This document shows positions 1 through 64,000 of a stretch of 64,000 nt of DNA, one piece after another. Under the pieces are notes generated by a model that had not been told where the DNA came from, did not search any database, and was given only the letters and a program-made list of their open reading frames with translations. This stretch comes from Balneola sp. (GTDB lineage: Bacteria > Bacteroidota > Rhodothermia > Balneolales > Balneolaceae): NCBI GenBank assembly GCA_002694685.1, contig NZMW01000005.1, positions 1 to 64,000 of the forward strand, given 5' to 3'. Numbering within the stretch: position 1 is the stretch's first letter; each line of letters opens with the position of its first letter. The position numbers and the translations under genes are program-made.

Positions 1-85
1 TTCCACCCGTTCCCATCCCGAACACGGACGTTAAGCCCTGCAGCGCCGATGGTACTGCACACGCGGTAGAGTAGGTCGTCGCCTT
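1..85 (+). rRNA. rrf: 5S ribosomal RNA, 3' part
   Basis: The window opens inside a 5S rRNA. The segment with CCCATCCCGAACACGG, the AAGCCCTGCAGCGCCGATGGTACT core and the closing GTAGAGTAGGTCGTCGCC is the typical bacterial 5S sequence. About 30 nt of the 5' end lie outside the window. It is presumably the last gene of an rRNA operon to the left, since a terminator follows at once and no tRNA is seen behind it. Confidence 0.95.
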
Positions 86-100
86 CTTTATTTTTTATAC

Positions 101-133
101 AACCCTATACCTAAACAGGTGTAGGGTTTTTTT
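101..133 (+). terminator. rRNA operon terminator
   Basis: AACCCTATAC (101-110) pairs with GTGTAGGGTT (119-128) around a short loop and runs into seven T (127-133). This is a classical intrinsic terminator 15 bases behind the 5S rRNA. Confidence 0.85.
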
Positions 134-487
134 ATGTCTTTAACCGACGCTTACCTATAATTGGTTAAATACAGGAATGAACAAAATTTGCTTTATTCGC
201 CAATATAATTTGCTCATCTTTTTTTCATTATATCAGCCTTTTAAATATATTCGATAATCGGAATAATTAGTATTTAATATGGTTTTCTATGATATCGACT
301 GACTTTACTTTTTCAAGTTGGGCAAAATTTGTGCAAAACATTTATATGGAGTAGTGTGTAGAATTAGAGTATTATGGGGCAGTTGTTTTTTGTGGGAGTA
401 AGTGGTGTTGATTAAGTAATACTAAACTAATTCGGTTGTGTATTTCTACATGTAACCAAAAGAAGACTTTTAAAAAATAAATTATTT
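134..487. other. intergenic region between rRNA operon and xylan cluster
   Basis: No gene is seen in this 354-base AT-rich stretch. It holds TTTGCT-containing half-sites around 186-218 and a 19-bp operator-like site at 318-336, and must carry the promoter of the forward operon starting at 488. I could not place a promoter with certainty. Confidence 0.6.
318..336. promoter_or_regulatory. putative regulon operator, N3 type
   Basis: TTGGGCAA, 3 bases, then TTGTGCAA. This is a degenerate copy of the perfect TTGAGCAA-N3-TTGCTCAA site at 13137-13155. It lies about 150 bp upstream of the first gene of the glucuronate/xylan operon. The function is inferred from recurrence only. Confidence 0.35.
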
Positions 488-1249
488 ATGTCTGACAAAT
501 TATTTAGTCTTAAAAATAAGCTGGCAATAGTGACGGGTGGTGGTACAGGATTAGGTTTTGGTATCACAAAAGCTTTTGTAGAGGCCGGTGCTAAAGTAAT
601 AATTACAGGGAGATCGGAAACCGTTCTTAAAGATGCATCGGGTGAATTAGGTGACCAAGTAAGCTATATAGTAAGTGATGTCTCGGTTGTTGAAGAGTTA
701 CCGTTGTTTGTAGAAAAAGTAGAGTCTGAATTTGGAGAGATAGACACATTGGTTAACAACGCCGGCATAAATATGAAAAAGCCTTTAACTGAAGTCACAG
801 ATGCCGAATTCCAGAATATAATTCAGACTAATGTAAATGGATTATTCTCGTTAACAAGAGAAGTTGCTAAGGGAATGAAGAGGAGAAAAAGAGGCTCTAT
901 AATAAATATTACCTCAATGGCCGCTATTTATGGAATCCCAATGGTTACTGCATATACCACATCAAAAACTGCAGTACTTGGGATGACAAAGTCCTTAGCT
1001 GTTGACTTATCTCCAGAGGGAATACGAGTTAATGCTATTGCTCCTGGCTTTATTGATTCACCAATGCTTAGAAAAGCCTTTGATTCTGACCCTGACCGTG
1101 AAAGAAGAGTGTTAGAACGTACACCAATGAAGAAATTAGGAGAAGCAAGAGATATTGCAATGGCAGCCGTGTTCCTTGCTTCAGATGCAGCGAAATTTGT
1201 AACGGGTGTAAATTTACCTGTAGACGGAGGGAATTCAATTGGCTTTTAA
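488..1249 (+). CDS. SDR oxidoreductase, probable D-mannonate (fructuronate) oxidoreductase
   Basis: This is a classical short-chain dehydrogenase of 253 residues, the usual family length. The nucleotide-binding TGGGTGLG is at residues 16-23, NNAG at 90-93, and the catalytic Ser143, Tyr156 and Lys160 (YTTSK) are present. It resembles the gluconate 5-dehydrogenase/KduD branch. The next gene is an alpha-glucuronidase and the operon also encodes a D-mannonate dehydratase. I therefore infer that it reduces D-fructuronate to D-mannonate, replacing UxuB. Family membership is secure and the substrate is inference. The start ATG is followed by a normal Rossmann N-terminus. Its last 11 bases overlap the next gene, so the two are translationally coupled. 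Confidence 0.85.
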
Positions 1250-3428
1250 TTCAAACTATACAAAAAGGTTCTTCACTTCAGTACTGCTAGTTATCGGGTT
1301 GAATCTATTTAGTAATCTATATGCGGAAGATGGCTATGAAACCTGGCTTAGATATGAGAAGATAGATTCTCCTGAATTATTAAAGGAATACAGATTATTA
1401 TTTAAGAATGTCATAGTTAAAGGCGAAAGCCAGACTATGAAAGTAATCAGTATAGAGTTGAAAAAAGGTTTGTCCGGTTTATTGGGAAAGAATATTGAAT
1501 TCAAATCTTTGATAAATAGCAGTGGGAATTTAATTATAGGAACTCCTACTACCTCTGAATTTATTGCTAATGCCGGTTTAGAAAATGAACTGGCAAAGAT
1601 TGGTGATGAAGGATTTATCATTCGAAATGTAAAGAGCAATGGTAAAACGGCTATTACAGTAGCGGCAAACTCTGACATTGGGACCTTGTATGGTACTTTT
1701 CATCTTTTAAGAATGATTCAAACACATCAGAGTTTTGAAAATATATCTATTACATCTTCTCCGAAGATACAGCACAGGGTTTTAAACCATTGGGACAACT
1801 TGAACCGGCTTGTAGAAAGAGGTTATGCAGGTCTTTCACTATGGGACTGGGGAACTCTTCCCGAATATAAAGATCCTCGATATACTGATTATGCCCGTAT
1901 CAATGCCTCTATGGGAATTAACGGTACTGTTCTTAATAATGTAAACGCTGATGCTCGTATCTTAACTGATCAATTCCTGGATAAAGTAAAAGTACTTGCA
2001 GACATCTTCAGACCCTACGGAATAAAAGTTTTTATCTCAATTAACTATCAGGCTCCGATTACTATTGGAGGTCTCGATACAGCTGATCCTCTAGACGAAA
2101 ACGTAAGGGCATGGTGGAAAGAAACAGCGAATGATATATATAGCCGTATTCCTGACTTTGGAGGATTTCTTGTTAAAGCGGATTCCGAAGGTCAACCCGG
2201 ACCGTTTAAGTACAATCGGAATCATGCAGAGGGAGCGAATGTATTGGCAGAAGCTGTAGCCCCACATGATGGTGTAGTTATCTGGCGAGCTTTTGTTTAT
2301 AGCCCTGAACAAACAGATCGATTTAGAGAAGCCTACGATGAGTTTCTTCCGCTTGATGGTAAATTTAACAAGAATGTGATTCTCCAGGTTAAGAATGGCC
2401 CAATTGATTTTCAGCCGAGGGAACCTTTCTCGCCGTTGTTTGGAGCAATGAAGGAAACCAGTACCATGCTGGAGCTTCAGATAACACAGGAATATTTTGG
2501 TTTCGCAAACCACCTGGCCTACATGGGTACCTTATTTGAAGAAGCTGTAGATGCCGATACTTATGCCAAGGGCGAAGGCTCGACCGTAGGCAAGGTAATC
2601 TCCGGCGAAGTTTTTGATTATGAGCATACAGGAATTGCCGGAGTAGTGAATTTAGGAACAGACCGAAACTGGACGGGGCATCCGTTTGTGCAGTCGAGTT
2701 GGTATGCCTTTGGTAGATTAGCTTGGGACTATACTCTAAGTGCTGATCAAATTGCAGATGAATGGCTCAAAATGACTTTCACAAATAACAATGAGTTTGT
2801 TGAGCCAATCAAAGATGTTATGCTGAAGTCGAGAGAGGCTGGTGTCAACTACAGATCGCCATTAGGTCTAACCCATTTATATGCTCAGGGCCATCACTAC
2901 GGACCTGCCCCTTGGACTTCTGATCTCCCGCGACCAGACTGGACAGCGGTATATTATCATAAGGCAGATGAAGAAGGCTTAGGCTTTGACAGAACCGAAA
3001 CAGGATCCAACGCCATTGAGCAATATAATCAACCACTCCAAAGTCAGTTTAGTGAAATAGAGACCACTCCGGAAGATCTGTTATTATGGTTCCACCATGT
3101 TAGTTGGGATTACGAAATGGATTCCGGAAGAAACCTTTGGGAAGAATTGGTGCATAAATATTATGCCGGTGTAGATACGGTGCGATGGATGCAGGAGCAG
3201 TGGAATAGCATAGAGGGCTTGATTGATGATGAGAGATTCAAACATGTAAAAGCACTTCTCAAAATTCAGGAAAAAGATGCCGTCCGGTGGAGAAATTCAT
3301 GTGTGCTATACTTCCAGACTTTTTCACATCAACCAATACCGGAAGGCTTGGAAAAACCCGAGCATGATTTGGAATACTATAAAAAACTTGAACAAACAGA
3401 ATATGTACCTGACCCCAGGTATTATTAA
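1239..3428 (+). CDS. GH67 alpha-glucuronidase
   Basis: It removes (4-O-methyl-)D-glucuronic acid from the non-reducing end of short xylo-oligosaccharides. The 729-residue protein has the GH67 layout: a signal peptide (about 1-29), an N-terminal sandwich, a (beta/alpha)8 barrel and an alpha-helical C-terminus. The catalytic residues fit the spacing known from Cellvibrio GlcA67A: Glu317 (acid, in ADSEGQPGP), Asp390 (NGPIDFQ) and Glu418 (QITQEY). It is likely periplasmic. The start is TTG at 1239, backed by a GGAGG at 1226-1230 with 8-base spacing. It overlaps the SDR gene by 11 bases and the next gene (GH10) follows after 14 bases, so this is one operon. Confidence 0.95.
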
Positions 3429-3442
3429 AGCAAAGGAAATTT

Positions 3443-4552
3443 ATGCGTGATCTCGTTCTCCTATTAATAGGTTTATTTTTGGCCGTTGGTTGTACTCAGA
3501 AACAACAAACTGACGGACTAAAAGATGCATATAAAGATGACTTTTATATAGGTGCCGCTGTAAATACTAGTCAATATTCAGGGCGGGATGCCAGAGCCCT
3601 TCCTATCCTAAAAGAGCACTTTAATTCAATTACTCCTGAAAATGATTTGAAGTGGGAGAATATCCATCCGGAACGGGATACCTATAACTTTGAAGAAGCT
3701 GATAAGTTTGTTGAATTCGGAGTACAAAATGAGATGTTTATCGTTGGGCACACTTTGGTCTGGCACAGCCAAACTCCGGATTGGGTTTTTGAAGATGAAG
3801 AAGGAAATCCAATTAGCAGAGAAGAACTACTGGCTCGAATGAAAGATCATATCTATACCGTAGTTGGCAGATACAGAGGTAAAATTGATGGATGGGATGT
3901 AGTAAATGAGGCTGTGAATGATGATGGTACAATCCGGGAATCACCTTGGTATAATATCATTGGAAAAGATTATATAGCCAAAGCATTTCAGTTTGCACAT
4001 GAAGCCGATCCTGAAGCTGAGCTTTATTATAATGATTACAACCTTCACCTACCGGATAAAGCAGATGCTGCTGCCGAATGGGTCAAAGAAGTTCAGGACA
4101 GTGGAGTCAGGGTTACAGGAATAGGAATGCAAGGGCATTATGGACTCGATTATCCAACTAAAGAAGCGCTGGAAAGAAGCATTAATTTATTTGGTGAGCT
4201 TGGCATTGTAGCTATTACTGAATTAGATATTGATGTGCTTCCTTCACCATTTCAATACACCGGAGCGGATATTAGCAGGAGGGCAGAACTTAGGGATGAA
4301 CTTAATCCATACACAGAAAATTTACCCGACTCTATGGTGCAAAAACAGACCGACCAGTTTAAATTGCTCTTTGAAGTATTTCATAAGCAGTCTGATGTGA
4401 TTAACCGCGTAACAACCTGGGGTGTTACCGATGGGGATTCATGGAAAAATGGCTGGCCAATGCCGGGTCGAACTAATTATCCGCTGTTGTTCGATCGTGA
4501 AGGAAATCCAAAGCCGGCAGTTGAGGCGTTGAAAGATATAGCAACTAACTAA
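3443..4552 (+). CDS. GH10 endo-beta-1,4-xylanase lipoprotein (copy 1)
   Basis: This is a retaining endoxylanase acting on xylan or its large oligomers. A lipoprotein signal with lipobox LAVGC puts acylated Cys17 at the cell envelope. The rest is a single GH10 barrel with no binding module. The acid/base is Glu156 in WDVVNE and the nucleophile Glu260 in ITELDIDVLP; substrate-binding motifs [11 protein letters not shown] and YYNDYN are intact. An AAAGGA site precedes the ATG. It is very similar to the GH10 at 6075, which suggests tandem duplication around the transporter gene between them. Its likely job is trimming imported oligomers in the periplasm. Confidence 0.95.
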   Translation: MRDLVLLLIGLFLAVGCTQKQQTDGLKDAYKDDFYIGAAVNTSQYSGRDARALPILKEHFNSITPENDLKWENIHPERDTYNFEEADKFVEFGVQNEMFIVGHTLVWHSQTPDWVFEDEEGNPISREELLARMKDHIYTVVGRYRGKIDGWDVVNEAVNDDGTIRESPWYNIIGKDYIAKAFQFAHEADPEAELYYNDYNLHLPDKADAAAEWVKEVQDSGVRVTGIGMQGHYGLDYPTKEALERSINLFGELGIVAITELDIDVLPSPFQYTGADISRRAELRDELNPYTENLPDSMVQKQTDQFKLLFEVFHKQSDVINRVTTWGVTDGDSWKNGWPMPGRTNYPLLFDREGNPKPAVEALKDIATN

Positions 4553-4632
4553 ATGCTTAGTTAGGATTTACCGAGAGGTAATGGAGTAAGGAATAATAGT
4601 CAGTGATTAATTAACATCTTAAAAACACCCGA

Positions 4633-6039
4633 ATGAAAAAAGAACGTGCAAAAATAGGCGTAGTAGAAAAAATTGGATACAGTGCGGGTGATGCAGCCTC
4701 CAATCTATTCTTTCAAACATTTGTCAACTACCTGCTCTTTTTCTACACAGATGTGTTTGGGATTTCGGCGGGTGTAGCAGGAACCATGTTTTTGGTTACC
4801 AGAATATTTGACGCGGTGACTGACCCGATTATGGGTATTATTTCAGATCGTACAATATCTAAGTACGGTAAATTCCGTCCTTATTTGCTCTGGCTGGCTG
4901 TCCCTTTTGCCGTTGTTGGATTCTTTATGTTTGTCACTCCAGACTTCGGGGACACTGGAAAGATCGTTTACGCGTATATCACTTACACATTGATGATGGC
5001 GATGTACACGGCTATTAATGTTCCTTATGCAGCTCTTATGGGTGTTATCACTCCTAATTCAATCGAAAGAACCGGGATTTCATCGTATCGATTCGTTGCG
5101 GCTTATTGTGGTTTATTAGTTGTGACAGGTCTTACAGAGCCTTTGGTTGGTTTCTTTGGTGATGGAAATGAACAGGTAGGGTGGATGTGGACAATGGGGC
5201 TTTATGGCTTAGTTGCAGCCGGCTTATTCTTATTTACTTTCTTTACTACAGAAGAACGGGTCGAGCCGCCCAAGTCGTCAAAAATAGATATCAAAACAGA
5301 CGGAAAAGATTTGTTGAATAATCTGCCTTGGCTTTTGATTGCCGGTGCAACTGTTTTCCAGTTGATGTATGTGGTAATTAAAGGGGGGACTACTCCGTAC
5401 TATATTGACTACTATTTGGGGGAGCACTCGGTAGGGTTTCTGGAAATGGTAGGAATTAGTCCTGGAATATCTTCTTTCCTAACAACAGGGGCTCTTGCTA
5501 CTTTATTAGGAGCGTTATGCACCAAGTTTTTATCTCAAATGTTTGACAAGAAGAAGACATATGTGGGAGCTCTGATGTTGAGTGCAATTTTTTGCCTTCC
5601 GTTCTTCTTGTTAGATGAGTCCCAGACAGATCTTATTTACATCAGTAATATTTTATCTGGGTTTTTCTTTGGTCCGGTTTCAGTATTACAGTGGGCAATT
5701 TATACAGACACTGCAGACTTTGGTGAGTGGAAGTTTGGGCGCCGTGCTACAGGTTTGATTATGGCAGCGTCTCTTTTTGCACTTAAGATGGGTGTTGCCC
5801 TTGGTGGGGCTTTAACCGGTTGGGTGTTAGGTTACTATAACTTTCAGGCAAATGAGGTGCAAACTGATGAAACCATTTATGGCATAATATTTTTAATCGG
5901 TGTTGTAGCCGCTGTAATTGGCGTGCTTGGGGCTTTGCTTATGACGTTTTATCCACTTGATGGAGATAAAATGGAAGAGATTGAAATTGAGCTTGAAGCT
6001 CGTCGAGGAGAGTTGGATACGGCAACTCCAACAACGTAA
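4633..6039 (+). CDS. GPH-family sugar:cation symporter
   Basis: This 468-residue inner-membrane transporter belongs to the glycoside-pentoside-hexuronide:cation symporter family (MelB/XynP type, MFS fold). About 12 hydrophobic segments are visible. The N-terminal GYSAGDAASNLFFQ and the DAVTDPIMGIISDRT loop are the family's cation/sugar signature. Placed between two GH10 genes in the glucuronoxylan operon, it most likely imports xylo-oligosaccharides, xylobiose or (aldo)uronates. The exact substrate cannot be read from sequence. Confidence 0.9.
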   Translation: MKKERAKIGVVEKIGYSAGDAASNLFFQTFVNYLLFFYTDVFGISAGVAGTMFLVTRIFDAVTDPIMGIISDRTISKYGKFRPYLLWLAVPFAVVGFFMFVTPDFGDTGKIVYAYITYTLMMAMYTAINVPYAALMGVITPNSIERTGISSYRFVAAYCGLLVVTGLTEPLVGFFGDGNEQVGWMWTMGLYGLVAAGLFLFTFFTTEERVEPPKSSKIDIKTDGKDLLNNLPWLLIAGATVFQLMYVVIKGGTTPYYIDYYLGEHSVGFLEMVGISPGISSFLTTGALATLLGALCTKFLSQMFDKKKTYVGALMLSAIFCLPFFLLDESQTDLIYISNILSGFFFGPVSVLQWAIYTDTADFGEWKFGRRATGLIMAASLFALKMGVALGGALTGWVLGYYNFQANEVQTDETIYGIIFLIGVVAAVIGVLGALLMTFYPLDGDKMEEIEIELEARRGELDTATPTT

Positions 6040-6074
6040 ATTAATAAAGTCATCTAGATCAAAAAGAGATTAAA

Positions 6075-7301
6075 ATGAAATCCATACACTCAATGAGTTT
6101 GAGGTCAAAAACCAGAAGCGTCTTTATATTGGTCATTGTTATCTTCGGTTTAAGCTTACAGGCGTGTACCCAACAAGAAGAACAAACCCAATCTTTGTAT
6201 AAGGCTTATGAAGATGCTTTTTTGATTGGAACTGCTTTAAATCGGGCTCAAATATTTGCTAATGCACCGGAGCTCACCAGAGATACTGTACGTGCTGACC
6301 GAAGAGGATATTTTTATTCTAGAGAAATCATCCCTGATCCAGAAGGACTTGAATTAGGTCTAAAACACTTCAATGTTATCACTCCAGAAAATGTGATGAA
6401 GTGGGAAGAAATACATCCAAGTCCGGGAGTATATAATTTTGAAGCAGCTGACCGGCTAGTTGATATTGCTCAGCAAGAAAGCAAAACAATAGTCGCTCAT
6501 ACGTTGGTTTGGCATAGTCAGGTGCCGGACTGGGTCTTTGAAGATGAAGACGGGGATGAGTTGACTCGGGAAGCGTTACTCAATCGAATGAAAGATCACA
6601 TTCAAACAATAGTTGGCCGCTATAAAGGAAAAGTCTATGGTTGGGATGTGGTAAATGAAGCATTTAATGAAGATGGCAGCTTCAGAGAATCTCGCTGGTT
6701 TGAAATTATTGGTGAGGATTTCATCTCGAAAGCATTTGAATATGCTCATGAAGCTGATCCGGATGCACAGTTATACTATAACGATTACAATATGGAGAAT
6801 CCTGAAAAAAGGGCGGGAATCATCAAACACCTTCAAAAAATGTTGGATGAAGGCGTGCCTGTTACCGGTGTGGGATCGCAAAGTCATTATAGCTTAAGAA
6901 ACTTCCCGGAGTTTTCAGAGATAGAACAATCCATTATTGACTTATCATCCCTTGGGGTTGATGTGATGATTACAGAACTGGATTTAAATGTATTACCGTC
7001 AGCCTGGAGTGAAGACGGCCCCACGAAGGAAGGGACAGATATTTACCAGGATGGACTGCCGGAAGAAGTAGAGGAAGAGTTCACGAAAGTACACAAAGAC
7101 CTTTTTGAGCTATACCTTAAACATAGCGATGTTTTAACCAGAGTTACATTTTGGGGTGTTTCTGATAATGGTACATGGCTCAACTACCTGCCGACTGAAA
7201 GAGTTAATTATTCATTGTTATTTGATCGGGATAATCAGCCAAAGCCGGCATTTCATGCTTTAATTGATGTAGCAAATAATCATTTCAAAGTTCAAGAATA
7301 G
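6075..7301 (+). CDS. GH10 endo-beta-1,4-xylanase lipoprotein (copy 2)
   Basis: This is a second GH10 lipoprotein of the operon, 408 residues. The signal peptide ends in a lipobox with Cys31 (LSLQAC). The catalytic Glu195 (WDVVNE) and Glu301 ([10 protein letters not shown]) are present. It differs from the copy at 3443 by an insertion of about 30 residues near 62-92, between the first strand and the ENVMKW motif. The body around the catalytic sites is very close to the first copy. The insertion may reshape the glycone subsites and give a different cutting pattern, which is inference. Only five bases separate it from the mannonate dehydratase gene. Confidence 0.95.
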
Positions 7302-7306
7302 GAATA

Positions 7307-8524
7307 ATGTCAACTATTGAGTCCGCAAAAGTAATTGTATGCAGTCCTGGCCGTAATTTTGTTACACTTAAAATCTATACGGACCAAGGAGTTTATGGTC
7401 TTGGAGATGCTACATTAAATGGACGTGAAAAAGCTGTGGTTTCATACCTGGAAGACTATGTAATACCATGCTTAATCGGTCGCGATCCATCAAGGATTGA
7501 AGACATTTGGCAGTACCTTTATAAAGGGGCTTACTGGAGAAGAGGTCCGGTAACCATGTCTGCAATAGCTGCAGTTGACATGGCACTTTGGGATATCAAA
7601 GGAAAAATGCTTGATACCCCTGTCTATAATTTACTGGGAGGTAAATCCCGGGAAGCGATTATGGTGTACGGTCACGCTAATGGTAAAGATATTGCTGAAA
7701 CGGTAGATGAAGTCGGCCGTCATTTAGATGAGGGCTACAAGGCAGTAAGAGCACAAAGTGGAATTCCGGGTATTGAAAGCACTTATGGCGTTTCAAAAAC
7801 AAAAGACAATTATGAGCCTGCGGTAAGGGGTGATCTGCCCAAAGAAAGCTTATGGTCTACAGAAAAGTATCTGAATTTCATCCCAAAGTTGTTCAAGGAA
7901 TTGAGAGATACTTATGGAGACGAACCTCATTTTCTGCATGATTGTCATCACCGTTTAACACCCATAGAAGCTGCCCGGCTCGGTAAAGATTTTGAGCCAT
8001 ATCATCTTTTTTGGATGGAAGATTGTACTCCGGCTGAACTTCAGGAAAGCTTTAGAATTATTCGGGAGCACACCACTACTCCATTAGCCGTTGGTGAAGT
8101 ATTTAATACAGTGTGGGATGCTCAGTTATTGATCTCAGAAATGCTTATAGATTACTTGAGGACATCAATAGTAAGGGGTGGGGGGATTTCGCATATGAAG
8201 AAAATTGCTTCATTTGCTGAGATCTATCATGTACGAACCGGGTTTCATGGTGCTACAGACTTATCACCTATTACCATGTCGGCTGCTCTAAATTTCGATT
8301 TATCGATAAATAATTTTGGCATTCAAGAATACATGCCCCACAATGAGTTGACTCAAGAATTATTCCCAAACAGCTATCAATTTAAGGGCGGTTTTATGTA
8401 TTTGGAAGAGAATAAACCTGGATTAGGAGTAGACATTGATGAAGAAAAAGCCTCAAAATATCCATACGAACGAGCTTATCTGCCGGTAAACAGAAAAGAG
8501 GACGGTACACTTTTCAATTGGTAA
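7307..8524 (+). CDS. manD: D-mannonate dehydratase (ManD/RspA family, enolase superfamily)
   Basis: It dehydrates D-mannonate to 2-keto-3-deoxy-D-gluconate in the cytoplasmic glucuronate pathway. The 405 residues match the ManD type. The metal ligands Asp212, Glu238 and Glu264 are present, together with His214 in HDCHH and the Arg148/Tyr160 pair that marks efficient mannonate dehydratases in this family. It is not the unrelated UxuA type. It follows the second GH10 after five bases and closes the operon. Glucuronate isomerase (UxaC) and KDG kinase/aldolase are not in this window and must be elsewhere. Confidence 0.93.
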
Positions 8525-8654
8525 TTTTTTTCACAAACGTGTTCTTTTTTTTCTTAGAAATATTCAAAAAACTCTTTCTTGAATAGTATCAGAAGGGAAT
8601 GTGTTAAGTATTGTGAAAAATGTACTTTTTAATCCATTATATTTTACACTATTT

Positions 8655-8673
8655 TTGAGCAAATATTGCCCAA
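8655..8673. promoter_or_regulatory. putative operator in front of the lacI-type gene
   Basis: TTGAGCAA, ATA, TTGCCCAA: a near-perfect 8-bp inverted repeat with a 3-base spacer, 16 bases upstream of the regulator's ATG. It suggests autoregulation and is the same type as the site at 13137. Confidence 0.5.
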
Positions 8674-8688
8674 TGTAAAAAGCACAAA

Positions 8689-9723
8689 ATGAAAGTTACT
8701 TTAAAAGATATTTCTGAAGCTACAGGTTTTTCTGTATCAACAATTTCTCGAGCCATTCGGGGTGAGGGGCGTATCTCTGAAAAAAATAGAAGAAAGATTT
8801 TAGCTTCAGCTCACAAGTTGGGTTACCCGCTTCCTACGAACGGAAGAAAGCTTCCTAAGAATCAGCCACCAAATATTGCGCTGATCACTCAGTTTCACCC
8901 CGGTGAATTTTACGCTTCGTTTTTTAATGGATTCACAGAGGCTGCTCGGGAAAAGGGAATAACAGTTAGTCTTTTTAGTGTAACACACGACATTGATTCA
9001 GTCGGCTCTTTAATTGAAAAATTACGCTTATTAGGATATGCAGCGGCTGTGATTTTTGTACCTCAGCTAAAAGAAGAACAGTATTTGCATATTTTACATG
9101 CCACTCCCAAAGACTTCCCAATTATCTCATGTTCTAATATTGACAACTCCGTTCTTGATACGGTGACTTTTGATGCATACCAAGGAGCAATTTTAGCTGC
9201 AAGGCATTTATATGAGCAAGGCTATCGAAAACTTGGAATTATAGAAGGACCACATGTAATGCCGGAAGCACGTTTCAGGACAAACGGTTACACCGATTTT
9301 GTTAAGAGTCATGATGACGTGAGTCTGGTCTGGGATTATAAAGGAGATTATAGGTTAAATGCAGGAATTGAAGCCTTTCACGCATTTGAAAAATTAGAAG
9401 AAAAACCTGAGGCTATATTTACTGCAAATGATGCAATGGCACTTGGGTTTATGGAGACTGCACGCGAGGCAGGGTATAAATTTCCGGATGATATTGCACT
9501 TGTAGGTTACGATAATCTTCCAATGTGCGAAAATCATTATCCAAAATTGAGTTCAGTAGAAACTAATTACACAAGGCTTGCAGAAAATACCATTGATACT
9601 TTGCTAAACCGCTTGGAAAAGCCTGTGAATCATCAAGGTATTGTAAGCTTGGTGCCGGTTTCGTTAAAAGTACGTCAGTCTAGTACACGAGTCATATCTA
9701 AAGAATTAGTCGAAGACAACTGA
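8689..9723 (+). CDS. LacI-family transcriptional regulator of the xylan locus
   Basis: This is a DNA-binding repressor/activator of the LacI/GalR family with 344 residues. The N-terminal helix-turn-helix (VTLKDISEATGFSVSTISRAIR, about residues 3-24) is followed by the hinge helix region and a periplasmic-binding-protein-like effector domain (about 60-335, with FTANDAMALGFME and VGYDN typical of the family). Between mannonate dehydratase and xylulokinase, it is the only classical regulator seen in the sugar cluster, so it is the best candidate to read the TTGAGCAA-type or AAGCGCTT-type sites. The effector (xylose, xylobiose or an aldouronate) is unknown. It has its own leader of 164 bases. Confidence 0.92.
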   Translation: MKVTLKDISEATGFSVSTISRAIRGEGRISEKNRRKILASAHKLGYPLPTNGRKLPKNQPPNIALITQFHPGEFYASFFNGFTEAAREKGITVSLFSVTHDIDSVGSLIEKLRLLGYAAAVIFVPQLKEEQYLHILHATPKDFPIISCSNIDNSVLDTVTFDAYQGAILAARHLYEQGYRKLGIIEGPHVMPEARFRTNGYTDFVKSHDDVSLVWDYKGDYRLNAGIEAFHAFEKLEEKPEAIFTANDAMALGFMETAREAGYKFPDDIALVGYDNLPMCENHYPKLSSVETNYTRLAENTIDTLLNRLEKPVNHQGIVSLVPVSLKVRQSSTRVISKELVEDN

Positions 9724-9758
9724 GCAAAATTAACGCAAATTTTAAAAAAATTTGCTCA
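9721..9758. repeat. inverted repeat TGAGCAAA...TTTGCTCA behind the regulator gene
   Basis: TGAGCAAA (9721-9728, starting with the regulator's stop codon) is repeated inverted as TTTGCTCA (9751-9758), 22 bases apart. It could be a hairpin at the end of the regulator mRNA or two operator half-sites for xylB. A further half-site TTGAGCAA stands at 9882-9889. Low certainty. Confidence 0.35.
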
Positions 9759-9992
9759 CTCAGTTTCTTTTTTTCCTCTATTTGGATAGATTGTTTATTC
9801 AGAGTAAATATTATTTATGCCGATTAGAGTTATTTAAAGCAGTAAATGCCGTGGGGATTGAAATCTTCTCCGCACATTTATTTGAGCAAATTGTTGTTTG
9901 ATAATGCACAAAAAGTTGTTTTAGTGCTCATCTTTTTGTTATAGTTTCTTGGAGCTCTTGGAATAAATTTTAAAATAAAAGAGGAACGTAGG

Positions 9993-11507
9993 ATGTACTT
10001 GGGGATTGACCTTGGTAGCTCATCAATTAAATTATCTTTATTAAGTACTGAACTGGGATCAGTTGTCGCATCTGTAACCTATCCGGAAGTAGAAATGAAA
10101 ATTGATGCTCCTAAACCGGGATGGGCAGAACAAGATCCTGAAGTCTGGTGGCACAATTTTCTTACCGCCTACAAGAAGTTGCTTTCAAAACCGGATGTAA
10201 ATTCCGAAGCAATTAAAGGCATTGGAATATCTTACCAAATGCATGGCTTGGTAATGGTTGACGAAAATCAAAAAGTCTTGCGCCCCTCGATTATTTGGTG
10301 TGATAGCCGTGCAGTAGAAATGGGGAATAAGATATATGAAACACTGGGGCAGTCTTATTGTCTCAATCACTTGCTAAATTCGCCAGGTAATTTTACGGCT
10401 TCAAAGCTGGCTTGGGTAAAAGAAAATGAGCCTGAAATCTTTAGCAAGATGGATAAGTTCATGTTGCCGGGTGATTTCATAGCAATGAAGCTCAGTAAGA
10501 AAGTTACGACTACAGAAGCAGGATTTTCTGAGGGTGTTTTTTGGGATTTTGAAAACCAAGAACTAAATGATGAGCTTTTAGGTCACCTCGGTTTAGAGGA
10601 GCATGTTATTCCTGATACGGTTCCTGCAATAGGCGGTAATGTATCCGTTGATTCTGAAGTTGCACAAGATTTGGGATTGAATGAGGATGTAAAGATCAAT
10701 TATCGCTCTGGGGATCAACCCAATAATGCTTTTTCATTAAATGTTTTAAATCCAGGAGAAGTTGCGGCTACAGCAGGTACATCCGGGGTTATTTATGCTG
10801 TCACTGATAAAAATGTGCATGATAGAAAATCACGCATAAATACATTTCTGCATATTAATAACACGGTTGAGCAAAGGAGGAATGGAATCCTTATTTGCAT
10901 TAACGGGACAGGTATTTTGTATAGCTGGCTAAGAAAGCTCCTAAACACATCAAAAAGTAATTTGCCTTACAACCAAATGAATGAGCTTGCCGGTCAGGTT
11001 GAAGAAGGAGCAGAGGGTGTGCGGTTTTTCCCATTCGGTAATGGAGCTGAGAGAGTGTTGGAGAATGAAGTAGTAGGAGCACACTTGTTGAACATGGATT
11101 TCAATCAGCATGACTCGGCTCATATAATCAGAGCCGGATTAGAAGGAATTGTTTATGCTCTTAACATTGGCTTTGAAATGTTAGCTGATATGGATGTGCC
11201 GGTTGAGACCATTCGTGTTGGGCATTCAAATTTATTCTTAAGCAGCGCTTTCCGTCAGATATTTGCAAACGTCACAAATACAACCCTTGAGTTGTATGAT
11301 ACTGATGGAGCTGCCGGTGCTGCAAGGGGAGCTGCATTAGGGGATGGGTTTTATGAAAATGCAGAAGAGGCCTTTAAGTCACTGAAAAGGATTGAAGTCA
11401 TTAAACCGGATGAAAATAAAGTTAAGGTTTACAAAGACCTTTATGCAGAGTGGAAGACCACACTTGATGAAATTATTCAAACAGAAGACCAAGCAGTTGC
11501 TGTTTGA
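9993..11507 (+). CDS. xylB: xylulokinase
   Basis: It phosphorylates D-xylulose to xylulose 5-phosphate with ATP. The 504-residue FGGY-family kinase begins with the phosphate-binding LGIDLGSSSIK. YQMHG at 81-85 and the catalytic base Asp241 in YRSGDQPNNA are present, and the C-terminal ATPase half carries GAAGAARGAALG. It sits directly before xylose isomerase (35-base gap), so the two enzymes take intracellular xylose into the pentose phosphate pathway. The start has GAGGA a few bases upstream. Confidence 0.95.
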   Translation: MYLGIDLGSSSIKLSLLSTELGSVVASVTYPEVEMKIDAPKPGWAEQDPEVWWHNFLTAYKKLLSKPDVNSEAIKGIGISYQMHGLVMVDENQKVLRPSIIWCDSRAVEMGNKIYETLGQSYCLNHLLNSPGNFTASKLAWVKENEPEIFSKMDKFMLPGDFIAMKLSKKVTTTEAGFSEGVFWDFENQELNDELLGHLGLEEHVIPDTVPAIGGNVSVDSEVAQDLGLNEDVKINYRSGDQPNNAFSLNVLNPGEVAATAGTSGVIYAVTDKNVHDRKSRINTFLHINNTVEQRRNGILICINGTGILYSWLRKLLNTSKSNLPYNQMNELAGQVEEGAEGVRFFPFGNGAERVLENEVVGAHLLNMDFNQHDSAHIIRAGLEGIVYALNIGFEMLADMDVPVETIRVGHSNLFLSSAFRQIFANVTNTTLELYDTDGAAGAARGAALGDGFYENAEEAFKSLKRIEVIKPDENKVKVYKDLYAEWKTTLDEIIQTEDQAVAV

Positions 11508-11542
11508 GATAAAGAATTAATATTAATTTATACACTAAGTTT

Positions 11543-12871
11543 ATGAAACCGTTGATTGGAGATAAGGAATATTTCAAGAATGTTGGCCAGATAAAGTATG
11601 AGGGTCCTGAATCAGATAACCCTTTAGCTTTTAAATATTATGATGAAAGTAAAAAAGTGGCCGGTAAAACCATGAAAGAGCATTTCCGTTTTGCGGTGGC
11701 TTACTGGCATACCTTTTGTGATAACGGTACCGACCCTTTCGGTGCTGCAACACATCATCATCCCTGGGCTACAAGTACCGATCCCATTGAGGCAGCAAAA
11801 GCAAAAATGGATGCTGCTTTTGAATTCTTCACAAAGCTTGGTGTTCCCTACTATTGTTTTCATGATGTGGATGTGGTTGAACTTTCAGAGGATATTCTGG
11901 AAAGTGAGAAGCGTATTCAGGATATGGTTGAGTATGCAAAAGAAAAGCAGAAAGCTTCAGGTGTGAAATTGTTGTGGGGTACAGCAAACATGTTTTCCCA
12001 TCCTCGTTATATGAATGGTGCTGCTACAAACCCGGATTTTGATGTTCTTGCATATGCCTCTTCTCAGGTTAAACATGCGCTGGATGCTACAATTGAACTT
12101 GGTGGGGAAAACTATGTTTTCTGGGGCGGCCGCGAAGGATATATGAGCCTTTTAAATACCATGATGAAGAGAGAGCAGGATCATCTTGCTAAATTTCTTG
12201 AAGCAGCCAGAGACTATGGCCGGAAGAATGGATTCGAAGGTACTTTCCTGATTGAGCCGAAACCCATGGAACCAACCAAACACCAATATGATTTTGATGC
12301 GGCTACAGTAATAGGATTCTTGCGTCACTATGGACTGGATAAAGACTTTAAACTGAATATTGAAGTGAATCACGCTACGTTGGCGAGTCATACTTTTCAG
12401 CATGAACTGCAAGTTGCAGCCGATGCCGGGTTATTAGGCAGTATTGATGCAAATCGTGGCGATTATCAAAACGGTTGGGATACAGATCAATTTCCTACAA
12501 GTATTTATGAAACAGTTGAGCAACTTTTGGTTATTCTGGAGGCTGGAGGGTTTACTACCGGAGGTATTAATTTTGATGCCAAAAGAAGAAGAAATTCTAC
12601 GGACTTAGAAGACCTCTTTATTGCTCATGTAGGAGGAATGGATGTTTTTGCACGTAGTTTGTTAGTAGCAGATAAAATTTTGACTAAATCTGATTACAAG
12701 AAGCTACGTACTCAGCGTTATTCATCATTCGATTCAGGAAAAGGAAAGGCATTTGAAAACGGAGAGCTAACTCTGGAAGACCTTCGCGCTTATGCAATTG
12801 AGAATGGTGAGCCTAAAAGAACCAGCGGTAAGCAAGAGCTGTTTGAAAATATCATTAACCAGTACATATAG
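11543..12871 (+). CDS. xylA: xylose isomerase
   Basis: It interconverts D-xylose and D-xylulose in the cytoplasm. The 442-residue length is that of the class II (E. coli/Bacteroides type) enzymes. Catalytic His107 and Asp110 lie in CFHDVDVVE, and the metal-binding parts are [32 protein letters not shown] and [16 protein letters not shown]. It follows xylB in the same direction and is closed by a good terminator at 12943, so xylB-xylA form a two-gene unit. Confidence 0.97.
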
Positions 12872-12942
12872 TTAAAAAAGCGATTTCAGTCATTTTACAC
12901 TTTTGGGTTAAATTAGCGCTGAAATTATGCGCACAAAAAGAA

Positions 12943-12985
12943 TCCATGCAAAGGTTAAAATATTTAACATTGCATGGGTTTTTTT
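12943..12985 (+). terminator. xylA terminator
   Basis: CCATGCAA (12944-12951) pairs with TTGCATGG (12970-12977), with an inner GTTAAA/TTTAAC helix and a T-run at 12979-12985. It is a strong intrinsic terminator about 70 bases behind xylA. Confidence 0.85.
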
Positions 12986-13136
12986 ATGGGATAGATATTT
13001 TCTGTTTTCTTAAAGACACCTTTTCAGTAAGCTATTCTAACGATTAAAAAGGCATTTCATGCATTCTATTAAGCGGCAAGGGCTTAGTCTTATCATTTTT
13101 AGCATGACCTTTTCCAGTTAAACCTCATCTAAGATT

Positions 13137-13155
13137 TTGAGCAAAAGTTGCTCAA
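13137..13155. promoter_or_regulatory. perfect N3-type operator upstream of the TonB receptor
   Basis: TTGAGCAA, AAG, TTGCTCAA: two perfect 8-bp arms around 3 bases. It is the reference copy of the repeat that recurs at 318, 8655 and 38404. It lies 160-180 bases upstream of the receptor's start. Confidence 0.6.
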
Positions 13156-13255
13156 TAATTAAAAAAAAGTTGCTCATTTAATTTTTATTATTACTCCCAA
13201 TAATTATATTAATAGGGCAAACAAAAAAATGTGCGGATATTTTTTTGCGAAAGCT

Positions 13256-13269
13256 TGTAAGCGCTTTTT
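13256..13269. promoter_or_regulatory. LacI/CcpA-type palindrome (AAGCGCTT core)
   Basis: TGTAAGCGCTTTTT has the centred CG palindrome AAGCGCTT usual for LacI-family operators and partly matches the Bacillus cre consensus. It is 50 bases before the receptor start. Related cores occur at 38345 and 48557. Confidence 0.45.
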
Positions 13270-13318
13270 AAAAAGACTGAAGCCTAAGTTATTTAAATAA
13301 ATTTAAATAGAAGCAGCC

Positions 13319-16300
13319 ATGTTTAATTTCAAGCAGATCTCCCTGTCAATAATTATCCTTTTTATGGGGGTTAATTTCTCACTTGCTCAGGGCAATTCTA
13401 CCTCAGGGAATGGTCGTATTACAGGTACAATCACAGATGCCAATTCAGGAGAAACTTTGATTGGTGTTAATGTCACTATTAAAGGTACAAGTATTGGGTC
13501 TGCAACAGATATAGATGGACAGTACACAATCCGTAGGGTTCCAGCCGGAGGGCACACTTTGGTGATAAGTTATATTGGGTACAACAGTGTTGAAGAAGTT
13601 ATTCAGGTTACCGGAGGTGAGACTTTGGAATTTAATGCTGAATTGATGCAGGAGACACTGGAAGGAAATGAGGTGACAATTAGCGCACAGCGAGAAGGGC
13701 AAATAGAGGCTATAAATCAGCAAATACAGTCTGATAATATTGTCAATGTAGTATCTGAAACTAAAATTCAAGAACTGCCAGACTTTAATGCAGCTTCTGC
13801 ATTAGGCAGACTCCCGGGTGTATCAACTACACAAAGTTCCGGAGAGGATAACAAAGTGGTAATTCGTGGACTTTCTCCTGAATACAATTCCATTGAAATT
13901 GAAGGTGTGCAATTAGCTTCAACAGGTAGTTCATCAATCGGGCTTTCATCAAATCCTGATGCAGGTGGAGGGCGAGTGAATAATGATCGTAGTGTTGACT
14001 TGACCATGGTGTCACCTTACATGATTCGCATGATTGAGGTTTACAAATCATTGACTCCCGACATGAATGCAAACTCGATTGGTGGAACTGTAAATATGGA
14101 GCTTAGAAAAGCACCTGAAGGCTTCCATTGGGATGCTATGTGGCAACAAGGTTACACAGCTAAAAGCAATACGCTGGGTAATTATCGTGCCGTTGGTTCA
14201 GTTAGTGATCGATTTTTTAATAACAAATTTGGTGTTTACGCTTTAGTTAATGCTGAGTCGTATGACAGAAACTCTGATAATTTAAATACCGGCTATGGAA
14301 TAGCAGGGTCAATTGAAGAGGCGGATCCTGAAACCGGATATCGTCCTGTGGAAGTAAATAATGTCAGCTTTAACCGACATCTGGAAAATCGAAATAGATT
14401 AGGGGCCAATGTTATTATGGATTATGACCTGGGCAAGGGTTCCTTAAAGTTCGTGAATATGTTTGCCTCCATAAGGTCTGACTTTACGGATCATAACCAG
14501 AGCGTAAACTACAACAACGGACGTATGGACTGGAGGTTGAGTCTAGGTGAAACCGAAATTCAGCAGCAAGTGCATTCATTACGTTTGGACTATGACTTAG
14601 ACTGGTTAGTTGTTGATTTTTCAGGTAGTTATACAGGAGCAAGAAATACGTTAGAAGATTCTCCGGTATTAGCTTTTAATCAAACTCAAGCTGTAAACCC
14701 TGCACCTCGGGAAAATGTACAACCAGAAGACTTGGTTAGTCGACAGGAAAATTTTCGAGGGGTTGAAAATGTTATTCTAAGAAGCGGAAACCTGTTTAGT
14801 AACTACTATGCAGAAGATAAATTCACATATAAAGCTAATTTCGAAATCCCATTCAATATCGGTTCAACAGCTAATGGGTTTTTCAAAACCGGAGCACAGT
14901 ATGTTGACCAAACTACTTCCACAGATCAAGAAACACCATATCTAGGATTTGATGGTAACGCCAACTCTACTGATGGTGGTATTGCGAATAGCTTAGCAAG
15001 AACGTTGCGGGATGAGTTTGGACTTCAAACTAATGATCAAGGCTTCTTTACCGGAACGACTTTACAAGCACAGAATGAAGATTTGTATGACCCTTTTATA
15101 GGTAACAATTTTGGGAGCATTTATTTTGCATCAGCGACAGACCGGTTAGTTAATATTCTAAACTATGTGATTGGCAACCCGGATTTTGATGCTTCTAATT
15201 CAGAGATAAGCTCTGGAGCTCAGGGTGGATGGTATGATGGCCCTTATCAACAGCTATCCAATGATTACTCTTATGATGAGAATTATTTTGCCACTTACGC
15301 CATGTCCAAAATCAGCATATCTAAGCTAATGGTTATTGGTGGAGTAAGGTATGAGGAAGTAAACTCTGAATTCTTTGCTTATAACGCCCGTGATCAGCGT
15401 AATGCTCAGGCTCAGATCATGTACGACACTACCTCAACCGCAACAAATCGCTTTATGTTGCCGATGGTTCAAGCCAGGTATTCCGTTACCGATTGGATGG
15501 ATGTGAGGTATGCCTACACTCAAACGTTATCACGTCCTGATTACAACTTACTATCACCAAAATTTACTATTACTCAGGGCAATTCTATTTATACCGGTAA
15601 CCCGGAATTAGAGCCTGCCAAAGCCTACAATCATGATATTAATGCAACATTTCATGCAAATAAATTGGGCTTACTTTCATTGGGGGTTTTCCAGAAAACA
15701 ATTGAGAACTTTGTTTACAACGCGAGCTACAAACTAAATCTCGCTGAAGAAGCAGGTATCGACCAAACTTCAAATTATCAACTCGTTTGTAGTCAGTATT
15801 ACCGCGATAAGTATGGTGAACAATATCCTTCTATAAACAGCTGTCAGGATGGATCACTTTTAATTTCACCGACTATCAACCCTTCTACAGGTGCAACAGC
15901 TACTGTTAACAAACCACTTAATAACCCAAATGATGGATTAGTACGAGGTATTGAAGTCGACTTCCAGCATAACTTCTGGTACATGCCAAAGCCTTTCAAC
16001 AATATGGTTTTTGGTGTTAACTATGCACGGATCTTTTCTGAAATAGAAACACCTTTTTATGATGAAGATTTTAGAATTGAAGGTGAGGGACGTGATGCAG
16101 AGCGAATTGATTTCTTAGTTGATTCTTCATTCACATCAAGATTAGCAGGACAGCCTAATCACGTTATGAACACTTACCTGGGATTTGACTACAAAGGTTT
16201 TTCTACAAGAGTCTCAGTACTACTAACTACCAATACATTTGGAGGCAGTGGAGGTCGTTATCCCGAAAATGATCGATTCAGTACTGACTATCTAAAAATA

Positions 16301-16474
16301 GATTATTCAGCTAAGTATAAGCTGGAAATGTTGGGCGGAAGCAGTGAAATATTCTTAGACGTCACCAACCTGAACAATGCTAATAATCAACAGGTGCAGC
16401 GATCTATAAATGGGGATACGAATATCCAGAATTATGGGTGGACGGCTAATTTGGGCTTCAGGGTCAGATACTAA
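13319..16474 (+). CDS. TonB-dependent outer-membrane receptor, probable xylo-oligosaccharide importer
   Basis: This is an outer-membrane beta-barrel that would take up oligosaccharides with TonB/ExbBD energy. The order is: signal peptide (cleaved near SLAQ, residue 24), CarboxypepD_reg-like domain (about 32-115), plug with KIQELPDFNAASALGRLPGV (about 150-260), and a long barrel ending in an aromatic residue (LGFRVRY). The plug style (VVIRGLSPEYNSIEIEG, MIRMIEVYKSLTPDMNANSIGG) recalls the Xanthomonas/Caulobacter-type TonB receptors more than SusC. No SusD-like gene follows. Two T9SS-tailed proteins follow instead, after 47 and 82 bases. Family assignment is firm and xylan specificity is from context. 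Confidence 0.9.
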   Translation: MFNFKQISLSIIILFMGVNFSLAQGNSTSGNGRITGTITDANSGETLIGVNVTIKGTSIGSATDIDGQYTIRRVPAGGHTLVISYIGYNSVEEVIQVTGGETLEFNAELMQETLEGNEVTISAQREGQIEAINQQIQSDNIVNVVSETKIQELPDFNAASALGRLPGVSTTQSSGEDNKVVIRGLSPEYNSIEIEGVQLASTGSSSIGLSSNPDAGGGRVNNDRSVDLTMVSPYMIRMIEVYKSLTPDMNANSIGGTVNMELRKAPEGFHWDAMWQQGYTAKSNTLGNYRAVGSVSDRFFNNKFGVYALVNAESYDRNSDNLNTGYGIAGSIEEADPETGYRPVEVNNVSFNRHLENRNRLGANVIMDYDLGKGSLKFVNMFASIRSDFTDHNQSVNYNNGRMDWRLSLGETEIQQQVHSLRLDYDLDWLVVDFSGSYTGARNTLEDSPVLAFNQTQAVNPAPRENVQPEDLVSRQENFRGVENVILRSGNLFSNYYAEDKFTYKANFEIPFNIGSTANGFFKTGAQYVDQTTSTDQETPYLGFDGNANSTDGGIANSLARTLRDEFGLQTNDQGFFTGTTLQAQNEDLYDPFIGNNFGSIYFASATDRLVNILNYVIGNPDFDASNSEISSGAQGGWYDGPYQQLSNDYSYDENYFATYAMSKISISKLMVIGGVRYEEVNSEFFAYNARDQRNAQAQIMYDTTSTATNRFMLPMVQARYSVTDWMDVRYAYTQTLSRPDYNLLSPKFTITQGNSIYTGNPELEPAKAYNHDINATFHANKLGLLSLGVFQKTIENFVYNASYKLNLAEEAGIDQTSNYQLVCSQYYRDKYGEQYPSINSCQDGSLLISPTINPSTGATATVNKPLNNPNDGLVRGIEVDFQHNFWYMPKPFNNMVFGVNYARIFSEIETPFYDEDFRIEGEGRDAERIDFLVDSSFTSRLAGQPNHVMNTYLGFDYKGFSTRVSVLLTTNTFGGSGGRYPENDRFSTDYLKIDYSAKYKLEMLGGSSEIFLDVTNLNNANNQQVQRSINGDTNIQNYGWTANLGFRVRY

Positions 16475-16521
16475 ATCACAACAAAAACGAAATTTACTAA
16501 TAACAATAAACAGGAGTTAAT

Positions 16522-18372
16522 ATGAAGCGATTGTTACTACTTATTTCTTTCGCAGTATTATTCAGTAGTGCATCATTGATGGCACAGAAAGATACCGTAG
16601 AGGTACAGGGTTATTATGAATCCGACTTTACATACGGAACTTTAAACCAAGCCATTACGGATGTAAAAGCTAACGGAGATATAAACAACACTGTGTTTAA
16701 GTTATCTCCCTATGAAGTGTACGTGCTGACAAGCAGTATCTTTATGGATATCGGCGAGAACCTTGAAATCGTGGCACCCAAGCCATTAAAAGCAGGTCAA
16801 GGTGATGCTGAGGCAATTCAAAATTCAGCTCCACCACAAATTGTCTGGACTGAAGAAGAAATTGACAGAACCTATATCATTCAAACTTATGGTGATGTAG
16901 TCATGGAGAATATTTGGGTAAGAGGTGCTGATATCCAAGGTAATCAAGTTCAAACAGGAATTGTTTTTGAGGATACAGTTGCCACCGGTAGTGAGCCTGA
17001 TAAAGAGTACGGAACTTTTGAAGGTGTGATATTTGATTACTTCCCAATTGGTGCAGAATCGGGTGGGTCAATTACCGTTAAGGCCGATAATTTTGTTGGT
17101 GTTTTTAGAAATTCATATTTCAGAAATCTGACGGATTCTCACTTCCAGTATTATGGAAGAGCTGTTTCTTTCCCTTACCAATCCACGGAATTTCACTATG
17201 ACAGCCTTTTATTTGAAAATACAACGTTTTCAAATCTTAGCCGCATCGTGATGATGGAGGGTAATCAGTACGCCTCCAATATCCACCTAAACCACGTGAC
17301 CATGATTAACTCATTGGAGTGGGCTATACAGACCGGTTGGTGGGAAGATCTTTCAATCACGAACTCCATTTTTGTTAACACAAACATGATAGGTCAAAGA
17401 CCTGTTGACGTATGCCCTGACGGCACTGATGCTGATATTGATGATTTTTATGCAGGTGAATGTAATCCTTTTGGTGGAGGCTTAGTTCAAAACCCAACTC
17501 TTGTAGATTCAATAGGTTTTGAAGTTGACTACACAGATCAAGACCGACAAATCTACATCGGTAATAATGTGATCTATCAAGAAGAATACCTGAAAGATTG
17601 GTACATGGAGAGTCCATGGAGTCAGGAGCAGATTCAGACTCGTAACGATATTCTCCTTCGTTTTGAGTCTCCGGCTATCGGGCCTGAAACATTTGAATAC
17701 ATAGATTCAACTGACAGTGAAGGGAATGATGTATTTCCACTGATGACCATAGATACTACCAGTTTTTATGACGACCCGGCTGATTTCATTGTGCCTGCTA
17801 CAAATCAGGATACAATGCTGCAGTTTGTAATGTTTAAGTGGAGTGATAACTCTGATATCGACTGGTCATACAAACCACTTGCTGGATTTGAGCAAGAATG
17901 GCCTCTCCCGGAAAATATGGCTTATAACAATTCCCAATACCAAACAGCAGCATGGGGCGGATACCCTATGGGTGACCTAAACTGGTACCCTGATCAGCTT
18001 GCTGACTGGGAAGCTAATCAAAGAGATGCTGACTGGGAGCGTATAGAGGATTATTTAAACAACGGGGTGACTGTAAGTTCAGAAATCGAGGCGAGTACTC
18101 CAGATGGATTTACATTGAGTCAAAACTACCCTAATCCATTTAACCCAACCACGGTTATTCCATACTCTATGCCGAAAGCAGGAGACATTCAGCTAAAAGT
18201 ATTCAATACTCTTGGGCAGGAAGTAATGACATTGTTTGAAGGACGGCAGCAAGCCGGTAATCATTCGGTAACGTTCAACGCTTCAAATCTTTCAAGTGGT
18301 ATTTATTTCTACCGCTTACAAACTCAGGATGGTGCAGTTGTCTTGACCCGAAAATTAACACTTATCAAATAA
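16522..18372 (+). CDS. secreted beta-helix-like protein with T9SS tail
   Basis: I do not recognise a catalytic family. The 616 residues start with a signal peptide (cleaved near LMAQ, residue 22). The middle part (about 100-320) alternates short strands, N/G turns and phrases such as GVIFDYFPIG, VGVFRNSYFRNL, LLFENTTFSNLS and LNHVTMINS. This resembles a right-handed parallel beta-helix as in polysaccharide-binding or lyase proteins. The last 85 residues are a T9SS sorting domain with QNYPNPFNPTT and a KLTLIK end. With the TonB receptor directly upstream, it may be a surface glycan-binding protein in the place that SusD takes in other loci. That role is inference. Confidence 0.7.
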   Translation: MKRLLLLISFAVLFSSASLMAQKDTVEVQGYYESDFTYGTLNQAITDVKANGDINNTVFKLSPYEVYVLTSSIFMDIGENLEIVAPKPLKAGQGDAEAIQNSAPPQIVWTEEEIDRTYIIQTYGDVVMENIWVRGADIQGNQVQTGIVFEDTVATGSEPDKEYGTFEGVIFDYFPIGAESGGSITVKADNFVGVFRNSYFRNLTDSHFQYYGRAVSFPYQSTEFHYDSLLFENTTFSNLSRIVMMEGNQYASNIHLNHVTMINSLEWAIQTGWWEDLSITNSIFVNTNMIGQRPVDVCPDGTDADIDDFYAGECNPFGGGLVQNPTLVDSIGFEVDYTDQDRQIYIGNNVIYQEEYLKDWYMESPWSQEQIQTRNDILLRFESPAIGPETFEYIDSTDSEGNDVFPLMTIDTTSFYDDPADFIVPATNQDTMLQFVMFKWSDNSDIDWSYKPLAGFEQEWPLPENMAYNNSQYQTAAWGGYPMGDLNWYPDQLADWEANQRDADWERIEDYLNNGVTVSSEIEASTPDGFTLSQNYPNPFNPTTVIPYSMPKAGDIQLKVFNTLGQEVMTLFEGRQQAGNHSVTFNASNLSSGIYFYRLQTQDGAVVLTRKLTLIK

Positions 18373-18384
18373 TAGTAGGACTTA

Positions 18385-18419
18385 TATGCCTTGCGAGAAA
18401 TATGCTCTCGCAAGGCATA
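18385..18419 (+). repeat. perfect 14-bp hairpin between two surface-protein genes
   Basis: TATGCCTTGCGAGA (18385-18398) is followed by a 7-base loop and its exact inverse TCTCGCAAGGCATA (18406-18419). No T-run follows, so it is more likely an mRNA-stabilising or partial-termination hairpin inside the operon than a full terminator. Confidence 0.7.
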
Positions 18420-18454
18420 CCCTATTTTAACAACAACAAAATGTGAGGATTAAT

Positions 18455-20776
18455 ATGAAAAGGTTTACTACGATTAGTGCACTTTTTATGCTCATGCTTT
18501 TTTTAAGTACGAGTGTTTTATATGCGCAAAGCAACAATTTTGATGGGGATACCCTTGGGCAGCCCTATGGAACAACGAGTTGGCAAGCTGGTGATATATC
18601 AGCAACTGTTGATTCACTGGTTATAGATACTGTTACATATAGTAACGTATTAAAGGTGGAAGTAAATAATTATAACGCCGCTCCATTTTTAGCATTTACA
18701 ATACCGGGTGGCTTAACACTTGCAGATTACGATACACTATCTTTTAGTGGATACTTTGCCACTGGTGACGTTGGCTATAAAACAATTTCAGCAGTTGTTT
18801 CAGAAGACTCTCTATCAGGTCCATTTCTTGACGACAGTGGAGAAAACGATGTAATAGGAAGTGTTGATAGATCAATGGGTGCTTCTACTGGTTGGGAAGA
18901 AATTAAAATCCCTATCGATAATGACAGAACTGAACTAAGTGGCACTGTTTACATTGGATTTGGGATTAGTGCAGCAGGTACCGCAAATAGTGAAAACACT
19001 GTTTGGTATGCTGATAATGTAGCTTTAAATGCTATACCTATTGAGTTAAGCTCAGGTCCTATTACAGCTTGGGCTCGTGATGCTTCATATAACGCATGGC
19101 CTATAATTAAAGACGGATCTACTCCTGCAGGTTCTGCAAGTTTAGGTGCAGAAACAACTATAGCCGGTGGTTCTTGGGCCGGTTTAAGAGGAGCGTTTGC
19201 ACCGATAACAGCTACTGAAGGTGCGGGTAACGCATTTGTTATTACAGGTAAAATGGAGCTTAATGCAAGCCTTGGTTCCGGATATACTCCTCTTCGATAC
19301 GCTTTAACAAACCATGAAGAGATGGGAATCATTGCTAACGAAAATACTGCTGATGCAGTCTGGAATGGTACAAGTAGTGGTTCTGGATATTCGTTTATTC
19401 CTTTATCAGGTGCAGGAACTTTAGCCAATGGTGGCGGCGGTTCGGGAACAGTCTGGACTATTAATAGTGGTAACTGGTTAAGTACTTATAGCAATAATGG
19501 TGGTCCAGCCGGGACGTTTTACCAAATTCCTGCATTAGCTGAAATAGGTGCCGGTGTTTATGATTGGGCTATTTCCGTGCAACCAGTTGGTGATGGTATG
19601 AGTGAAATTCGTTTTCTCTTAATTCATGAAGATGACGATTACTATTTTGCCGGAACAACAATGGCAGAAACAACTAGCTCAACCTTTAATTCAATAGCTT
19701 TTGGATTCCAGGGATTTGATACTGTTGAAGATTTCACACAGGTAGATTTCTCTGAAGTTGAAGCCGTGAATGATGATCCTATAGAAATTCCAACTCCTGC
19801 TTTCTTCGATCACTTTATGGCCATCGAAAGATTCGGATTCATAGGTGGTAAAGTTGGTGGTGACTGGACGCTTACTCCTGGTGACTTTACAGGAAATACA
19901 TCTATTTCAGGAACAGCGGGAGCAGATACAGCAGCTCTTCGTTCAGGATTTGATGTGCCTTTCACTACAACATCTGATGAAGCTTTGGTTATTGAAGCTG
20001 AAGTTACTTTTGAGGGTGGTGGATTTGGTGAAGACGGAAGCTTTAAGTTTGGTGTATTTAGTGCATCTGATCCTGGTTCTGTAGATTCTACAGAAGCTAA
20101 CGGATATACTTGGAATGGCAGCGAAGCCGGCCATAGCGGGTATCTATTTACTCCGGGTTCCGGAGTTGATGCTATTGTTGATGGTGTCTGGTACGATGCT
20201 TCTGGATCTGGTGCTTACTCAGTTGAAGAACACGAAGATACAGGAACTCCAGCAGCAGGTACATATGATTTAGCTATTTCATTGCAATCAACTTCTGCAG
20301 GAATGGATATTCGATACTCTCTAACAAGTGAAGACGGATATGTATTTGAATATGCAACTGTTGATGCAGACGGCTCTTTTGAGTCATTTGAAGCTATTAA
20401 CTTTGCAATTAGCAATTCAACTACAACAGGAATGTCTATTGCTGATCTGGAAATCTCTTCAGGTGCTGCGATTACCGTTTCTAATGAAGTAGTAGATAAC
20501 TCTCAGTTACCTAAATCATTCTCATTAGGACAGAATTACCCGAATCCGTTCAACCCAACAACCAACATCAATTTTGATCTGCCACAAGCTGCAGATGTTC
20601 AATTGACCGTATTTAACATGTTGGGTCAAAGAGTTATGACTCTGGTTGATAATAGAATGGAAGCCGGTGCACACAAAGTAACCTTTGATGCACGCAACCT
20701 TGCAAGTGGTATGTACATGTACCGCATCGAGGCTGGCAGCTTTATCAATACTAAGAAAATGATGCTTATTAAATAG
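18455..20776 (+). CDS. secreted multidomain protein with duplicated beta-sandwich-like units and T9SS tail
   Basis: No enzyme family is recognised. The ATG at 18455 is chosen over an in-frame GTG at 18443 because GAGGA at 18445-18449 lies in front of it and the signal peptide (MKRFTTISALFMLML..., cleaved near LYAQ) then starts normally. Residues about 28-200 form a carbohydrate-module-like beta sandwich (NFDGDTLGQPYGTTSW). Two related units of about 200 residues follow (about 205-435 and 440-675), sharing GSGY/HSGY...VW...GVYDWAIS/GTYDLAIS. The last 85 residues are a T9SS tail. There are no obvious catalytic acids. It may be a surface glycan-binding protein working with the TonB receptor, from position only. 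Confidence 0.7.
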   Translation: MKRFTTISALFMLMLFLSTSVLYAQSNNFDGDTLGQPYGTTSWQAGDISATVDSLVIDTVTYSNVLKVEVNNYNAAPFLAFTIPGGLTLADYDTLSFSGYFATGDVGYKTISAVVSEDSLSGPFLDDSGENDVIGSVDRSMGASTGWEEIKIPIDNDRTELSGTVYIGFGISAAGTANSENTVWYADNVALNAIPIELSSGPITAWARDASYNAWPIIKDGSTPAGSASLGAETTIAGGSWAGLRGAFAPITATEGAGNAFVITGKMELNASLGSGYTPLRYALTNHEEMGIIANENTADAVWNGTSSGSGYSFIPLSGAGTLANGGGGSGTVWTINSGNWLSTYSNNGGPAGTFYQIPALAEIGAGVYDWAISVQPVGDGMSEIRFLLIHEDDDYYFAGTTMAETTSSTFNSIAFGFQGFDTVEDFTQVDFSEVEAVNDDPIEIPTPAFFDHFMAIERFGFIGGKVGGDWTLTPGDFTGNTSISGTAGADTAALRSGFDVPFTTTSDEALVIEAEVTFEGGGFGEDGSFKFGVFSASDPGSVDSTEANGYTWNGSEAGHSGYLFTPGSGVDAIVDGVWYDASGSGAYSVEEHEDTGTPAAGTYDLAISLQSTSAGMDIRYSLTSEDGYVFEYATVDADGSFESFEAINFAISNSTTTGMSIADLEISSGAAITVSNEVVDNSQLPKSFSLGQNYPNPFNPTTNINFDLPQAADVQLTVFNMLGQRVMTLVDNRMEAGAHKVTFDARNLASGMYMYRIEAGSFINTKKMMLIK

Positions 20777-20820
20777 TATTCATGATTGAATCTGATTATG
20801 TAGCAATCAGATACCTTTAC

Positions 20821-20854
20821 AAACCTGTCTCTTTAATAGGAGGCAGGTTTTTTT
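20821..20854 (+). terminator. terminator of the TonB receptor operon
   Basis: AAACCTGTCTC (20821-20831) pairs with GAGGCAGGTTT (20840-20850), followed by more T up to 20854. It closes the three-gene unit that starts at 13319. Confidence 0.88.
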
Positions 20855-21021
20855 ATTTTCTTCATATATAGTGAATTTGAAGAAAGCTATTGTATTCAAT
20901 TGATATAGATACTTTAGATTAAATACATTTTTTTATTAAACTCACTCCTTCTTTTTTATGTAAATAGAGAAGAAAATTGTTTAGGTAACTGGAATAGAAT
21001 TTTAAACATAATTTAAAAGTG

Positions 21022-22773
21022 ATGGGAACATTAGCCGTATTAGACTGGATTGTAATAGCCGGATATTTTCTGATTATCGCAGGTGTAGCGTGGTGGGTAA
21101 TTAAGCAAAAGACGGATACAGCCACCGATTACTTCTTAGCTGGAAGGCATTTAGGTTGGATGATCGTCGGTACCTCTATTTTTGCCTCAAATATTGGATC
21201 AGAACACCTTGTTGGTTTAGCCGGATCAGGAACCACGGATGGTATGGCCATGGCACATTATGAACTCCACGCCTGGTGTCTGCTTGTACTTGGATGGGTG
21301 ATGTTGCCTTTCTTTATAAGATCGAAAGTGTTTACCATGCCTGAGTTTTTGGAGAAGAGATTCTCCCCACTTGCCCGGACTATTCTTTCCGGTATTTCTT
21401 TAGTGGCTTATGTTCTTACTAAAATTGCTGTGGGTATTTTTGCCGGAGGTATTGTATTCAGTGTACTGCTCCCAAATATTTCATTCCTTGGATTAAATAG
21501 CTTCTGGATTGGTTCCATTTTGGTTATTGTGTTTACCGGAATCTACACCATTTTAGGAGGCTTGCGTGCAGTTGCTTATACAGAAGCCCTGCAAACATTA
21601 GTACTCGTCTTTGGCTCTATCCTTGTCCTTATTTATGGACTGAAAGCAATAGGAGGCTGGGACGCATTGTACTCAATTGCCGGAGAGGAAATGTTCAACC
21701 TCTGGAAACCAATTGTACCAGATGGGATGGAAGGGACTTGGGCTCCTGTAATGGAAGAGGATAGAATGGCTTGGTACTTCAACACCAACTATCCATGGGT
21801 GGCAATGTTATTTGCTGCACCGATTGTAGGTCTCTGGTACTGGACAACAGATCAGTACATTGTTCAGCGTGCTTTGGGTGCGCCTAATGAAACAGAAGGC
21901 CGGCGCGGAACCATTGCTGCAGCATTTTTGAAATTGCTACCTGTATTTATTTTCATCATCCCCGGTATCATCGCTTTCGCGCTTGCGAAATCAGGACAAA
22001 TGGAGATTCTCACCCAGGAACTTATGACTGAACAAGGCGAGGTTAATACCCAAAATGCACAAGCTGCTTTCCCGCTGTTAGTTGCACATATTCTTCCGGT
22101 TGGTGTCCGCGGTATAGTTGTGGCCGGATTACTTGCTGCTCTCATGAGTTCACTTGCTGGGGTCTTTAACGCATCATCTACATTATTCACTATGGACTTC
22201 TATAAAAAGTTCAGACCTGAAGCTTCGGAAGAACGCCTCGTAATGATGGGAAGAATAGCCACGGTTATCATGGTAATAATAGGGCTGCTTTGGATTCCGG
22301 TGATTCAGGGAAGTCGTGGACTTTATGACTACTTACAAGGAGTGCAGTCTTATTTAGCGCCACCAATATTTGTAGTGTTTTTCCTCGGTGTATTTAATAA
22401 ACGCCTTAATAAAGATGGAGCACTCTGGTCCTTATTTATTGGGTTTGGATTAGGAGTATTCCGCCTCGCAGTAGATACTCCTGTTACCTTGATTGATGGC
22501 TTTCAATACGCTGAAGGATCATTTCTTTGGATTGTTAACAATATTTTCTTCCAATACTATAGCGTGATTATTACCATCGTTTGTATAGCAACGATGTTTA
22601 TTGTCAGTTATATGACTCCGGCGCCGTCCTATGAAAAAATTGCGGGCCTTACTTATGGAACGTTGAGTGAAGAAGACAAGCAGGCATCGAGAGATAGTTA
22701 TACCAAGCTTGATGTTTTCCTCTCTGTATTGCTGATCGTTGTGATTGCAGGTATATATATTTTCTTCTCGTAG
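21022..22773 (+). CDS. sodium:sugar symporter (SSS family)
   Basis: This inner-membrane Na+-coupled transporter belongs to the solute:sodium symporter family, nearest in style to SGLT-type sugar carriers. The 583 residues contain about 14 hydrophobic segments. The early DYFLAGRHLGWMIVGTSIFASNIGSEHLVGLAGSG region carries the family's Na+/sugar site features. An in-frame GTG directly precedes the ATG; I take the ATG. The gene is flanked by terminators on both sides, so it is probably a single transcription unit. Xylose or a xyloside is the likely substrate from context only. Confidence 0.9.
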   Translation: MGTLAVLDWIVIAGYFLIIAGVAWWVIKQKTDTATDYFLAGRHLGWMIVGTSIFASNIGSEHLVGLAGSGTTDGMAMAHYELHAWCLLVLGWVMLPFFIRSKVFTMPEFLEKRFSPLARTILSGISLVAYVLTKIAVGIFAGGIVFSVLLPNISFLGLNSFWIGSILVIVFTGIYTILGGLRAVAYTEALQTLVLVFGSILVLIYGLKAIGGWDALYSIAGEEMFNLWKPIVPDGMEGTWAPVMEEDRMAWYFNTNYPWVAMLFAAPIVGLWYWTTDQYIVQRALGAPNETEGRRGTIAAAFLKLLPVFIFIIPGIIAFALAKSGQMEILTQELMTEQGEVNTQNAQAAFPLLVAHILPVGVRGIVVAGLLAALMSSLAGVFNASSTLFTMDFYKKFRPEASEERLVMMGRIATVIMVIIGLLWIPVIQGSRGLYDYLQGVQSYLAPPIFVVFFLGVFNKRLNKDGALWSLFIGFGLGVFRLAVDTPVTLIDGFQYAEGSFLWIVNNIFFQYYSVIITIVCIATMFIVSYMTPAPSYEKIAGLTYGTLSEEDKQASRDSYTKLDVFLSVLLIVVIAGIYIFFS

Positions 22774-22800
22774 GAAAACCAAGCCAGTAAGTTTTACTTC

Positions 22801-22831
22801 AAAAAGCTCCGGATGTCCGGAGCTTTTTTTA
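22801..22831 (+). terminator. terminator of the SSS symporter gene
   Basis: AAAAAGCTCCGG pairs with CCGGAGCTTTTTTT around a 3-base loop, ending in a T-run at 22824-22830. Confidence 0.9.
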
Positions 22832-22846
22832 TGCAAATTGAAGGCA

Positions 22847-22880
22847 TAAAAAAGTCCGTCTCAAATCAATGAAACGGACT
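22847..22880 (-). terminator. terminator of the reverse GH43-GH10 operon
   Basis: Read on the minus strand, AGTCCGT (22880-22874) pairs with ACGGACT (22859-22853) and runs into T residues (22853-22847). It lies 25 bases behind the stop of the reverse GH10 gene. Confidence 0.85.
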
Positions 22881-22904
22881 AATCGTTAGTAAAAAATTAA
22901 CAGC

Positions 22905-24752
22905 TTATTTTATCAAGACCAGCTTTCGAGTGCTTATAAATTCGCTGGTTTGGATGCGATATAAATAGGTTCCGCTTGATAGGTTCGAAGCATTAAACTG
23001 CACCGTTTTCTGTCCGGCGCTAATTCTGCTATCAATCAGAGTGGCAACTTCTCTGCCCACCATGTCAAACACTTTAAGCTGTACATAGTCAGCATTTGGA
23101 ATGGTGAATGATATGTTAGTGGTGGGATTAAATGGGTTAGGATAGTTTTGCTCCAAACTAAACCCGGAAGGTAGTTCCTGATTAATAGGCTCGTTGCTGA
23201 CAGGAATAACCGATGCTGTGTCAACATAAGCTTCAAGCCATTCTAAAGAAGGCCTTGGCCGGCCATTAATACCCCAAAGCATTGCATCTTCTGAGGAGCG
23301 CCACATTCCTAATCTCCATCCCCAAAAAGTAACACCTTCAACCATTGGGTGCTCCCAGAAAACCGGGAAAATATCTTGTATTTTTCGGAGCTGATAATCA
23401 TCTGACTCATCAGAACCCGGGTCGCTACCCAATCCATCAATATCAAGTTCGGTTGCCTGGATAGGTAAACCTGCCGTTGCTAACTGGTCTAAACTTCTTT
23501 TGATACTTCCGGGAGTAGTTCCTGATGCCTGCGCACTGCCATTACTAAATGCATGAGCCTGAACACCAATCCGGTCAATTAAACCACGCTCTTTTAATTC
23601 GTTAATAATCTGTAGGTATTGTGAAACTGCGGATGAGTTTCCAACAATCCCATAGTCGTTAATCATGAGTTTTGTGTCTTCAGGGAAAATATCACGAGCC
23701 ATCTGAAAAGCAGTGATAATCCAGTCAAAACCGGTTTCACCCTCGCCGCCTAAAGCATCCCAGTAGTCCGCATCGTTTTCAACTCCATTCGGCCTGTTAT
23801 GTCCCGGCAGAGGTTCATTAACAACTTCCAAGTAATCTATGTCAGGGTATCTGTCATTAACAGCCTGAAACCATTCTTCGATTTCCTCAAGTTGTTCTTC
23901 CGGTGTTAAATCATTGATCCAGCCGGGTTGTTGTGATCCCCAAACAAGGACATGAAATCTAAATGGCAGTTCATTGTTTTTTGCGAGATTATAAGCTGCA
24001 TCAAGTTGATCCCAATTCATTTCATCACGAGTCCCTTCTACGCTTCCCCATTTCCCTGAGTTTTCAGGAGTGATTTGATTCCAGTAGTCCAAAAAACGTT
24101 CGAGTTGTGTACTACTGTGTACATTACCTAACCATTTGGCTTTGCCTTCTGCAATAGGATCATAATCAGGTCTTTCAACAGGGGTAGTAATGCGAACGCT
24201 GTCTATGAAAATTGTATTGTCAACGTTCCCGCTAAAGCTGAAGTGAAGTGGGGCGCGGCCTTCTGTATTTCCGGCAGGTACAGTGAAACCAAGAGAAAAT
24301 AATTGCCATTCTTCAGTAAGAGAAACATCGGCGTTTCCAATTCGCCCAAATTCGTCGAAACTTGGATTGCCAACAGTAAAGTTAGCTGTAGTTCCAGTAG
24401 CGTTTGATTTAGCCCATAATGATAAAGTATAGTTCTTTTCTTCTTGGACTGAAAAAGGCTCATTAATAGCCTGAATGCTATATTCATTAGCACCGGTAGC
24501 AGTCACGCTCACTGCGAGTGACCGGCTGCCATCCTTTGAAACACTATCAACAATGGCGAATGTAGCTACTGCATCATCTTGTAGCTCAAAAGTCCAGCCT
24601 TCAACACTTGCAGTGTCTCCTGAAGCGGTGACGTCTGAGTCTTCAAAACTGCCATTAGTATTTACAACAACATCTTGTGCAAAACTCACTGTTATCGACA
24701 AAAAGAGTGCGAGTATCAGAGAGGTTAATATTTTAGTAAACAAAGTTCTCAT
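22905..24752 (-). CDS. secreted GH10 endoxylanase with N-terminal CBM and T9SS tail
   Basis: This is an extracellular or surface endo-beta-1,4-xylanase of 615 residues. Order: signal peptide (cleaved near SFAQ, residue 26); a CBM4_9-type beta sandwich (about 28-190, NGSFED...GWTF...SLAVSVT...FIDSVRIT), a family that often binds xylan; a GH10 barrel (about 200-515) with acid/base Glu313 (EVVNEPLP) and nucleophile Glu435 (ATELDIDGLG); then a T9SS sorting domain (about 530-615, QNYPNPFNPTT, KLVLIK). It differs strongly from the three lipoprotein GH10s, so it probably does the first attack on polymeric xylan. It lies 31 bases behind the GH43 gene and is probably co-transcribed. Confidence 0.95.
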   Translation of the reverse strand: MRTLFTKILTSLILALFLSITVSFAQDVVVNTNGSFEDSDVTASGDTASVEGWTFELQDDAVATFAIVDSVSKDGSRSLAVSVTATGANEYSIQAINEPFSVQEEKNYTLSLWAKSNATGTTANFTVGNPSFDEFGRIGNADVSLTEEWQLFSLGFTVPAGNTEGRAPLHFSFSGNVDNTIFIDSVRITTPVERPDYDPIAEGKAKWLGNVHSSTQLERFLDYWNQITPENSGKWGSVEGTRDEMNWDQLDAAYNLAKNNELPFRFHVLVWGSQQPGWINDLTPEEQLEEIEEWFQAVNDRYPDIDYLEVVNEPLPGHNRPNGVENDADYWDALGGEGETGFDWIITAFQMARDIFPEDTKLMINDYGIVGNSSAVSQYLQIINELKERGLIDRIGVQAHAFSNGSAQASGTTPGSIKRSLDQLATAGLPIQATELDIDGLGSDPGSDESDDYQLRKIQDIFPVFWEHPMVEGVTFWGWRLGMWRSSEDAMLWGINGRPRPSLEWLEAYVDTASVIPVSNEPINQELPSGFSLEQNYPNPFNPTTNISFTIPNADYVQLKVFDMVGREVATLIDSRISAGQKTVQFNASNLSSGTYLYRIQTSEFISTRKLVLIK

Positions 24753-24783
24753 GATGAATAGGTTTAATATTTACTGGTTTAAT

Positions 24784-26517
24784 TTACTTTTTATCTTGAT
24801 TTGAATAAGCATACATGCCGAAAATGGTTCCAACAAAACCACCGGCTTTATTCGTGCTAAGGATAGTTCCATCGGCTCCTTCATATAGGGGTTGCCAGTT
24901 ACCTTCCTCTAATGCATATGAGAAATCATATTCATCACCTCGAGCTGTGATTTTTAAATAGTATTCACTCTCTTGGTTTTGAGGTATGACTTCAGCTGCA
25001 ATTTTTTCAACTTTATTACCTTCCGACTTCTCAACAAAAAGCTCGGTTTCTCCAGCTTCATTTTGGGTAACTCCCAAGAGGTAGTAATAATTCTCTCCCT
25101 GAAATGCTGTAATTCCGGCAATATCTCCTGAATGCTCGGGAGTATAAATCATTTTTGTTGATGCTGAGCCATAAGCATGCTGTTGGCGTCTTCCTAAAAA
25201 TGAAGGATTACCAAGACCGCTTATCCTTTCCGGTCTTGCTTCAATATTTAGATATCCATTTTCAGATAGCTCCCACCAATCTTCCCGTGGGGTTCGCATC
25301 ATAATCCAGTAATCGGCAAGCTCAGGTTGACTGAAATTATCGGTATAGGTGAAGTTACCGTGAGTGGGAGGAGTAGGTTCTTTTGAATAAGGTAAGTCAG
25401 GGCGTTTTATTTTGAGTGGCACCGCTTCTTCACCTTCCAGAATAACCGGCCAGCCATCTTTCCAGATAACAGGTAATAAAAAGGTCTCGCGGCCGGTATT
25501 GAAGTGAACACCATCATACGGGCGGACACCCAGGAAAATGGTCCACCATTCACCATTTTCAGTTTCTACCATATCTGCATGTCCTACATATTCGACTGAA
25601 AAATCCCGGTCAGGAGAAATGTGCCGTTGGGTGAGTATAGGGTTGCCCTCATAAGGAGTGAATGGGCCAAGGGGAGAGCTCCCTTTTAAAACTACCTGAG
25701 AATGCTGCGGGCCTGTACCGCCCTCAGCAGCATGTAATATATATTCTCCGTCTTTTTGAATAAGGTGAGGGCCTTCGATCCAGATTGGCTTTGTGCTGAT
25801 ATCAACCCCTCCGTTAATAATAACTTTTGGTTCGCTAATGGATTTGTTTGTTTCTAAATCATACTCTCGAATCCATACTGCACGGTGCCCTTCGTAAAGC
25901 GGTGTTCCTTCCGGAGCGTCATTGTTTATAACATATACTTTTCCATCATCATCAAAGAAAATAGAAGGGTCTATTCCACCGACTCTATCCAGCCATATTG
26001 GGTCGGACCAGTCTCCGGCAGGATCTTCTGTTGTAACCATGAAGTTACCGCCTGCATCAACTAAAGTAGTCAGCACATAAAAGGTGCCATCGTTATACTC
26101 AATAGTAGGCGCAAACACTCCTCTTGAAATACCAAGACTGTCAACGGCAAGTTGTGAAGGTCGGTCTAATACATGCCCGATCTGATTCCAATTCACTAGA
26201 TCGGTACTGTGAAAAATAGGTATACCCGGATAGTAGCTGAAAGAGGAGTGAACCATATAGTAGTCTTTACCAACCCGGACAATACTTGGATCAGGATAGA
26301 ACCCGGCATTTATTGGATTTACATATTCGTCAGCAGCAACCTCAAGCCCTTCATAGATCGGGTCATTCCCCTGATAAGTAAACCAGTCAAAGCTTGGGTC
26401 TGAGCTTGCCATAGGTTTATCGACATTTGAACATGAAGTAAAAAGAATCACGAAAAGACCAATGAATATAAACCACATATTTTCAAAACTATAAAACCGC
26501 TTCCAGTTAGTATTCAT
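24784..26517 (-). CDS. GH43 beta-xylosidase / alpha-L-arabinofuranosidase lipoprotein
   Basis: This inverting GH43 enzyme releases xylose or arabinose from xylo-oligosaccharides. The ATG at 26517 is preferred to an upstream in-frame TTG because it gives a clean lipoprotein signal (acylated Cys29, LFTSC); the protein is then 577 residues. The five-bladed propeller (about 65-360) has base Asp76 (YPDPS), pKa-modulating Asp183 (GGIDPS) and acid Glu248 (WIEGPH). A C-terminal beta sandwich of the GH43_C2 type (about 385-570) is typical of beta-xylosidases. It is the only candidate for xylobiose cleavage in the window. The xylosidase versus arabinosidase choice cannot be settled from sequence. Confidence 0.92.
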   Translation of the reverse strand: MNTNWKRFYSFENMWFIFIGLFVILFTSCSNVDKPMASSDPSFDWFTYQGNDPIYEGLEVAADEYVNPINAGFYPDPSIVRVGKDYYMVHSSFSYYPGIPIFHSTDLVNWNQIGHVLDRPSQLAVDSLGISRGVFAPTIEYNDGTFYVLTTLVDAGGNFMVTTEDPAGDWSDPIWLDRVGGIDPSIFFDDDGKVYVINNDAPEGTPLYEGHRAVWIREYDLETNKSISEPKVIINGGVDISTKPIWIEGPHLIQKDGEYILHAAEGGTGPQHSQVVLKGSSPLGPFTPYEGNPILTQRHISPDRDFSVEYVGHADMVETENGEWWTIFLGVRPYDGVHFNTGRETFLLPVIWKDGWPVILEGEEAVPLKIKRPDLPYSKEPTPPTHGNFTYTDNFSQPELADYWIMMRTPREDWWELSENGYLNIEARPERISGLGNPSFLGRRQQHAYGSASTKMIYTPEHSGDIAGITAFQGENYYYLLGVTQNEAGETELFVEKSEGNKVEKIAAEVIPQNQESEYYLKITARGDEYDFSYALEEGNWQPLYEGADGTILSTNKAGGFVGTIFGMYAYSNQDKK

Positions 26518-26888
26518 AAACCATATGTATTTAGATAAATGAGAATGCAATATTTGCGCACATAATGCGCAAATAAAGTACTTGATAATCTTCAATTTTG
26601 AAAAAATATTTACGTCATTTGATCAAAAACTCATTATCTGTTCATTTTAAAATCTATTTAAAAAAATCAGCCGCTAATGACTAATAAGCCATGATTTCGC
26701 ATGTTAATTTGTCGTTGACTTAGGTGCTTAAAGTGAATTTATAGTCGTTTAATACAAAAAAATGTTGCCCGGCATATTTAGAGTGTAAAAAATACATTTA
26801 CATGTTAAATTAAATATAGAGGCCAAATCAGATAATTTTAAGGGCCAAATGATCTTTTCACCGATCTAAGGCAAAGTAGGATATATAA
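26518..26888. other. divergent promoter region between GH43 and GH30
   Basis: 371 bases without a gene between two divergent units. It contains a perfect N5-type palindrome (26551-26575) close to the GH43 start and must hold promoters for both directions. The remainder is AT-rich with no further clear signal. Confidence 0.55.
26551..26575. promoter_or_regulatory. perfect N5-type palindrome upstream of GH43
   Basis: TATTTGCGCA, 5 bases, TGCGCAAATA: two perfect 10-bp arms, 34 bases from the GH43 start. Arm order and spacer match the site at 31428 (TTTGCTCA-N5-TGAGCAAA) with G for T in the half-site. Confidence 0.55.
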
Positions 26889-28490
26889 ATGATATTTTTG
26901 ACCAAATTTTCTAAGTGCTGTTTGTCAACATTACTAAGTGTAGCATTGTTTGGAATAGTTTCACAAACGGTTCATGCCCAGGCAGGAGAAGTTACTATTT
27001 ACATGGACAGTACTGCCCAAACAATTAGGGGATTTGGAGCGGCGAATATTGTAGACTGGTATGGCCCTGATTTAACAATGGATGAAGTCGATTATGTATT
27101 TGGCACCGATGATGGAGAACTCGGATTTAATATCCTGCGACTTCGTATAAGTCCTGATCCAAACGCCTGGGGTAATGGAAACCAAGTAGAAACGGCAAGA
27201 AAAGCCTATGAGATGGGAGCACTTATTTGGGCAGCTCCATGGAATCCGCCGGCATCTATGTATGATCCAAATTCAGAGCAAAGAAAAGTAGATCCGGCGA
27301 AATACGATCTTTACGCAGCTCACCTGGACTCCTTTAATACCTACATGAGTGAAAGGGGAGTGCCTTTATATGGTATTTCAATCCAAAATGAACCCGACTT
27401 CGCTAATGACTGGACAGCTTGGGAACCGGATGAAATAGTTACTTTTTTACAAGAACATGCTCCGTCAATAGATACTAGGATAATAGCGCCGGAATCTTTT
27501 CAGTTTAGAAGAAATTATTCAGATCTAATATTAAATGATTCTCTCGCAAATGCGCACACTGATATTATTGGTGGGCATATTTATGGAGGAGGCATAGCTC
27601 CATACCCGATGGCTGAAGAGAAAGGCAAAGAGGTTTGGATGACAGAGCATTACACAACAAGCGACCGCTCAGCTAATATTTGGCCTGATGCTTTATTGGT
27701 TGGTGATGAAATTCACCGAGTGATGGAGGCCGGATGGCACGCTTACGTGTGGTGGCAAATCAAAAGGTATTACAGCCCTATCCACGATGGTGTGGATGTT
27801 GTAGAGGCGGGTCAAGATTTCAATGATAACGGGACCAATGGGTCTATTACAAAAAGAGGATATGTTATGTCTCAGTATTCCAGGTTTGTACGCCCGGGAT
27901 ACCAAAGAGTGATTGCCGACGGACCATTTGGAAGAGGATGGGCGAGGGTGCAGGTTTCGGCATATAAAGATGCTGAAAGTGGTAAAATAGTTATCGTAGC
28001 AGTTAATGGGGAGGGTGTTGATAAAGAATTAGGGGTTGTTGTGGAGGATGGCACGCCGGAAGTACTAGCCCAATACCGAACTGATGATGATCATAATGCT
28101 GAGCAACTAGATGATATCGATGTTTCAAGTTCTGTTTTTAGTCTGAATTTACCTGCTGAGAGTATCACCACTTATGTTTCAGATTTTATTCCAGTATCCA
28201 ATGAAGGAGATCTTACGGAGGCTCCCGCTTCATTTGGTTTAGAGCAAAACTATCCGAATCCATTCAACCCGACAACAAATATTAACTATAAAATACCTGA
28301 AGCCAGTCAGGTAACCCTTAAGGTTTATGATCTGCTCGGGCGGGAAGTGGCGACATTGGTAAACGGAAGAGTCTCTGCCGGACAACACCAAGTAAGTTTT
28401 GATGCAAGCAACCTCTCAAGTGGGATTTACATTTATGAGCTTAGATCAGGTGACTATACTGAGATTAAGAAAATGACACTAATTAAATAG
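26889..28490 (+). CDS. GH30 xylanase, probable glucuronoxylanase, with T9SS tail
   Basis: This secreted endoxylanase resembles Bacillus XynC and Dickeya XynA (GH30 subfamily 8), which cut next to a methylglucuronic acid branch. Signal peptide about 1-30. The barrel and side beta domain have acid/base Glu168 (SIQNEPD) and nucleophile Glu253 (VWMTEH). The YVWWQIKRYYSP segment with Arg293 sits where subfamily 8 enzymes hold the arginine that grips the glucuronate. An insertion of about 15 residues (about 298-318) follows before KRGYVMSQYSRFVRPGY. The C-terminus is a T9SS tail (about 445-533). Family is firm; glucuronate dependence is likely but not proven. Confidence 0.9.
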   Translation: MIFLTKFSKCCLSTLLSVALFGIVSQTVHAQAGEVTIYMDSTAQTIRGFGAANIVDWYGPDLTMDEVDYVFGTDDGELGFNILRLRISPDPNAWGNGNQVETARKAYEMGALIWAAPWNPPASMYDPNSEQRKVDPAKYDLYAAHLDSFNTYMSERGVPLYGISIQNEPDFANDWTAWEPDEIVTFLQEHAPSIDTRIIAPESFQFRRNYSDLILNDSLANAHTDIIGGHIYGGGIAPYPMAEEKGKEVWMTEHYTTSDRSANIWPDALLVGDEIHRVMEAGWHAYVWWQIKRYYSPIHDGVDVVEAGQDFNDNGTNGSITKRGYVMSQYSRFVRPGYQRVIADGPFGRGWARVQVSAYKDAESGKIVIVAVNGEGVDKELGVVVEDGTPEVLAQYRTDDDHNAEQLDDIDVSSSVFSLNLPAESITTYVSDFIPVSNEGDLTEAPASFGLEQNYPNPFNPTTNINYKIPEASQVTLKVYDLLGREVATLVNGRVSAGQHQVSFDASNLSSGIYIYELRSGDYTEIKKMTLIK

Positions 28491-28547
28491 TTTGTTGCAG
28501 GAATAAATGGAGAGCGAGAGGCAAAAAACTATCGCTCGACCTACTAT

Positions 28548-31280
28548 TTATTCTTCTGTATTCACAGTTACCGTTGCTTTCTCTAATCCTGGAGATTGAG
28601 CGGTAACTATTATTTCACCTTTTCCTCCGTCAATCCCTTTTACAATCACCAAAGCCTTTCCGCTAAATGCTTTTCGGGTATGAGAATGAAATTCAGTAAA
28701 GTTTGTTGGATCACCATTATCTGTGGCTACAATTTCTCCGGGACCTTCTAGTGAGAATTGAATTTCATTATCAGCTAAAGGCACAATCATCCCGTCTTTG
28801 TCAGTGACATTGACCGTAATAAAGGATAGGTCTTTTCCATCAGCTTTGATGATATTTCTGTCAGCCGACGCTTCCAGTCCTGACGCCTCGCCGGTTGTTC
28901 TAACAATATCCTCGGCCCAAACCTCATCGGCTTTGTAGGCAACCACTTTAAGTTCTCCGGGTTGATATTCTACATCATCCCAACGAATTCGGTATTCAAA
29001 TTCACCTTTAGCCTTGCGGCCCAGTGATTCTCCGTTTAGGAATAATTCTGCCTCATCGCCGGAAGTAGCCACATGAACGGGAGTAACTTCCCCTATTCTG
29101 TCCGGCCAGTTCCAGTGAGGAAATATATGCGCCATAGGGTAGTCGGGCCTCCAGTTCGCTTGGTAGATGTAGAAGCGATCTTTCGGGAAGCCTGCCAGAT
29201 CAATGGCTCCAAAATAGGAACTGCGTGCAGAATAATAAGGAGTCGGTTCTCCAAGATAATCCCATCCACTCCAGACAAATCCACCAGCAACATATGGGTG
29301 CTGATCAATGGAGCGAAAGACTTTATCAGCTGAAGATCCAAAATCAGCCGTATATAATTCATAGGCACTTACGTAGGCCGTTTCAGGATCGCCGCCTTTA
29401 CCCGGGCTGATAGGTGAACTGATTGCATCAACAACCGGAAATAAATAGGTGCCACGACTTGACACCGCAGCCGCATTTTCAGAACTGATTATCACACGGC
29501 CAGGATAAGTTTCTTTGAAAGAAGGATAGAGAGGAGAGGTGGTTATTCCACAGCATCTAAGGTGTGCATATTCTCCTTCATCTCGGATTCCCTCTCCTTG
29601 GTAGTTCAAGCTAATTACTTCAACAGGATCCGGAAATTCCATGGGAGGTTTGGCAAAATTCATGGATGCTGTTGTAAGTCGAGTAGGGTCTTCATCTTTC
29701 ATAATCTTGCGGAGCTTCATCGCAAGGTCGGCGCCGGCCTGTCCGGTGTATTGCTCGCCCACTTCATTTCCGGTACTCCAAGCAATTATCGAAGGGTGAT
29801 TTTTATCGCGGCGGACCAAGGCTCGTAAATCTTGCTCGTGCCAGTCTGGAAAAATTAGATGGAAGTCGTAAGGAGTTTTTCTGCGCTCCCAAACATCAAA
29901 GGATTCATCAATAACTAGAAATCCCATGCGATCTGTTAGCTCCAGCAGTTCCGGAGCGGGCGGATTGTGTGCTGTTCGAATTGAGTTGGTCCCCATTTCA
30001 CGCAGTATTTCCAATTGTCGTTCAGCGGCTCTGGTATTGAAGGCAGCTCCCAGGGCTCCTAAATCGTGATGCTGGTTCGCGCCTTTAATATGCACATGCT
30101 CACCATTTACGATAACACCGCGATCACCGTCCATTTCAATGGTTCGGATACCAAATTCAGTCTCGTATTTATCAACCCTTTTCCCATCCTGATATAGCAT
30201 CGTTACTGCTACATACATATTTGGAGTTTGGGTAGGAGGAGGGCCCCAAAGTTTAGGATTTTCAATTTGGACCGAGCTTTTTAAGCCACCATTACCTTCG
30301 GCTGAAATTGAGGTTCTTACAGGTTCAAATCTTTGGACAACACCTCCTGTTCTATTTCCTTCAGCATCTAAAGCGTAGATTTTTGTTCGCGCTTCTACAT
30401 TGACTTCTTCTTCAGTGCGGTTATCAATTGATATTTCTAAATCTATCGTAGCTAATTCTTCTGAAACTTCGGGTGTTGTAACATAAGTACCCCAATGTGC
30501 TATGTGTACTGGATTCGTTTTAACTAACCAAACATTCCTGTAAAGACCGCCTCCGGGATACCATCTTGATGACTCCGGTGGATTATCTAACCGAATGGAA
30601 AGCTGATTGTCACCGCCATAATTTAAATATGGAGTCAGGTCAAGACGCCATGATGCATACCCAAAGGGCCAGCCACCAACGAGATTGCCGTTTAGCCAAA
30701 CCATGGCATAAGACATTGCACCATCCACATCAAGAAAAATAGATTTCAGGGAATCAGAAGCAGGGATATCCAGATCTTTCCGATACCAGGCTACTCCGGG
30801 ACTGGGAAGCCGACCCATTCCGCCTGTCACTTCTGCATCAGGGCCTTCAAAAAAGGGTCCTTCGATAGCCCAGTCATGTGGGAGCGTGACTGTTTCCCAG
30901 GAGCTATCATCAAAGTTATTCTGAACAAATGGGAAGTCACTGCCGGGATTCCCTTTGGGTCGTTCAAATCGTTTAGCGGGGTCACTGATAAAGTCATTGC
31001 CGGAAGGCATAATCCACGGTTTTAGAACCATTTTTTCAGCTTCCACTTCTAACGCATTTTCGGGTTCAGTATCTGCGGCTTGGGCATCGTTGTATTCGGT
31101 AAGCTCAGGACGTACGTCATAAATCAACGTATCGGTATCTTCTGCTGACTCATACTTCATGAACTTCCAATCATCATTGATGGAAAGACGTTCTCTTTGG
31201 CTTTGTTCCGAACAGGCAAAAAGTGAAAAGAAGACTAATAATAAAGGAAGATGCTTAAAAACTGGGAGGCTGTTATTCAT
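28548..31280 (-). CDS. GH2 glycoside hydrolase lipoprotein
   Basis: This is a retaining GH2 exo-glycosidase, of beta-galactosidase/beta-glucuronidase/beta-xylosidase type. The ATG at 31280 is chosen over one 159 bases upstream because it starts a lipoprotein signal with acylated Cys23 (SLFAC); length is then 910 residues. Domains: a linker of about 80 residues, sugar-binding sandwich (about 120-265), Ig-like domain (about 270-380), barrel (about 385-700) with acid/base Glu506 (STGNEVG) and nucleophile Glu601 (IISSENAA), and C-terminal Ig-like domains. In this setting it may remove galactose or xylose decorations from xylan side chains. The substrate cannot be called. Confidence 0.88.
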   Translation of the reverse strand: MNNSLPVFKHLPLLLVFFSLFACSEQSQRERLSINDDWKFMKYESAEDTDTLIYDVRPELTEYNDAQAADTEPENALEVEAEKMVLKPWIMPSGNDFISDPAKRFERPKGNPGSDFPFVQNNFDDSSWETVTLPHDWAIEGPFFEGPDAEVTGGMGRLPSPGVAWYRKDLDIPASDSLKSIFLDVDGAMSYAMVWLNGNLVGGWPFGYASWRLDLTPYLNYGGDNQLSIRLDNPPESSRWYPGGGLYRNVWLVKTNPVHIAHWGTYVTTPEVSEELATIDLEISIDNRTEEEVNVEARTKIYALDAEGNRTGGVVQRFEPVRTSISAEGNGGLKSSVQIENPKLWGPPPTQTPNMYVAVTMLYQDGKRVDKYETEFGIRTIEMDGDRGVIVNGEHVHIKGANQHHDLGALGAAFNTRAAERQLEILREMGTNSIRTAHNPPAPELLELTDRMGFLVIDESFDVWERRKTPYDFHLIFPDWHEQDLRALVRRDKNHPSIIAWSTGNEVGEQYTGQAGADLAMKLRKIMKDEDPTRLTTASMNFAKPPMEFPDPVEVISLNYQGEGIRDEGEYAHLRCCGITTSPLYPSFKETYPGRVIISSENAAAVSSRGTYLFPVVDAISSPISPGKGGDPETAYVSAYELYTADFGSSADKVFRSIDQHPYVAGGFVWSGWDYLGEPTPYYSARSSYFGAIDLAGFPKDRFYIYQANWRPDYPMAHIFPHWNWPDRIGEVTPVHVATSGDEAELFLNGESLGRKAKGEFEYRIRWDDVEYQPGELKVVAYKADEVWAEDIVRTTGEASGLEASADRNIIKADGKDLSFITVNVTDKDGMIVPLADNEIQFSLEGPGEIVATDNGDPTNFTEFHSHTRKAFSGKALVIVKGIDGGKGEIIVTAQSPGLEKATVTVNTEE

Positions 31281-31427
31281 TGTGATAAGTATTGTGTCTT
31301 GAAGTTTACCTTCAGCTGTAAAGATGCTTTGATTCCAACAAGTAGAGCTTCTGATATCTGTGACTAATATATAAAGCGTATTTGTAACATTAATAAAAAA
31401 AAGGTAGAATAGGCAAATATTTAATAG

Positions 31428-31454
31428 AATTTTGCTCAATTAATGAGCAAAATT
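31428..31454. promoter_or_regulatory. perfect N5-type palindrome between GH2 and CotH genes
   Basis: AATTTTGCTCA, ATTAA, TGAGCAAAATT: two perfect 11-bp arms, 58 bases before the CotH gene and about 150 before the GH2 start. It can serve both directions. Confidence 0.55.
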
Positions 31455-31511
31455 TGTCTTTAAAGTCGTGAGCTCATTATCGTAAATGAGCTCCTAACCA
31501 CATTATTTATA

Positions 31512-34472
31512 ATGAATCTATTAAAAATCGCCTTTCTTTCACTGTTTTTTTGTTGTTTAATGACACCGTCTTTTGCTCAGGTACGCATTAATGAAGTTGT
31601 TGCAAGCAATAGTAATGGATTACAAGATGAGGACGGGGACTCTCCCGACTGGATTGAATTGTTTAATGCGGGAAATGAAACAGTAAATCTTGCAGGATTT
31701 GGTATTTCAGATGATTCCGAAGAGAAGTTTCAGTTTACACTGCCTAATGTAACAATAGAAGCCGATTCATTCCTTGTATTATATGCAGATGACAAAGATA
31801 AATATGTGGACTCAACCGGTTCTATTCATTTGAATTTTAAATTAAGTTCTGATGGAGAGACCGTTTTTCTTTCTTCTGTTGACGCTGCTTTGATGGATTC
31901 CCTGACCTTTCCCAAACTTGAATCAGATGAATCTTTTGGACTTTCTTCGGCTGTTGATGGTGGGTATTTCATCTTCACAAATCCTACCCCATCTGCAACT
32001 AACCCGGAGGAGGGATATCTGACTCGGCTGGAAAAACCGGAAATGGATACTCAGGGCGGTTTCTATTCGGGATCTGTGGAAGTGACTATATCAAATGGTA
32101 CTCTTGTTGACCATATGTATTATACAACGGATGGAACTGATCCGACTTCTACATCGCCTGTATTTGGGGCAGAGCCAAAGACTTTTAATAGCACAACCGT
32201 ACTAAAACTTCGGACTATTCAGGATGGGATGCTTTCAAGTGAAATAGAAGTGCAAACCTATTTTATAGATGTAAACCATGATCTGCCTGTTGTTTCTCTG
32301 GTTACCGATCCGGATTACTTTTTTGATGAAAGCGATGGGATTTATATAAATTATGAAGCTGAAATTGAAGTGCCGGCGCATGTAGAGCTGTATGAAGAAG
32401 ATGGATCAATGGGTTTTAAAGCACATATTGGCACGCAAATTTATGGCTCATACAGTCAGCGGTTTGATCAAAAATCACTGGCAATATATTTCAGGGGAGA
32501 ATACGGTCCTTCTGAACTTGAGTATGAACTCTTTGAAGAAAAGAATATTGACAAATTTCAGTCTTTCATACTTCGTAATGCCGGTAATGACTTTGGCGGA
32601 GCTCACATGCGGGATGCAGCCATGACTACAATTATTGAAGATGTTGTTGATCTTGACTACCAGGCTTACCGCCCCGCCGTGCTGTATATAAATGGCGAGT
32701 ATTGGGGCATTCAGAATATCCGGGAAAAGATCAGTGAGCATTTTGTTGCCTCCAATCATAATATGGATGCCGGTGATGTGGATCTTTTAGAAGCAGGAGA
32801 AGTACCTCAGGTAGTGAATGGCTCAGCAGATGACTGGATGAATTTTTGGGAAGAGCTTGAGAATGCTGACGTAACCAATCAGGAAGAATATGATGCCGTG
32901 GTATCACATATCGATATAGATAATTTTATCGATTATATGGCTACTGAAATTTTCTATGCAAATACCGATTGGCCGGCCATTAATAATAAATTTTGGAAAG
33001 AAAGTTCTCCTGAAGGAAAGTGGAAGTGGATTATTTACGATACCGATCATGGGTTCAACCTCTACAGCGGAGACGGGGATTACAATCTTGATATGTTTGA
33101 GCACACCCTTCAAACAAATCCGAACCTCCTCAAGTATGGAAATCCTCTTTGGTCAACCTACATCTTCCGAACGCTCATTGAAAACGAAGGCTTTAAAACT
33201 CAATTCGTAACCCGATTATCCGGACTTATGAATACTGCTTTTGAAACTGACCGAATGATAGCGATTATTGATTCTCTAGCGAGTATCATTGAGTCCGAAA
33301 TTCCTGCTCACGAAGAGCGCTGGGGTCTTGTAAGCGGTTGGACAGGTCAAGGACCATTCATTTCACAGGTAGAAGATATGAGAGATTTTGCCCGAAGAAG
33401 GCACACTTATGTGTATCAACACATGCAAGCCCATCTCGGCCTATCAGATTTAGGCGGTATTACCGTAGATATCTCGAACAACAAATATGGTACTGTTCAA
33501 GTCAATCGTTCTATGGTAGATACTTTTCCTTGGACCGGCACCTATTTTGCTGATTATGAAGTTCCGGTTACGGCCATCCCAAAAACAGGGTATCAATTTA
33601 CCGAATGGACGGGTGATGTAGAATCTGCAGAGCATACAATCATGGTAAGCACCCGAAGCGAAGTTACCGCTAATTTTGAGCCTGCCACAGGAATTACTTC
33701 AGATATTGTCATCAACGAAATTATGTATAATGCAGCTGATGAAGAAGATACGGGCGATTGGATTGAGCTCTTTAATAATACTTCATCAGCTATTGATATA
33801 AGTGAGTGGGTGGTAAAAGATGAGGATGATGATCATATTTTCACCTTCCCTGCCCAAACTGAGCTTGGGGCTAATAGTTATCTGGTAGTTGCTAATGACT
33901 TGGATGCTTTCAATCAGTATTATTCAAATGTGGGCTCTCTATTTGGTGAACTTGGATATGGTTTGGCAGGTGGCTCAGATCAGGTCCGTCTTTTTGATGA
34001 TGAGGGAACACTGATCGATATTGTTTCTTATGATGATGAATCACCATGGCCGCCGGAAGCTGATGGCACCGGATTTACCCTTGAACTCAGCGATCCCAAT
34101 ACAGATAATCTTGATGCTGAAAACTGGAACGCTTCTACTGCTGAACTCGGTACACCCGGCGCAGCTAACAGTGTTTTGGTTTCAATGATCGAAGAAACCG
34201 AAGTTCCGGAGCGGATTTCACTGAAACAAAACTATCCCAACCCTTTTAATCCAACCACGAATATTACGTATGAGCTTTCTGAAAAAACATCGATAAAGCT
34301 CACTGTTTTTGATATGCTCGGCAGAACCGTATCGGTTTTAGAGCAAGGAATTCGCCCGGCAGGGGTGTATTCCTTAAGCTGGAATGCTTCAGGTCAGTCA
34401 AGTGGGATGTATATGTACAGACTTGAGGCGGGAGATGATGCTTTTGTCAAAAAGATGCTGCTCATCAAGTAA
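31512..34472 (+). CDS. CotH-domain/lamin-tail secreted protein with T9SS tail
   Basis: This large exported protein (986 residues) has a signal peptide (cleaved near SFAQ) and a lamin-tail domain (about 23-150, INEVVASNSNG...DWIELFN). A chitobiase-like Ig domain (about 170-255) and a CotH kinase-like domain (about 258-600) follow. The CotH part has HMRDAAM, YWGIQNIREKI and an acidic WIIYDTDHGF. Then come an InlB-type repeat (about 650-725), a second lamin-tail domain (about 735-870, VINEIMYNAADEEDTGDWIE) and a T9SS tail (about 900-986). CotH proteins of spores phosphorylate coat protein and related proteins occur on polysaccharide-degrading bacteria. What it does in a xylan locus is unknown; attachment or modification of surface proteins is a guess. 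Confidence 0.85.
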   Translation: MNLLKIAFLSLFFCCLMTPSFAQVRINEVVASNSNGLQDEDGDSPDWIELFNAGNETVNLAGFGISDDSEEKFQFTLPNVTIEADSFLVLYADDKDKYVDSTGSIHLNFKLSSDGETVFLSSVDAALMDSLTFPKLESDESFGLSSAVDGGYFIFTNPTPSATNPEEGYLTRLEKPEMDTQGGFYSGSVEVTISNGTLVDHMYYTTDGTDPTSTSPVFGAEPKTFNSTTVLKLRTIQDGMLSSEIEVQTYFIDVNHDLPVVSLVTDPDYFFDESDGIYINYEAEIEVPAHVELYEEDGSMGFKAHIGTQIYGSYSQRFDQKSLAIYFRGEYGPSELEYELFEEKNIDKFQSFILRNAGNDFGGAHMRDAAMTTIIEDVVDLDYQAYRPAVLYINGEYWGIQNIREKISEHFVASNHNMDAGDVDLLEAGEVPQVVNGSADDWMNFWEELENADVTNQEEYDAVVSHIDIDNFIDYMATEIFYANTDWPAINNKFWKESSPEGKWKWIIYDTDHGFNLYSGDGDYNLDMFEHTLQTNPNLLKYGNPLWSTYIFRTLIENEGFKTQFVTRLSGLMNTAFETDRMIAIIDSLASIIESEIPAHEERWGLVSGWTGQGPFISQVEDMRDFARRRHTYVYQHMQAHLGLSDLGGITVDISNNKYGTVQVNRSMVDTFPWTGTYFADYEVPVTAIPKTGYQFTEWTGDVESAEHTIMVSTRSEVTANFEPATGITSDIVINEIMYNAADEEDTGDWIELFNNTSSAIDISEWVVKDEDDDHIFTFPAQTELGANSYLVVANDLDAFNQYYSNVGSLFGELGYGLAGGSDQVRLFDDEGTLIDIVSYDDESPWPPEADGTGFTLELSDPNTDNLDAENWNASTAELGTPGAANSVLVSMIEETEVPERISLKQNYPNPFNPTTNITYELSEKTSIKLTVFDMLGRTVSVLEQGIRPAGVYSLSWNASGQSSGMYMYRLEAGDDAFVKKMLLIK

Positions 34473-34589
34473 TCAGTAGTTGAGATTATTTAAGCAAAAG
34501 CATTAAAAAATAGATTCCACAGGAAAGGCAAGAAGCTTCAATTCTCTCCAACTTCGGAACACTCGGCTTCGAAGTAGATTGTTTCACTA

Positions 34590-35834
34590 TTATCGGTGTA
34601 CTCTACGGGCGTGGTGTCTAAAAAAATCGAGATCAACAGCTTCAGCCATTAAGCGGTGACCTTGCTCGCTTGGATGTAATCCATCACCGTCATCAGCTAT
34701 AGGAAGTAATGCAAGAGTGTCCGCCGGATTACGCAGTGCTTTATCCATATCGATTACTCCATCAAGTAAATCAGTTGTCCGAATCCATTCATTAACTATT
34801 TGTCTCTCAGCTTCACTTGTTTCGGAATAATAAAACGAGCCTTTGATTGGTAAGATAGTTGCCCCGTACACATAAATTCCATTGAGGTGCGCCTTGTTAA
34901 TCATTTGTTTGTAGGCATCGATCAATTCTTCACCAACTCCCTCACGGCCAGAACCTAAATCATTCACTCCTTCAAGAATTATTAACCAACGAACCCCGCT
35001 TTGGCCTAATATATCCCTGTCGAAACGACTTAAAGCTGAAGGTCCAAGACAAGCTGCAAGTACACAATTACCTCCTATTCCGGCATTCAAAACTCCAACA
35101 TCTTGAGTTTCCGGATTTGCTTGAAGACGGTTCGCCAACTCATCGGGCCAGCGGTTTTGTTCATTGGTTCCTGAACCACGCCCATCAGTAATTGAATCTC
35201 CAATAATTGCAACCGCGGCTGCTGAGTCAGATGCTTGCACATCTATGGTGTTAATGACGTACCAGTGATCGGTTTGAGCTGAGCCTGTAAAATTTTGCTG
35301 TGCTACAGCGTTACCTTCAAGAATATATGAGGTAGTTCTGGAGCCCGGATGGCCCGTAACATCAGGAGATGTTTCACCGAAGTAAATGGTGACAGCAAGA
35401 GTTTTCAGGGCATTGGTTGGAAAGTAAAAGGCATCCGAGGTGACCGCTGAGTTAGCATCCATGGTTACTTCAGTTTCCCCATCAAAATATAAGGTTCGAT
35501 CGGTATCCGGGTCTATCGCTCCGCCACCGGTTGAAACAGCAATATGAACTTCTTTCATGGTAACAGGGTCAGGGCTAAACTCATTAGAGAAACGCATTCT
35601 GAGAGAATCACCGCCAATTGAAACCCGCAAAACCTGACGAATGGTATTATTACTCAAACCCGGGCTTGGAGGGTTATTTCTTTCCTCTGTAAGCTGGGGA
35701 GAAGTAGTCCAGGTGCCAACCCATTTTTCTGATTGTGCAAATCCCAAAGAACTAAGAGCAATAGTAATTACGCCAATTAAAAAAGCTGATTTTATTAAAA
35801 AACGCCGGGATGTGTTCTTGGAGAATAAAGACAT
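34590..35834 (-). CDS. secreted SGNH/GDSL esterase, probable xylan O-acetyl esterase
   Basis: This 414-residue exported hydrolase has a signal peptide ending near GFAQ. Residues about 38-200 form an N-terminal beta-sandwich-like domain (WVGTWTTSPQ...). The SGNH domain has block I nucleophile Ser214 in GDSITDG, the Gly block in AGIGGN, the Asn block in GVNDLG and the closing Asp/His in DGLHPSEQGH. Members of this two-domain group include carbohydrate acetylesterases. Between a CotH gene and a glucuronoyl esterase in a xylan locus, it most likely removes acetyl groups from xylan. The substrate is inferred. It lies 32 bases behind the CE15 gene on the same strand, so the two are likely co-transcribed. 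Confidence 0.85.
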   Translation of the reverse strand: MSLFSKNTSRRFLIKSAFLIGVITIALSSLGFAQSEKWVGTWTTSPQLTEERNNPPSPGLSNNTIRQVLRVSIGGDSLRMRFSNEFSPDPVTMKEVHIAVSTGGGAIDPDTDRTLYFDGETEVTMDANSAVTSDAFYFPTNALKTLAVTIYFGETSPDVTGHPGSRTTSYILEGNAVAQQNFTGSAQTDHWYVINTIDVQASDSAAAVAIIGDSITDGRGSGTNEQNRWPDELANRLQANPETQDVGVLNAGIGGNCVLAACLGPSALSRFDRDILGQSGVRWLIILEGVNDLGSGREGVGEELIDAYKQMINKAHLNGIYVYGATILPIKGSFYYSETSEAERQIVNEWIRTTDLLDGVIDMDKALRNPADTLALLPIADDGDGLHPSEQGHRLMAEAVDLDFFRHHARRVHR

Positions 35835-35866
35835 AAAAGGTTCATGAAGAATTATAAGGAGCTTTA

Positions 35867-38221
35867 TTATTTAATAAGACTGAGTTGTTTCGTTTGGATA
35901 AACTCTCCCGCCTGAAGGGTATAAAAATAAATGCCACTCGAAAGAGAACTGGCATCAAAAGTAACGGAATGTATGCCTGAGTTTATTCTGCCAGCCACTA
36001 AAGTTTCTATTTTTTGGCCCAGCATATTGAAAACATTGAGCTGTATATCGGCAGTTTCCGGTGTTTCAAATGAGATAGTTGTAACCGGATTGAAGGGGTT
36101 AGGATAATTTTGTCCCAAAGAATAAGACGTTGGCATATCCCGATCTTCAACCTCATAACTGGTTGCCAATAAAGCCACCTCGCTGTAAGCGGAAGATCCA
36201 TTTTCATTAAACGCTTTTATACGGTAGGAATAGCTTACACCGGATTCAATATTTGAGTCCAGGTATTGTTCAGCTCCAGCTTCCGCAGTATCGATGACTG
36301 AGAAGTCTGTTTGGCCATCTTCTTTTCGTTCAACTATGTAGCCTTCTTCAACATCTGAGTTATCGTCCCAGCTTAGCTTGATCTGGTTAGATTCTTCCAC
36401 CGAAACTTTAACATTATCAGGGGCAAGCATGATGAAAAAATCTGATACTTCACTCCAGGGCCCGGCGCCTGCAATGTTATTTGCACGAACTCTCCAGTAG
36501 TAGGTTTTATCTTCTGTGGTCCCGGTTAAATCGGTTAATGTATTGCTTGTTGTTTTGGATGCCAGGATGGAAGAGAAATCCGAGGATTCAGATAATTCAA
36601 CCAGATAATTGTCAGCACCCTCAACAGAATTCCAGTCTAATCGAACATATGCTGCCCTGCCAGAGTAGACTCCTCCTGATTCTAATTCCGGTGCTAAAGG
36701 AAGGGGTATTTCTGTAGCAAAATTATATTGATTACTCCATGGCCCAATTAAACCGTCTGAGTTTTTGATAGCAACACGCCAGTAGTAGACTTTACCCTTT
36801 TCTAAATCATTAATAGAAATTGAGGTGTCTGAAGCAACAGAATCCATTAAAGCGATTTCTTTAAAAGACGCACTGGTTGATAATTGAATGTAATATTTGT
36901 CAGCTTCGTCAGCTTCATTCCATGAAAATGTAACAGCTGTATCTACTTGCTGAGCCTGATTTTCAGGAGCAGATAGTGATGTTTTACCAAAGTAAGAAGT
37001 TCCTTCAGCTAACTCCGGAATGCTCCAGTCAATCCAGGAAGAGAGGTTTTTATTAAAAGGAGCGGTTGAGATATCGGTATCCGCTGACTCATCACCTAAC
37101 AGAAATTTATCAACATAGGCTTCGATTTGAGGAATCTGGCTTTGTGGAATGCTACAATGATTATGATCACCTATAAGGCTGTAAGCAAATCTATCAGGAA
37201 TGCCCAATGCTTCATAAACTTTCTCAGTAGCTCGGCTTCCGGCCCAACCTGATTCGTCAGCAAGCCAAACAAAACCCGGATTTCCAGTAACAAAAAGTGC
37301 TCGGGGTGCGACCATTGCCATTAGCTCGTGGTGGTCATGAGGTAGTTTTTCTACAGAATTACTGAATTGGTTCATAGAGTTGCGGAACCATTGATAATTC
37401 GTTCTGCCCAGTGTCTCCACATTTCCTAAAGTTTCAGAATAACGCCACGTCGTATATCCTCCTCCACCTGATTCAATTGCAAAAGTAAGAGCGATTCGTT
37501 CATCAAAGGCACCCGAGAATAGAGCCATTTTACCCGCATAAGAACATCCTGATACAGCCAAATGCTCGGTGTCAATATTTGCGTCTTCAGCAACTAATTC
37601 CAATCCATCAATTAGACGGCTTACTCCCCATGTCCACGCAGCATATTGGCCGGTGTTATCTAAGTTTTGATTAGGGTAAAGCTGAAAAAAAGCATCTGAA
37701 ATATTTGGACTTCCATAGCTCGTAACTTGGTCGTGCGAGAAATTCAACTGTGCTACTTGTCGATCGGAAAAGATTGACCCGGGTATTGGATTGAATCCCA
37801 TTCCAATGACAGCAGGGTATGGACCATTTCCATCAGGTAAGGATATGTCGGAGCTGAGTGTCACTGTTTTTCCATCGACGGTAACATTCACGGTAAGAGT
37901 TCCATCAACAAAGCTCGCCTCAATATTTTCTGGTTTTCCGGGTTTGTTACCGATTTCATAATGCTGAATTTCAGTAGCTATCTCAGCGCGTCGATATTTC
38001 CAGTCAGAAAAGTTTGAAATTCGTCCGCGGCCATCTGACCAAAGAAAAGGATCCGGGAAAGATTCTACAGTTGGCAACTCACTAAAGGCAGGTAAATAGG
38101 GAGTCGGGCAATCTTCACAAGTATTCTCATCTTGATAGACAAAAGGGAGAACCTGTCCCATTAAGTTATTGGTCATCATGACACTAATTAATAATGACAG
38201 GGCTGTTAAACAGATTTTCAT
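35867..38221 (-). CDS. CE15 glucuronoyl esterase with fibronectin-type modules and T9SS tail
   Basis: It is expected to cleave ester bonds between lignin alcohols and (methyl)glucuronate of xylan. The ATG at 38221 is chosen over an in-frame TTG at 38233 because GGAG lies six bases before it. Domains of the 784 residues: signal peptide (to about 23); CE15 alpha/beta hydrolase (about 45-375) with nucleophile Ser227 in GCSYAGK, Glu250 in ESGGGG and histidine in GDHNHC (353-355); three Ig/FN3-type modules (about 410-500, 505-600, 605-690); T9SS tail (about 700-784). The family's usual GCSRxGK has Tyr228 here instead of the oxyanion arginine. It is extracellular and near the GH10/GH115 genes. Confidence 0.88.
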   Translation of the reverse strand: MKICLTALSLLISVMMTNNLMGQVLPFVYQDENTCEDCPTPYLPAFSELPTVESFPDPFLWSDGRGRISNFSDWKYRRAEIATEIQHYEIGNKPGKPENIEASFVDGTLTVNVTVDGKTVTLSSDISLPDGNGPYPAVIGMGFNPIPGSIFSDRQVAQLNFSHDQVTSYGSPNISDAFFQLYPNQNLDNTGQYAAWTWGVSRLIDGLELVAEDANIDTEHLAVSGCSYAGKMALFSGAFDERIALTFAIESGGGGYTTWRYSETLGNVETLGRTNYQWFRNSMNQFSNSVEKLPHDHHELMAMVAPRALFVTGNPGFVWLADESGWAGSRATEKVYEALGIPDRFAYSLIGDHNHCSIPQSQIPQIEAYVDKFLLGDESADTDISTAPFNKNLSSWIDWSIPELAEGTSYFGKTSLSAPENQAQQVDTAVTFSWNEADEADKYYIQLSTSASFKEIALMDSVASDTSISINDLEKGKVYYWRVAIKNSDGLIGPWSNQYNFATEIPLPLAPELESGGVYSGRAAYVRLDWNSVEGADNYLVELSESSDFSSILASKTTSNTLTDLTGTTEDKTYYWRVRANNIAGAGPWSEVSDFFIMLAPDNVKVSVEESNQIKLSWDDNSDVEEGYIVERKEDGQTDFSVIDTAEAGAEQYLDSNIESGVSYSYRIKAFNENGSSAYSEVALLATSYEVEDRDMPTSYSLGQNYPNPFNPVTTISFETPETADIQLNVFNMLGQKIETLVAGRINSGIHSVTFDASSLSSGIYFYTLQAGEFIQTKQLSLIK

Positions 38222-38284
38222 AGTGGGCTCCAACAGGTTAGGATAGTTCTTAAAACAATAAAAGCATGCTAATCAAGGCAAATA

Positions 38285-38303
38285 TTGCTCATTTGGTGAA
38301 CAA
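38285..38303. promoter_or_regulatory. putative N5-type operator
   Basis: TTGCTCA, 5 bases, TGAACAA: six of seven positions are symmetric. Same arm order and spacing as the sites at 26551 and 31428. Confidence 0.4.
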
Positions 38304-38344
38304 ATAATATCTATTTTGATAATATATATTGTGTAAATATATTG

Positions 38345-38356
38345 AAAAGCGCTTTT
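38345..38356. promoter_or_regulatory. AAAAGCGCTTTT palindrome
   Basis: Perfect 12-bp palindrome with a central CG step, as LacI-family operators often have. Related to 13256-13269 and 48557-48570. Confidence 0.45.
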
Positions 38357-38403
38357 ATCATGTCGTAATTAAGCAAATTATAAGGCAAATAGAAATGGTT
38401 TAT

Positions 38404-38422
38404 TTGAGCAAAATTTGGTCAA
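38404..38422. promoter_or_regulatory. putative N3-type operator
   Basis: TTGAGCAA, AAT, TTGGTCAA: one mismatch to the perfect site at 13137. It is about 105 bases upstream of the GH10 gene. Confidence 0.5.
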
Positions 38423-38526
38423 TTTTTAACCCGATTAATACGATAAGAGTACAGATAAAGGTGTCTTATTGACGATTTAGAAGAGTTAATAATCATTATT
38501 AATACTAACTAAGAAATACGCAGCCC

Positions 38527-39669
38527 ATGAAATTTCTTATATCAGCAATTAGCACCGTGCTTTTACTGGGAAGTTGTTCTCAAGAGAATGTCAGTCAATC
38601 AAAGAAAACTCTGAAAGAAGTCTATTCAGGATCATTTATGATTGGAAGTGCTCTGAATGAAGCTATTGTTTCAGGAGAAGATGCTGCAGCTCAGAGAATA
38701 GTTCTTGAGCAGTTTAATACTGTCACTGCCGAAAACGTGATGAAGGCAGGTCCAATAAATCCACAACCCGGAGAATATAGTTTTGGTCCCGCCGATGCTT
38801 ACGTAGAGTTTGGAAATAAGCACAACCTTTTCACTATTGGTCATACCTTGGTTTGGCATAATCAAACGCCGGCTTGGTTTTTTCAGAATGAAAACGGAAA
38901 CCCTAATACTCCGGAGAAACAGATTGAACGCATGCGCAGCCATATTGAAACCGTAGCCGGAAGATATGCAGGTCGTGTTGACGCATGGGATGTTGTGAAT
39001 GAAGTGATAGATAATGATGGATCATATCGCCCAACAACCTGGGTTGAAGGCGTGGGAGATGGAGATGAGTTGGTTCGAAAAGCATTTCAATTTACCAGTG
39101 AATATGCACCGGAGGCAGAATTATATTACAACGATTTCAACGCTTGGCGACCGGAGAAGAGAGACGGCATTGTGCGGATGGTAAGAATGCTGCAAGAAAA
39201 TGGAATCCGAATTGACGGAATTGGAATGCAAGGTCATTGGGGACTTGATTATCCAAAAAACGAATACATAAAAGCGGCAATAGATTCTTTTGCTACGCTG
39301 GGTGTTAAAGTGATGATTACGGAGTTGGAAATTGATGTACTCCCTTTAACAAAAGAAGGGCAGATTATAGGAAGTGTGATGAGTCACCCTCAATTTCAGC
39401 TGGAGGAATTTGAAGAGTTTCTGGATCCTTATCCCGACGGCCTCCCCGCAGATGTGCAAAAGCAATTAACAGATCGGTATGAAGAAATTTTCGAGATTTT
39501 TTATGATAAAAGAGACAAAATTGATCGGGTGACATTCTGGGGTGTCCATGATGGAATGACCTGGAAAAATGATTATCCGGTTCCAAATCGTACCAATTAC
39601 CCACTGCCTTATACCAGAGAAAGAAAGGCGAAGCCGGCAGTAGAGGCTATATTGAATGTGCCCGGGTAA
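38527..39669 (+). CDS. GH10 endoxylanase lipoprotein (copy 3)
   Basis: Fourth GH10 of the window and third lipoprotein, 380 residues. The lipobox Cys17 (LLLGSC) predicts anchoring in the cell envelope. GH10 catalytic Glu159 (AWDVVNEV) and Glu266 (MITELEIDVLP) are present; the substrate motifs GHTLVWHNQTP and YYNDFN are kept. It has AENVMKAGPIN in place of the more common ENxMKWExIxP, so subsite contacts may differ from the two operon copies. It is followed on the same strand by GH115 (100-base gap), pairing an endoxylanase with a debranching enzyme. Confidence 0.94.
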   Translation: MKFLISAISTVLLLGSCSQENVSQSKKTLKEVYSGSFMIGSALNEAIVSGEDAAAQRIVLEQFNTVTAENVMKAGPINPQPGEYSFGPADAYVEFGNKHNLFTIGHTLVWHNQTPAWFFQNENGNPNTPEKQIERMRSHIETVAGRYAGRVDAWDVVNEVIDNDGSYRPTTWVEGVGDGDELVRKAFQFTSEYAPEAELYYNDFNAWRPEKRDGIVRMVRMLQENGIRIDGIGMQGHWGLDYPKNEYIKAAIDSFATLGVKVMITELEIDVLPLTKEGQIIGSVMSHPQFQLEEFEEFLDPYPDGLPADVQKQLTDRYEEIFEIFYDKRDKIDRVTFWGVHDGMTWKNDYPVPNRTNYPLPYTRERKAKPAVEAILNVPG

Positions 39670-39769
39670 TCATCAACAAATGAACAGCCGGTTTAGAAAA
39701 AATATCTTTATAACTAAGGAAGTTTATAATCAACTTCACTCACTCAGCAATATGTACAAAGGTGAAATA

Positions 39770-42619
39770 ATGAAACGTATAGTGAATAAAATGACCCTTT
39801 CGGGAATCGGCATTTTTTTAATCCTGAGCTTTAGCAGTTGTTTGCAGGCTCAGGATTCCAATGAAGGGTGCTTTGAAATTATTTCGGATAGTTACGCCGT
39901 GCCGCTATTTATTTCACAGCAAGATTATGCCGGCGCACAGCGAGCGATGGGGGATTTGCAATCCGATCTAAGGAAAGTATCTCAAAACACGGTGACTTTT
40001 CAATCGACTGGTTTGCCGCATGGAGACCGTATTGTAATTGCCGGAACGATTGGTATGAGTCCTGAAGTCGATGCTTTAGTTGAAGCGGGTAAAATCGATG
40101 CTTCCTATTTAGAAGGTGAGTGGGAAGCCTATCAGATTCAGGTAGTTGAAGATCCATTTGAAGGGGTTGAGGAAGCTTTAGTTATAGCGGGAAGCGACAA
40201 GCGCGGTACCATCTACGGGATCTATGAAATCTCGAAACAAATGGGTGTCTCTCCATGGCATTTTTGGGCTGATGTTCCCGTTCTCCATAAAGAAAATGTA
40301 TCTGTTTTACCGGGATGTAAGATGCAGGATAAGCCCAAGGTTCAGTATCGGGGAATCTTCTTGAACGATGAAAATCCGGCGCTTTATGGCTGGGTGAATG
40401 AAACCTATGGCGGTTTTAATCATGAATTTTATGGGGATACCTTTGAACTGATTTTGCGCCTTAAAGGAAACTACATATGGACAGCAATGTGGGGTAAGGC
40501 GTTTTATGATGATGATCCGCTTAATGCAAAAACCGGAGATGAGTATGGGGTCGTAATTGGGACTACGCATCACGAACCTATGGGAAGGGCTCATGTAGAA
40601 TGGGATCGGTATGGAGAAGGAGATTGGAATTACCAGACCAATGAAGAGTTTTTGAAAGAATTTTGGAAAGAAGGAATTCAGCGGCTTGAAGATTACGAAG
40701 CCACAATAACTGTAGGTATGCGGGGTGATGGTGATATGGCCATGAGCGAAGAAACGAACACGGATCTCATGGAGCGTATTGTGTCAGATCAGCGGGAAAT
40801 CATTGAAGAATATTCTCAACAAGATCCCGAAAAAGAACTCCAGCTTTGGGCTCTGTATAAAGAAGTGCAGGATTACTACGAGCAGGGAATGGAAGTTCCC
40901 GATGACGTCATGCTGCTTCTTGCAGATGATAATTGGGGGAACTTAAGACTCTTGCCGGAACCCGGTAAAGCAGATGAACATCCGGGCGGCTGGGGAATCT
41001 ATTATCATTTTGATTATGTAGGTGGGCCAAGAAATTATAAGTGGCTTAACACAAATCAAGTTTCCAGAACCTGGGAACAAATGAATCTGGGGTGGGAACA
41101 TGGAGTAGACCGGATGTGGCTGGTAAATGTGGGTGACCTAAAACCTATGGAGTACCCGATTTCATTCTTCTTAGATCATGCTTGGGACCCTGAGGCAATG
41201 ACCGTAGATAAAATGGAAGAATATCCTGCTGAGTGGGCAACTTTTCAATTTGGAGAGAAATTTGGACAAAAAATTGGAGAGATTCTAACCGCTTACACTA
41301 AATATAACGCACGACGAAAGCATGAGTTACTGAGTCCGGAAACATACAGTCTTATTCATTTTAATGAAGCAGAACGAATTGTTGATGAGTACAATGCGCT
41401 GCTCGAAAAGACGAATGAAATATATGCTCAACTTCCAGAAGAGCATAAAGACGCTTATTACCAGTTGGTGAAATTTCCTGTGGAAGCCAGTGCAAACCTG
41501 AATGAGCTTTATGTCTCGGCGGCTAAAAACCACTGGTATGCAGAGCAAGGCCGGGCACAGACCAACACAATGGCTGAAAAAGTGAAGGAACTCTTCGATT
41601 ATGATGCCGAGCTGGCCGATTACTTTCATACGGAATTGGCTAATGGGAAGTGGAATCATATGATGTCACAAACCCATATTGGATATACCTACTGGCAGCA
41701 ACCGGAGCAAAACAATATGCCCGAGATAAAAACCATAAATGTGCCAAACAAGGCTGAAATGGGAGTTTCAGTACCGGGCTCTGCTGCTTGGTGGCCGGCA
41801 TCAAATAACGAGGCAAAATTACCGGTTTTTGATGTATTCAATAAGCAGAAAGCATATCTCGAAATATTTAACAGAAGCTTGCAGGCTTTTGATTTCACAA
41901 TTTCATCCAACAAAGAATGGGTTGAATTTTCGAAAACAAAAGGTGCTATTGAAGAGCATGAAAGAGTTTGGGTGACTATAGATTGGGCCAAGGTTCCTTC
42001 CGGAAATCAGAACGCAAAGGTAACCATTGAAAGCAGTAGCGGCGAATCAGTTGATGTTGACGTTCAGGTTCGAAATCCAAAAGACAACGTGAAAGGCTTT
42101 TTCGAATCCAATGGATATGTTTCTATCGAAGCTCCGAACTATTCAGCGAAAACAAAAGGGGGAGATGCCGAATGGGTAAATGTGCCGAACCTGGGTAGAA
42201 CGCTTTCCTCAATGACCATAAACCCGGTAACTGCTGAAAGTCGAACAGCCGGATCAGAAAATAGTCCTAAGCTTGAATATAATGTTCACCTAAACAGCAC
42301 AGGTGAAGTGAAAGTGAAGGTATATCTTTCCCCAACATTAGATTACTACATGGGCAATGACGGTTTTAAGTACGGAGTATCCTTTAATGATGAAGAGCCT
42401 CAAATCGTGAATATCCATGATGATTTTGACTGGAACCGGGAAGTAGCGAATAACATCAATATTAAAACAAGTACTCATATCGTGAGCAATGCAGGAAATC
42501 ACACTTTAAAAATATGGATGGTAGATCCGGGTGTTGTTATCCAAAAAATAGTTATTGAAACAGGTGATGTAGGCCAAACCTATTTAGGGCCTCCTGAAAG
42601 CGCAAAGGCAGGAAAGTAG
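39770..42619 (+). CDS. GH115 xylan alpha-1,2-glucuronidase
   Basis: It removes (4-O-methyl)glucuronic acid from internal as well as terminal xylose residues of long xylans, unlike GH67. The ATG at 39770 is preferred to an upstream in-frame start at 39656 that overlaps the GH10 stop. The later start has AAAGGTG in front and gives a signal peptide (cleaved near CLQAQ). The 949 residues show the GH115 layout: N-terminal domain with DKRGTIYGIYEIS, a barrel with TTHHEPMGRAHVEW and GMRGDGDMAM, a helical part, and a C-terminal beta-rich GH115_C-type domain. Probably periplasmic or surface. Same transcription unit as the GH10 upstream. Confidence 0.93.
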   Translation: MKRIVNKMTLSGIGIFLILSFSSCLQAQDSNEGCFEIISDSYAVPLFISQQDYAGAQRAMGDLQSDLRKVSQNTVTFQSTGLPHGDRIVIAGTIGMSPEVDALVEAGKIDASYLEGEWEAYQIQVVEDPFEGVEEALVIAGSDKRGTIYGIYEISKQMGVSPWHFWADVPVLHKENVSVLPGCKMQDKPKVQYRGIFLNDENPALYGWVNETYGGFNHEFYGDTFELILRLKGNYIWTAMWGKAFYDDDPLNAKTGDEYGVVIGTTHHEPMGRAHVEWDRYGEGDWNYQTNEEFLKEFWKEGIQRLEDYEATITVGMRGDGDMAMSEETNTDLMERIVSDQREIIEEYSQQDPEKELQLWALYKEVQDYYEQGMEVPDDVMLLLADDNWGNLRLLPEPGKADEHPGGWGIYYHFDYVGGPRNYKWLNTNQVSRTWEQMNLGWEHGVDRMWLVNVGDLKPMEYPISFFLDHAWDPEAMTVDKMEEYPAEWATFQFGEKFGQKIGEILTAYTKYNARRKHELLSPETYSLIHFNEAERIVDEYNALLEKTNEIYAQLPEEHKDAYYQLVKFPVEASANLNELYVSAAKNHWYAEQGRAQTNTMAEKVKELFDYDAELADYFHTELANGKWNHMMSQTHIGYTYWQQPEQNNMPEIKTINVPNKAEMGVSVPGSAAWWPASNNEAKLPVFDVFNKQKAYLEIFNRSLQAFDFTISSNKEWVEFSKTKGAIEEHERVWVTIDWAKVPSGNQNAKVTIESSSGESVDVDVQVRNPKDNVKGFFESNGYVSIEAPNYSAKTKGGDAEWVNVPNLGRTLSSMTINPVTAESRTAGSENSPKLEYNVHLNSTGEVKVKVYLSPTLDYYMGNDGFKYGVSFNDEEPQIVNIHDDFDWNREVANNINIKTSTHIVSNAGNHTLKIWMVDPGVVIQKIVIETGDVGQTYLGPPESAKAGK

Positions 42620-42781
42620 CTGTTAGCAATGTTTTTAGGGTTTATAACTATAAAAAAAGCTCATTAGGATAGCTTAAAGAAGCCTGTTTTGTAAAACTAT
42701 TACAGAAAACCGGAAATGGAATGCTTATATTGTTACAAATTGTTATAAAAGTGACACATAATTTAAGTAGAGGACATCGCA

Positions 42782-44275
42782 TTGGATTTTCAGAATTTCC
42801 TAAAGAATTATAGAAAAAAGCTCTCAGAAATATTTACTGAAAGTAAGAAAGCTGAAGAGCAAACTTTGGTAAGAGGTATTGAAAAATCTACCCTAAAGCA
42901 GATCATGGATTTGTCACCTCTTAGCGCTTTTATCCCAACTGAGTATGGTGGCCACGGAGCACATACCGCTGAAGCTCTTTCTATGTTGGAAGCAAGCTCA
43001 TATGAATCTCTTCCACTTTCCCTGATGATGGGTATCAACGGTGCTTTATTTTTACAGCCTACAGCTAATTACGCTGATGAGAAAGTAAAGAAAGATATTT
43101 TTGACCGTGTGATAAACGCCAACAAATTAGGCGGCTTGATGATCACAGAACCTGACTACGGTTCAGATGCCTTAAAAATGCAGACTTCATACAAAAAAAT
43201 TGGTGATCAGAAATATAAAATTGAAGGTACTAAGCACTGGGGCGGTTTGACCGGCATGGCTGACTACTGGCTGATTACCGCTCGTGGAATGAATAAGAGT
43301 GGCGATCTTGGAAGAGATATTTCTTTCTTTATTCATGATACGCGCAATGGTGGGATTGAGGTAGAAGAATATTACAACAACCTTGGATTGTACATGCTGC
43401 CTTATGGTAAAAATAAAATCGACATTCAGGTTGATGAGTCTCACAAACTTAAGCCGGAAAGCACGGGCGTAACGATGATGTTAGACCTGTTGCACCGAAG
43501 CCGACTTCAGTTCCCGGGAATGGGAATGGGCTTCCTCCGAAGAATGATGGACGAAGCGATGGATCATTGTAAACAACGTTTTGTTGGTGGACAAAGCCTG
43601 TTTAATTATGATCAGGTGAAACACCGACTTTCAGAGATGCAGGCTTATTTCACAGTTTGTTCGGCCATGTGTAACTTCACAAGCACGAATATACCTTTAG
43701 AGAAAAACACCTCGCGTATGGATCTTGAGGCCAACGCTATAAAAGCATTGGTCACTGATTATATGCAGCGCGCCTCCCAATCTTTGTTACAACTAAAAGG
43801 CGCAATGGGTTACCGAATAGATAGCATTGCCGGCCGTGCAACAGTGGATAGCCGACCTTTCCAGATTTTTGAAGGTTCCAATGACATCCTTTATCAGCAG
43901 ATGAGCGAGTCTGTGCTGAAGATGATGCGTAAGTTGAAAAACAATAACCTTCAGGACTTCCTGAATGAGTTTCACCTTACATCTCGTTCTTCAGAATATT
44001 TCAATGAGCACTTCAATTTTGAGCTGGATCCAAAAATGCCTCAACGCAAGCTTGTTGATCTCGGTAAAGCTTTAGGTCGTATAATTTCAATGGAGTTTAC
44101 GCTGAATCTTGGCGATCAGGGTTTCAATAATGAACTCATCGAAAATGCACTTAAAACTCTTCAGGATGAAGTTCATGCAATCATGCACACTTACAAGCAT
44201 GGTGGCGACGCTGATGTTGTTGAGGACTACAAGATGGACAGCTCTTGGTTTAAACTTTCATTGGTGAATGCCTAA
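42782..44275 (+). CDS. acyl-CoA dehydrogenase family protein
   Basis: This FAD-dependent enzyme introduces a double bond into an acyl-CoA in fatty-acid or amino-acid breakdown. The 497-residue protein has the fold in order: N-terminal helices (PTEYGGHGAHTAEALSML), middle beta domain (ITEPDYGSDAL, GTKHWGGLTGMAD) and C-terminal helices ending in QIFEGSNDILYQQMSE. The start is TTG at 42782, supported by AGAGGA at 42769-42774 with 7-base spacing. Its last 8 bases overlap the sirtuin gene. The acyl chain specificity is unknown. Confidence 0.9.
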   Translation: MDFQNFLKNYRKKLSEIFTESKKAEEQTLVRGIEKSTLKQIMDLSPLSAFIPTEYGGHGAHTAEALSMLEASSYESLPLSLMMGINGALFLQPTANYADEKVKKDIFDRVINANKLGGLMITEPDYGSDALKMQTSYKKIGDQKYKIEGTKHWGGLTGMADYWLITARGMNKSGDLGRDISFFIHDTRNGGIEVEEYYNNLGLYMLPYGKNKIDIQVDESHKLKPESTGVTMMLDLLHRSRLQFPGMGMGFLRRMMDEAMDHCKQRFVGGQSLFNYDQVKHRLSEMQAYFTVCSAMCNFTSTNIPLEKNTSRMDLEANAIKALVTDYMQRASQSLLQLKGAMGYRIDSIAGRATVDSRPFQIFEGSNDILYQQMSESVLKMMRKLKNNNLQDFLNEFHLTSRSSEYFNEHFNFELDPKMPQRKLVDLGKALGRIISMEFTLNLGDQGFNNELIENALKTLQDEVHAIMHTYKHGGDADVVEDYKMDSSWFKLSLVNA

Positions 44276-44969
44276 ACAGAAAATTGTAGTTATTAGCGGG
44301 GCCGGAATAAGTGCAGAGAGCGGCCTTGCTACATTTCGCGATTCCGGTGGTCTGTGGGAAGGTTACGATATCAACGAAGTAGCTTCTATTCAAGGCTGGC
44401 AAAAAGATCCCGAAAACGTTCAGAACTTCTATAACCTTCGGCGAAAGCAAGCGGCTGAAGCCCATCCGAATGACGCGCATAAAGCTTTAGCAGATTTGGA
44501 AGAGCATTTTGAGGTATCGATTGTAACTCAGAATGTTGATGACCTTCACGAACGAGGCGGGTCAACACAGGTTTTGCATTTGCATGGTGAACTCAGGAAA
44601 GCACGAAGTGAAGAAGACGAGTCTTTAGTAGTTGATGTCGGTTCAGAGTCGATAGCGATGGGCGATTTGGCAGAAGACGGAGCTCAGCTCAGGCCACATG
44701 TAGTTTGGTTTGGTGAGATGGTTCCAATGATGGAGCCGGCAGCAATAGAAGTTTCCAAAGCAGATGTTTTAGTAGTGGTTGGAACTTCTTTAGTGGTTTA
44801 TCCTGCAGCAAGTTTAATTGATTATGCTGATGCAGGAATACCGAAATTTATTATTGATCCTTCCGATCCGCAGTTATGGGATCGGGAAGGCTGGACTCAC
44901 TTCAAGGAAAATGCAGGAACCGGAGTGAATAAATTAGCAGAAAAACTTAAAAACGAATACTTACAGTAA
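44268..44969 (+). CDS. sirtuin-type NAD-dependent protein deacylase without zinc cysteines
   Basis: It removes acyl groups from protein lysines using NAD+. The 233 residues contain the NAD-binding GAGISAESGLATFRDSGGLW (residues 11-30), TQNVDDLHERGG, catalytic His106 (HLHGEL) and LRPHVVWFGE. Tyr55 and Arg58 in FYNLRR are the pair that in SIRT5/CobB-type sirtuins binds succinyl or malonyl groups. The small domain (about 110-140) has none of the four zinc-binding cysteines; this is seen in some Bacteroidota sirtuins. It overlaps the acyl-CoA dehydrogenase gene by 8 bases and its stop overlaps the next ATG (TAATG). Confidence 0.9.
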   Translation: MPKQKIVVISGAGISAESGLATFRDSGGLWEGYDINEVASIQGWQKDPENVQNFYNLRRKQAAEAHPNDAHKALADLEEHFEVSIVTQNVDDLHERGGSTQVLHLHGELRKARSEEDESLVVDVGSESIAMGDLAEDGAQLRPHVVWFGEMVPMMEPAAIEVSKADVLVVVGTSLVVYPAASLIDYADAGIPKFIIDPSDPQLWDREGWTHFKENAGTGVNKLAEKLKNEYLQ

Positions 44970-45832
44970 TGGCAGACAAGAAAGCAACCGAAGAAGAACG
45001 CGGAGTTTTAGAACAGTTTATGATTCCCTTTTATCATGTTTCAAAAAGGGTTCCGTTGTTTCCGGGAAAAAATAATACCGATTCAGAGGCCGGACTTTTT
45101 GGTATTTCTGAAGAAGACCTAAAAAAATACAGAGAGAATTACAATGAAAACGCCCGTGAGGCAGCCCTCGAAATTCTAAAAGATGATGATATTGTTGATT
45201 GCCTCGACAAGCTGCCAATGGATGGAGAAGAAACCATCATAGCTTTTGGTGACTCCATCACAGAAGACGCTCAGGGCTGGTTTACGATCCTGCAACATGT
45301 GCTTGAAATTTCTACCGAAGATGCTGATTTCAACTTCATTAATGCAGGTGTTTCCTACAATACAACAGCGGAAGCACTCCGAAGAATAGACCGCGATGTA
45401 GTTGTTCATGAGCCGGATTGGGTAATTGTGGCTTTAGGAACATTTGATGCTCAGCGACTCAATATAGCCCCTGAGCGTACACTGCTTCCGCTATCCGAAA
45501 CATGGGAAAATGTTGAGACCATCCAAACAATCTTAGAAACAAGAATTGAGAATCCGATTATCTGGATTACCCCGGCGCCTGTACTTAATGAGATGCTGGA
45601 AGAGAACTTACTGTATGACTTCACCATCAAACCTGAAGACCTAAGCCCGGTACAAGATGTAATTTCAGGGAAGCAGGGAGCTATTATTGATTCTTCCGGA
45701 AAACGAATGGGTAAAACTCAGCCACAAGCATGGAATTACTTGCCGGATGGATTGCATCACTCCCTTTCCGGCCACATAGAAACGACTAAAGCGATTATTA
45801 AAAAGCTGGCTCAGCCTAAAGATGCTGAATAG
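44969..45832 (+). CDS. SGNH/GDSL hydrolase family protein
   Basis: This 287-residue esterase-like protein has no visible signal peptide, so it is probably cytoplasmic. The N-terminal 85 residues are an extension of unknown role. The SGNH core shows IIAFGDSITEDAQGW (nucleophile Ser at about 95), a Gly block in NAGVSYN, a replaced Asn block (ALGTFDAQR, not GxND) and Asp/His in DGLHHSLSGH. It is translationally coupled to the sirtuin gene through TAATG. The substrate is unknown; the operon with an acyl-CoA dehydrogenase and a deacylase hints at acyl-ester or acyl-thioester metabolism. Confidence 0.8.
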   Translation: MADKKATEEERGVLEQFMIPFYHVSKRVPLFPGKNNTDSEAGLFGISEEDLKKYRENYNENAREAALEILKDDDIVDCLDKLPMDGEETIIAFGDSITEDAQGWFTILQHVLEISTEDADFNFINAGVSYNTTAEALRRIDRDVVVHEPDWVIVALGTFDAQRLNIAPERTLLPLSETWENVETIQTILETRIENPIIWITPAPVLNEMLEENLLYDFTIKPEDLSPVQDVISGKQGAIIDSSGKRMGKTQPQAWNYLPDGLHHSLSGHIETTKAIIKKLAQPKDAE

Positions 45833-45834
45833 AA

Positions 45835-46987
45835 TTACTCTTTAGATTCGAGGAGTTCGTCTAAGTTGGTTTTGAAAACTCTTGCTGCAGGAAAAGAGTT
45901 TTTATAGTTATAATCAAAAACATATAGATTATTTTCTTCGTCAAGGAAATGGGGGACAATTGAAACTCGTTTATCATGTATGAAATTTAAAGGAGAATCT
46001 GTCAAAATAATATTCGCTAATTTTTCCCCATCTTTTGAATATATATCTGCAGAAGGAATGATTTTTTTATCACTAAATGTGTAAAAGAAGAGCACTATAA
46101 ATTGGCTATTTCCGACAATACTTATATTTGAACCAGAAGGTTTAAATAAAAACCTTCCTGATGGTCCAGAAGCTGTTTGGAAACCTACTTCATCTGAATT
46201 TAAATACTTTTCCCAGTTATTTGAATCGTACTCCGTTGCTAATTCTGGAATCTTTTCCCCAAATACTTGTCCTTTATTAGTTTCTGTATTAAAAACGAAA
46301 ATGGTTCCATCATAGAATCCAGATGTTGCTGCAATTGTATTTGGTGTTAATTGTGATGCTTTATAATTAGGTAATTGTGACATTTGTACTTCAAGTGGAC
46401 TTGATTTATCAAAAAAATAGTTAAATACATTTAAGTATTCTCCGACTTTATTTTCAAAATTTGAATTGTATCGATGAAGTAAATTCCCCTTATCATCTGG
46501 ATTCAAAAAATCTCGACTTACCACGATAAATTCGTCTGACTTAGGATCATCGAAGACCTTTGTTAATCCTAAGGCTTCAAGCTTCAGTACTATTGAATGA
46601 GTAAACCCTTCATTGCTATCAAAAAAAGAAATTCGATTTTGGAATCGATCAAGGACAATTAGATTACCCTCAGTATCTACATCTATAGATGTCACCTCTA
46701 AAAAATCACCTGGCCCGCGACCTCTTCCACCAAATTTTTTAATAAAATTACCCTCTGGACTGTAAATACGAATTGTTTTATCGCTCGTGCTACTGAGTAT
46801 AATATTTCCGTTTTCTGTAGTGCTTATAGACCTTATACCACTAAATAGATAATCTGTAGAATCACTGTCCTCTTTTCCAATAGACAAATACCTCAGTCAT
46901 ACTAAGCTGAAAGTCTTGTGAAAAGCTATTCCCAGAGATTAGGGAGAAAAAGATTAGCGCTAAGGGAATGAATTTATATGCCTTCAT
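45835..46987 (-). pseudogene. exported 6-bladed beta-propeller protein with a frameshift behind the signal peptide
   Basis: The reading frame 46887-45835 (350 residues) is an NHL-like 6-bladed propeller protein (GRGRGPGDFLEVTSIDVDTEGNLIVLDRF) but begins at a TTG with no signal peptide. Immediately upstream, in another frame, an ATG at 46987 starts MKAYKFIPLALIFFSLISG, a clear signal peptide, running to ...SMTEV before it leaves the propeller frame. Dropping one base near 46888 (in GTATTTGTC) would join ...MTEV to LSIGKEDSDS, which fits the usual N-terminus of this family. The gene is therefore either inactivated by a one-base insertion or carries a sequence error. Function unknown. Confidence 0.75.
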
Positions 46988-47034
46988 GCCCTAAAGAACT
47001 AAAATTAGGGCAGAACTAAAAGTGCTAGCCTTGT

Positions 47035-47706
47035 TTAAAAGTTAACTTTCAGGTTCAGGAGATCCACGCTAGCATTGATTTGAGTATTCAGTCCTGTTGG
47101 ATTAGTTCGCAGTGTTTGTATTACCGAAGGGGAAACCAAGCCAATGCTTGTCTTTTCAGAAAACTGAATTCCCACTAAGCCATCCGCAGAATTGGATGGA
47201 GTTGCTAAAGATGCAGCAGCTGATGAAGGGGTCTTCCGTTCGGAAAGAGCAAAAGCATCTATAACTCCAACGCCAAAACCAACCCAGGCGCCAATAGCTG
47301 ATCCATATTGCAGGCCTTCCACCAGAGGCTTTTCAGCAATAAGCATTATAGAAGTAGTGATTATGGCTCCTGCCGCTGCTCCGTAAAAAGTATCAAGCAA
47401 AACAATAATGCTGGTATTGTTGCCATCATTAAATAATCCGGAGACAACGAGCTGTTGACCGCCGGAAGTTGCCACATCATAGGCACCGGTTCCAATTCCA
47501 TATAAAGTTCCAAGGCCAACACCTACCCGAAGTGGAGCGAAATCACTGTTGCTGTTTAAGGCCATGGTCGCCCCACCAAGAATGGTTCCGTTGACAGCAC
47601 CATTCAGAGTATTCCCTGCTAACAATTCTATCGTTTGGGCTTTAGAAGAATTTACTCCTGCAAAAATGAAGGTGAAGCAAAGTAAAAGTCCGGTAATTGT
47701 ACGCAT
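47035..47706 (-). CDS. exported hypothetical protein, Gly/Ala-rich
   Basis: No family is recognised. The 223 residues start with a signal peptide (MRTITGLLLCFTFIFAG, cleaved near SKAQ). The middle consists of short Gly/Ala-rich hydrophobic stretches (LNGAVNGTILGGATMAL, VGVGLGTLYGIGTGAYD, GAAAGAIITTSIMLIAE, YGSAIGAWVGFGVGVID), like glycine-zipper or small outer-membrane proteins. The end (INASVDLLNLKVNF) finishes in Phe and looks like a beta-strand of an outer-membrane protein. It stands alone between a frameshifted gene and an SDR gene on the same strand. Confidence 0.7.
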   Translation of the reverse strand: MRTITGLLLCFTFIFAGVNSSKAQTIELLAGNTLNGAVNGTILGGATMALNSNSDFAPLRVGVGLGTLYGIGTGAYDVATSGGQQLVVSGLFNDGNNTSIIVLLDTFYGAAAGAIITTSIMLIAEKPLVEGLQYGSAIGAWVGFGVGVIDAFALSERKTPSSAAASLATPSNSADGLVGIQFSEKTSIGLVSPSVIQTLRTNPTGLNTQINASVDLLNLKVNF

Positions 47707-47776
47707 TATAGTCTCATAGATTTTTTGATTTAACCGAAGTTAGTAAATAATAGAAGGCAATACCATCTATCTATTA

Positions 47777-48472
47777 CTACCCGGGATCATTCAAGGCAAC
47801 AGGCAGAACTTTCCCATTATAAAACTGATGAGCATTTAATACAAAATCAGCTATATAGGCTCCCATTTGTTTAGGGGAAACAGGGGCGTCAAATCCCGGA
47901 AAAGCTTGAGCGAGCATCTCGGTTTGTACAGCTCCCAGGCAGAGGCAGTTTACCGCAATTTCATCTTGAGTAAATTCAGCGCTCATCACTTCAGATAAAC
48001 CTACAACAGCTGCTTTAGCTGCGCTATAAGCAGAAAGACCGGCAAATTTTGAACTTCCCTGATATCCGGACATGCTTGAAATGTTTACGATATGACTCCC
48101 TTTCTTGAGGTGAGCTTTCATGGCTTTTGTTATACGGACAATACCGAAAACATTCACATCCATGAGTTTTTGGAAGTCTTCTATTTCAGTATCCATAAAG
48201 TCTTTGAGATAAAGGGCTCCGGCATTGTTGATCAATCCATCCAGGTCACCGGCTTCTTCAACAGCAGTGACAAGCTTTTCGATATCCCCGGGTTCGGTTA
48301 AATCTGCAGGTACCGAAATAATAGTTCCGTTATCTGCTTCCTTAGATAATTGTTTAAGCTTATCTTGTGAACGGGCTGTAGCTATTACGGTATGATTTTC
48401 GGAAGCCAGCTTTAATGCGGTTTGATATCCTATACCGCGGCTGGCGCCTGTGATTAATATCGTCTTACTCAT
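47777..48472 (-). CDS. short-chain dehydrogenase/reductase, substrate unknown
   Basis: Classical SDR of 231 residues. Cofactor motif TGASRGIG at 8-15, where the Arg favours NADP(H); NNAG in the middle; catalytic Ser in NISSMSGYQG and Tyr/Lys in YSAAK. It is likely a cytoplasmic oxidoreductase; no neighbour tells the substrate. It is not closely similar to the SDR at 488. Confidence 0.9.
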   Translation of the reverse strand: MSKTILITGASRGIGYQTALKLASENHTVIATARSQDKLKQLSKEADNGTIISVPADLTEPGDIEKLVTAVEEAGDLDGLINNAGALYLKDFMDTEIEDFQKLMDVNVFGIVRITKAMKAHLKKGSHIVNISSMSGYQGSSKFAGLSAYSAAKAAVVGLSEVMSAEFTQDEIAVNCLCLGAVQTEMLAQAFPGFDAPVSPKQMGAYIADFVLNAHQFYNGKVLPVALNDPG

Positions 48473-48556
48473 GAAATAGATGGGTATATTGTGATTGATT
48501 CAAAGGTGAAAACAAAAGCAAAACTAAATAGTTCACTAAAGTTCGCAGATGCTTGG

Positions 48557-48570
48557 AAAAAGCGCTTTTT
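48557..48570. promoter_or_regulatory. AAAAAGCGCTTTTT palindrome upstream of hisC
   Basis: Perfect 14-bp palindrome with a central CG, 49 bases before the hisC start. The core is the same as at 13259 and 38345, but outside the xylan locus. It may be a site for another LacI-family protein or chance in AT-rich DNA. Confidence 0.35.
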
Positions 48571-48618
48571 TAGTGGTAATTTGTTGTTTGATAACTTTAA
48601 AGAAAAGTAAGTTAAGGC

Positions 48619-49734
48619 TTGATGACTACAAAAACTGGTAAATCGTTAGTACCCAGTAATATAGAAACTCTTAAACCCTACGTGGCGGGCAAAACAATAG
48701 CGGAAGTTGCTGATCTTTACAAACCCGACAAAATTGCCAAACTTGCTTCCAATGAAAACCGGTTAGGTTGTAGTCCAAAGGTAAAGGCGGCTATAGATGA
48801 AGCTTTTCAACAAATTCAGGATTATCCCGATCCCATAGCTCGGAAGCTCAGAGCAGCCATCGCCGAACGAAATGGAGTGAAGAGTGAAAATGTGCTGTTG
48901 GCTTCCGGTTCTGAAAGCATTATTTCCATTTTGTGTAAAACTTTTTTCTTGAATAAAGAGAATGCGATTACGGCGGCAGCGACTTTTGTAGGCTTTTTTG
49001 TCCAGATTGGCGTCCGTGGTGTTCATCTCAAAAAAATTCCGGTCACTTCAGATTATAAGTACGATGTGAAAGCCATAGCCAATGCGATTGATGAACGGAC
49101 TAAGATGGTGTATATCGCGAATCCTAATAATCCGACTGGCACCTATATCAATAAGGATGAATTTGAGTGGTTCATGCAGCAGGTTCCGGATGATGTGCTG
49201 GTTGTAATGGATGAAGCATATTTTGAATATGCCAAAGATGTTGAAGATTACCCACATTCATTGGATTACGATTATGACAATATCATTGTATTGAGGACTT
49301 TCTCGAAAGCATACGGACTTGCAGGATTCAGAGTCGGATATGCCATTGCTGATGAACATCTCATTTCAACAATGATGAAAACTAAGCTCACGTTTGAGCC
49401 TACAACTTTGGGTCAGGCTGGAGCTTTGGCAGCTTTTCATGATGATGAATTTCTGAAGAAAAGCGTAGAAGTTGTAGAAGAGAGCAAGAAAAGGCTGTAT
49501 TCATTTTTTGATGAGCACGAGGTGAACTACAGGAAATCCATCTCTAATTCGGTGATGATGATTTTACCATCAGAACAAGAAGCGATTGATTTCACTCAAA
49601 ATATGCTGGAAAAGGGAGTTATCCTCAGAAGAATAAATGCATTTGGGTTGCCAAGCTGTATTCGTATTACGGTTGGACTTTCAGAAGAAATGGATCATTT
49701 TGAGCAATCATTTTTAGAAGTAACTAAGAAGTAA
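48619..49734 (+). CDS. hisC: histidinol-phosphate aminotransferase
   Basis: This PLP-dependent transaminase of histidine biosynthesis (imidazole-acetol phosphate to histidinol phosphate) has 371 residues, the normal length. Typical features are KLASNENRLGCSP, NPNNPTGTY, the PLP lysine in RTFSKAYGLAGFRVGY, and RITVG near the end. It is separate from any other his gene, which is common for this enzyme. Related aromatic aminotransferases are possible but less likely. It may be co-transcribed with the E1 gene 18 bases downstream. Confidence 0.88.
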   Translation: MMTTKTGKSLVPSNIETLKPYVAGKTIAEVADLYKPDKIAKLASNENRLGCSPKVKAAIDEAFQQIQDYPDPIARKLRAAIAERNGVKSENVLLASGSESIISILCKTFFLNKENAITAAATFVGFFVQIGVRGVHLKKIPVTSDYKYDVKAIANAIDERTKMVYIANPNNPTGTYINKDEFEWFMQQVPDDVLVVMDEAYFEYAKDVEDYPHSLDYDYDNIIVLRTFSKAYGLAGFRVGYAIADEHLISTMMKTKLTFEPTTLGQAGALAAFHDDEFLKKSVEVVEESKKRLYSFFDEHEVNYRKSISNSVMMILPSEQEAIDFTQNMLEKGVILRRINAFGLPSCIRITVGLSEEMDHFEQSFLEVTKK

Positions 49735-49752
49735 GCAGTAACTATTTTATTT

Positions 49753-51837
49753 ATGGCCAAATCAAAAACGGCATCTAAGAAGAAAAAAACGAAAACATCT
49801 GACGTGGATTGGAAAGACGTTGCCCGGCTTATGCTGACCTCCCGTGCAATGGATGAGAAAGAAGAAACGGAACTGGTTCCCAATAAAGATGTTTTATACC
49901 AATTTTCGGCACGTGGGCATGAACTGGGGCAGATTTTGTTGGGAAAATTATTAACCAACAAGCATGACGCGGCCAGTGCTTACTATCGGTCGAGACCTCT
50001 TTTATTAACGCTTGGCCTTTCTGAAGAAGATGCTATGGCGGCACCGATGGCTAAATCCGGTGGCTACAGTAATGGACGTGATATCGGAGTGGTTTGTAAT
50101 AAACCGGATGCTGATTCTACGAAAGTATTGCCAATGGCCGGCGATGTTGGTTCCCAATACACGCCTGCAATTGGCTGGGCGCAAGGCATTGAATACCGCA
50201 AGAATGTACTTGAAGAAAAAGAATATGATAACGCCATTTCTGTAATTCTAGGTGGAGATGGTTCGGTTGCAACTAATGGATTTTGGTCGGCCTTAACAAT
50301 TGCAACCACCCAAAATCTGCCGGTCCTGTTTTACATTGAAGACAATGGTTATGGGATTTCTGTTACCAGCGAGTACCAGACACCGGGCGGAGTTATCAGT
50401 AATAACCTTCAGTCGTTTAATAACCTCAAAATTTATGATGGGGACGGTACTGATCCTGAAGAAGCTGCTGAACTGCTTGAGGAGTCTGTAGATTATGTGC
50501 GAGACCGCAAAGGCCCGGCTTTAATTCGATTGACTGTTCCAAGATTGAATGGTCATTCCTATCAGGATAATCAGGCGTATAAAGATGATGAACTGGTAAA
50601 GGAAGAGAAAGCAAATGATCCGCTTGACAAGCTAAAAGCATTTATGGTTCCGGATCACATCACTGAAAAAACCTGGAAAAACTGGGAAAAGAAAGCCGGT
50701 GAAACTATTGAGGAAGCTGCAGAAGCGGCTTTAAACCGACCCGAACCAGATGCCTCTGAAACTGAAAAATATGTTTTTGCAGAGGATGAAGTTCAAACTA
50801 TTGGCGGATTATTAGTAGAGGGGCATGAATTCCCGGAGTCAACAGAAGAAGCCACTCCTGAAAAACAGCGTATAAATATTGTAGAGGCTATTCGCCGAAC
50901 ACTAAAGCATGAGCTGGAAACCAATGAAAAAGTCATGGTTTTTGGCGAAGATGTTGGAATGAAAGGTGGAGTACATGCGGCCACTATGGATCTTCAGTCA
51001 CAATTTGGTAAAGATCGTGTTTTTGATACCAGTCTTTCTGAAGAGGGGATTATAGGAAGGGCTGTCGGTTTGGCTTATTCCGGATTAATGCCCGTAGCTG
51101 AAATTCAGTTCCGAAAGTATGCAGATCCTGCAACCGAGCAGCTTAATAATTGTGGAACTACCCGCTGGAGAACAGCGAATCGTTTTGCGGCTCCTATTGT
51201 AGTGCGTATGCCTGGCGGGTTTGCCAAATGCGGAGATCCATGGCACAGTATGAGTAACGAGGTATTTTTCACCCATGCTATTGGCTGGCAAGTAGCTATG
51301 CCAAGTAATGCTGAAGATGCCGTAGGACTTTTACGTTCGGCAATGAGAAGCAATAACCCCACTATTTTCTTTGAGCACCGAAATTTACTGGATGCTAAAT
51401 ATGCCCGCAAACCGTATCCCGGAGATGATTTTGTAGTTCCATTTGGGAAAGCAAAAAAGCTAAGAGAGGGAGACGAGGTGACCATTCTAACATGGGGAGC
51501 GATGTGTGAACGATGTGAAGCTGCCGTTGATGAATTAGGGATTTCCGCGGATGTTTTAGATCTGCGAACGTTAATGCCTTGGGATAAAGAAGCAGTACTT
51601 GATTCGATTCGAAGCACAAACCGATGCCTGATTGTTCATGAGGATAATAAAACAGCGGGTTTTGGAGCTGAACTGGCAGCCGTTCTTGTGCGCGAGGCCT
51701 TTACTTATCTGGACGCCCCGGTAGAGCGGCTCACTATGCCCGATATACCTGTTCCTTATAATGTTGGGTTGATGGAGTCGGTACTTCCTACCACCCATGA
51801 TATTGCCACTAAGCTCGAAGAGTTGCTTGCTTTTTAG
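49753..51837 (+). CDS. 2-oxoacid dehydrogenase E1, fused alpha and beta subunits
   Basis: This is the thiamine-diphosphate-dependent E1 component of a branched-chain (or related) 2-oxoacid dehydrogenase complex. Residues about 15-330 are the alpha part, with the TPP motif GDGSVATNGFWSAL...EDNGYGIS. Residues about 370-694 are the beta part (RINIVEAIRRTL, VFGEDVGMKGG, FDTSLSEEGI, HEDNKTAGFG). Most bacteria encode the two separately; the one-chain form is known in Bacteroidota. No E2 or E3 gene is in the window. A lysine-rich start (KSKTASKKKKTKTS) precedes the alpha part. Confidence 0.93.
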   Translation: MAKSKTASKKKKTKTSDVDWKDVARLMLTSRAMDEKEETELVPNKDVLYQFSARGHELGQILLGKLLTNKHDAASAYYRSRPLLLTLGLSEEDAMAAPMAKSGGYSNGRDIGVVCNKPDADSTKVLPMAGDVGSQYTPAIGWAQGIEYRKNVLEEKEYDNAISVILGGDGSVATNGFWSALTIATTQNLPVLFYIEDNGYGISVTSEYQTPGGVISNNLQSFNNLKIYDGDGTDPEEAAELLEESVDYVRDRKGPALIRLTVPRLNGHSYQDNQAYKDDELVKEEKANDPLDKLKAFMVPDHITEKTWKNWEKKAGETIEEAAEAALNRPEPDASETEKYVFAEDEVQTIGGLLVEGHEFPESTEEATPEKQRINIVEAIRRTLKHELETNEKVMVFGEDVGMKGGVHAATMDLQSQFGKDRVFDTSLSEEGIIGRAVGLAYSGLMPVAEIQFRKYADPATEQLNNCGTTRWRTANRFAAPIVVRMPGGFAKCGDPWHSMSNEVFFTHAIGWQVAMPSNAEDAVGLLRSAMRSNNPTIFFEHRNLLDAKYARKPYPGDDFVVPFGKAKKLREGDEVTILTWGAMCERCEAAVDELGISADVLDLRTLMPWDKEAVLDSIRSTNRCLIVHEDNKTAGFGAELAAVLVREAFTYLDAPVERLTMPDIPVPYNVGLMESVLPTTHDIATKLEELLAF

Positions 51838-51944
51838 GGTGAAGTGACTATGTTACATGAGTCTTTTTTAATTTTAAAGTTATAGAGATTACAACACGTT
51901 ATTTCTATACTTAGAACAGTTAAACCCTTTAATTTTCTGTTACT

Positions 51945-53786
51945 TTGAGACTCGGTACAAAAATAATAATTGGCTTTTTTTGCGTAAGTCTGCTTTTGGC
52001 TTTCGTTGGCTTTATTTCTGATAGCTTTACTTCAGAGATCAGGCAGGAACAACTAAGTTCCGTTACCGACGCGTCAGAAGTTGTGATTTATACCGGAGAG
52101 ATGGAACGCAGTTTATTCCAAAGCCTGATTTTTTTAAATGGAATCAGAGAAGCTATTATAGTTGAAAAAAATTATAGCACCATTCAGGAATTACCGGCTG
52201 TTGTTGAGTTAACTACAAAGTTCGAAGATGAGCTGGAACAGTTTGAAACTTCATTTAGTCAGCTTGAACGACTTTTGGGACAGGATGAGCGGTTGCCTGA
52301 AGACTTGACCGAGCTTTACAGCAGTTATGAGGTTTATAAATCTATAACCCGCCAATGGCTGGAACTGGGGGAAGAAGAGGTCGATCAGGCAAATCTAATG
52401 TTCATCAACTCCATTGAGCCTTATTTCAGAAATAATATTATACCGGAAATATCTCTGGTTCGAAATTATGTACTCACTGTTCAGGATGCTCGAAATAAAG
52501 AGCTTGATGAATCGCTTGAAACAGCAGCTTATATAAATTATTTAGCTACCGTATTATCTGTTTTACTTGCCCTTGCACTGGCCGTTTATATCTATAGATC
52601 TATTGCAAATCCGTTAGCAAAAGTCAGCGCATCGGCAAAAAAGATTGGAGAAGGTGAACTGGACGAGCGAATTGAAGTCACCTCAAAAGACGAAATTGGA
52701 GAGCTAGCCGAAGCCTTCAATTCAATGGCCGAAGGACTTCAGAATAAAACAGTATCAAAAGCTTATGTCGATAATATCATCGAATCTATACAGGAAGCGG
52801 TATTTGTTTCAGACAGCAACGGAATTTTGATTCGGGCAAATTCAGCAGCAACTGAATTAGTAGGTTATAAGGAGGATGAAATGCTTAATACTCCGGTAAA
52901 AAACTACTACAACCTCAAAGAAATGGGTAAACAGTACGATGAATTTCATTTGGATAAGGGCTCTTTTGAATTTTCATTAATCAATAAGAATAAAGAGGCA
53001 TTTCCAGTGCTGTTTTCTGAAGCACAACTGGTGGATAACCAGGGAGCTGAAGTAGGAAGGGTTTCTGTCGCAAGTGATATCTCAGAAAGGAAAAAACAAG
53101 AAGAAGAAATTCGGGCATCACTAAAAGAAAAAGAAGTGATGTTGGCAGAAATCCATCACCGGGTAAAGAATAATCTTGCAGTAATCTCGGGACTATTGCA
53201 GCTACAAACGTACAGTGCGAATAATGAAGAAGTTGAAAAAGCACTGAGTGACAGCCAGATGAGAGTGCAGTCCATTGCCTTGGTTCACGAAATGTTGTAC
53301 GAAAGTGAGTCGCTGGCATACATTAAATATGACAAGTATATAAATGACTTACTGCAGGCCATCAGCAGCATGCATATGAATAGCAAAGAAATAAAGCTTA
53401 CTTCTGAAGTTGAGCCTATTTCGTTAAGTATAAATCAGGCGATTCCATGCTCCCTGCTTATAAATGAACTGATTGTTAATGCCTTCAAACACGCATTCAA
53501 TGATCAGGAAGAAGGCGAGATTAAGGTAAAACTTAGACAGCATGAAGATGAGATCACTATGGTAATCTCAGACACGGGAAGTGGTTTTGATATCGAAAAA
53601 TTTAATGATTCAGATTCTCTGGGAGCTACATTGATAAAAACACTATCGGATCAACTTGGCAGTAAATTCGAGATTCTTGAAAATTCTAAAAATAAAGGCA
53701 GTGTGTTTAAGATTAAGTTTATCAGAGAGAGTCACTCCGACCAAGTGCATCCATCTTCGTTTTCTCGGAATAATCCCAAAAGTTAG
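51945..53786 (+). CDS. membrane sensor histidine kinase with HAMP and PAS domains
   Basis: 613 residues. TM1 at about 5-24, a helical sensor region outside the membrane (about 25-200), TM2 at about 203-222, HAMP (about 223-275), PAS (about 280-390, VFVSDSNGILIRANSAATELVGY), then a HisKA_2-type phospho-acceptor (EIHHRVKNNLAVISGLLQLQ) and HATPase_c (ELIVNAFKHAF, DTGSGFD). This kinase class is often linked to general stress or light signalling. No response regulator follows; the next gene is a SpoIIE-type phosphatase. The start is TTG at 51945, chosen because TM1 begins at once, though no clear ribosome site is seen. Confidence 0.9.
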   Translation: MRLGTKIIIGFFCVSLLLAFVGFISDSFTSEIRQEQLSSVTDASEVVIYTGEMERSLFQSLIFLNGIREAIIVEKNYSTIQELPAVVELTTKFEDELEQFETSFSQLERLLGQDERLPEDLTELYSSYEVYKSITRQWLELGEEEVDQANLMFINSIEPYFRNNIIPEISLVRNYVLTVQDARNKELDESLETAAYINYLATVLSVLLALALAVYIYRSIANPLAKVSASAKKIGEGELDERIEVTSKDEIGELAEAFNSMAEGLQNKTVSKAYVDNIIESIQEAVFVSDSNGILIRANSAATELVGYKEDEMLNTPVKNYYNLKEMGKQYDEFHLDKGSFEFSLINKNKEAFPVLFSEAQLVDNQGAEVGRVSVASDISERKKQEEEIRASLKEKEVMLAEIHHRVKNNLAVISGLLQLQTYSANNEEVEKALSDSQMRVQSIALVHEMLYESESLAYIKYDKYINDLLQAISSMHMNSKEIKLTSEVEPISLSINQAIPCSLLINELIVNAFKHAFNDQEEGEIKVKLRQHEDEITMVISDTGSGFDIEKFNDSDSLGATLIKTLSDQLGSKFEILENSKNKGSVFKIKFIRESHSDQVHPSSFSRNNPKS

Positions 53787-53879
53787 GTAACAAATCAGCT
53801 AGAAAAACGTAGCTTCATTTCGAGGCTAAAAAAAAGAGTTTGCTGATTTTAAAATGAAGATTAATTAGGGCACTATCCG

Positions 53880-56423
53880 TTGATAAATAGACGCACTTAT
53901 ATATTACTATTCTGTGGAGTTATTGGCTTGCTATGCTATTTCTATCTCCGCCCATCCATAGAATACTATTCTTCCGGCCCTGTAGCTGACAGTAAATCAG
54001 CAACGGAAGATTACATAAGAGAGTTAGCCCCTGCACTTGGTTTCTCAACCGATTCTCTGGCAATGATTACCATGCGTAAACAGCATCAGAATTATGTGAA
54101 AACATTGCAGGATACGCTGCCGGGAGATATTTCTCTTTCAATGCTTAATGAGGGAGGAGTACATATTCAAAGCTGGCAAACGGTAATCGGGCAGCAAAAT
54201 AAAAGCAACGGTGTTTTTGCAACACCCGGTCAGCTTTTTGAGGAAGTGGGAGCTTTGAAGGTAAATACCTCTAATGCAGGGCGGGTAATCCGGATGGAAG
54301 CTCATCCAGAAAATTCAAACCTTACCTTTTTGACGGGTGATTCATTACTCACAATCGCGCAAAATTTAGTAGGCTATACTTTTGGGTATAATTTGAATCA
54401 GTACATGCTTTCAGAAAGTGTGCCTCAAGATGACAGTACTTTTGTGATCTTTGAAGAAAGAAATCAGCGGGTAATGCTGGATAACAGTGATATGGAAGAA
54501 TCATTGGATATCACCTGGAAAAGAAAGGAAGGAGTTACAGATACACCGGCTGAACTATCTCTAAGTTTAAAGCCAATTATTCGTGAAATTGATAACGAAG
54601 ATGGCTTTAGGACGGAGTTTGGATATAGCATTGCCTCATTTAAGGCGATGGATATTTTTGAGCCTGCAGATTTAGACTCTCAACCGATAAGTCAGACAGA
54701 AGAGGATTACACTTTCACTTTTGGTTTTTTTCTGGCGGTATTTGTTCTAGCCATTTTGATATTTAGTGTAGGTATAAGAAATATTTTTAAAGGGAAAGTA
54801 GAATGGCGCAGAGCACTGTTAATGTTCTTGGCCATCGCAGCGGGCTCTTATGGCTGGCGGGCTATCTTTTTTATGGATTCCTATAATCCATTCCTAAGCA
54901 ACGCAGGGATGATAGGCGGCACGTTTAATAGTCTGCTTATTGGGTTAGTTTTGGGCTTGTACGCGGCCATGGCATATATAAGCTGGGAGGCCTTGGCTCG
55001 CTCTCAAAAACAAGGTCAAGTTGCTATCATTGATGCTTTATGGCAGAGGAAGTTCTTTATCAGTGAGACCGGCGCAGCACTCGTAAACGGTTTCGCCATA
55101 GGTGGTATAGTAATAGGTGTTATATCAGGCATTGTTTTCTTATTGGGTGAATTCTTGCTGCAGGCTGATAGTCAGTTTGGCTTTGCTGAAGCTGGAATTG
55201 GACCACGCCTGCTAACTATGAACATGAGTATGTGGACCACTACATGGCTGGTATGTGTGGCGCAGATCGGTTTCGTGTATTCAATTTTAAATCACTGGAT
55301 CAAAAAGGAATGGCTTGTCGGAATATTAGCAATTCTATTTTCCGGATTTTGTATAACCGTTCTGGGAAGACTAATTGGTACCAGTGGCTCAGGGTTTGAA
55401 GATCTATTGGTTTACCTGAGTATTGCTGTTATACTTATTTATGCCCTTCGTGAATTTGGACTTCTCACAGTATCTACAGCGTGGTGGTTTTTTACTTCGT
55501 TTTTTATGATCCAGCCTTATTTAGGCTCAGAGTCTATGGAAGTGGCATACGTAGGCTGGGTTCAGTTATTCATTATGGCGGGTCCGTTAATTTACGGGTT
55601 CATTGCCTATCGTTATGGGGCGTCTGTTTCGGAAGTAGGAGATTATATTCCCGAGTATGAAGAACGTATAGCTCAACATTTACGGGTCGAAAAGGAAATT
55701 GAAATCGCCCGGGAAAGTCAATACAAACTCATGCCACTTCAACCCCCAAAAGCGGAAGGTTTTGATGTTTATGGGTTTTTTCTTCCCTCTTTTGAAGTAG
55801 GTGGAGACTACTTCGATTATGTACTAACAAAGAATGAGAGTGGTGATGCTATAGCATTGACAATGGCTGTTGTAGATGTGTCAGGAAAAGCCATGAGAGC
55901 AGCTATGCCAGCTATTTTCACTAGTGGGCTTTTACTTTCTCGCATGAAAGATGATATGCCGGATGAAGTACTTTCACAGATTTCAGAACCTATTTTTTCG
56001 CGAACAGATAAAAGAACATTCATTACATGTGCTCTTGCCCGGTACGACCTAGAATCAAAGAAAATGAGTGTTGCTAATGCTGGTCACTGCCGCCCGGTAT
56101 TGAAACGAAATGGACTTGCAGAGTTTATTCAGACGCCGGCACCCGCTTATCCACTGGGGATAAGGGAGGAAGTAACCTATAAATCACAAAGTATTAGTAT
56201 GAAAAAGGGAGATTTCTTTCTCTTATATTCTGATGGGCTTCCGGAAGCTGTTAATGAAAAAGGTGAACGTTTTGGGTTCGACAGTGTTCCTAGACTAATT
56301 GAATCAATTGATACAGATTCACTTTCTGCACATGAAATCGCTCAAGAGATTAAGCGTACTGTTCAGAAGTTCAGTAACTATCAATTGGCGGACGATACCA
56401 CTATCATATGCCTGAAGGTTTAA
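53880..56423 (+). CDS. membrane protein with SpoIIE/RsbU-type PP2C phosphatase domain
   Basis: 847 residues. TM at about 7-24, an extracytoplasmic domain (about 25-275), then about eight membrane segments (about 278-590), a short coiled linker (VEKEIEIARESQYKLMP) and a SpoIIE-type serine phosphatase domain (about 645-847: GGDYFDYVL, VVDVSGKAMRAAMPAIF, ANAGHCRPV, LYSDGLPEA, DDTTIICLKV) with the metal-binding Asp residues present. Such phosphatases act in partner-switching control of sigma factors. No anti-sigma partner is seen nearby. The start is TTG at 53880. The extracellular part is unknown. Confidence 0.88.
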   Translation: MINRRTYILLFCGVIGLLCYFYLRPSIEYYSSGPVADSKSATEDYIRELAPALGFSTDSLAMITMRKQHQNYVKTLQDTLPGDISLSMLNEGGVHIQSWQTVIGQQNKSNGVFATPGQLFEEVGALKVNTSNAGRVIRMEAHPENSNLTFLTGDSLLTIAQNLVGYTFGYNLNQYMLSESVPQDDSTFVIFEERNQRVMLDNSDMEESLDITWKRKEGVTDTPAELSLSLKPIIREIDNEDGFRTEFGYSIASFKAMDIFEPADLDSQPISQTEEDYTFTFGFFLAVFVLAILIFSVGIRNIFKGKVEWRRALLMFLAIAAGSYGWRAIFFMDSYNPFLSNAGMIGGTFNSLLIGLVLGLYAAMAYISWEALARSQKQGQVAIIDALWQRKFFISETGAALVNGFAIGGIVIGVISGIVFLLGEFLLQADSQFGFAEAGIGPRLLTMNMSMWTTTWLVCVAQIGFVYSILNHWIKKEWLVGILAILFSGFCITVLGRLIGTSGSGFEDLLVYLSIAVILIYALREFGLLTVSTAWWFFTSFFMIQPYLGSESMEVAYVGWVQLFIMAGPLIYGFIAYRYGASVSEVGDYIPEYEERIAQHLRVEKEIEIARESQYKLMPLQPPKAEGFDVYGFFLPSFEVGGDYFDYVLTKNESGDAIALTMAVVDVSGKAMRAAMPAIFTSGLLLSRMKDDMPDEVLSQISEPIFSRTDKRTFITCALARYDLESKKMSVANAGHCRPVLKRNGLAEFIQTPAPAYPLGIREEVTYKSQSISMKKGDFFLLYSDGLPEAVNEKGERFGFDSVPRLIESIDTDSLSAHEIAQEIKRTVQKFSNYQLADDTTIICLKV

Positions 56424-56505
56424 TAAGTATTAAACGCCTTTTATAAGGACTATTTGCTACAAATAAGGCGTCTTTATCTAATAATAAAACATAAAAAAAT
56501 AGAAC

Positions 56506-57516
56506 ATGGCTCAAGATCAAAACTTTGATTTTAATGTGCCGCCTCAGTTCGAGCAGATTTCAAAAAACATCCGGCTTATTGTTGGCGGATTGATTGTAGC
56601 TTTGCTCGGGTTTTCAACTTTCTTCACGGTAGATCCGGAAGAAGTTGGAGTAGTAGTGCGGCTTGGTAAATTTGTAGAAACAGTAGAACCGGGATTGAAT
56701 TTTAAAATGCCACTTATCGATCAGGTGGAACTGGTTCTGGTAGAACGACAGTTGAAACAAGAATTCGGATATCGTACAGTTCAGGCAGGCGTTCAAACTC
56801 AATATCAAAAAGCAGGTTACGAAGATGAATCATTGATGCTCACTGGAGATCTTAACCTCGCTGATGTGGAATGGGTTGTACAATATCGTATTAACGACCC
56901 TTACAGCTACCTCTTTAAAGTCAGAAATGCTGAATCCACACTTTCTGATATTTCTGAAGCGGCAATGCGACAAATTGTTGGTGACCGAACTGTAAATGAG
57001 GTGTTGACAGTAGGTCGTGCCGAAGTTTCTATTCGAGTTCAGGAACTCATTCAGGCATTGGTAATGGAATATGAGATGGGTATTACGATTGAGCAGGTTG
57101 TACTTCAGGATATCAACCCTCCAAATCCTGTAAAACCATCCTTCAATGCGGTTAACGAAGCGCAACAGCAGCGTGAGACCTTGATAAATCAGGCTCGTGC
57201 CGATTATAACCGGGTAATTCCAAGAGCACGTGGTGAAGCTCAGGAAACTATTCAGCGAGCGGAAGGTTATGCCTCAGAGCGTGTGAATACTTCCGAAGGT
57301 GAAGTGTCTAGGTTTAATGACTTATATACCGAGTATGTGAAAGCGCCACAGGTGACGAAACAACGAATATTTTTAGAAACGATGGAAGATATCATCCCGA
57401 AAATGGGTAAAAAAATTATCATGGATGAAAACGGAAATAATGTACTGCCGTTGCTTCAAATGCAACTAAATGGCGTACAGAATTCATCGCAGCAAAACAA
57501 TAACGGAGGTAACTAA
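56506..57516 (+). CDS. hflK: FtsH protease regulator subunit HflK
   Basis: Inner-membrane SPFH/band 7 protein forming, with HflC, the complex around the FtsH protease. TM at about 24-43, then the SPFH domain (VDPEEVGVVVRLGKFVETVEPGLNFKMP, ...DVEWVVQYRI) and a coiled C-terminal part (RARADYNRVIPRARGEAQ-like helices). The 336 residues are a little shorter than E. coli HflK, lacking its long glycine-rich N-terminus. hflC starts two bases after its stop. Confidence 0.93.
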   Translation: MAQDQNFDFNVPPQFEQISKNIRLIVGGLIVALLGFSTFFTVDPEEVGVVVRLGKFVETVEPGLNFKMPLIDQVELVLVERQLKQEFGYRTVQAGVQTQYQKAGYEDESLMLTGDLNLADVEWVVQYRINDPYSYLFKVRNAESTLSDISEAAMRQIVGDRTVNEVLTVGRAEVSIRVQELIQALVMEYEMGITIEQVVLQDINPPNPVKPSFNAVNEAQQQRETLINQARADYNRVIPRARGEAQETIQRAEGYASERVNTSEGEVSRFNDLYTEYVKAPQVTKQRIFLETMEDIIPKMGKKIIMDENGNNVLPLLQMQLNGVQNSSQQNNNGGN

Positions 57517-57517
57517 G

Positions 57518-58465
57518 ATGCAACAAGCAAAAGGAATAATTGCCGGTGTTATTGGTTTAGTTATTGTATTAACTGCATTAGATGGGTTTTATATAGTCCA
57601 TGAAACCGAACAGGTTATTATCACTCAGTTTGGTGACCCTGTTGGGGAAGCTATCACAGAACCGGGTCTTAAATTTAAGATTCCATTTATGCAGGAAGCG
57701 AACTTCTTTGAGAAGCGTTATCTGGAATGGGATGGAGATAGAAATCAGATTCCAACCCGTGATAAGAAATTCATTTTTGTGGATTCTTATGCGAGATGGC
57801 AAATCACAGATCCACTGCAGTTCTACCAACGATTAGGTAACGAACGTGGTGCGCAATCTCGTCTGGATGACATTCTGGATGGAGAAACCCGAAATGCCAT
57901 TGCTTCTCATGATTTACTGGAAATTGTACGTACCAGTAACCGTGAACCGGATACTTCCGGCGCCGCTATTTTAGAAGTTGTAGAAGATTCTCTGCAAACT
58001 ATTGAAACGGGTCGCGAAACCATTCAGGAAGAAATCCAAACGAAAGCAAATGAGCGGGCTACCGACCTTGGAATTGTGATCCTTGATTTCCGAATTAAAC
58101 GAGTCAATTATGTGCAGGACGTTCGCCAGACGGTCTACGATCGAATGATCTCAGAGCGAAATAGAATCGCTGATGAGTTTAGATCTGAAGGACAAGGGGA
58201 GGCTTCCCGAATTAACGGTGAGAAAGAGCGTGACTTGAAGCGAATTCAGTCTGAAGCTTTCCGTGAGGCTGAAATTATACGTGGTGAAGCGGATGCAAGA
58301 GCGGCAGCCATTTATAACTCTGCTTATAATCGAACGAATCAGTCTCGAGAACTATATTCGTTTATGCGGTCGATGGAAGCTTACACTAAAACCATGGATA
58401 AAGAAACGAACATCATTCTTTCAACCGATAGTGATTTCTTCCGTTATTTGAACAGCATTGATTAG
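57518..58465 (+). CDS. hflC: FtsH protease regulator subunit HflC
   Basis: Partner of HflK. The ATG at 57518 is used because GGAGG stands at 57505-57509; an earlier in-frame start at 57470 would overlap hflK. 315 residues: TM at about 5-24, SPFH domain (VHETEQVIITQFGDPVGEAITEPGL, ...FVDSYARWQITDP), then a helical stretch with KERDLKRIQSEAFREAEIIRGEADARAA and a conserved end (YSFMRSMEAY). hflK-hflC are co-transcribed and closed by a terminator. Confidence 0.93.
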   Translation: MQQAKGIIAGVIGLVIVLTALDGFYIVHETEQVIITQFGDPVGEAITEPGLKFKIPFMQEANFFEKRYLEWDGDRNQIPTRDKKFIFVDSYARWQITDPLQFYQRLGNERGAQSRLDDILDGETRNAIASHDLLEIVRTSNREPDTSGAAILEVVEDSLQTIETGRETIQEEIQTKANERATDLGIVILDFRIKRVNYVQDVRQTVYDRMISERNRIADEFRSEGQGEASRINGEKERDLKRIQSEAFREAEIIRGEADARAAAIYNSAYNRTNQSRELYSFMRSMEAYTKTMDKETNIILSTDSDFFRYLNSID

Positions 58466-58490
58466 GTAAATTGAACCTAAATCGTATTTT

Positions 58491-58523
58491 AAAAGCACGG
58501 GTTAATCGCTCGTGCTTTTTTTG
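58491..58523 (+). terminator. hflKC terminator
   Basis: AAAAGCACG (58491-58499) pairs with CGTGCTTTT (58511-58519), followed by a T-run. Confidence 0.85.
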
Positions 58524-58541
58524 TTTAATTAAAATAGGTCT

Positions 58542-58745
58542 ATGAAACGGAAAGAAAAATTTGGCCGGTTTGTTGGTGGTATCATCGTATTTGCACCGAT
58601 CTATGGTGTCTTAATGTATATTTTTTCTGACACCGGATTTGATTGGATTGAAACGTTGTTAGTATCGGTGCTATGGTCAGCCGGTATGGTCGTTTTTGAA
58701 AGTTTCTGGCAGAAGCGGAAAAAACCTTCAGATTCACAAGAATAG
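58542..58745 (+). CDS. small membrane protein of unknown function
   Basis: 67 residues with a basic start (MKRKEKFGRFVGG) and two hydrophobic segments (about 11-27 and 35-51), ending in a basic/polar tail (KRKKPSDSQE). No known family is recognised. It follows the hflKC terminator and has its own ATG; coding status is supported by the membrane pattern and normal codon use. Confidence 0.6.
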   Translation: MKRKEKFGRFVGGIIVFAPIYGVLMYIFSDTGFDWIETLLVSVLWSAGMVVFESFWQKRKKPSDSQE

Positions 58746-58781
58746 GTTACTATTTACCACTCGCTGTTTCAGGCGTAATTG

Positions 58782-60998
58782 TCAGGCTGAAGCCTGCACT
58801 ATTAAATACAACTGCACAATCCGCAACTCATCATAAGAAACCTCTTCGTTCAAGGCATCATAAACGGGTCGGAGAAGATCATTTCCATGTTCATTAAAGG
58901 CTTTTGTGACCCTATCAAAGTCTGCTTCTGACAACCTGGAGTGATTTTGTAACTTTTCAGGTGGAATTTCATATCCGGCCTTAACGTATTTAGCAAGGCT
59001 TTGAATTACTGTCGTTTCTTTGTTATCAAAGTGATCTGCAATCTCGGATACAGGTTTCCCTGCCTTAAACATTGCTCCTACCTGATAAGAACGGCTACTC
59101 TTTTTAATCACCTTTTGTTTTGGTGGAGCCTGAACCTGATCACCTTTAGATTTTTCTTTCAGATTGTGTTCTGAAGAATAGCTTTGAATTATTTCCAGAA
59201 ATTTATCTCCGTACTTCTCTTTCTTCGCAGCACCTACACCATGTATAGTAAGTAAACTGCGTTCTGACTGAGGAAAGAAATAAGCCATTTCCATCAGAGT
59301 TTTATCAGCGAAAATAATGTAAGGTGGCACATCTCCCTCTTTTGCGAGTGCTGTTCTTTTTTCTTTCAGTAGCTTGAAGAGGACATGATCATATTCTAAA
59401 GATTCTGCAGAAGCCCGGGATTTGGCGGAGCTGGATTTTTTTTGTTCCTCAATCACTCCGAAAAATTCTTCTTCTCCTTTTAAAATTGAAATGGCTGCTG
59501 GCGTAAGCTTTACACCTCCATACTGACCGTCTTTTGTGATTACATCCTGACTCATAAGCTCACGATATAATTGCTTCCATTGCCCTCGACTAAGTTCATT
59601 CCCAATTCCATAAGTCGAAAGTTGGTCATGCTGAAGCTGTAGGAGTTTCTTTTGTTTGGAGCCAAGGAGAATATCTTTGATATGGTGAAAGCCGAATGTC
59701 TGACCGGTTCGTGCTACCGTAGATAGAAATTTTTGAGCAGGGACGGTGAGGTTTTGAGTGTCAGGCACATCACCGGTGCAGAAATCACACATCCCACAAG
59801 GTTCATCCGTGTAGGCTTCCCCAAAATAATCAAGCAATGGGATGCGGCGGCATTCGCGTGCTTCTACAAAGCCAAGGAGATCCTCCAGATGTTGATTGGC
59901 AACTCGCTGCTCCTCGTCAGACTTTTGGTTGATGAAATATCGGATTTTACCTACATCACCATAACTAAAAAGAAAAAGGCAATCTGCTCGAAGCCCATCT
60001 CTCCCAGCCCTCCCAATTTGCTGATAATAAGATTCAATGTTCTTGGGCATATCATGATGGATAACGAATCGTACATCTGGTTTATCGATACCCATTCCAA
60101 AAGCAATGGTAGCCACAATGATATTTACTTCATCATGAATAAAGGATTCCTGGTGCTGAACCCGCTTGTCCTCACTGAGTCCTGCATGATAGGGAAGTAC
60201 AGAAAAGCCGTTGGCTTCCAAATCTATGGCAAGTTCATCCACCTGCCGGCGAGAAAAACAGTAGATAATTCCGGATTGATCTTCGTGCTTGTTCAGAAAC
60301 TCCACAGTTTGTTGCAGTGGATTTGATTTATTGACGATATCCAGAAATAGATTTTGCCGATCAAAGCTGGCGATAAAAGTACTGGCATTAGCTAGCCCCA
60401 GACTCGTTGCGATATCATTTTGAACTTGTGGAGTTGCTGTAGCAGTGAGTGCAAGGCAAACAGCATTCTTAAATGTAGCCTTCACCTCAGCTAATTGCCG
60501 GTATTCAGGCCTGAAATCGTGTCCCCATTCAGAAATACAATGCGCTTCATCAATAGCAAAGCAATCTACCTGTAGCCCTGAAAGCAGGTCAAGGACAGAA
60601 TTCTTCATCAGGGTTTCAGGAGCGAGATACAGTAAATCGATATCTCCATTTCTAACGCGTTGTTCGGTGCTGATATATTCAGCCGCAGAAAGAGAGCTGT
60701 TTAAAAAAGTGGCTGAAACACCATATGCCTTCAGCTGATCCACCTGATCTTTCATCAATGAAATAAGTGGGGATACGACAATGGTTATGCCATCAAAAAG
60801 GAGAGCCGGTATTTGGTAGCAAAGAGATTTCCCACCGCCCGTGGGCATAATGGCAAGGGTGTCCTTTTTCTGGAGGACATTCTGAATGATGTCCTTTTGA
60901 AGTGACCGGAATTTCTCAAAGCCAAAAACCTCATGGAGTATATGTTCTGCTTGTTGGATGTCCGGCATGGTAGAGGAGGAGGTTTCTGAAAATTGCAT
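58782..60998 (-). CDS. recQ: ATP-dependent DNA helicase RecQ
   Basis: 3'-5' DNA helicase of recombination and repair, 738 residues. Walker A MPTGGGKS at 51-58, DEAHCISEWGHDFRP, helicase_C with FSRRQVDELA and QIGRAGRDG, zinc-binding cysteines (CGMCDFC) and RQC domain, an HRDC domain (about 530-610) and an extra C-terminal helix-turn-helix region (about 640-738, SYQVGAMFKAGKPVSEIADHF), as in several Bacteroidota RecQ proteins. Confidence 0.95.
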   Translation of the reverse strand: MQFSETSSSTMPDIQQAEHILHEVFGFEKFRSLQKDIIQNVLQKKDTLAIMPTGGGKSLCYQIPALLFDGITIVVSPLISLMKDQVDQLKAYGVSATFLNSSLSAAEYISTEQRVRNGDIDLLYLAPETLMKNSVLDLLSGLQVDCFAIDEAHCISEWGHDFRPEYRQLAEVKATFKNAVCLALTATATPQVQNDIATSLGLANASTFIASFDRQNLFLDIVNKSNPLQQTVEFLNKHEDQSGIIYCFSRRQVDELAIDLEANGFSVLPYHAGLSEDKRVQHQESFIHDEVNIIVATIAFGMGIDKPDVRFVIHHDMPKNIESYYQQIGRAGRDGLRADCLFLFSYGDVGKIRYFINQKSDEEQRVANQHLEDLLGFVEARECRRIPLLDYFGEAYTDEPCGMCDFCTGDVPDTQNLTVPAQKFLSTVARTGQTFGFHHIKDILLGSKQKKLLQLQHDQLSTYGIGNELSRGQWKQLYRELMSQDVITKDGQYGGVKLTPAAISILKGEEEFFGVIEEQKKSSSAKSRASAESLEYDHVLFKLLKEKRTALAKEGDVPPYIIFADKTLMEMAYFFPQSERSLLTIHGVGAAKKEKYGDKFLEIIQSYSSEHNLKEKSKGDQVQAPPKQKVIKKSSRSYQVGAMFKAGKPVSEIADHFDNKETTVIQSLAKYVKAGYEIPPEKLQNHSRLSEADFDRVTKAFNEHGNDLLRPVYDALNEEVSYDELRIVQLYLIVQASA

Positions 60999-61108
60999 AT
61001 TCTTTTTCTAAGGTAAGAGCTATGAAATCCGAATTCCTTACAGATTTTTTAAAAGAGAGGTTGGTACAACTAAAGAATGTAGGTGCTGAAAAAAGAAAAC
61101 AACGCCTT

Positions 61109-62086
61109 TTACTTTTTCCGTCTGGAACTGTTTCTTCTCACACGGCTGTGCAAAGAAATGTCAGAATTTGTTATGAATTTATATAAAACACGGGTCCAGG
61201 AGCTATGCGCATATAGATCATCGTAAAACTCAGGAGCCATTTTCTTTAACTCAGGTAACCGAGATCCAGGGATATATGGAAAATCGTGATGCTCGTTATG
61301 GAAACCCACATTGAATGAAAGTTTATTTAATGGACCATAATAGGAATAGGTTTCCTGTCCTTCTTCAAAAACATAATGCTCGGAAATAAAATGTCCTGCC
61401 AATGGATGTAAGCTTCCAGCAAAAAATACGGATACAGCTAAATAAAGAAGTGCGCCCCAACCGGAGAAATATATAAATAGTGCAATAACCGGAAATTGAA
61501 ATGCCATGTTAATGAAATGCCATTTCTTCATTTTGATAGGATGCACAAACAGCGGGCGTATAATGTAGCATAAGATCTGGTTGAAGGCCCAGGTCAATTT
61601 TCCCCATAAACCTTTAAAAAAGCCCGCTTCAGCCGCGAGCGGCAGGTCAGCATCATGATGCTCATCGCCCTGCTCGGCATGATGCATCAAATGGTAGGTC
61701 TTGAAAGACATCGCATAAGGAAAGATCATGGGGATATTTGCAAAGATAGCCAGCCAATTGTTGTGGGCTCTTTTTTTGGAAGCCAGGTGGTGACTTAATT
61801 CATGGATAGCCAAAAATAAAGAATGAGAAATGGTAGCGCCCACTGCGTATGCAAGGATCAAAAATAGAGCCCAGTGCATATTTGGAGCAAAATAAGCAGT
61901 AACCATTTGGATGCTTACTAAACCAAAAACTTTGTATTTAAGGGAGGGATCGACTCCGTAAAGCTCTCGTACCTGTGGATATTTCTTTAATATGGCCTTT
62001 CTTCGTTCTAAATGAGGCTCTTCATCCTCTGACCAGTAAAACCCTTCGTCGTCTCGTTTATGTGCCCCAGATACTGTAGTACTCAT
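61109..62086 (-). CDS. fatty-acid desaturase of the sphingolipid delta-4 desaturase (DEGS) type
   Basis: Di-iron membrane desaturase, 325 residues. The ATG at 62086 is preferred to one 126 bases upstream because it leads straight into a DEGS-like N-terminus (DEGFYWSEDEEPHLERRKAI). Three histidine boxes are present: HELSHH (95-100), HLMHH (132-136) and HNEHH (263-267), plus HPLAGHFISEHY at 227-238. Four or so hydrophobic segments lie between. The stretch ETYSYYGPLNKLSFNVGFHN and the end (YIPGSRLPELKKMAPEFYDD) are strikingly like animal/fungal dihydroceramide desaturases as I recall them. Likely substrate: a ceramide or long-chain lipid; inference only. Confidence 0.88.
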   Translation of the reverse strand: MSTTVSGAHKRDDEGFYWSEDEEPHLERRKAILKKYPQVRELYGVDPSLKYKVFGLVSIQMVTAYFAPNMHWALFLILAYAVGATISHSLFLAIHELSHHLASKKRAHNNWLAIFANIPMIFPYAMSFKTYHLMHHAEQGDEHHDADLPLAAEAGFFKGLWGKLTWAFNQILCYIIRPLFVHPIKMKKWHFINMAFQFPVIALFIYFSGWGALLYLAVSVFFAGSLHPLAGHFISEHYVFEEGQETYSYYGPLNKLSFNVGFHNEHHDFPYIPGSRLPELKKMAPEFYDDLYAHSSWTRVLYKFITNSDISLHSRVRRNSSRRKK

Positions 62087-62288
62087 GCAGAATCTTTCAT
62101 TTATAATGAATTCAATTTCTATTAATATAGCAAAAATATTGCATTCGGGCTGTTTTGAAAACTTATACAATGACCATAATATCGGGAATGAAATAGCCTG
62201 AGTTGCTATCAATCAAAGACTGTAAATTCTCTTTATTGAGAATCTTAGTTCTTAACTTCTTCCCTCAGATAGCGATTGGATATCTTAA

Positions 62289-63614
62289 TCAAGCCAGTTC
62301 TCCAAAATCCACATCCAGCATTTCGCTTAATATTTCTTTGCTCTTTGTGGTTTTAACTTGGGCGCCAAGCTTCATCAGAATATTATAAAGCCCAAGGTGC
62401 ACACGGGTTGTATATAAGAAGTGCTGAGAACCACGAGGTTCATTTCCAATGGGGGCGTCTTTAGTGAAATGGCGTATGGTATTACGAAAGTTTTCCTGCC
62501 CAAAATCGAAGATTTCATATTTATAGGGCTCGGCAAATGTCATTCCGTAATTACGGGCAAAATTGAAATACTCTTGTTCTTTGTCCGGATTGTCAGACTC
62601 TTTCTTGATCACCTTAAGTTTATAGTAAAGTTCTCTAATGGCATCTTCATTATTATCAAGATGGGTAGGAAGAAGGCGAAGATAATTCATGAAAAATTCT
62701 TCGGGAAATTGTTTTACGCATCCAAAATCAATGACTCCCAATTTACCATCATTAGTAAAGAGGAAGTTGCCGGGATGAGTGTCTGCGTGGACGTAATCTT
62801 TACCCTGAATTTGTTCGTGAAAGAAATTCCACATTAATTGGCCAAATCGATCTCTGTCCTCTTGGCTCGGCTCTTCTTTCAGGAATTCACCAAGATGGCG
62901 TCCTTCCAGATAAGTCATGCATAGTACTTTATCTGTGGAATATTCTTTAATCCATTCCGGAATTACAATATCTAACCCACCAAAACGCTTACGGAATAAC
63001 TCAATTTGTTTCCCCTCGTTGGTATAGTCAGTTTCTTCCAGCAAAGTTTCTTTTACTTCATCAAAATAAGGATCGATATCTGCTCCCTTTTTGACAATTT
63101 GCTTCACCAAAATTTTAGCCAACCCTAAATCCGAATTAATAGTCTCCCGAACATTAGGGTATTGGATTTTGATAGCGACCTTACGACCATCATTCAATTC
63201 TGCTTTGTGTACCTGACCTATGGAAGCCGCAGCGAAAGCATCCGATTCAAAACTTTTGAACAGCTTTTCAGGATAATCTCCAAGTTCTCTCTTTATTATA
63301 GAGCGTACGAGCGCTTTATTAATAGGAGGAACGGAATATTGAGCCTGACTCATCACTTCAGCAAACTCTTCAGGCAGAAACCCTTGATCCATGCTCATTC
63401 CCTGAGCAATTTTCAGAGCTGTACCGCGGAGTTTTGTGAATTCCTTAAACACCTCTTTGGCGTTTCCGGAGTGAAAATCGCTATCGGTGCTTTTGTCTTC
63501 TTTTCCGGATTTTTTACGAAGATATCGCTTGGCGTAGTTGGTGCCAACTTTAAGTCCTGTTTTGGCAATTCGGCTGCCCCGCTCAAACTTCGATGATGGA
63601 AAGTCATTACTCAT
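62289..63614 (-). CDS. AarF/ABC1/UbiB-family kinase-like protein
   Basis: 441-residue atypical kinase family protein linked to isoprenoid quinone or lipid metabolism. The family's KxGQ segment appears as ALKIAQGMSMDQ, with the Ala-rich loop (AAASIGQVHKA), the VAIKIQYP lysine, HADTHPGNFLF and the metal-binding VIDFGCVKQFP. No signal peptide. It is followed at a distance by the desaturase on the same strand and preceded by a TetR-like gene. The substrate is unknown for most members. Confidence 0.9.
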   Translation of the reverse strand: MSNDFPSSKFERGSRIAKTGLKVGTNYAKRYLRKKSGKEDKSTDSDFHSGNAKEVFKEFTKLRGTALKIAQGMSMDQGFLPEEFAEVMSQAQYSVPPINKALVRSIIKRELGDYPEKLFKSFESDAFAAASIGQVHKAELNDGRKVAIKIQYPNVRETINSDLGLAKILVKQIVKKGADIDPYFDEVKETLLEETDYTNEGKQIELFRKRFGGLDIVIPEWIKEYSTDKVLCMTYLEGRHLGEFLKEEPSQEDRDRFGQLMWNFFHEQIQGKDYVHADTHPGNFLFTNDGKLGVIDFGCVKQFPEEFFMNYLRLLPTHLDNNEDAIRELYYKLKVIKKESDNPDKEQEYFNFARNYGMTFAEPYKYEIFDFGQENFRNTIRHFTKDAPIGNEPRGSQHFLYTTRVHLGLYNILMKLGAQVKTTKSKEILSEMLDVDFGELA

Positions 63615-63685
63615 ATAGGAAATTTAGAATTATGAATTTGAAATGTTGAATGGGTGATTCGAAATTCAACATTTAGCATTTAAAA

Positions 63686-64000
63686 TTAATCGGAGGTGTC
63701 ATCGGTATTGTCATTCTCTTCATCATCGTCATTAATTTCGACTTCAAATTCTTCTTCATCCTCAAACCAGCTTGCTACCCAGTCATTGAAATCTTCTACC
63801 TGTTGGCTGAATCCCAATGCTCCTAAAGAATATTTTACCAGGTCAAAACCTTTATCGACAATTTTTGAGTAAACAAGTTCTTCTATAAACCCGGTTATTT
63901 TGTCAATAAGAGCAAAGGTACGTTCTTGATCCTCACTGTCATCTTCCAGCCAAAACTTGATGAGGTATAGATAATGAGATCTCAGTGATGCATAGAATAA
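63686..64000 (-). CDS. C-terminal part of a probable TetR-family regulator (cut by window end)
   Basis: An open frame runs in from the right edge and ends with TAA at 63686. The 104 visible residues (LFYASLRSHYLYLIKFWLED..., VDKGFDLVKYSLGALGF) are helical and resemble the ligand-binding C-terminus of TetR regulators that often stand next to AarF-type genes. The last 25 residues are a strongly acidic tail (FEDEEEFEVEINDDDEENDN). The DNA-binding half lies outside the window, so the assignment is tentative. Confidence 0.5.
   Translation of the reverse strand, partial: LFYASLRSHYLYLIKFWLEDDSEDQERTFALIDKITGFIEELVYSKIVDKGFDLVKYSLGALGFSQQVEDFNDWVASWFEDEEEFEVEINDDDEENDNTDDTSD

Follow-up and report, generated by a model that had tools for sequence, protein, structure and literature searches.

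The usual mark of a polysaccharide utilisation locus is a susC–susD pair. The xylan locus of a Balneola sp. genome (Balneolaceae) poses the question of what accompanies a TonB-dependent receptor when the genes behind it encode two large exported proteins and no SusD. A sequence-only reading of the stretch of DNA analysed here (64,000 nucleotides, contig NZMW01000005.1; the window) had placed these two proteins where SusD would be expected and had proposed that they may perform the capture step.

The trio in this locus is real. It comprises three intact genes on the forward strand, encoding the receptor (13319..16474, 1051 aa), P2 (16522..18372, 616 aa) and P3 (18455..20776 from an ATG, with an alternative GTG start at 18443). 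As the sequence-only reading had it, P2 and P3 end in T9SS tails that pass curated cut-offs, located at aa 536–607 of P2 (18127..18342; PF18962, E 5.3e-11) and aa 699–774 of P3 (20537..20764; PF18962, E 1e-11). Scores for P2 and P3 are 43.1 and 45.4 bits on PF18962 (cut-off 27) and 45.6 and 46.6 bits on TIGR04183 (cut-off 23). Both have an N-terminal hydrophobic helix in the sequence and in the structure models, and the T9SS component SprA is encoded in the same genome (SprA_N, 327.5 bits). By sorting domain, N-terminal helix and genomic translocon, both proteins are predicted T9SS type A cargo. The terminator proposed 3' of P3 was recovered as a terminator-like hairpin (20821..20850, forward strand). 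A second, 14-bp hairpin with a weak T tract, an addition to the earlier description, lies between P2 and P3 (18385..18419, forward strand); it is the stronger of the two (z = -5.56 for 18370–18460) and, in a pattern search, occurs once in the genome.

Receptor class and SusD proteins of the genome

The receptor, which carries an N-terminal carboxypeptidase-regulatory-like domain (Pfam Plug and CarbopepD_reg_2), scores 321.8 bits on TIGR01782 ("TonB-Xanth-Caul") against a cut-off of 310, matching positions 3–867 of the 868 in the profile. On the SusC profile TIGR04056 it reaches 77 bits against a cut-off of 368.25, in the N-terminal part only, and the SusC signature TIGR04057 is not among its matches in the NCBIfam search. 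These profile matches assign the receptor to the TIGR01782 class rather than to SusC/RagA. Because it is of this class, a SusD is not to be expected beside it, and the earlier expectation of one fails.

The absence of SusD itself was borne out. None was found among the 30 window proteins searched with Pfam (of 40 open reading frames of at least 150 aa); P2 and P3 have no PF07980 or PF14322 match at E up to 1, and the 57 members of the P2 family described below have none at E up to 0.1. A genome-wide search with PF07980 and PF14322 returned two SusD loci only, on other contigs, each directly after a true SusC (782.5 and 532.5 bits on TIGR04056, both with the TIGR04057 signature). This search, together with the finding that both SusD genes adjoin true SusC genes, rules out a SusD that was missed or is located elsewhere for this receptor.

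More broadly, P2 often coexists with SusD: SusD is present in 15 of 25 P2-bearing genomes, the other 10 having no PF07980 match, and the available text of PMC3534657 reports a SusCDE operon in Melioribacter roseus. SusD-like proteins are said, in the accessible part of PMC8319329, to be known from Bacteroidetes only.

Fold and family of P2 and P3

The model of P2 is a confident right-handed beta-helix (pLDDT 88), in agreement with the fold first proposed for it. Its nearest solved relative by VIA-align is the C-terminal helix of the two-domain PL6 alginate lyase BcAlyPL6 (Z 29.7 over 303 residues, rmsd 2.8). The next C-terminal PL6 domain follows at Z 24.3, whereas the catalytic PL6 chains reach only Z 15.9 and 12.2. 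The relation to the C-terminal PL6 domain is also detectable in sequence (E 2e-10). P2 thus resembles the C-terminal domain of lyases such as BcAlyPL6 and Patl3640, but is without their catalytic helix at the N-terminus; according to the available part of PMC11381880, what that C-terminal domain does is unknown. A plain Foldseek search with P2 found no match within E 0.001, and its top rows look like tail matches. Other structural neighbours of P2 are mostly lyases, epimerases and hydrolases, including the lyase RbmB (Z 20.5) and a Paenibacillus alginate lyase (Z 20.3).

A P2 family was defined here by a homologous body, a GDLNW motif and a gene position directly after a non-SusC TonB receptor, and the window protein shows all three features of this definition, which was drawn from the same data. 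Genome searches used the body only, without the T9SS tail. The motif, GGYPMGDLNWYP (aa 479–490; 17956..17991, forward strand), is kept whatever the locus, and G484, D485, N487, W488 and P490 are invariant in 57 sequences. D485, in this motif near the tail, is the sole strictly invariant acid of the family; elsewhere, H258 is invariant and R342 is 95% conserved. The helix body diverges to about 20–30% identity while the motif stays, as would be expected for changing ligands.

That either protein might belong to a known enzyme family had been named as a challenge to the earlier reading; P2 and P3 match no Pfam or NCBIfam enzyme family. A known enzyme was likewise rejected for the P2 family, in which no enzyme family is matched over cut-off by the window protein or the 57 members; weak matches are confined to one member for GH18 (E 0.03) and one for GH2_N (E 0.09). 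Neither the window protein nor the 57 members match a PL6 family in Pfam. DUF4957 is weakly matched by five of the 57 (best E 0.0006) and DUF5123 by one (best E 0.04); the window P2 matches neither in Pfam.

The duplicated beta-sandwich described for P3 was recovered as two lectin-type modules in the model, 28% identical over the aligned part: module A (aa 201–455; 19043..19807), a predicted legume-lectin-like sandwich, and module B (aa 453–684; 19799..20494), its diverged, thrombospondin-C/lectin-like relative. In Pfam, neither module has a match that reaches the cut-off, whether in the window protein or in three relatives. The N-terminal domain (18524..19042) gives the only match of P3 to Pfam CBM families, weakly to CBM30 and below cut-off (E 0.1, 12.9 bits against 27). 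The P3 model rests on 10 aligned sequences, three of them partial genes, with a mean pLDDT of 67; since residues 20–201 fall under 50, no fold is claimed for the N-terminal domain. In complete P3 relatives, one to three A-like copies precede B, and a relative of the N-terminal domain occurs in one other P3 (L070).

Pairing of receptor and P2 across genomes

A TonB receptor lies directly upstream of P2, on the same strand, in 70 of the 79 loci fetched with P2 (median gap 71 bp), as detected with a purpose-made profile of 17 mostly non-SusC receptors. The non-SusC label in these loci relies on home-made profiles (that for SusC built from two sequences), with NCBIfam applied to 10 receptors only. 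No receptor is found beside P2 in four loci (L116, L117, L123 and L126), and in two outside the 70 (L099 and L128) P2 was lost to antisense reading frames in ORF calling. P2 genes directly follow a receptor in 71 of 77 cases, compared with 0 of 50 for other T9SS genes, a comparison that is biased because P2 already occupies the post-receptor place in these loci.

A receptor-first sample, independent of P2, was therefore made, comprising 69 TIGR01782 receptors from 37 of 148 genomes (at most five scored per genome). Among receptors scoring 310–425 bits, P2 is the next gene in 38 of 47 and another T9SS-tailed protein in four more; above 440 bits, P2 is next in 0 of 22, the 425/440-bit split having been chosen post hoc. 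Two loci in which ORF calling found P2 in two frames (L212 and L226) are both counted as having P2. Four of the 47 have neither neighbour (L204, L205, L227 and L241).

The distances of receptors and P2 proteins are strongly correlated (Mantel r 0.93, 0 of 2000 permutations) across 57 pairs, all complete, with one locus left out whose receptor is split over two ORFs (L066); nearest neighbours of receptor and P2 agree in only 31 of the 57. Correlated distances are also expected from linkage alone. In nine loci, including some labelled KSB1, Melioribacteraceae and Rhodothermia, the receptor is 56–61% and P2 52–59% identical to the window pair. Second pairs within one genome are far more diverged, with receptors 27–37% and P2 proteins 20–29% identical in eight of nine comparisons (nine evaluated of 19 listed). 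At E 1e-10, 350 of 394 genomes of the phylum have no P2. Judged from these gene neighbourhoods and distances, the receptor–P2 pairing is strong.

Conservation of the whole trio held in part. The receptor–P2 pair is widely conserved, and a P3-module gene follows P2 in 11 of 11 loci of the window's clade (six as partial genes at contig ends); eight of these 11 loci carry, in the fetched stretch, a homologue of the window's GH10, GH30, GH67, glucuronoyl esterase or XylA. Against the trio as a general unit, the pair-bearing xylan-type loci L046, L050–L052, L054 and L055 have no P3 behind P2. Its modules were found in six of 296 genomes, only in those carrying the window's clade of the pair, and 16 of 17 hits lie in a gene adjoining P2.

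A proposed uptake unit and its alternatives

The favoured model, which we consider somewhat more probable than its competitors taken together, is a SusD-free outer-membrane uptake unit for glycans, here xylan oligosaccharides, with P2 as the dedicated partner of the TIGR01782 receptor and P3 as a longer-range glycan-binding protein. In this model, the locus supplies T9SS-tailed enzymes, GH10 and GH30-like, that would generate the oligosaccharides. P3, a T9SS-tailed string of lectin-like modules in the position of SusE/SGBP, would bind glycan at longer range on the surface. P2, retained at the surface in a physical complex with the receptor, would present glycan to the opening of the barrel or cap it there. 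SusD plays this part for SusC, and BtuG for BtuB, although the fold of P2 is unrelated to theirs and its predicted export route is a different one. The receptor would import the oligosaccharides with TonB energy, and other enzymes of the locus together with MFS and SSF carriers would complete breakdown and uptake. Most probably, P2 serves this receptor as its dedicated partner at the cell surface, and P3 binds glycan there; the physical complex, surface retention, glycan binding, lid or capture action and xylan specificity are inferred.

The arrangement is reminiscent of the SusC/SusD pedal-bin importer with SusE/SGBP, where a TonB receptor gene is also followed by a surface partner and then a binding protein in a glycan-degradation locus. 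It differs in that the receptor matches TIGR01782 rather than TIGR04056 and P2 is a T9SS-tailed beta-helix, whereas SusD is an alpha-helical lipoprotein. A non-SusD surface lid on a TonB transporter has a precedent, established by structure, in the vitamin B12 importer BtuB–BtuG (available text of PMC10404256); here the lid is proposed from genes and single-chain models. BtuG is a B12-binding beta-propeller lipoprotein, in contrast to a beta-helical T9SS cargo of glycan loci. TonB-dependent glycan transport is described in Caulobacter (PMC11658791, in part), where MalA and NagA import glycans outside the SusC clade (PMC11658791 and PMC8319329, accessible text), and one table of PMC8319329 links 82 non-SusC transporters to CAZymes. 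In a control, TIGR01782 was matched over cut-off in Caulobacter too, and the accessible portions of both papers mention no P2-like partner.

In a literature search of titles and the starts of abstracts among the matches listed, with preprints and most subscription papers outside its coverage, the receptor–P2 pairing was described nowhere. Overall, the sequence-only interpretation is partly supported, and the receptor and P2 may constitute an overlooked sugar-uptake device. If the pair is a functional equivalent of SusCD, it could reveal loci for glycan uptake in genomes that look empty to susCD searches; a role would be suggested for a type of beta-helix known so far as a PL6-lyase domain of unknown role; and T9SS cargo would be able to serve as a receptor partner. 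More tentatively, and with the balance tipping against it, some TIGR01782 receptors of Bacteroidota and nearby phyla could form a class that uses T9SS-exported beta-helices as substrate-capturing lids. Such lidded TonB importers would be of a third kind, replacing SusCD where no SusD exists, in loci missed by searches that require susCD.

The same data bear on other readings of P2. T9SS cargo may be released from the cell, which would count against a surface partner. Because TIGR01782-type receptors occur outside T9SS bacteria, P2 need not be a lid; to our knowledge, T9SS is not expected in Caulobacter. The receptor could work alone, with P2 a secreted enzyme from a family not yet recognised, be it a lyase, a hydrolase or an esterase, and first after the receptor by chance, as the enzymes among its structural neighbours and the conserved H258 and R342 would allow. 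We consider this unlikely, given that the window P2 has no enzyme family and the marginal GH18 and GH2_N matches are all that its relatives offer, that in structure it matches the C-terminal part of PL6 far better than the catalytic part, that its one strictly invariant acid sits in the motif near the tail, and that a single enzyme family would have to be a fixed receptor neighbour across many loci.

Equally improbable is that P2 and P3 together concentrate glycan on the cell in the manner of SGBPs without touching a receptor that needs no lid. The variable number of lectin-like modules in P3, the T9SS tails suited to surface display and the non-SusC class of the receptor agree with this, but P2 keeps its place immediately downstream of the receptor, with which it co-varies; for P3 itself, with its narrow occurrence, an SGBP-like reading is favoured. 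A reading that we consider very improbable gives P2 no part in recognising glycans: it would instead help to assemble or anchor the receptor, or act as a structural adhesin. The conservation of GDLNW regardless of locus fits such a role, as does a gene of 575–592 aa after P2 in eight loci (L046, L050, L052, L054, L055, L134, L139 and L142), a PPIC-type isomerase in L046 and judged by size in the other seven. Neither the window nor its 11-locus clade has such an isomerase-like gene after P2, however, and the divergence of the P2 body around a constant motif is what changing ligands would predict.

A non-SusC receptor and its neighbors in a xylan locus

The genes for the TonB receptor (13319–16474), the T9SS-tailed right-handed β-helix protein P2 (16522–18372), and the T9SS-tailed, lectin-like protein P3 (18455–20776) are intact, share the forward strand, and sit inside a xylan locus, which bears out the observation of the three genes made in the sequence-only reading. 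The 5′ side comprises GH67, GH10, an MFS carrier, a second GH10, an enolase-superfamily protein, a LacI-type regulator, a xylulokinase-like kinase, and xylose isomerase. On the 3′ side are a sodium/solute symporter, a T9SS-tailed GH10, GH43, and a T9SS-tailed GH30-like xylanase (a match below curated cut-offs), followed by a GH2 β-galactosidase, a CotH-domain protein, a GDSL esterase, a glucuronoyl esterase, a fourth GH10, and GH115. The trio's nearest named relative is that of Gracilimonas mengyeensis (locus L065), a member of the 11-locus window clade (L065–L074 and L076). Eight of these loci have a homologue of the window's GH10, GH30, GH67, glucuronoyl esterase, or XylA; of the xylan-locus genes compared, L069 and L074 have the MFS carrier only, and L073 has none. 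In L066, the receptor 5′ of the P2 gene at 9001 is split into two open reading frames (284 and 780 amino acids) and may be broken or misassembled.

A SusD partner had been expected beside the receptor, a premise that its class corrects. The receptor scores 321.8 bits against the TonB-Xanth-Caul model TIGR01782 (cut-off 310) and 77 bits against the SusC model TIGR04056 (cut-off 368.25); by these profiles it is not a SusC, and its class gives no ground to expect SusD. The two SusD loci in the same genome (3.95 Mb, 17 contigs), on contigs C13 and C2, lie directly 3′ of receptors scoring 782.5 and 532.5 bits against TIGR04056. SusD thus adjoins other, true SusC-scoring receptors, leaving the window receptor without one. 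As judged by the SusD model PF07980 alone, a match is absent in 10 and present in 15 of 25 P2-bearing genomes chosen from 44. The Melioribacter roseus genome report describes one SusC, SusD, SusE operon, for starch (PMC3534657), which indicates that P2-type and SusCD-type systems are able to coexist.

Conservation of the receptor–P2 gene pair

A P2-body profile search of genome contigs confirmed 233 stretches, and the top 80 of these yielded 79 loci. The best P2 gene lies directly 3′ of a same-strand TonB receptor in 70 of them (median gap 71 bp); of the other nine, three are at contig ends, two have uncalled P2 open reading frames, and four are without an adjoining receptor. Wherever both scores are given, the SusC profile scores far below a receptor profile derived from 17 receptors in the same genomes. 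The sources are mostly metagenome-assembled genomes with rough taxon labels, which include Gracilimonas, Balneolaceae, Rhodothermaceae, KSB1, Melioribacteraceae, Ignavibacteriales, Calditrichia, Saprospiraceae, and Neomarinimicrobiota. P2 is not universal in the phylum, with matches at E ≤ 1e-10 in 44/394 genomes (first alignment, three candidates scored per genome).

To avoid selection by P2, receptors were also sampled directly with TIGR01782 (E ≤ 1e-85, 148 genomes of the phylum, no more than five scored candidates in each). This gave 69 receptors from 37 genomes; 62 were judged on retrieved downstream DNA, and the other seven are four from the window's own genome, one in locus L053, one inside locus L225, and one on contig G105:C22. 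When they were divided by bit score, a post hoc split picked with the data in view, P2 came next in 38 of the 47 receptors at 310–425 bits and another T9SS-tailed protein in four; four had neither as neighbor and one was at a contig end. Above 440 bits, neither P2 nor a T9SS tail came next in any of 22 (one at a contig end). In the window's own genome, each of the four TIGR01782 receptors above the cut-off precedes a gene for a T9SS-tailed protein: P2 twice, a leucine-rich-repeat protein once, and once a protein with the tail and no other family. The leucine-rich-repeat protein (L057:10239–15644, contig C12) is a possible further partner type. Beyond 440 bits, the gene next to a TIGR01782 receptor on its 3′ side often encodes a protein of ~345–385 amino acids with a VAM[SN] stretch near its end (L183, L187–L191, L194–L196), reminiscent of beta-propeller phytases and perhaps a different fixed partner for this sister class.

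Across 57 complete pairs, receptor and P2 distance matrices correlate with r = 0.93, a value reached in 0/2000 permutations; correlated distances would also follow from linkage alone. Nine loci, some labelled KSB1, Melioribacteraceae, and Rhodothermia, are 56%–61% (receptor) and 52%–59% (P2) identical to the window pair. Second pairs within one genome are 27%–37% and 20%–29% identical in eight of nine comparisons, the exception being L114 versus L130 (70% and 60%). Nearest neighbors are concordant in 31/57. Correlation and identities together argue that the pair is not reshuffled, the point gained beyond linkage; to judge from these comparisons, receptor and P2 are inherited together.

P2, P3, and a putative role in glycan uptake

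The P2 model (57 sequences, pLDDT 88) matches right-handed β-helix chains, followed by a β-sandwich tail. Among solved structures it matches the C-terminal domain of BcAlyPL6 best (Z 29.7 over 303 residues, rmsd 2.8), a domain that the P2 sequence profile also finds (E 2e-10). The C-terminal domain of Patl3640 ranks second (Z 24.3), ahead of two lyases of different types (Z 20.5 and 20.3); catalytic chains of PL6 and chondroitinase B score Z 15.9 to 12.1. PMC11381880 places this C-terminal second helix in about half of PL6 enzymes, its role stated as unknown and a part in substrate access proposed. Y67, N202, N233, H258, and T260 are invariant across the 57 sequences, as are G484, D485, N487, W488, and P490 near the tail; D485 is the sole invariant acid.

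Modules A and B of P3 are relatives of one another, with predicted lectin-type sandwich folds; their scores (Z 11.0–13.6) against legume lectins, thrombospondin C-terminal domains, and other structures point to a common fold, not to function. Ahead of module B, the window P3 carries a single A module, and complete relatives carry between one and three A-like modules. An A-module gene directly follows P2 in 11/11 window-clade loci, six of these genes being partial at contig ends (L068, L069, L070, L072, L073, L074). Module A occurs in 6/296 genomes, with 16 of 17 matches in a gene adjoining P2; the other (G138:C19:202–843) lies where a contig begins, ~8 kb away from the closest P2 match. P3 was not found after P2 in L046, L050–L052, L054, or L055, all with xylan or xylose genes nearby. 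This distribution suggests that P3 accompanies the window's clade of the pair rather than the whole P2 family.

The proposal of an alternative uptake architecture thereby gains strength, extending from a single locus to a conserved receptor–P2 gene pair of putative function, and its P3 component narrows to the window's clade. By analogy with SusCD and with BtuB–BtuG, whose β-propeller lid is demonstrated by structure (PMC10404256), the proposed task of P2 is to present glycan while seated on the receptor, and that of P3 to gather polysaccharide. The anatomy is similar to SusC–SusD–SusE, but every part is replaced. Such receptors also occur without a T9SS partner, and non-SusC transporters adjoining CAZyme genes are already known (PMC8319329), so a role for P2 as an enzyme or a binding protein is a possible alternative.

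Other arrangements were seen. L047:4552–17481 (relative G040) is a single xylan locus with three P2 and two P3 copies. A second cassette type (L046:2535–11808, L050:5653–14752) comprises receptor, P2, a ~585 amino acid lipoprotein-like protein (a PPIC-type isomerase in L046, the sole one scanned), and a ~775 amino acid protein that begins with a hydrophobic, membrane-like segment and matches no Pfam family above cut-off. In both loci it sits between a sodium/solute symporter and xylA–xylB; by gene sizes alone, it also occurs in L052, L054, L055, L134, L138, and L139. Between the window's P2 and P3 genes lies a 14-bp hairpin (18385–18419; z −5.56), single copy in its genome, that could set the P2:P3 ratio; in the close relative L065 the two genes are only ~15 bases apart.
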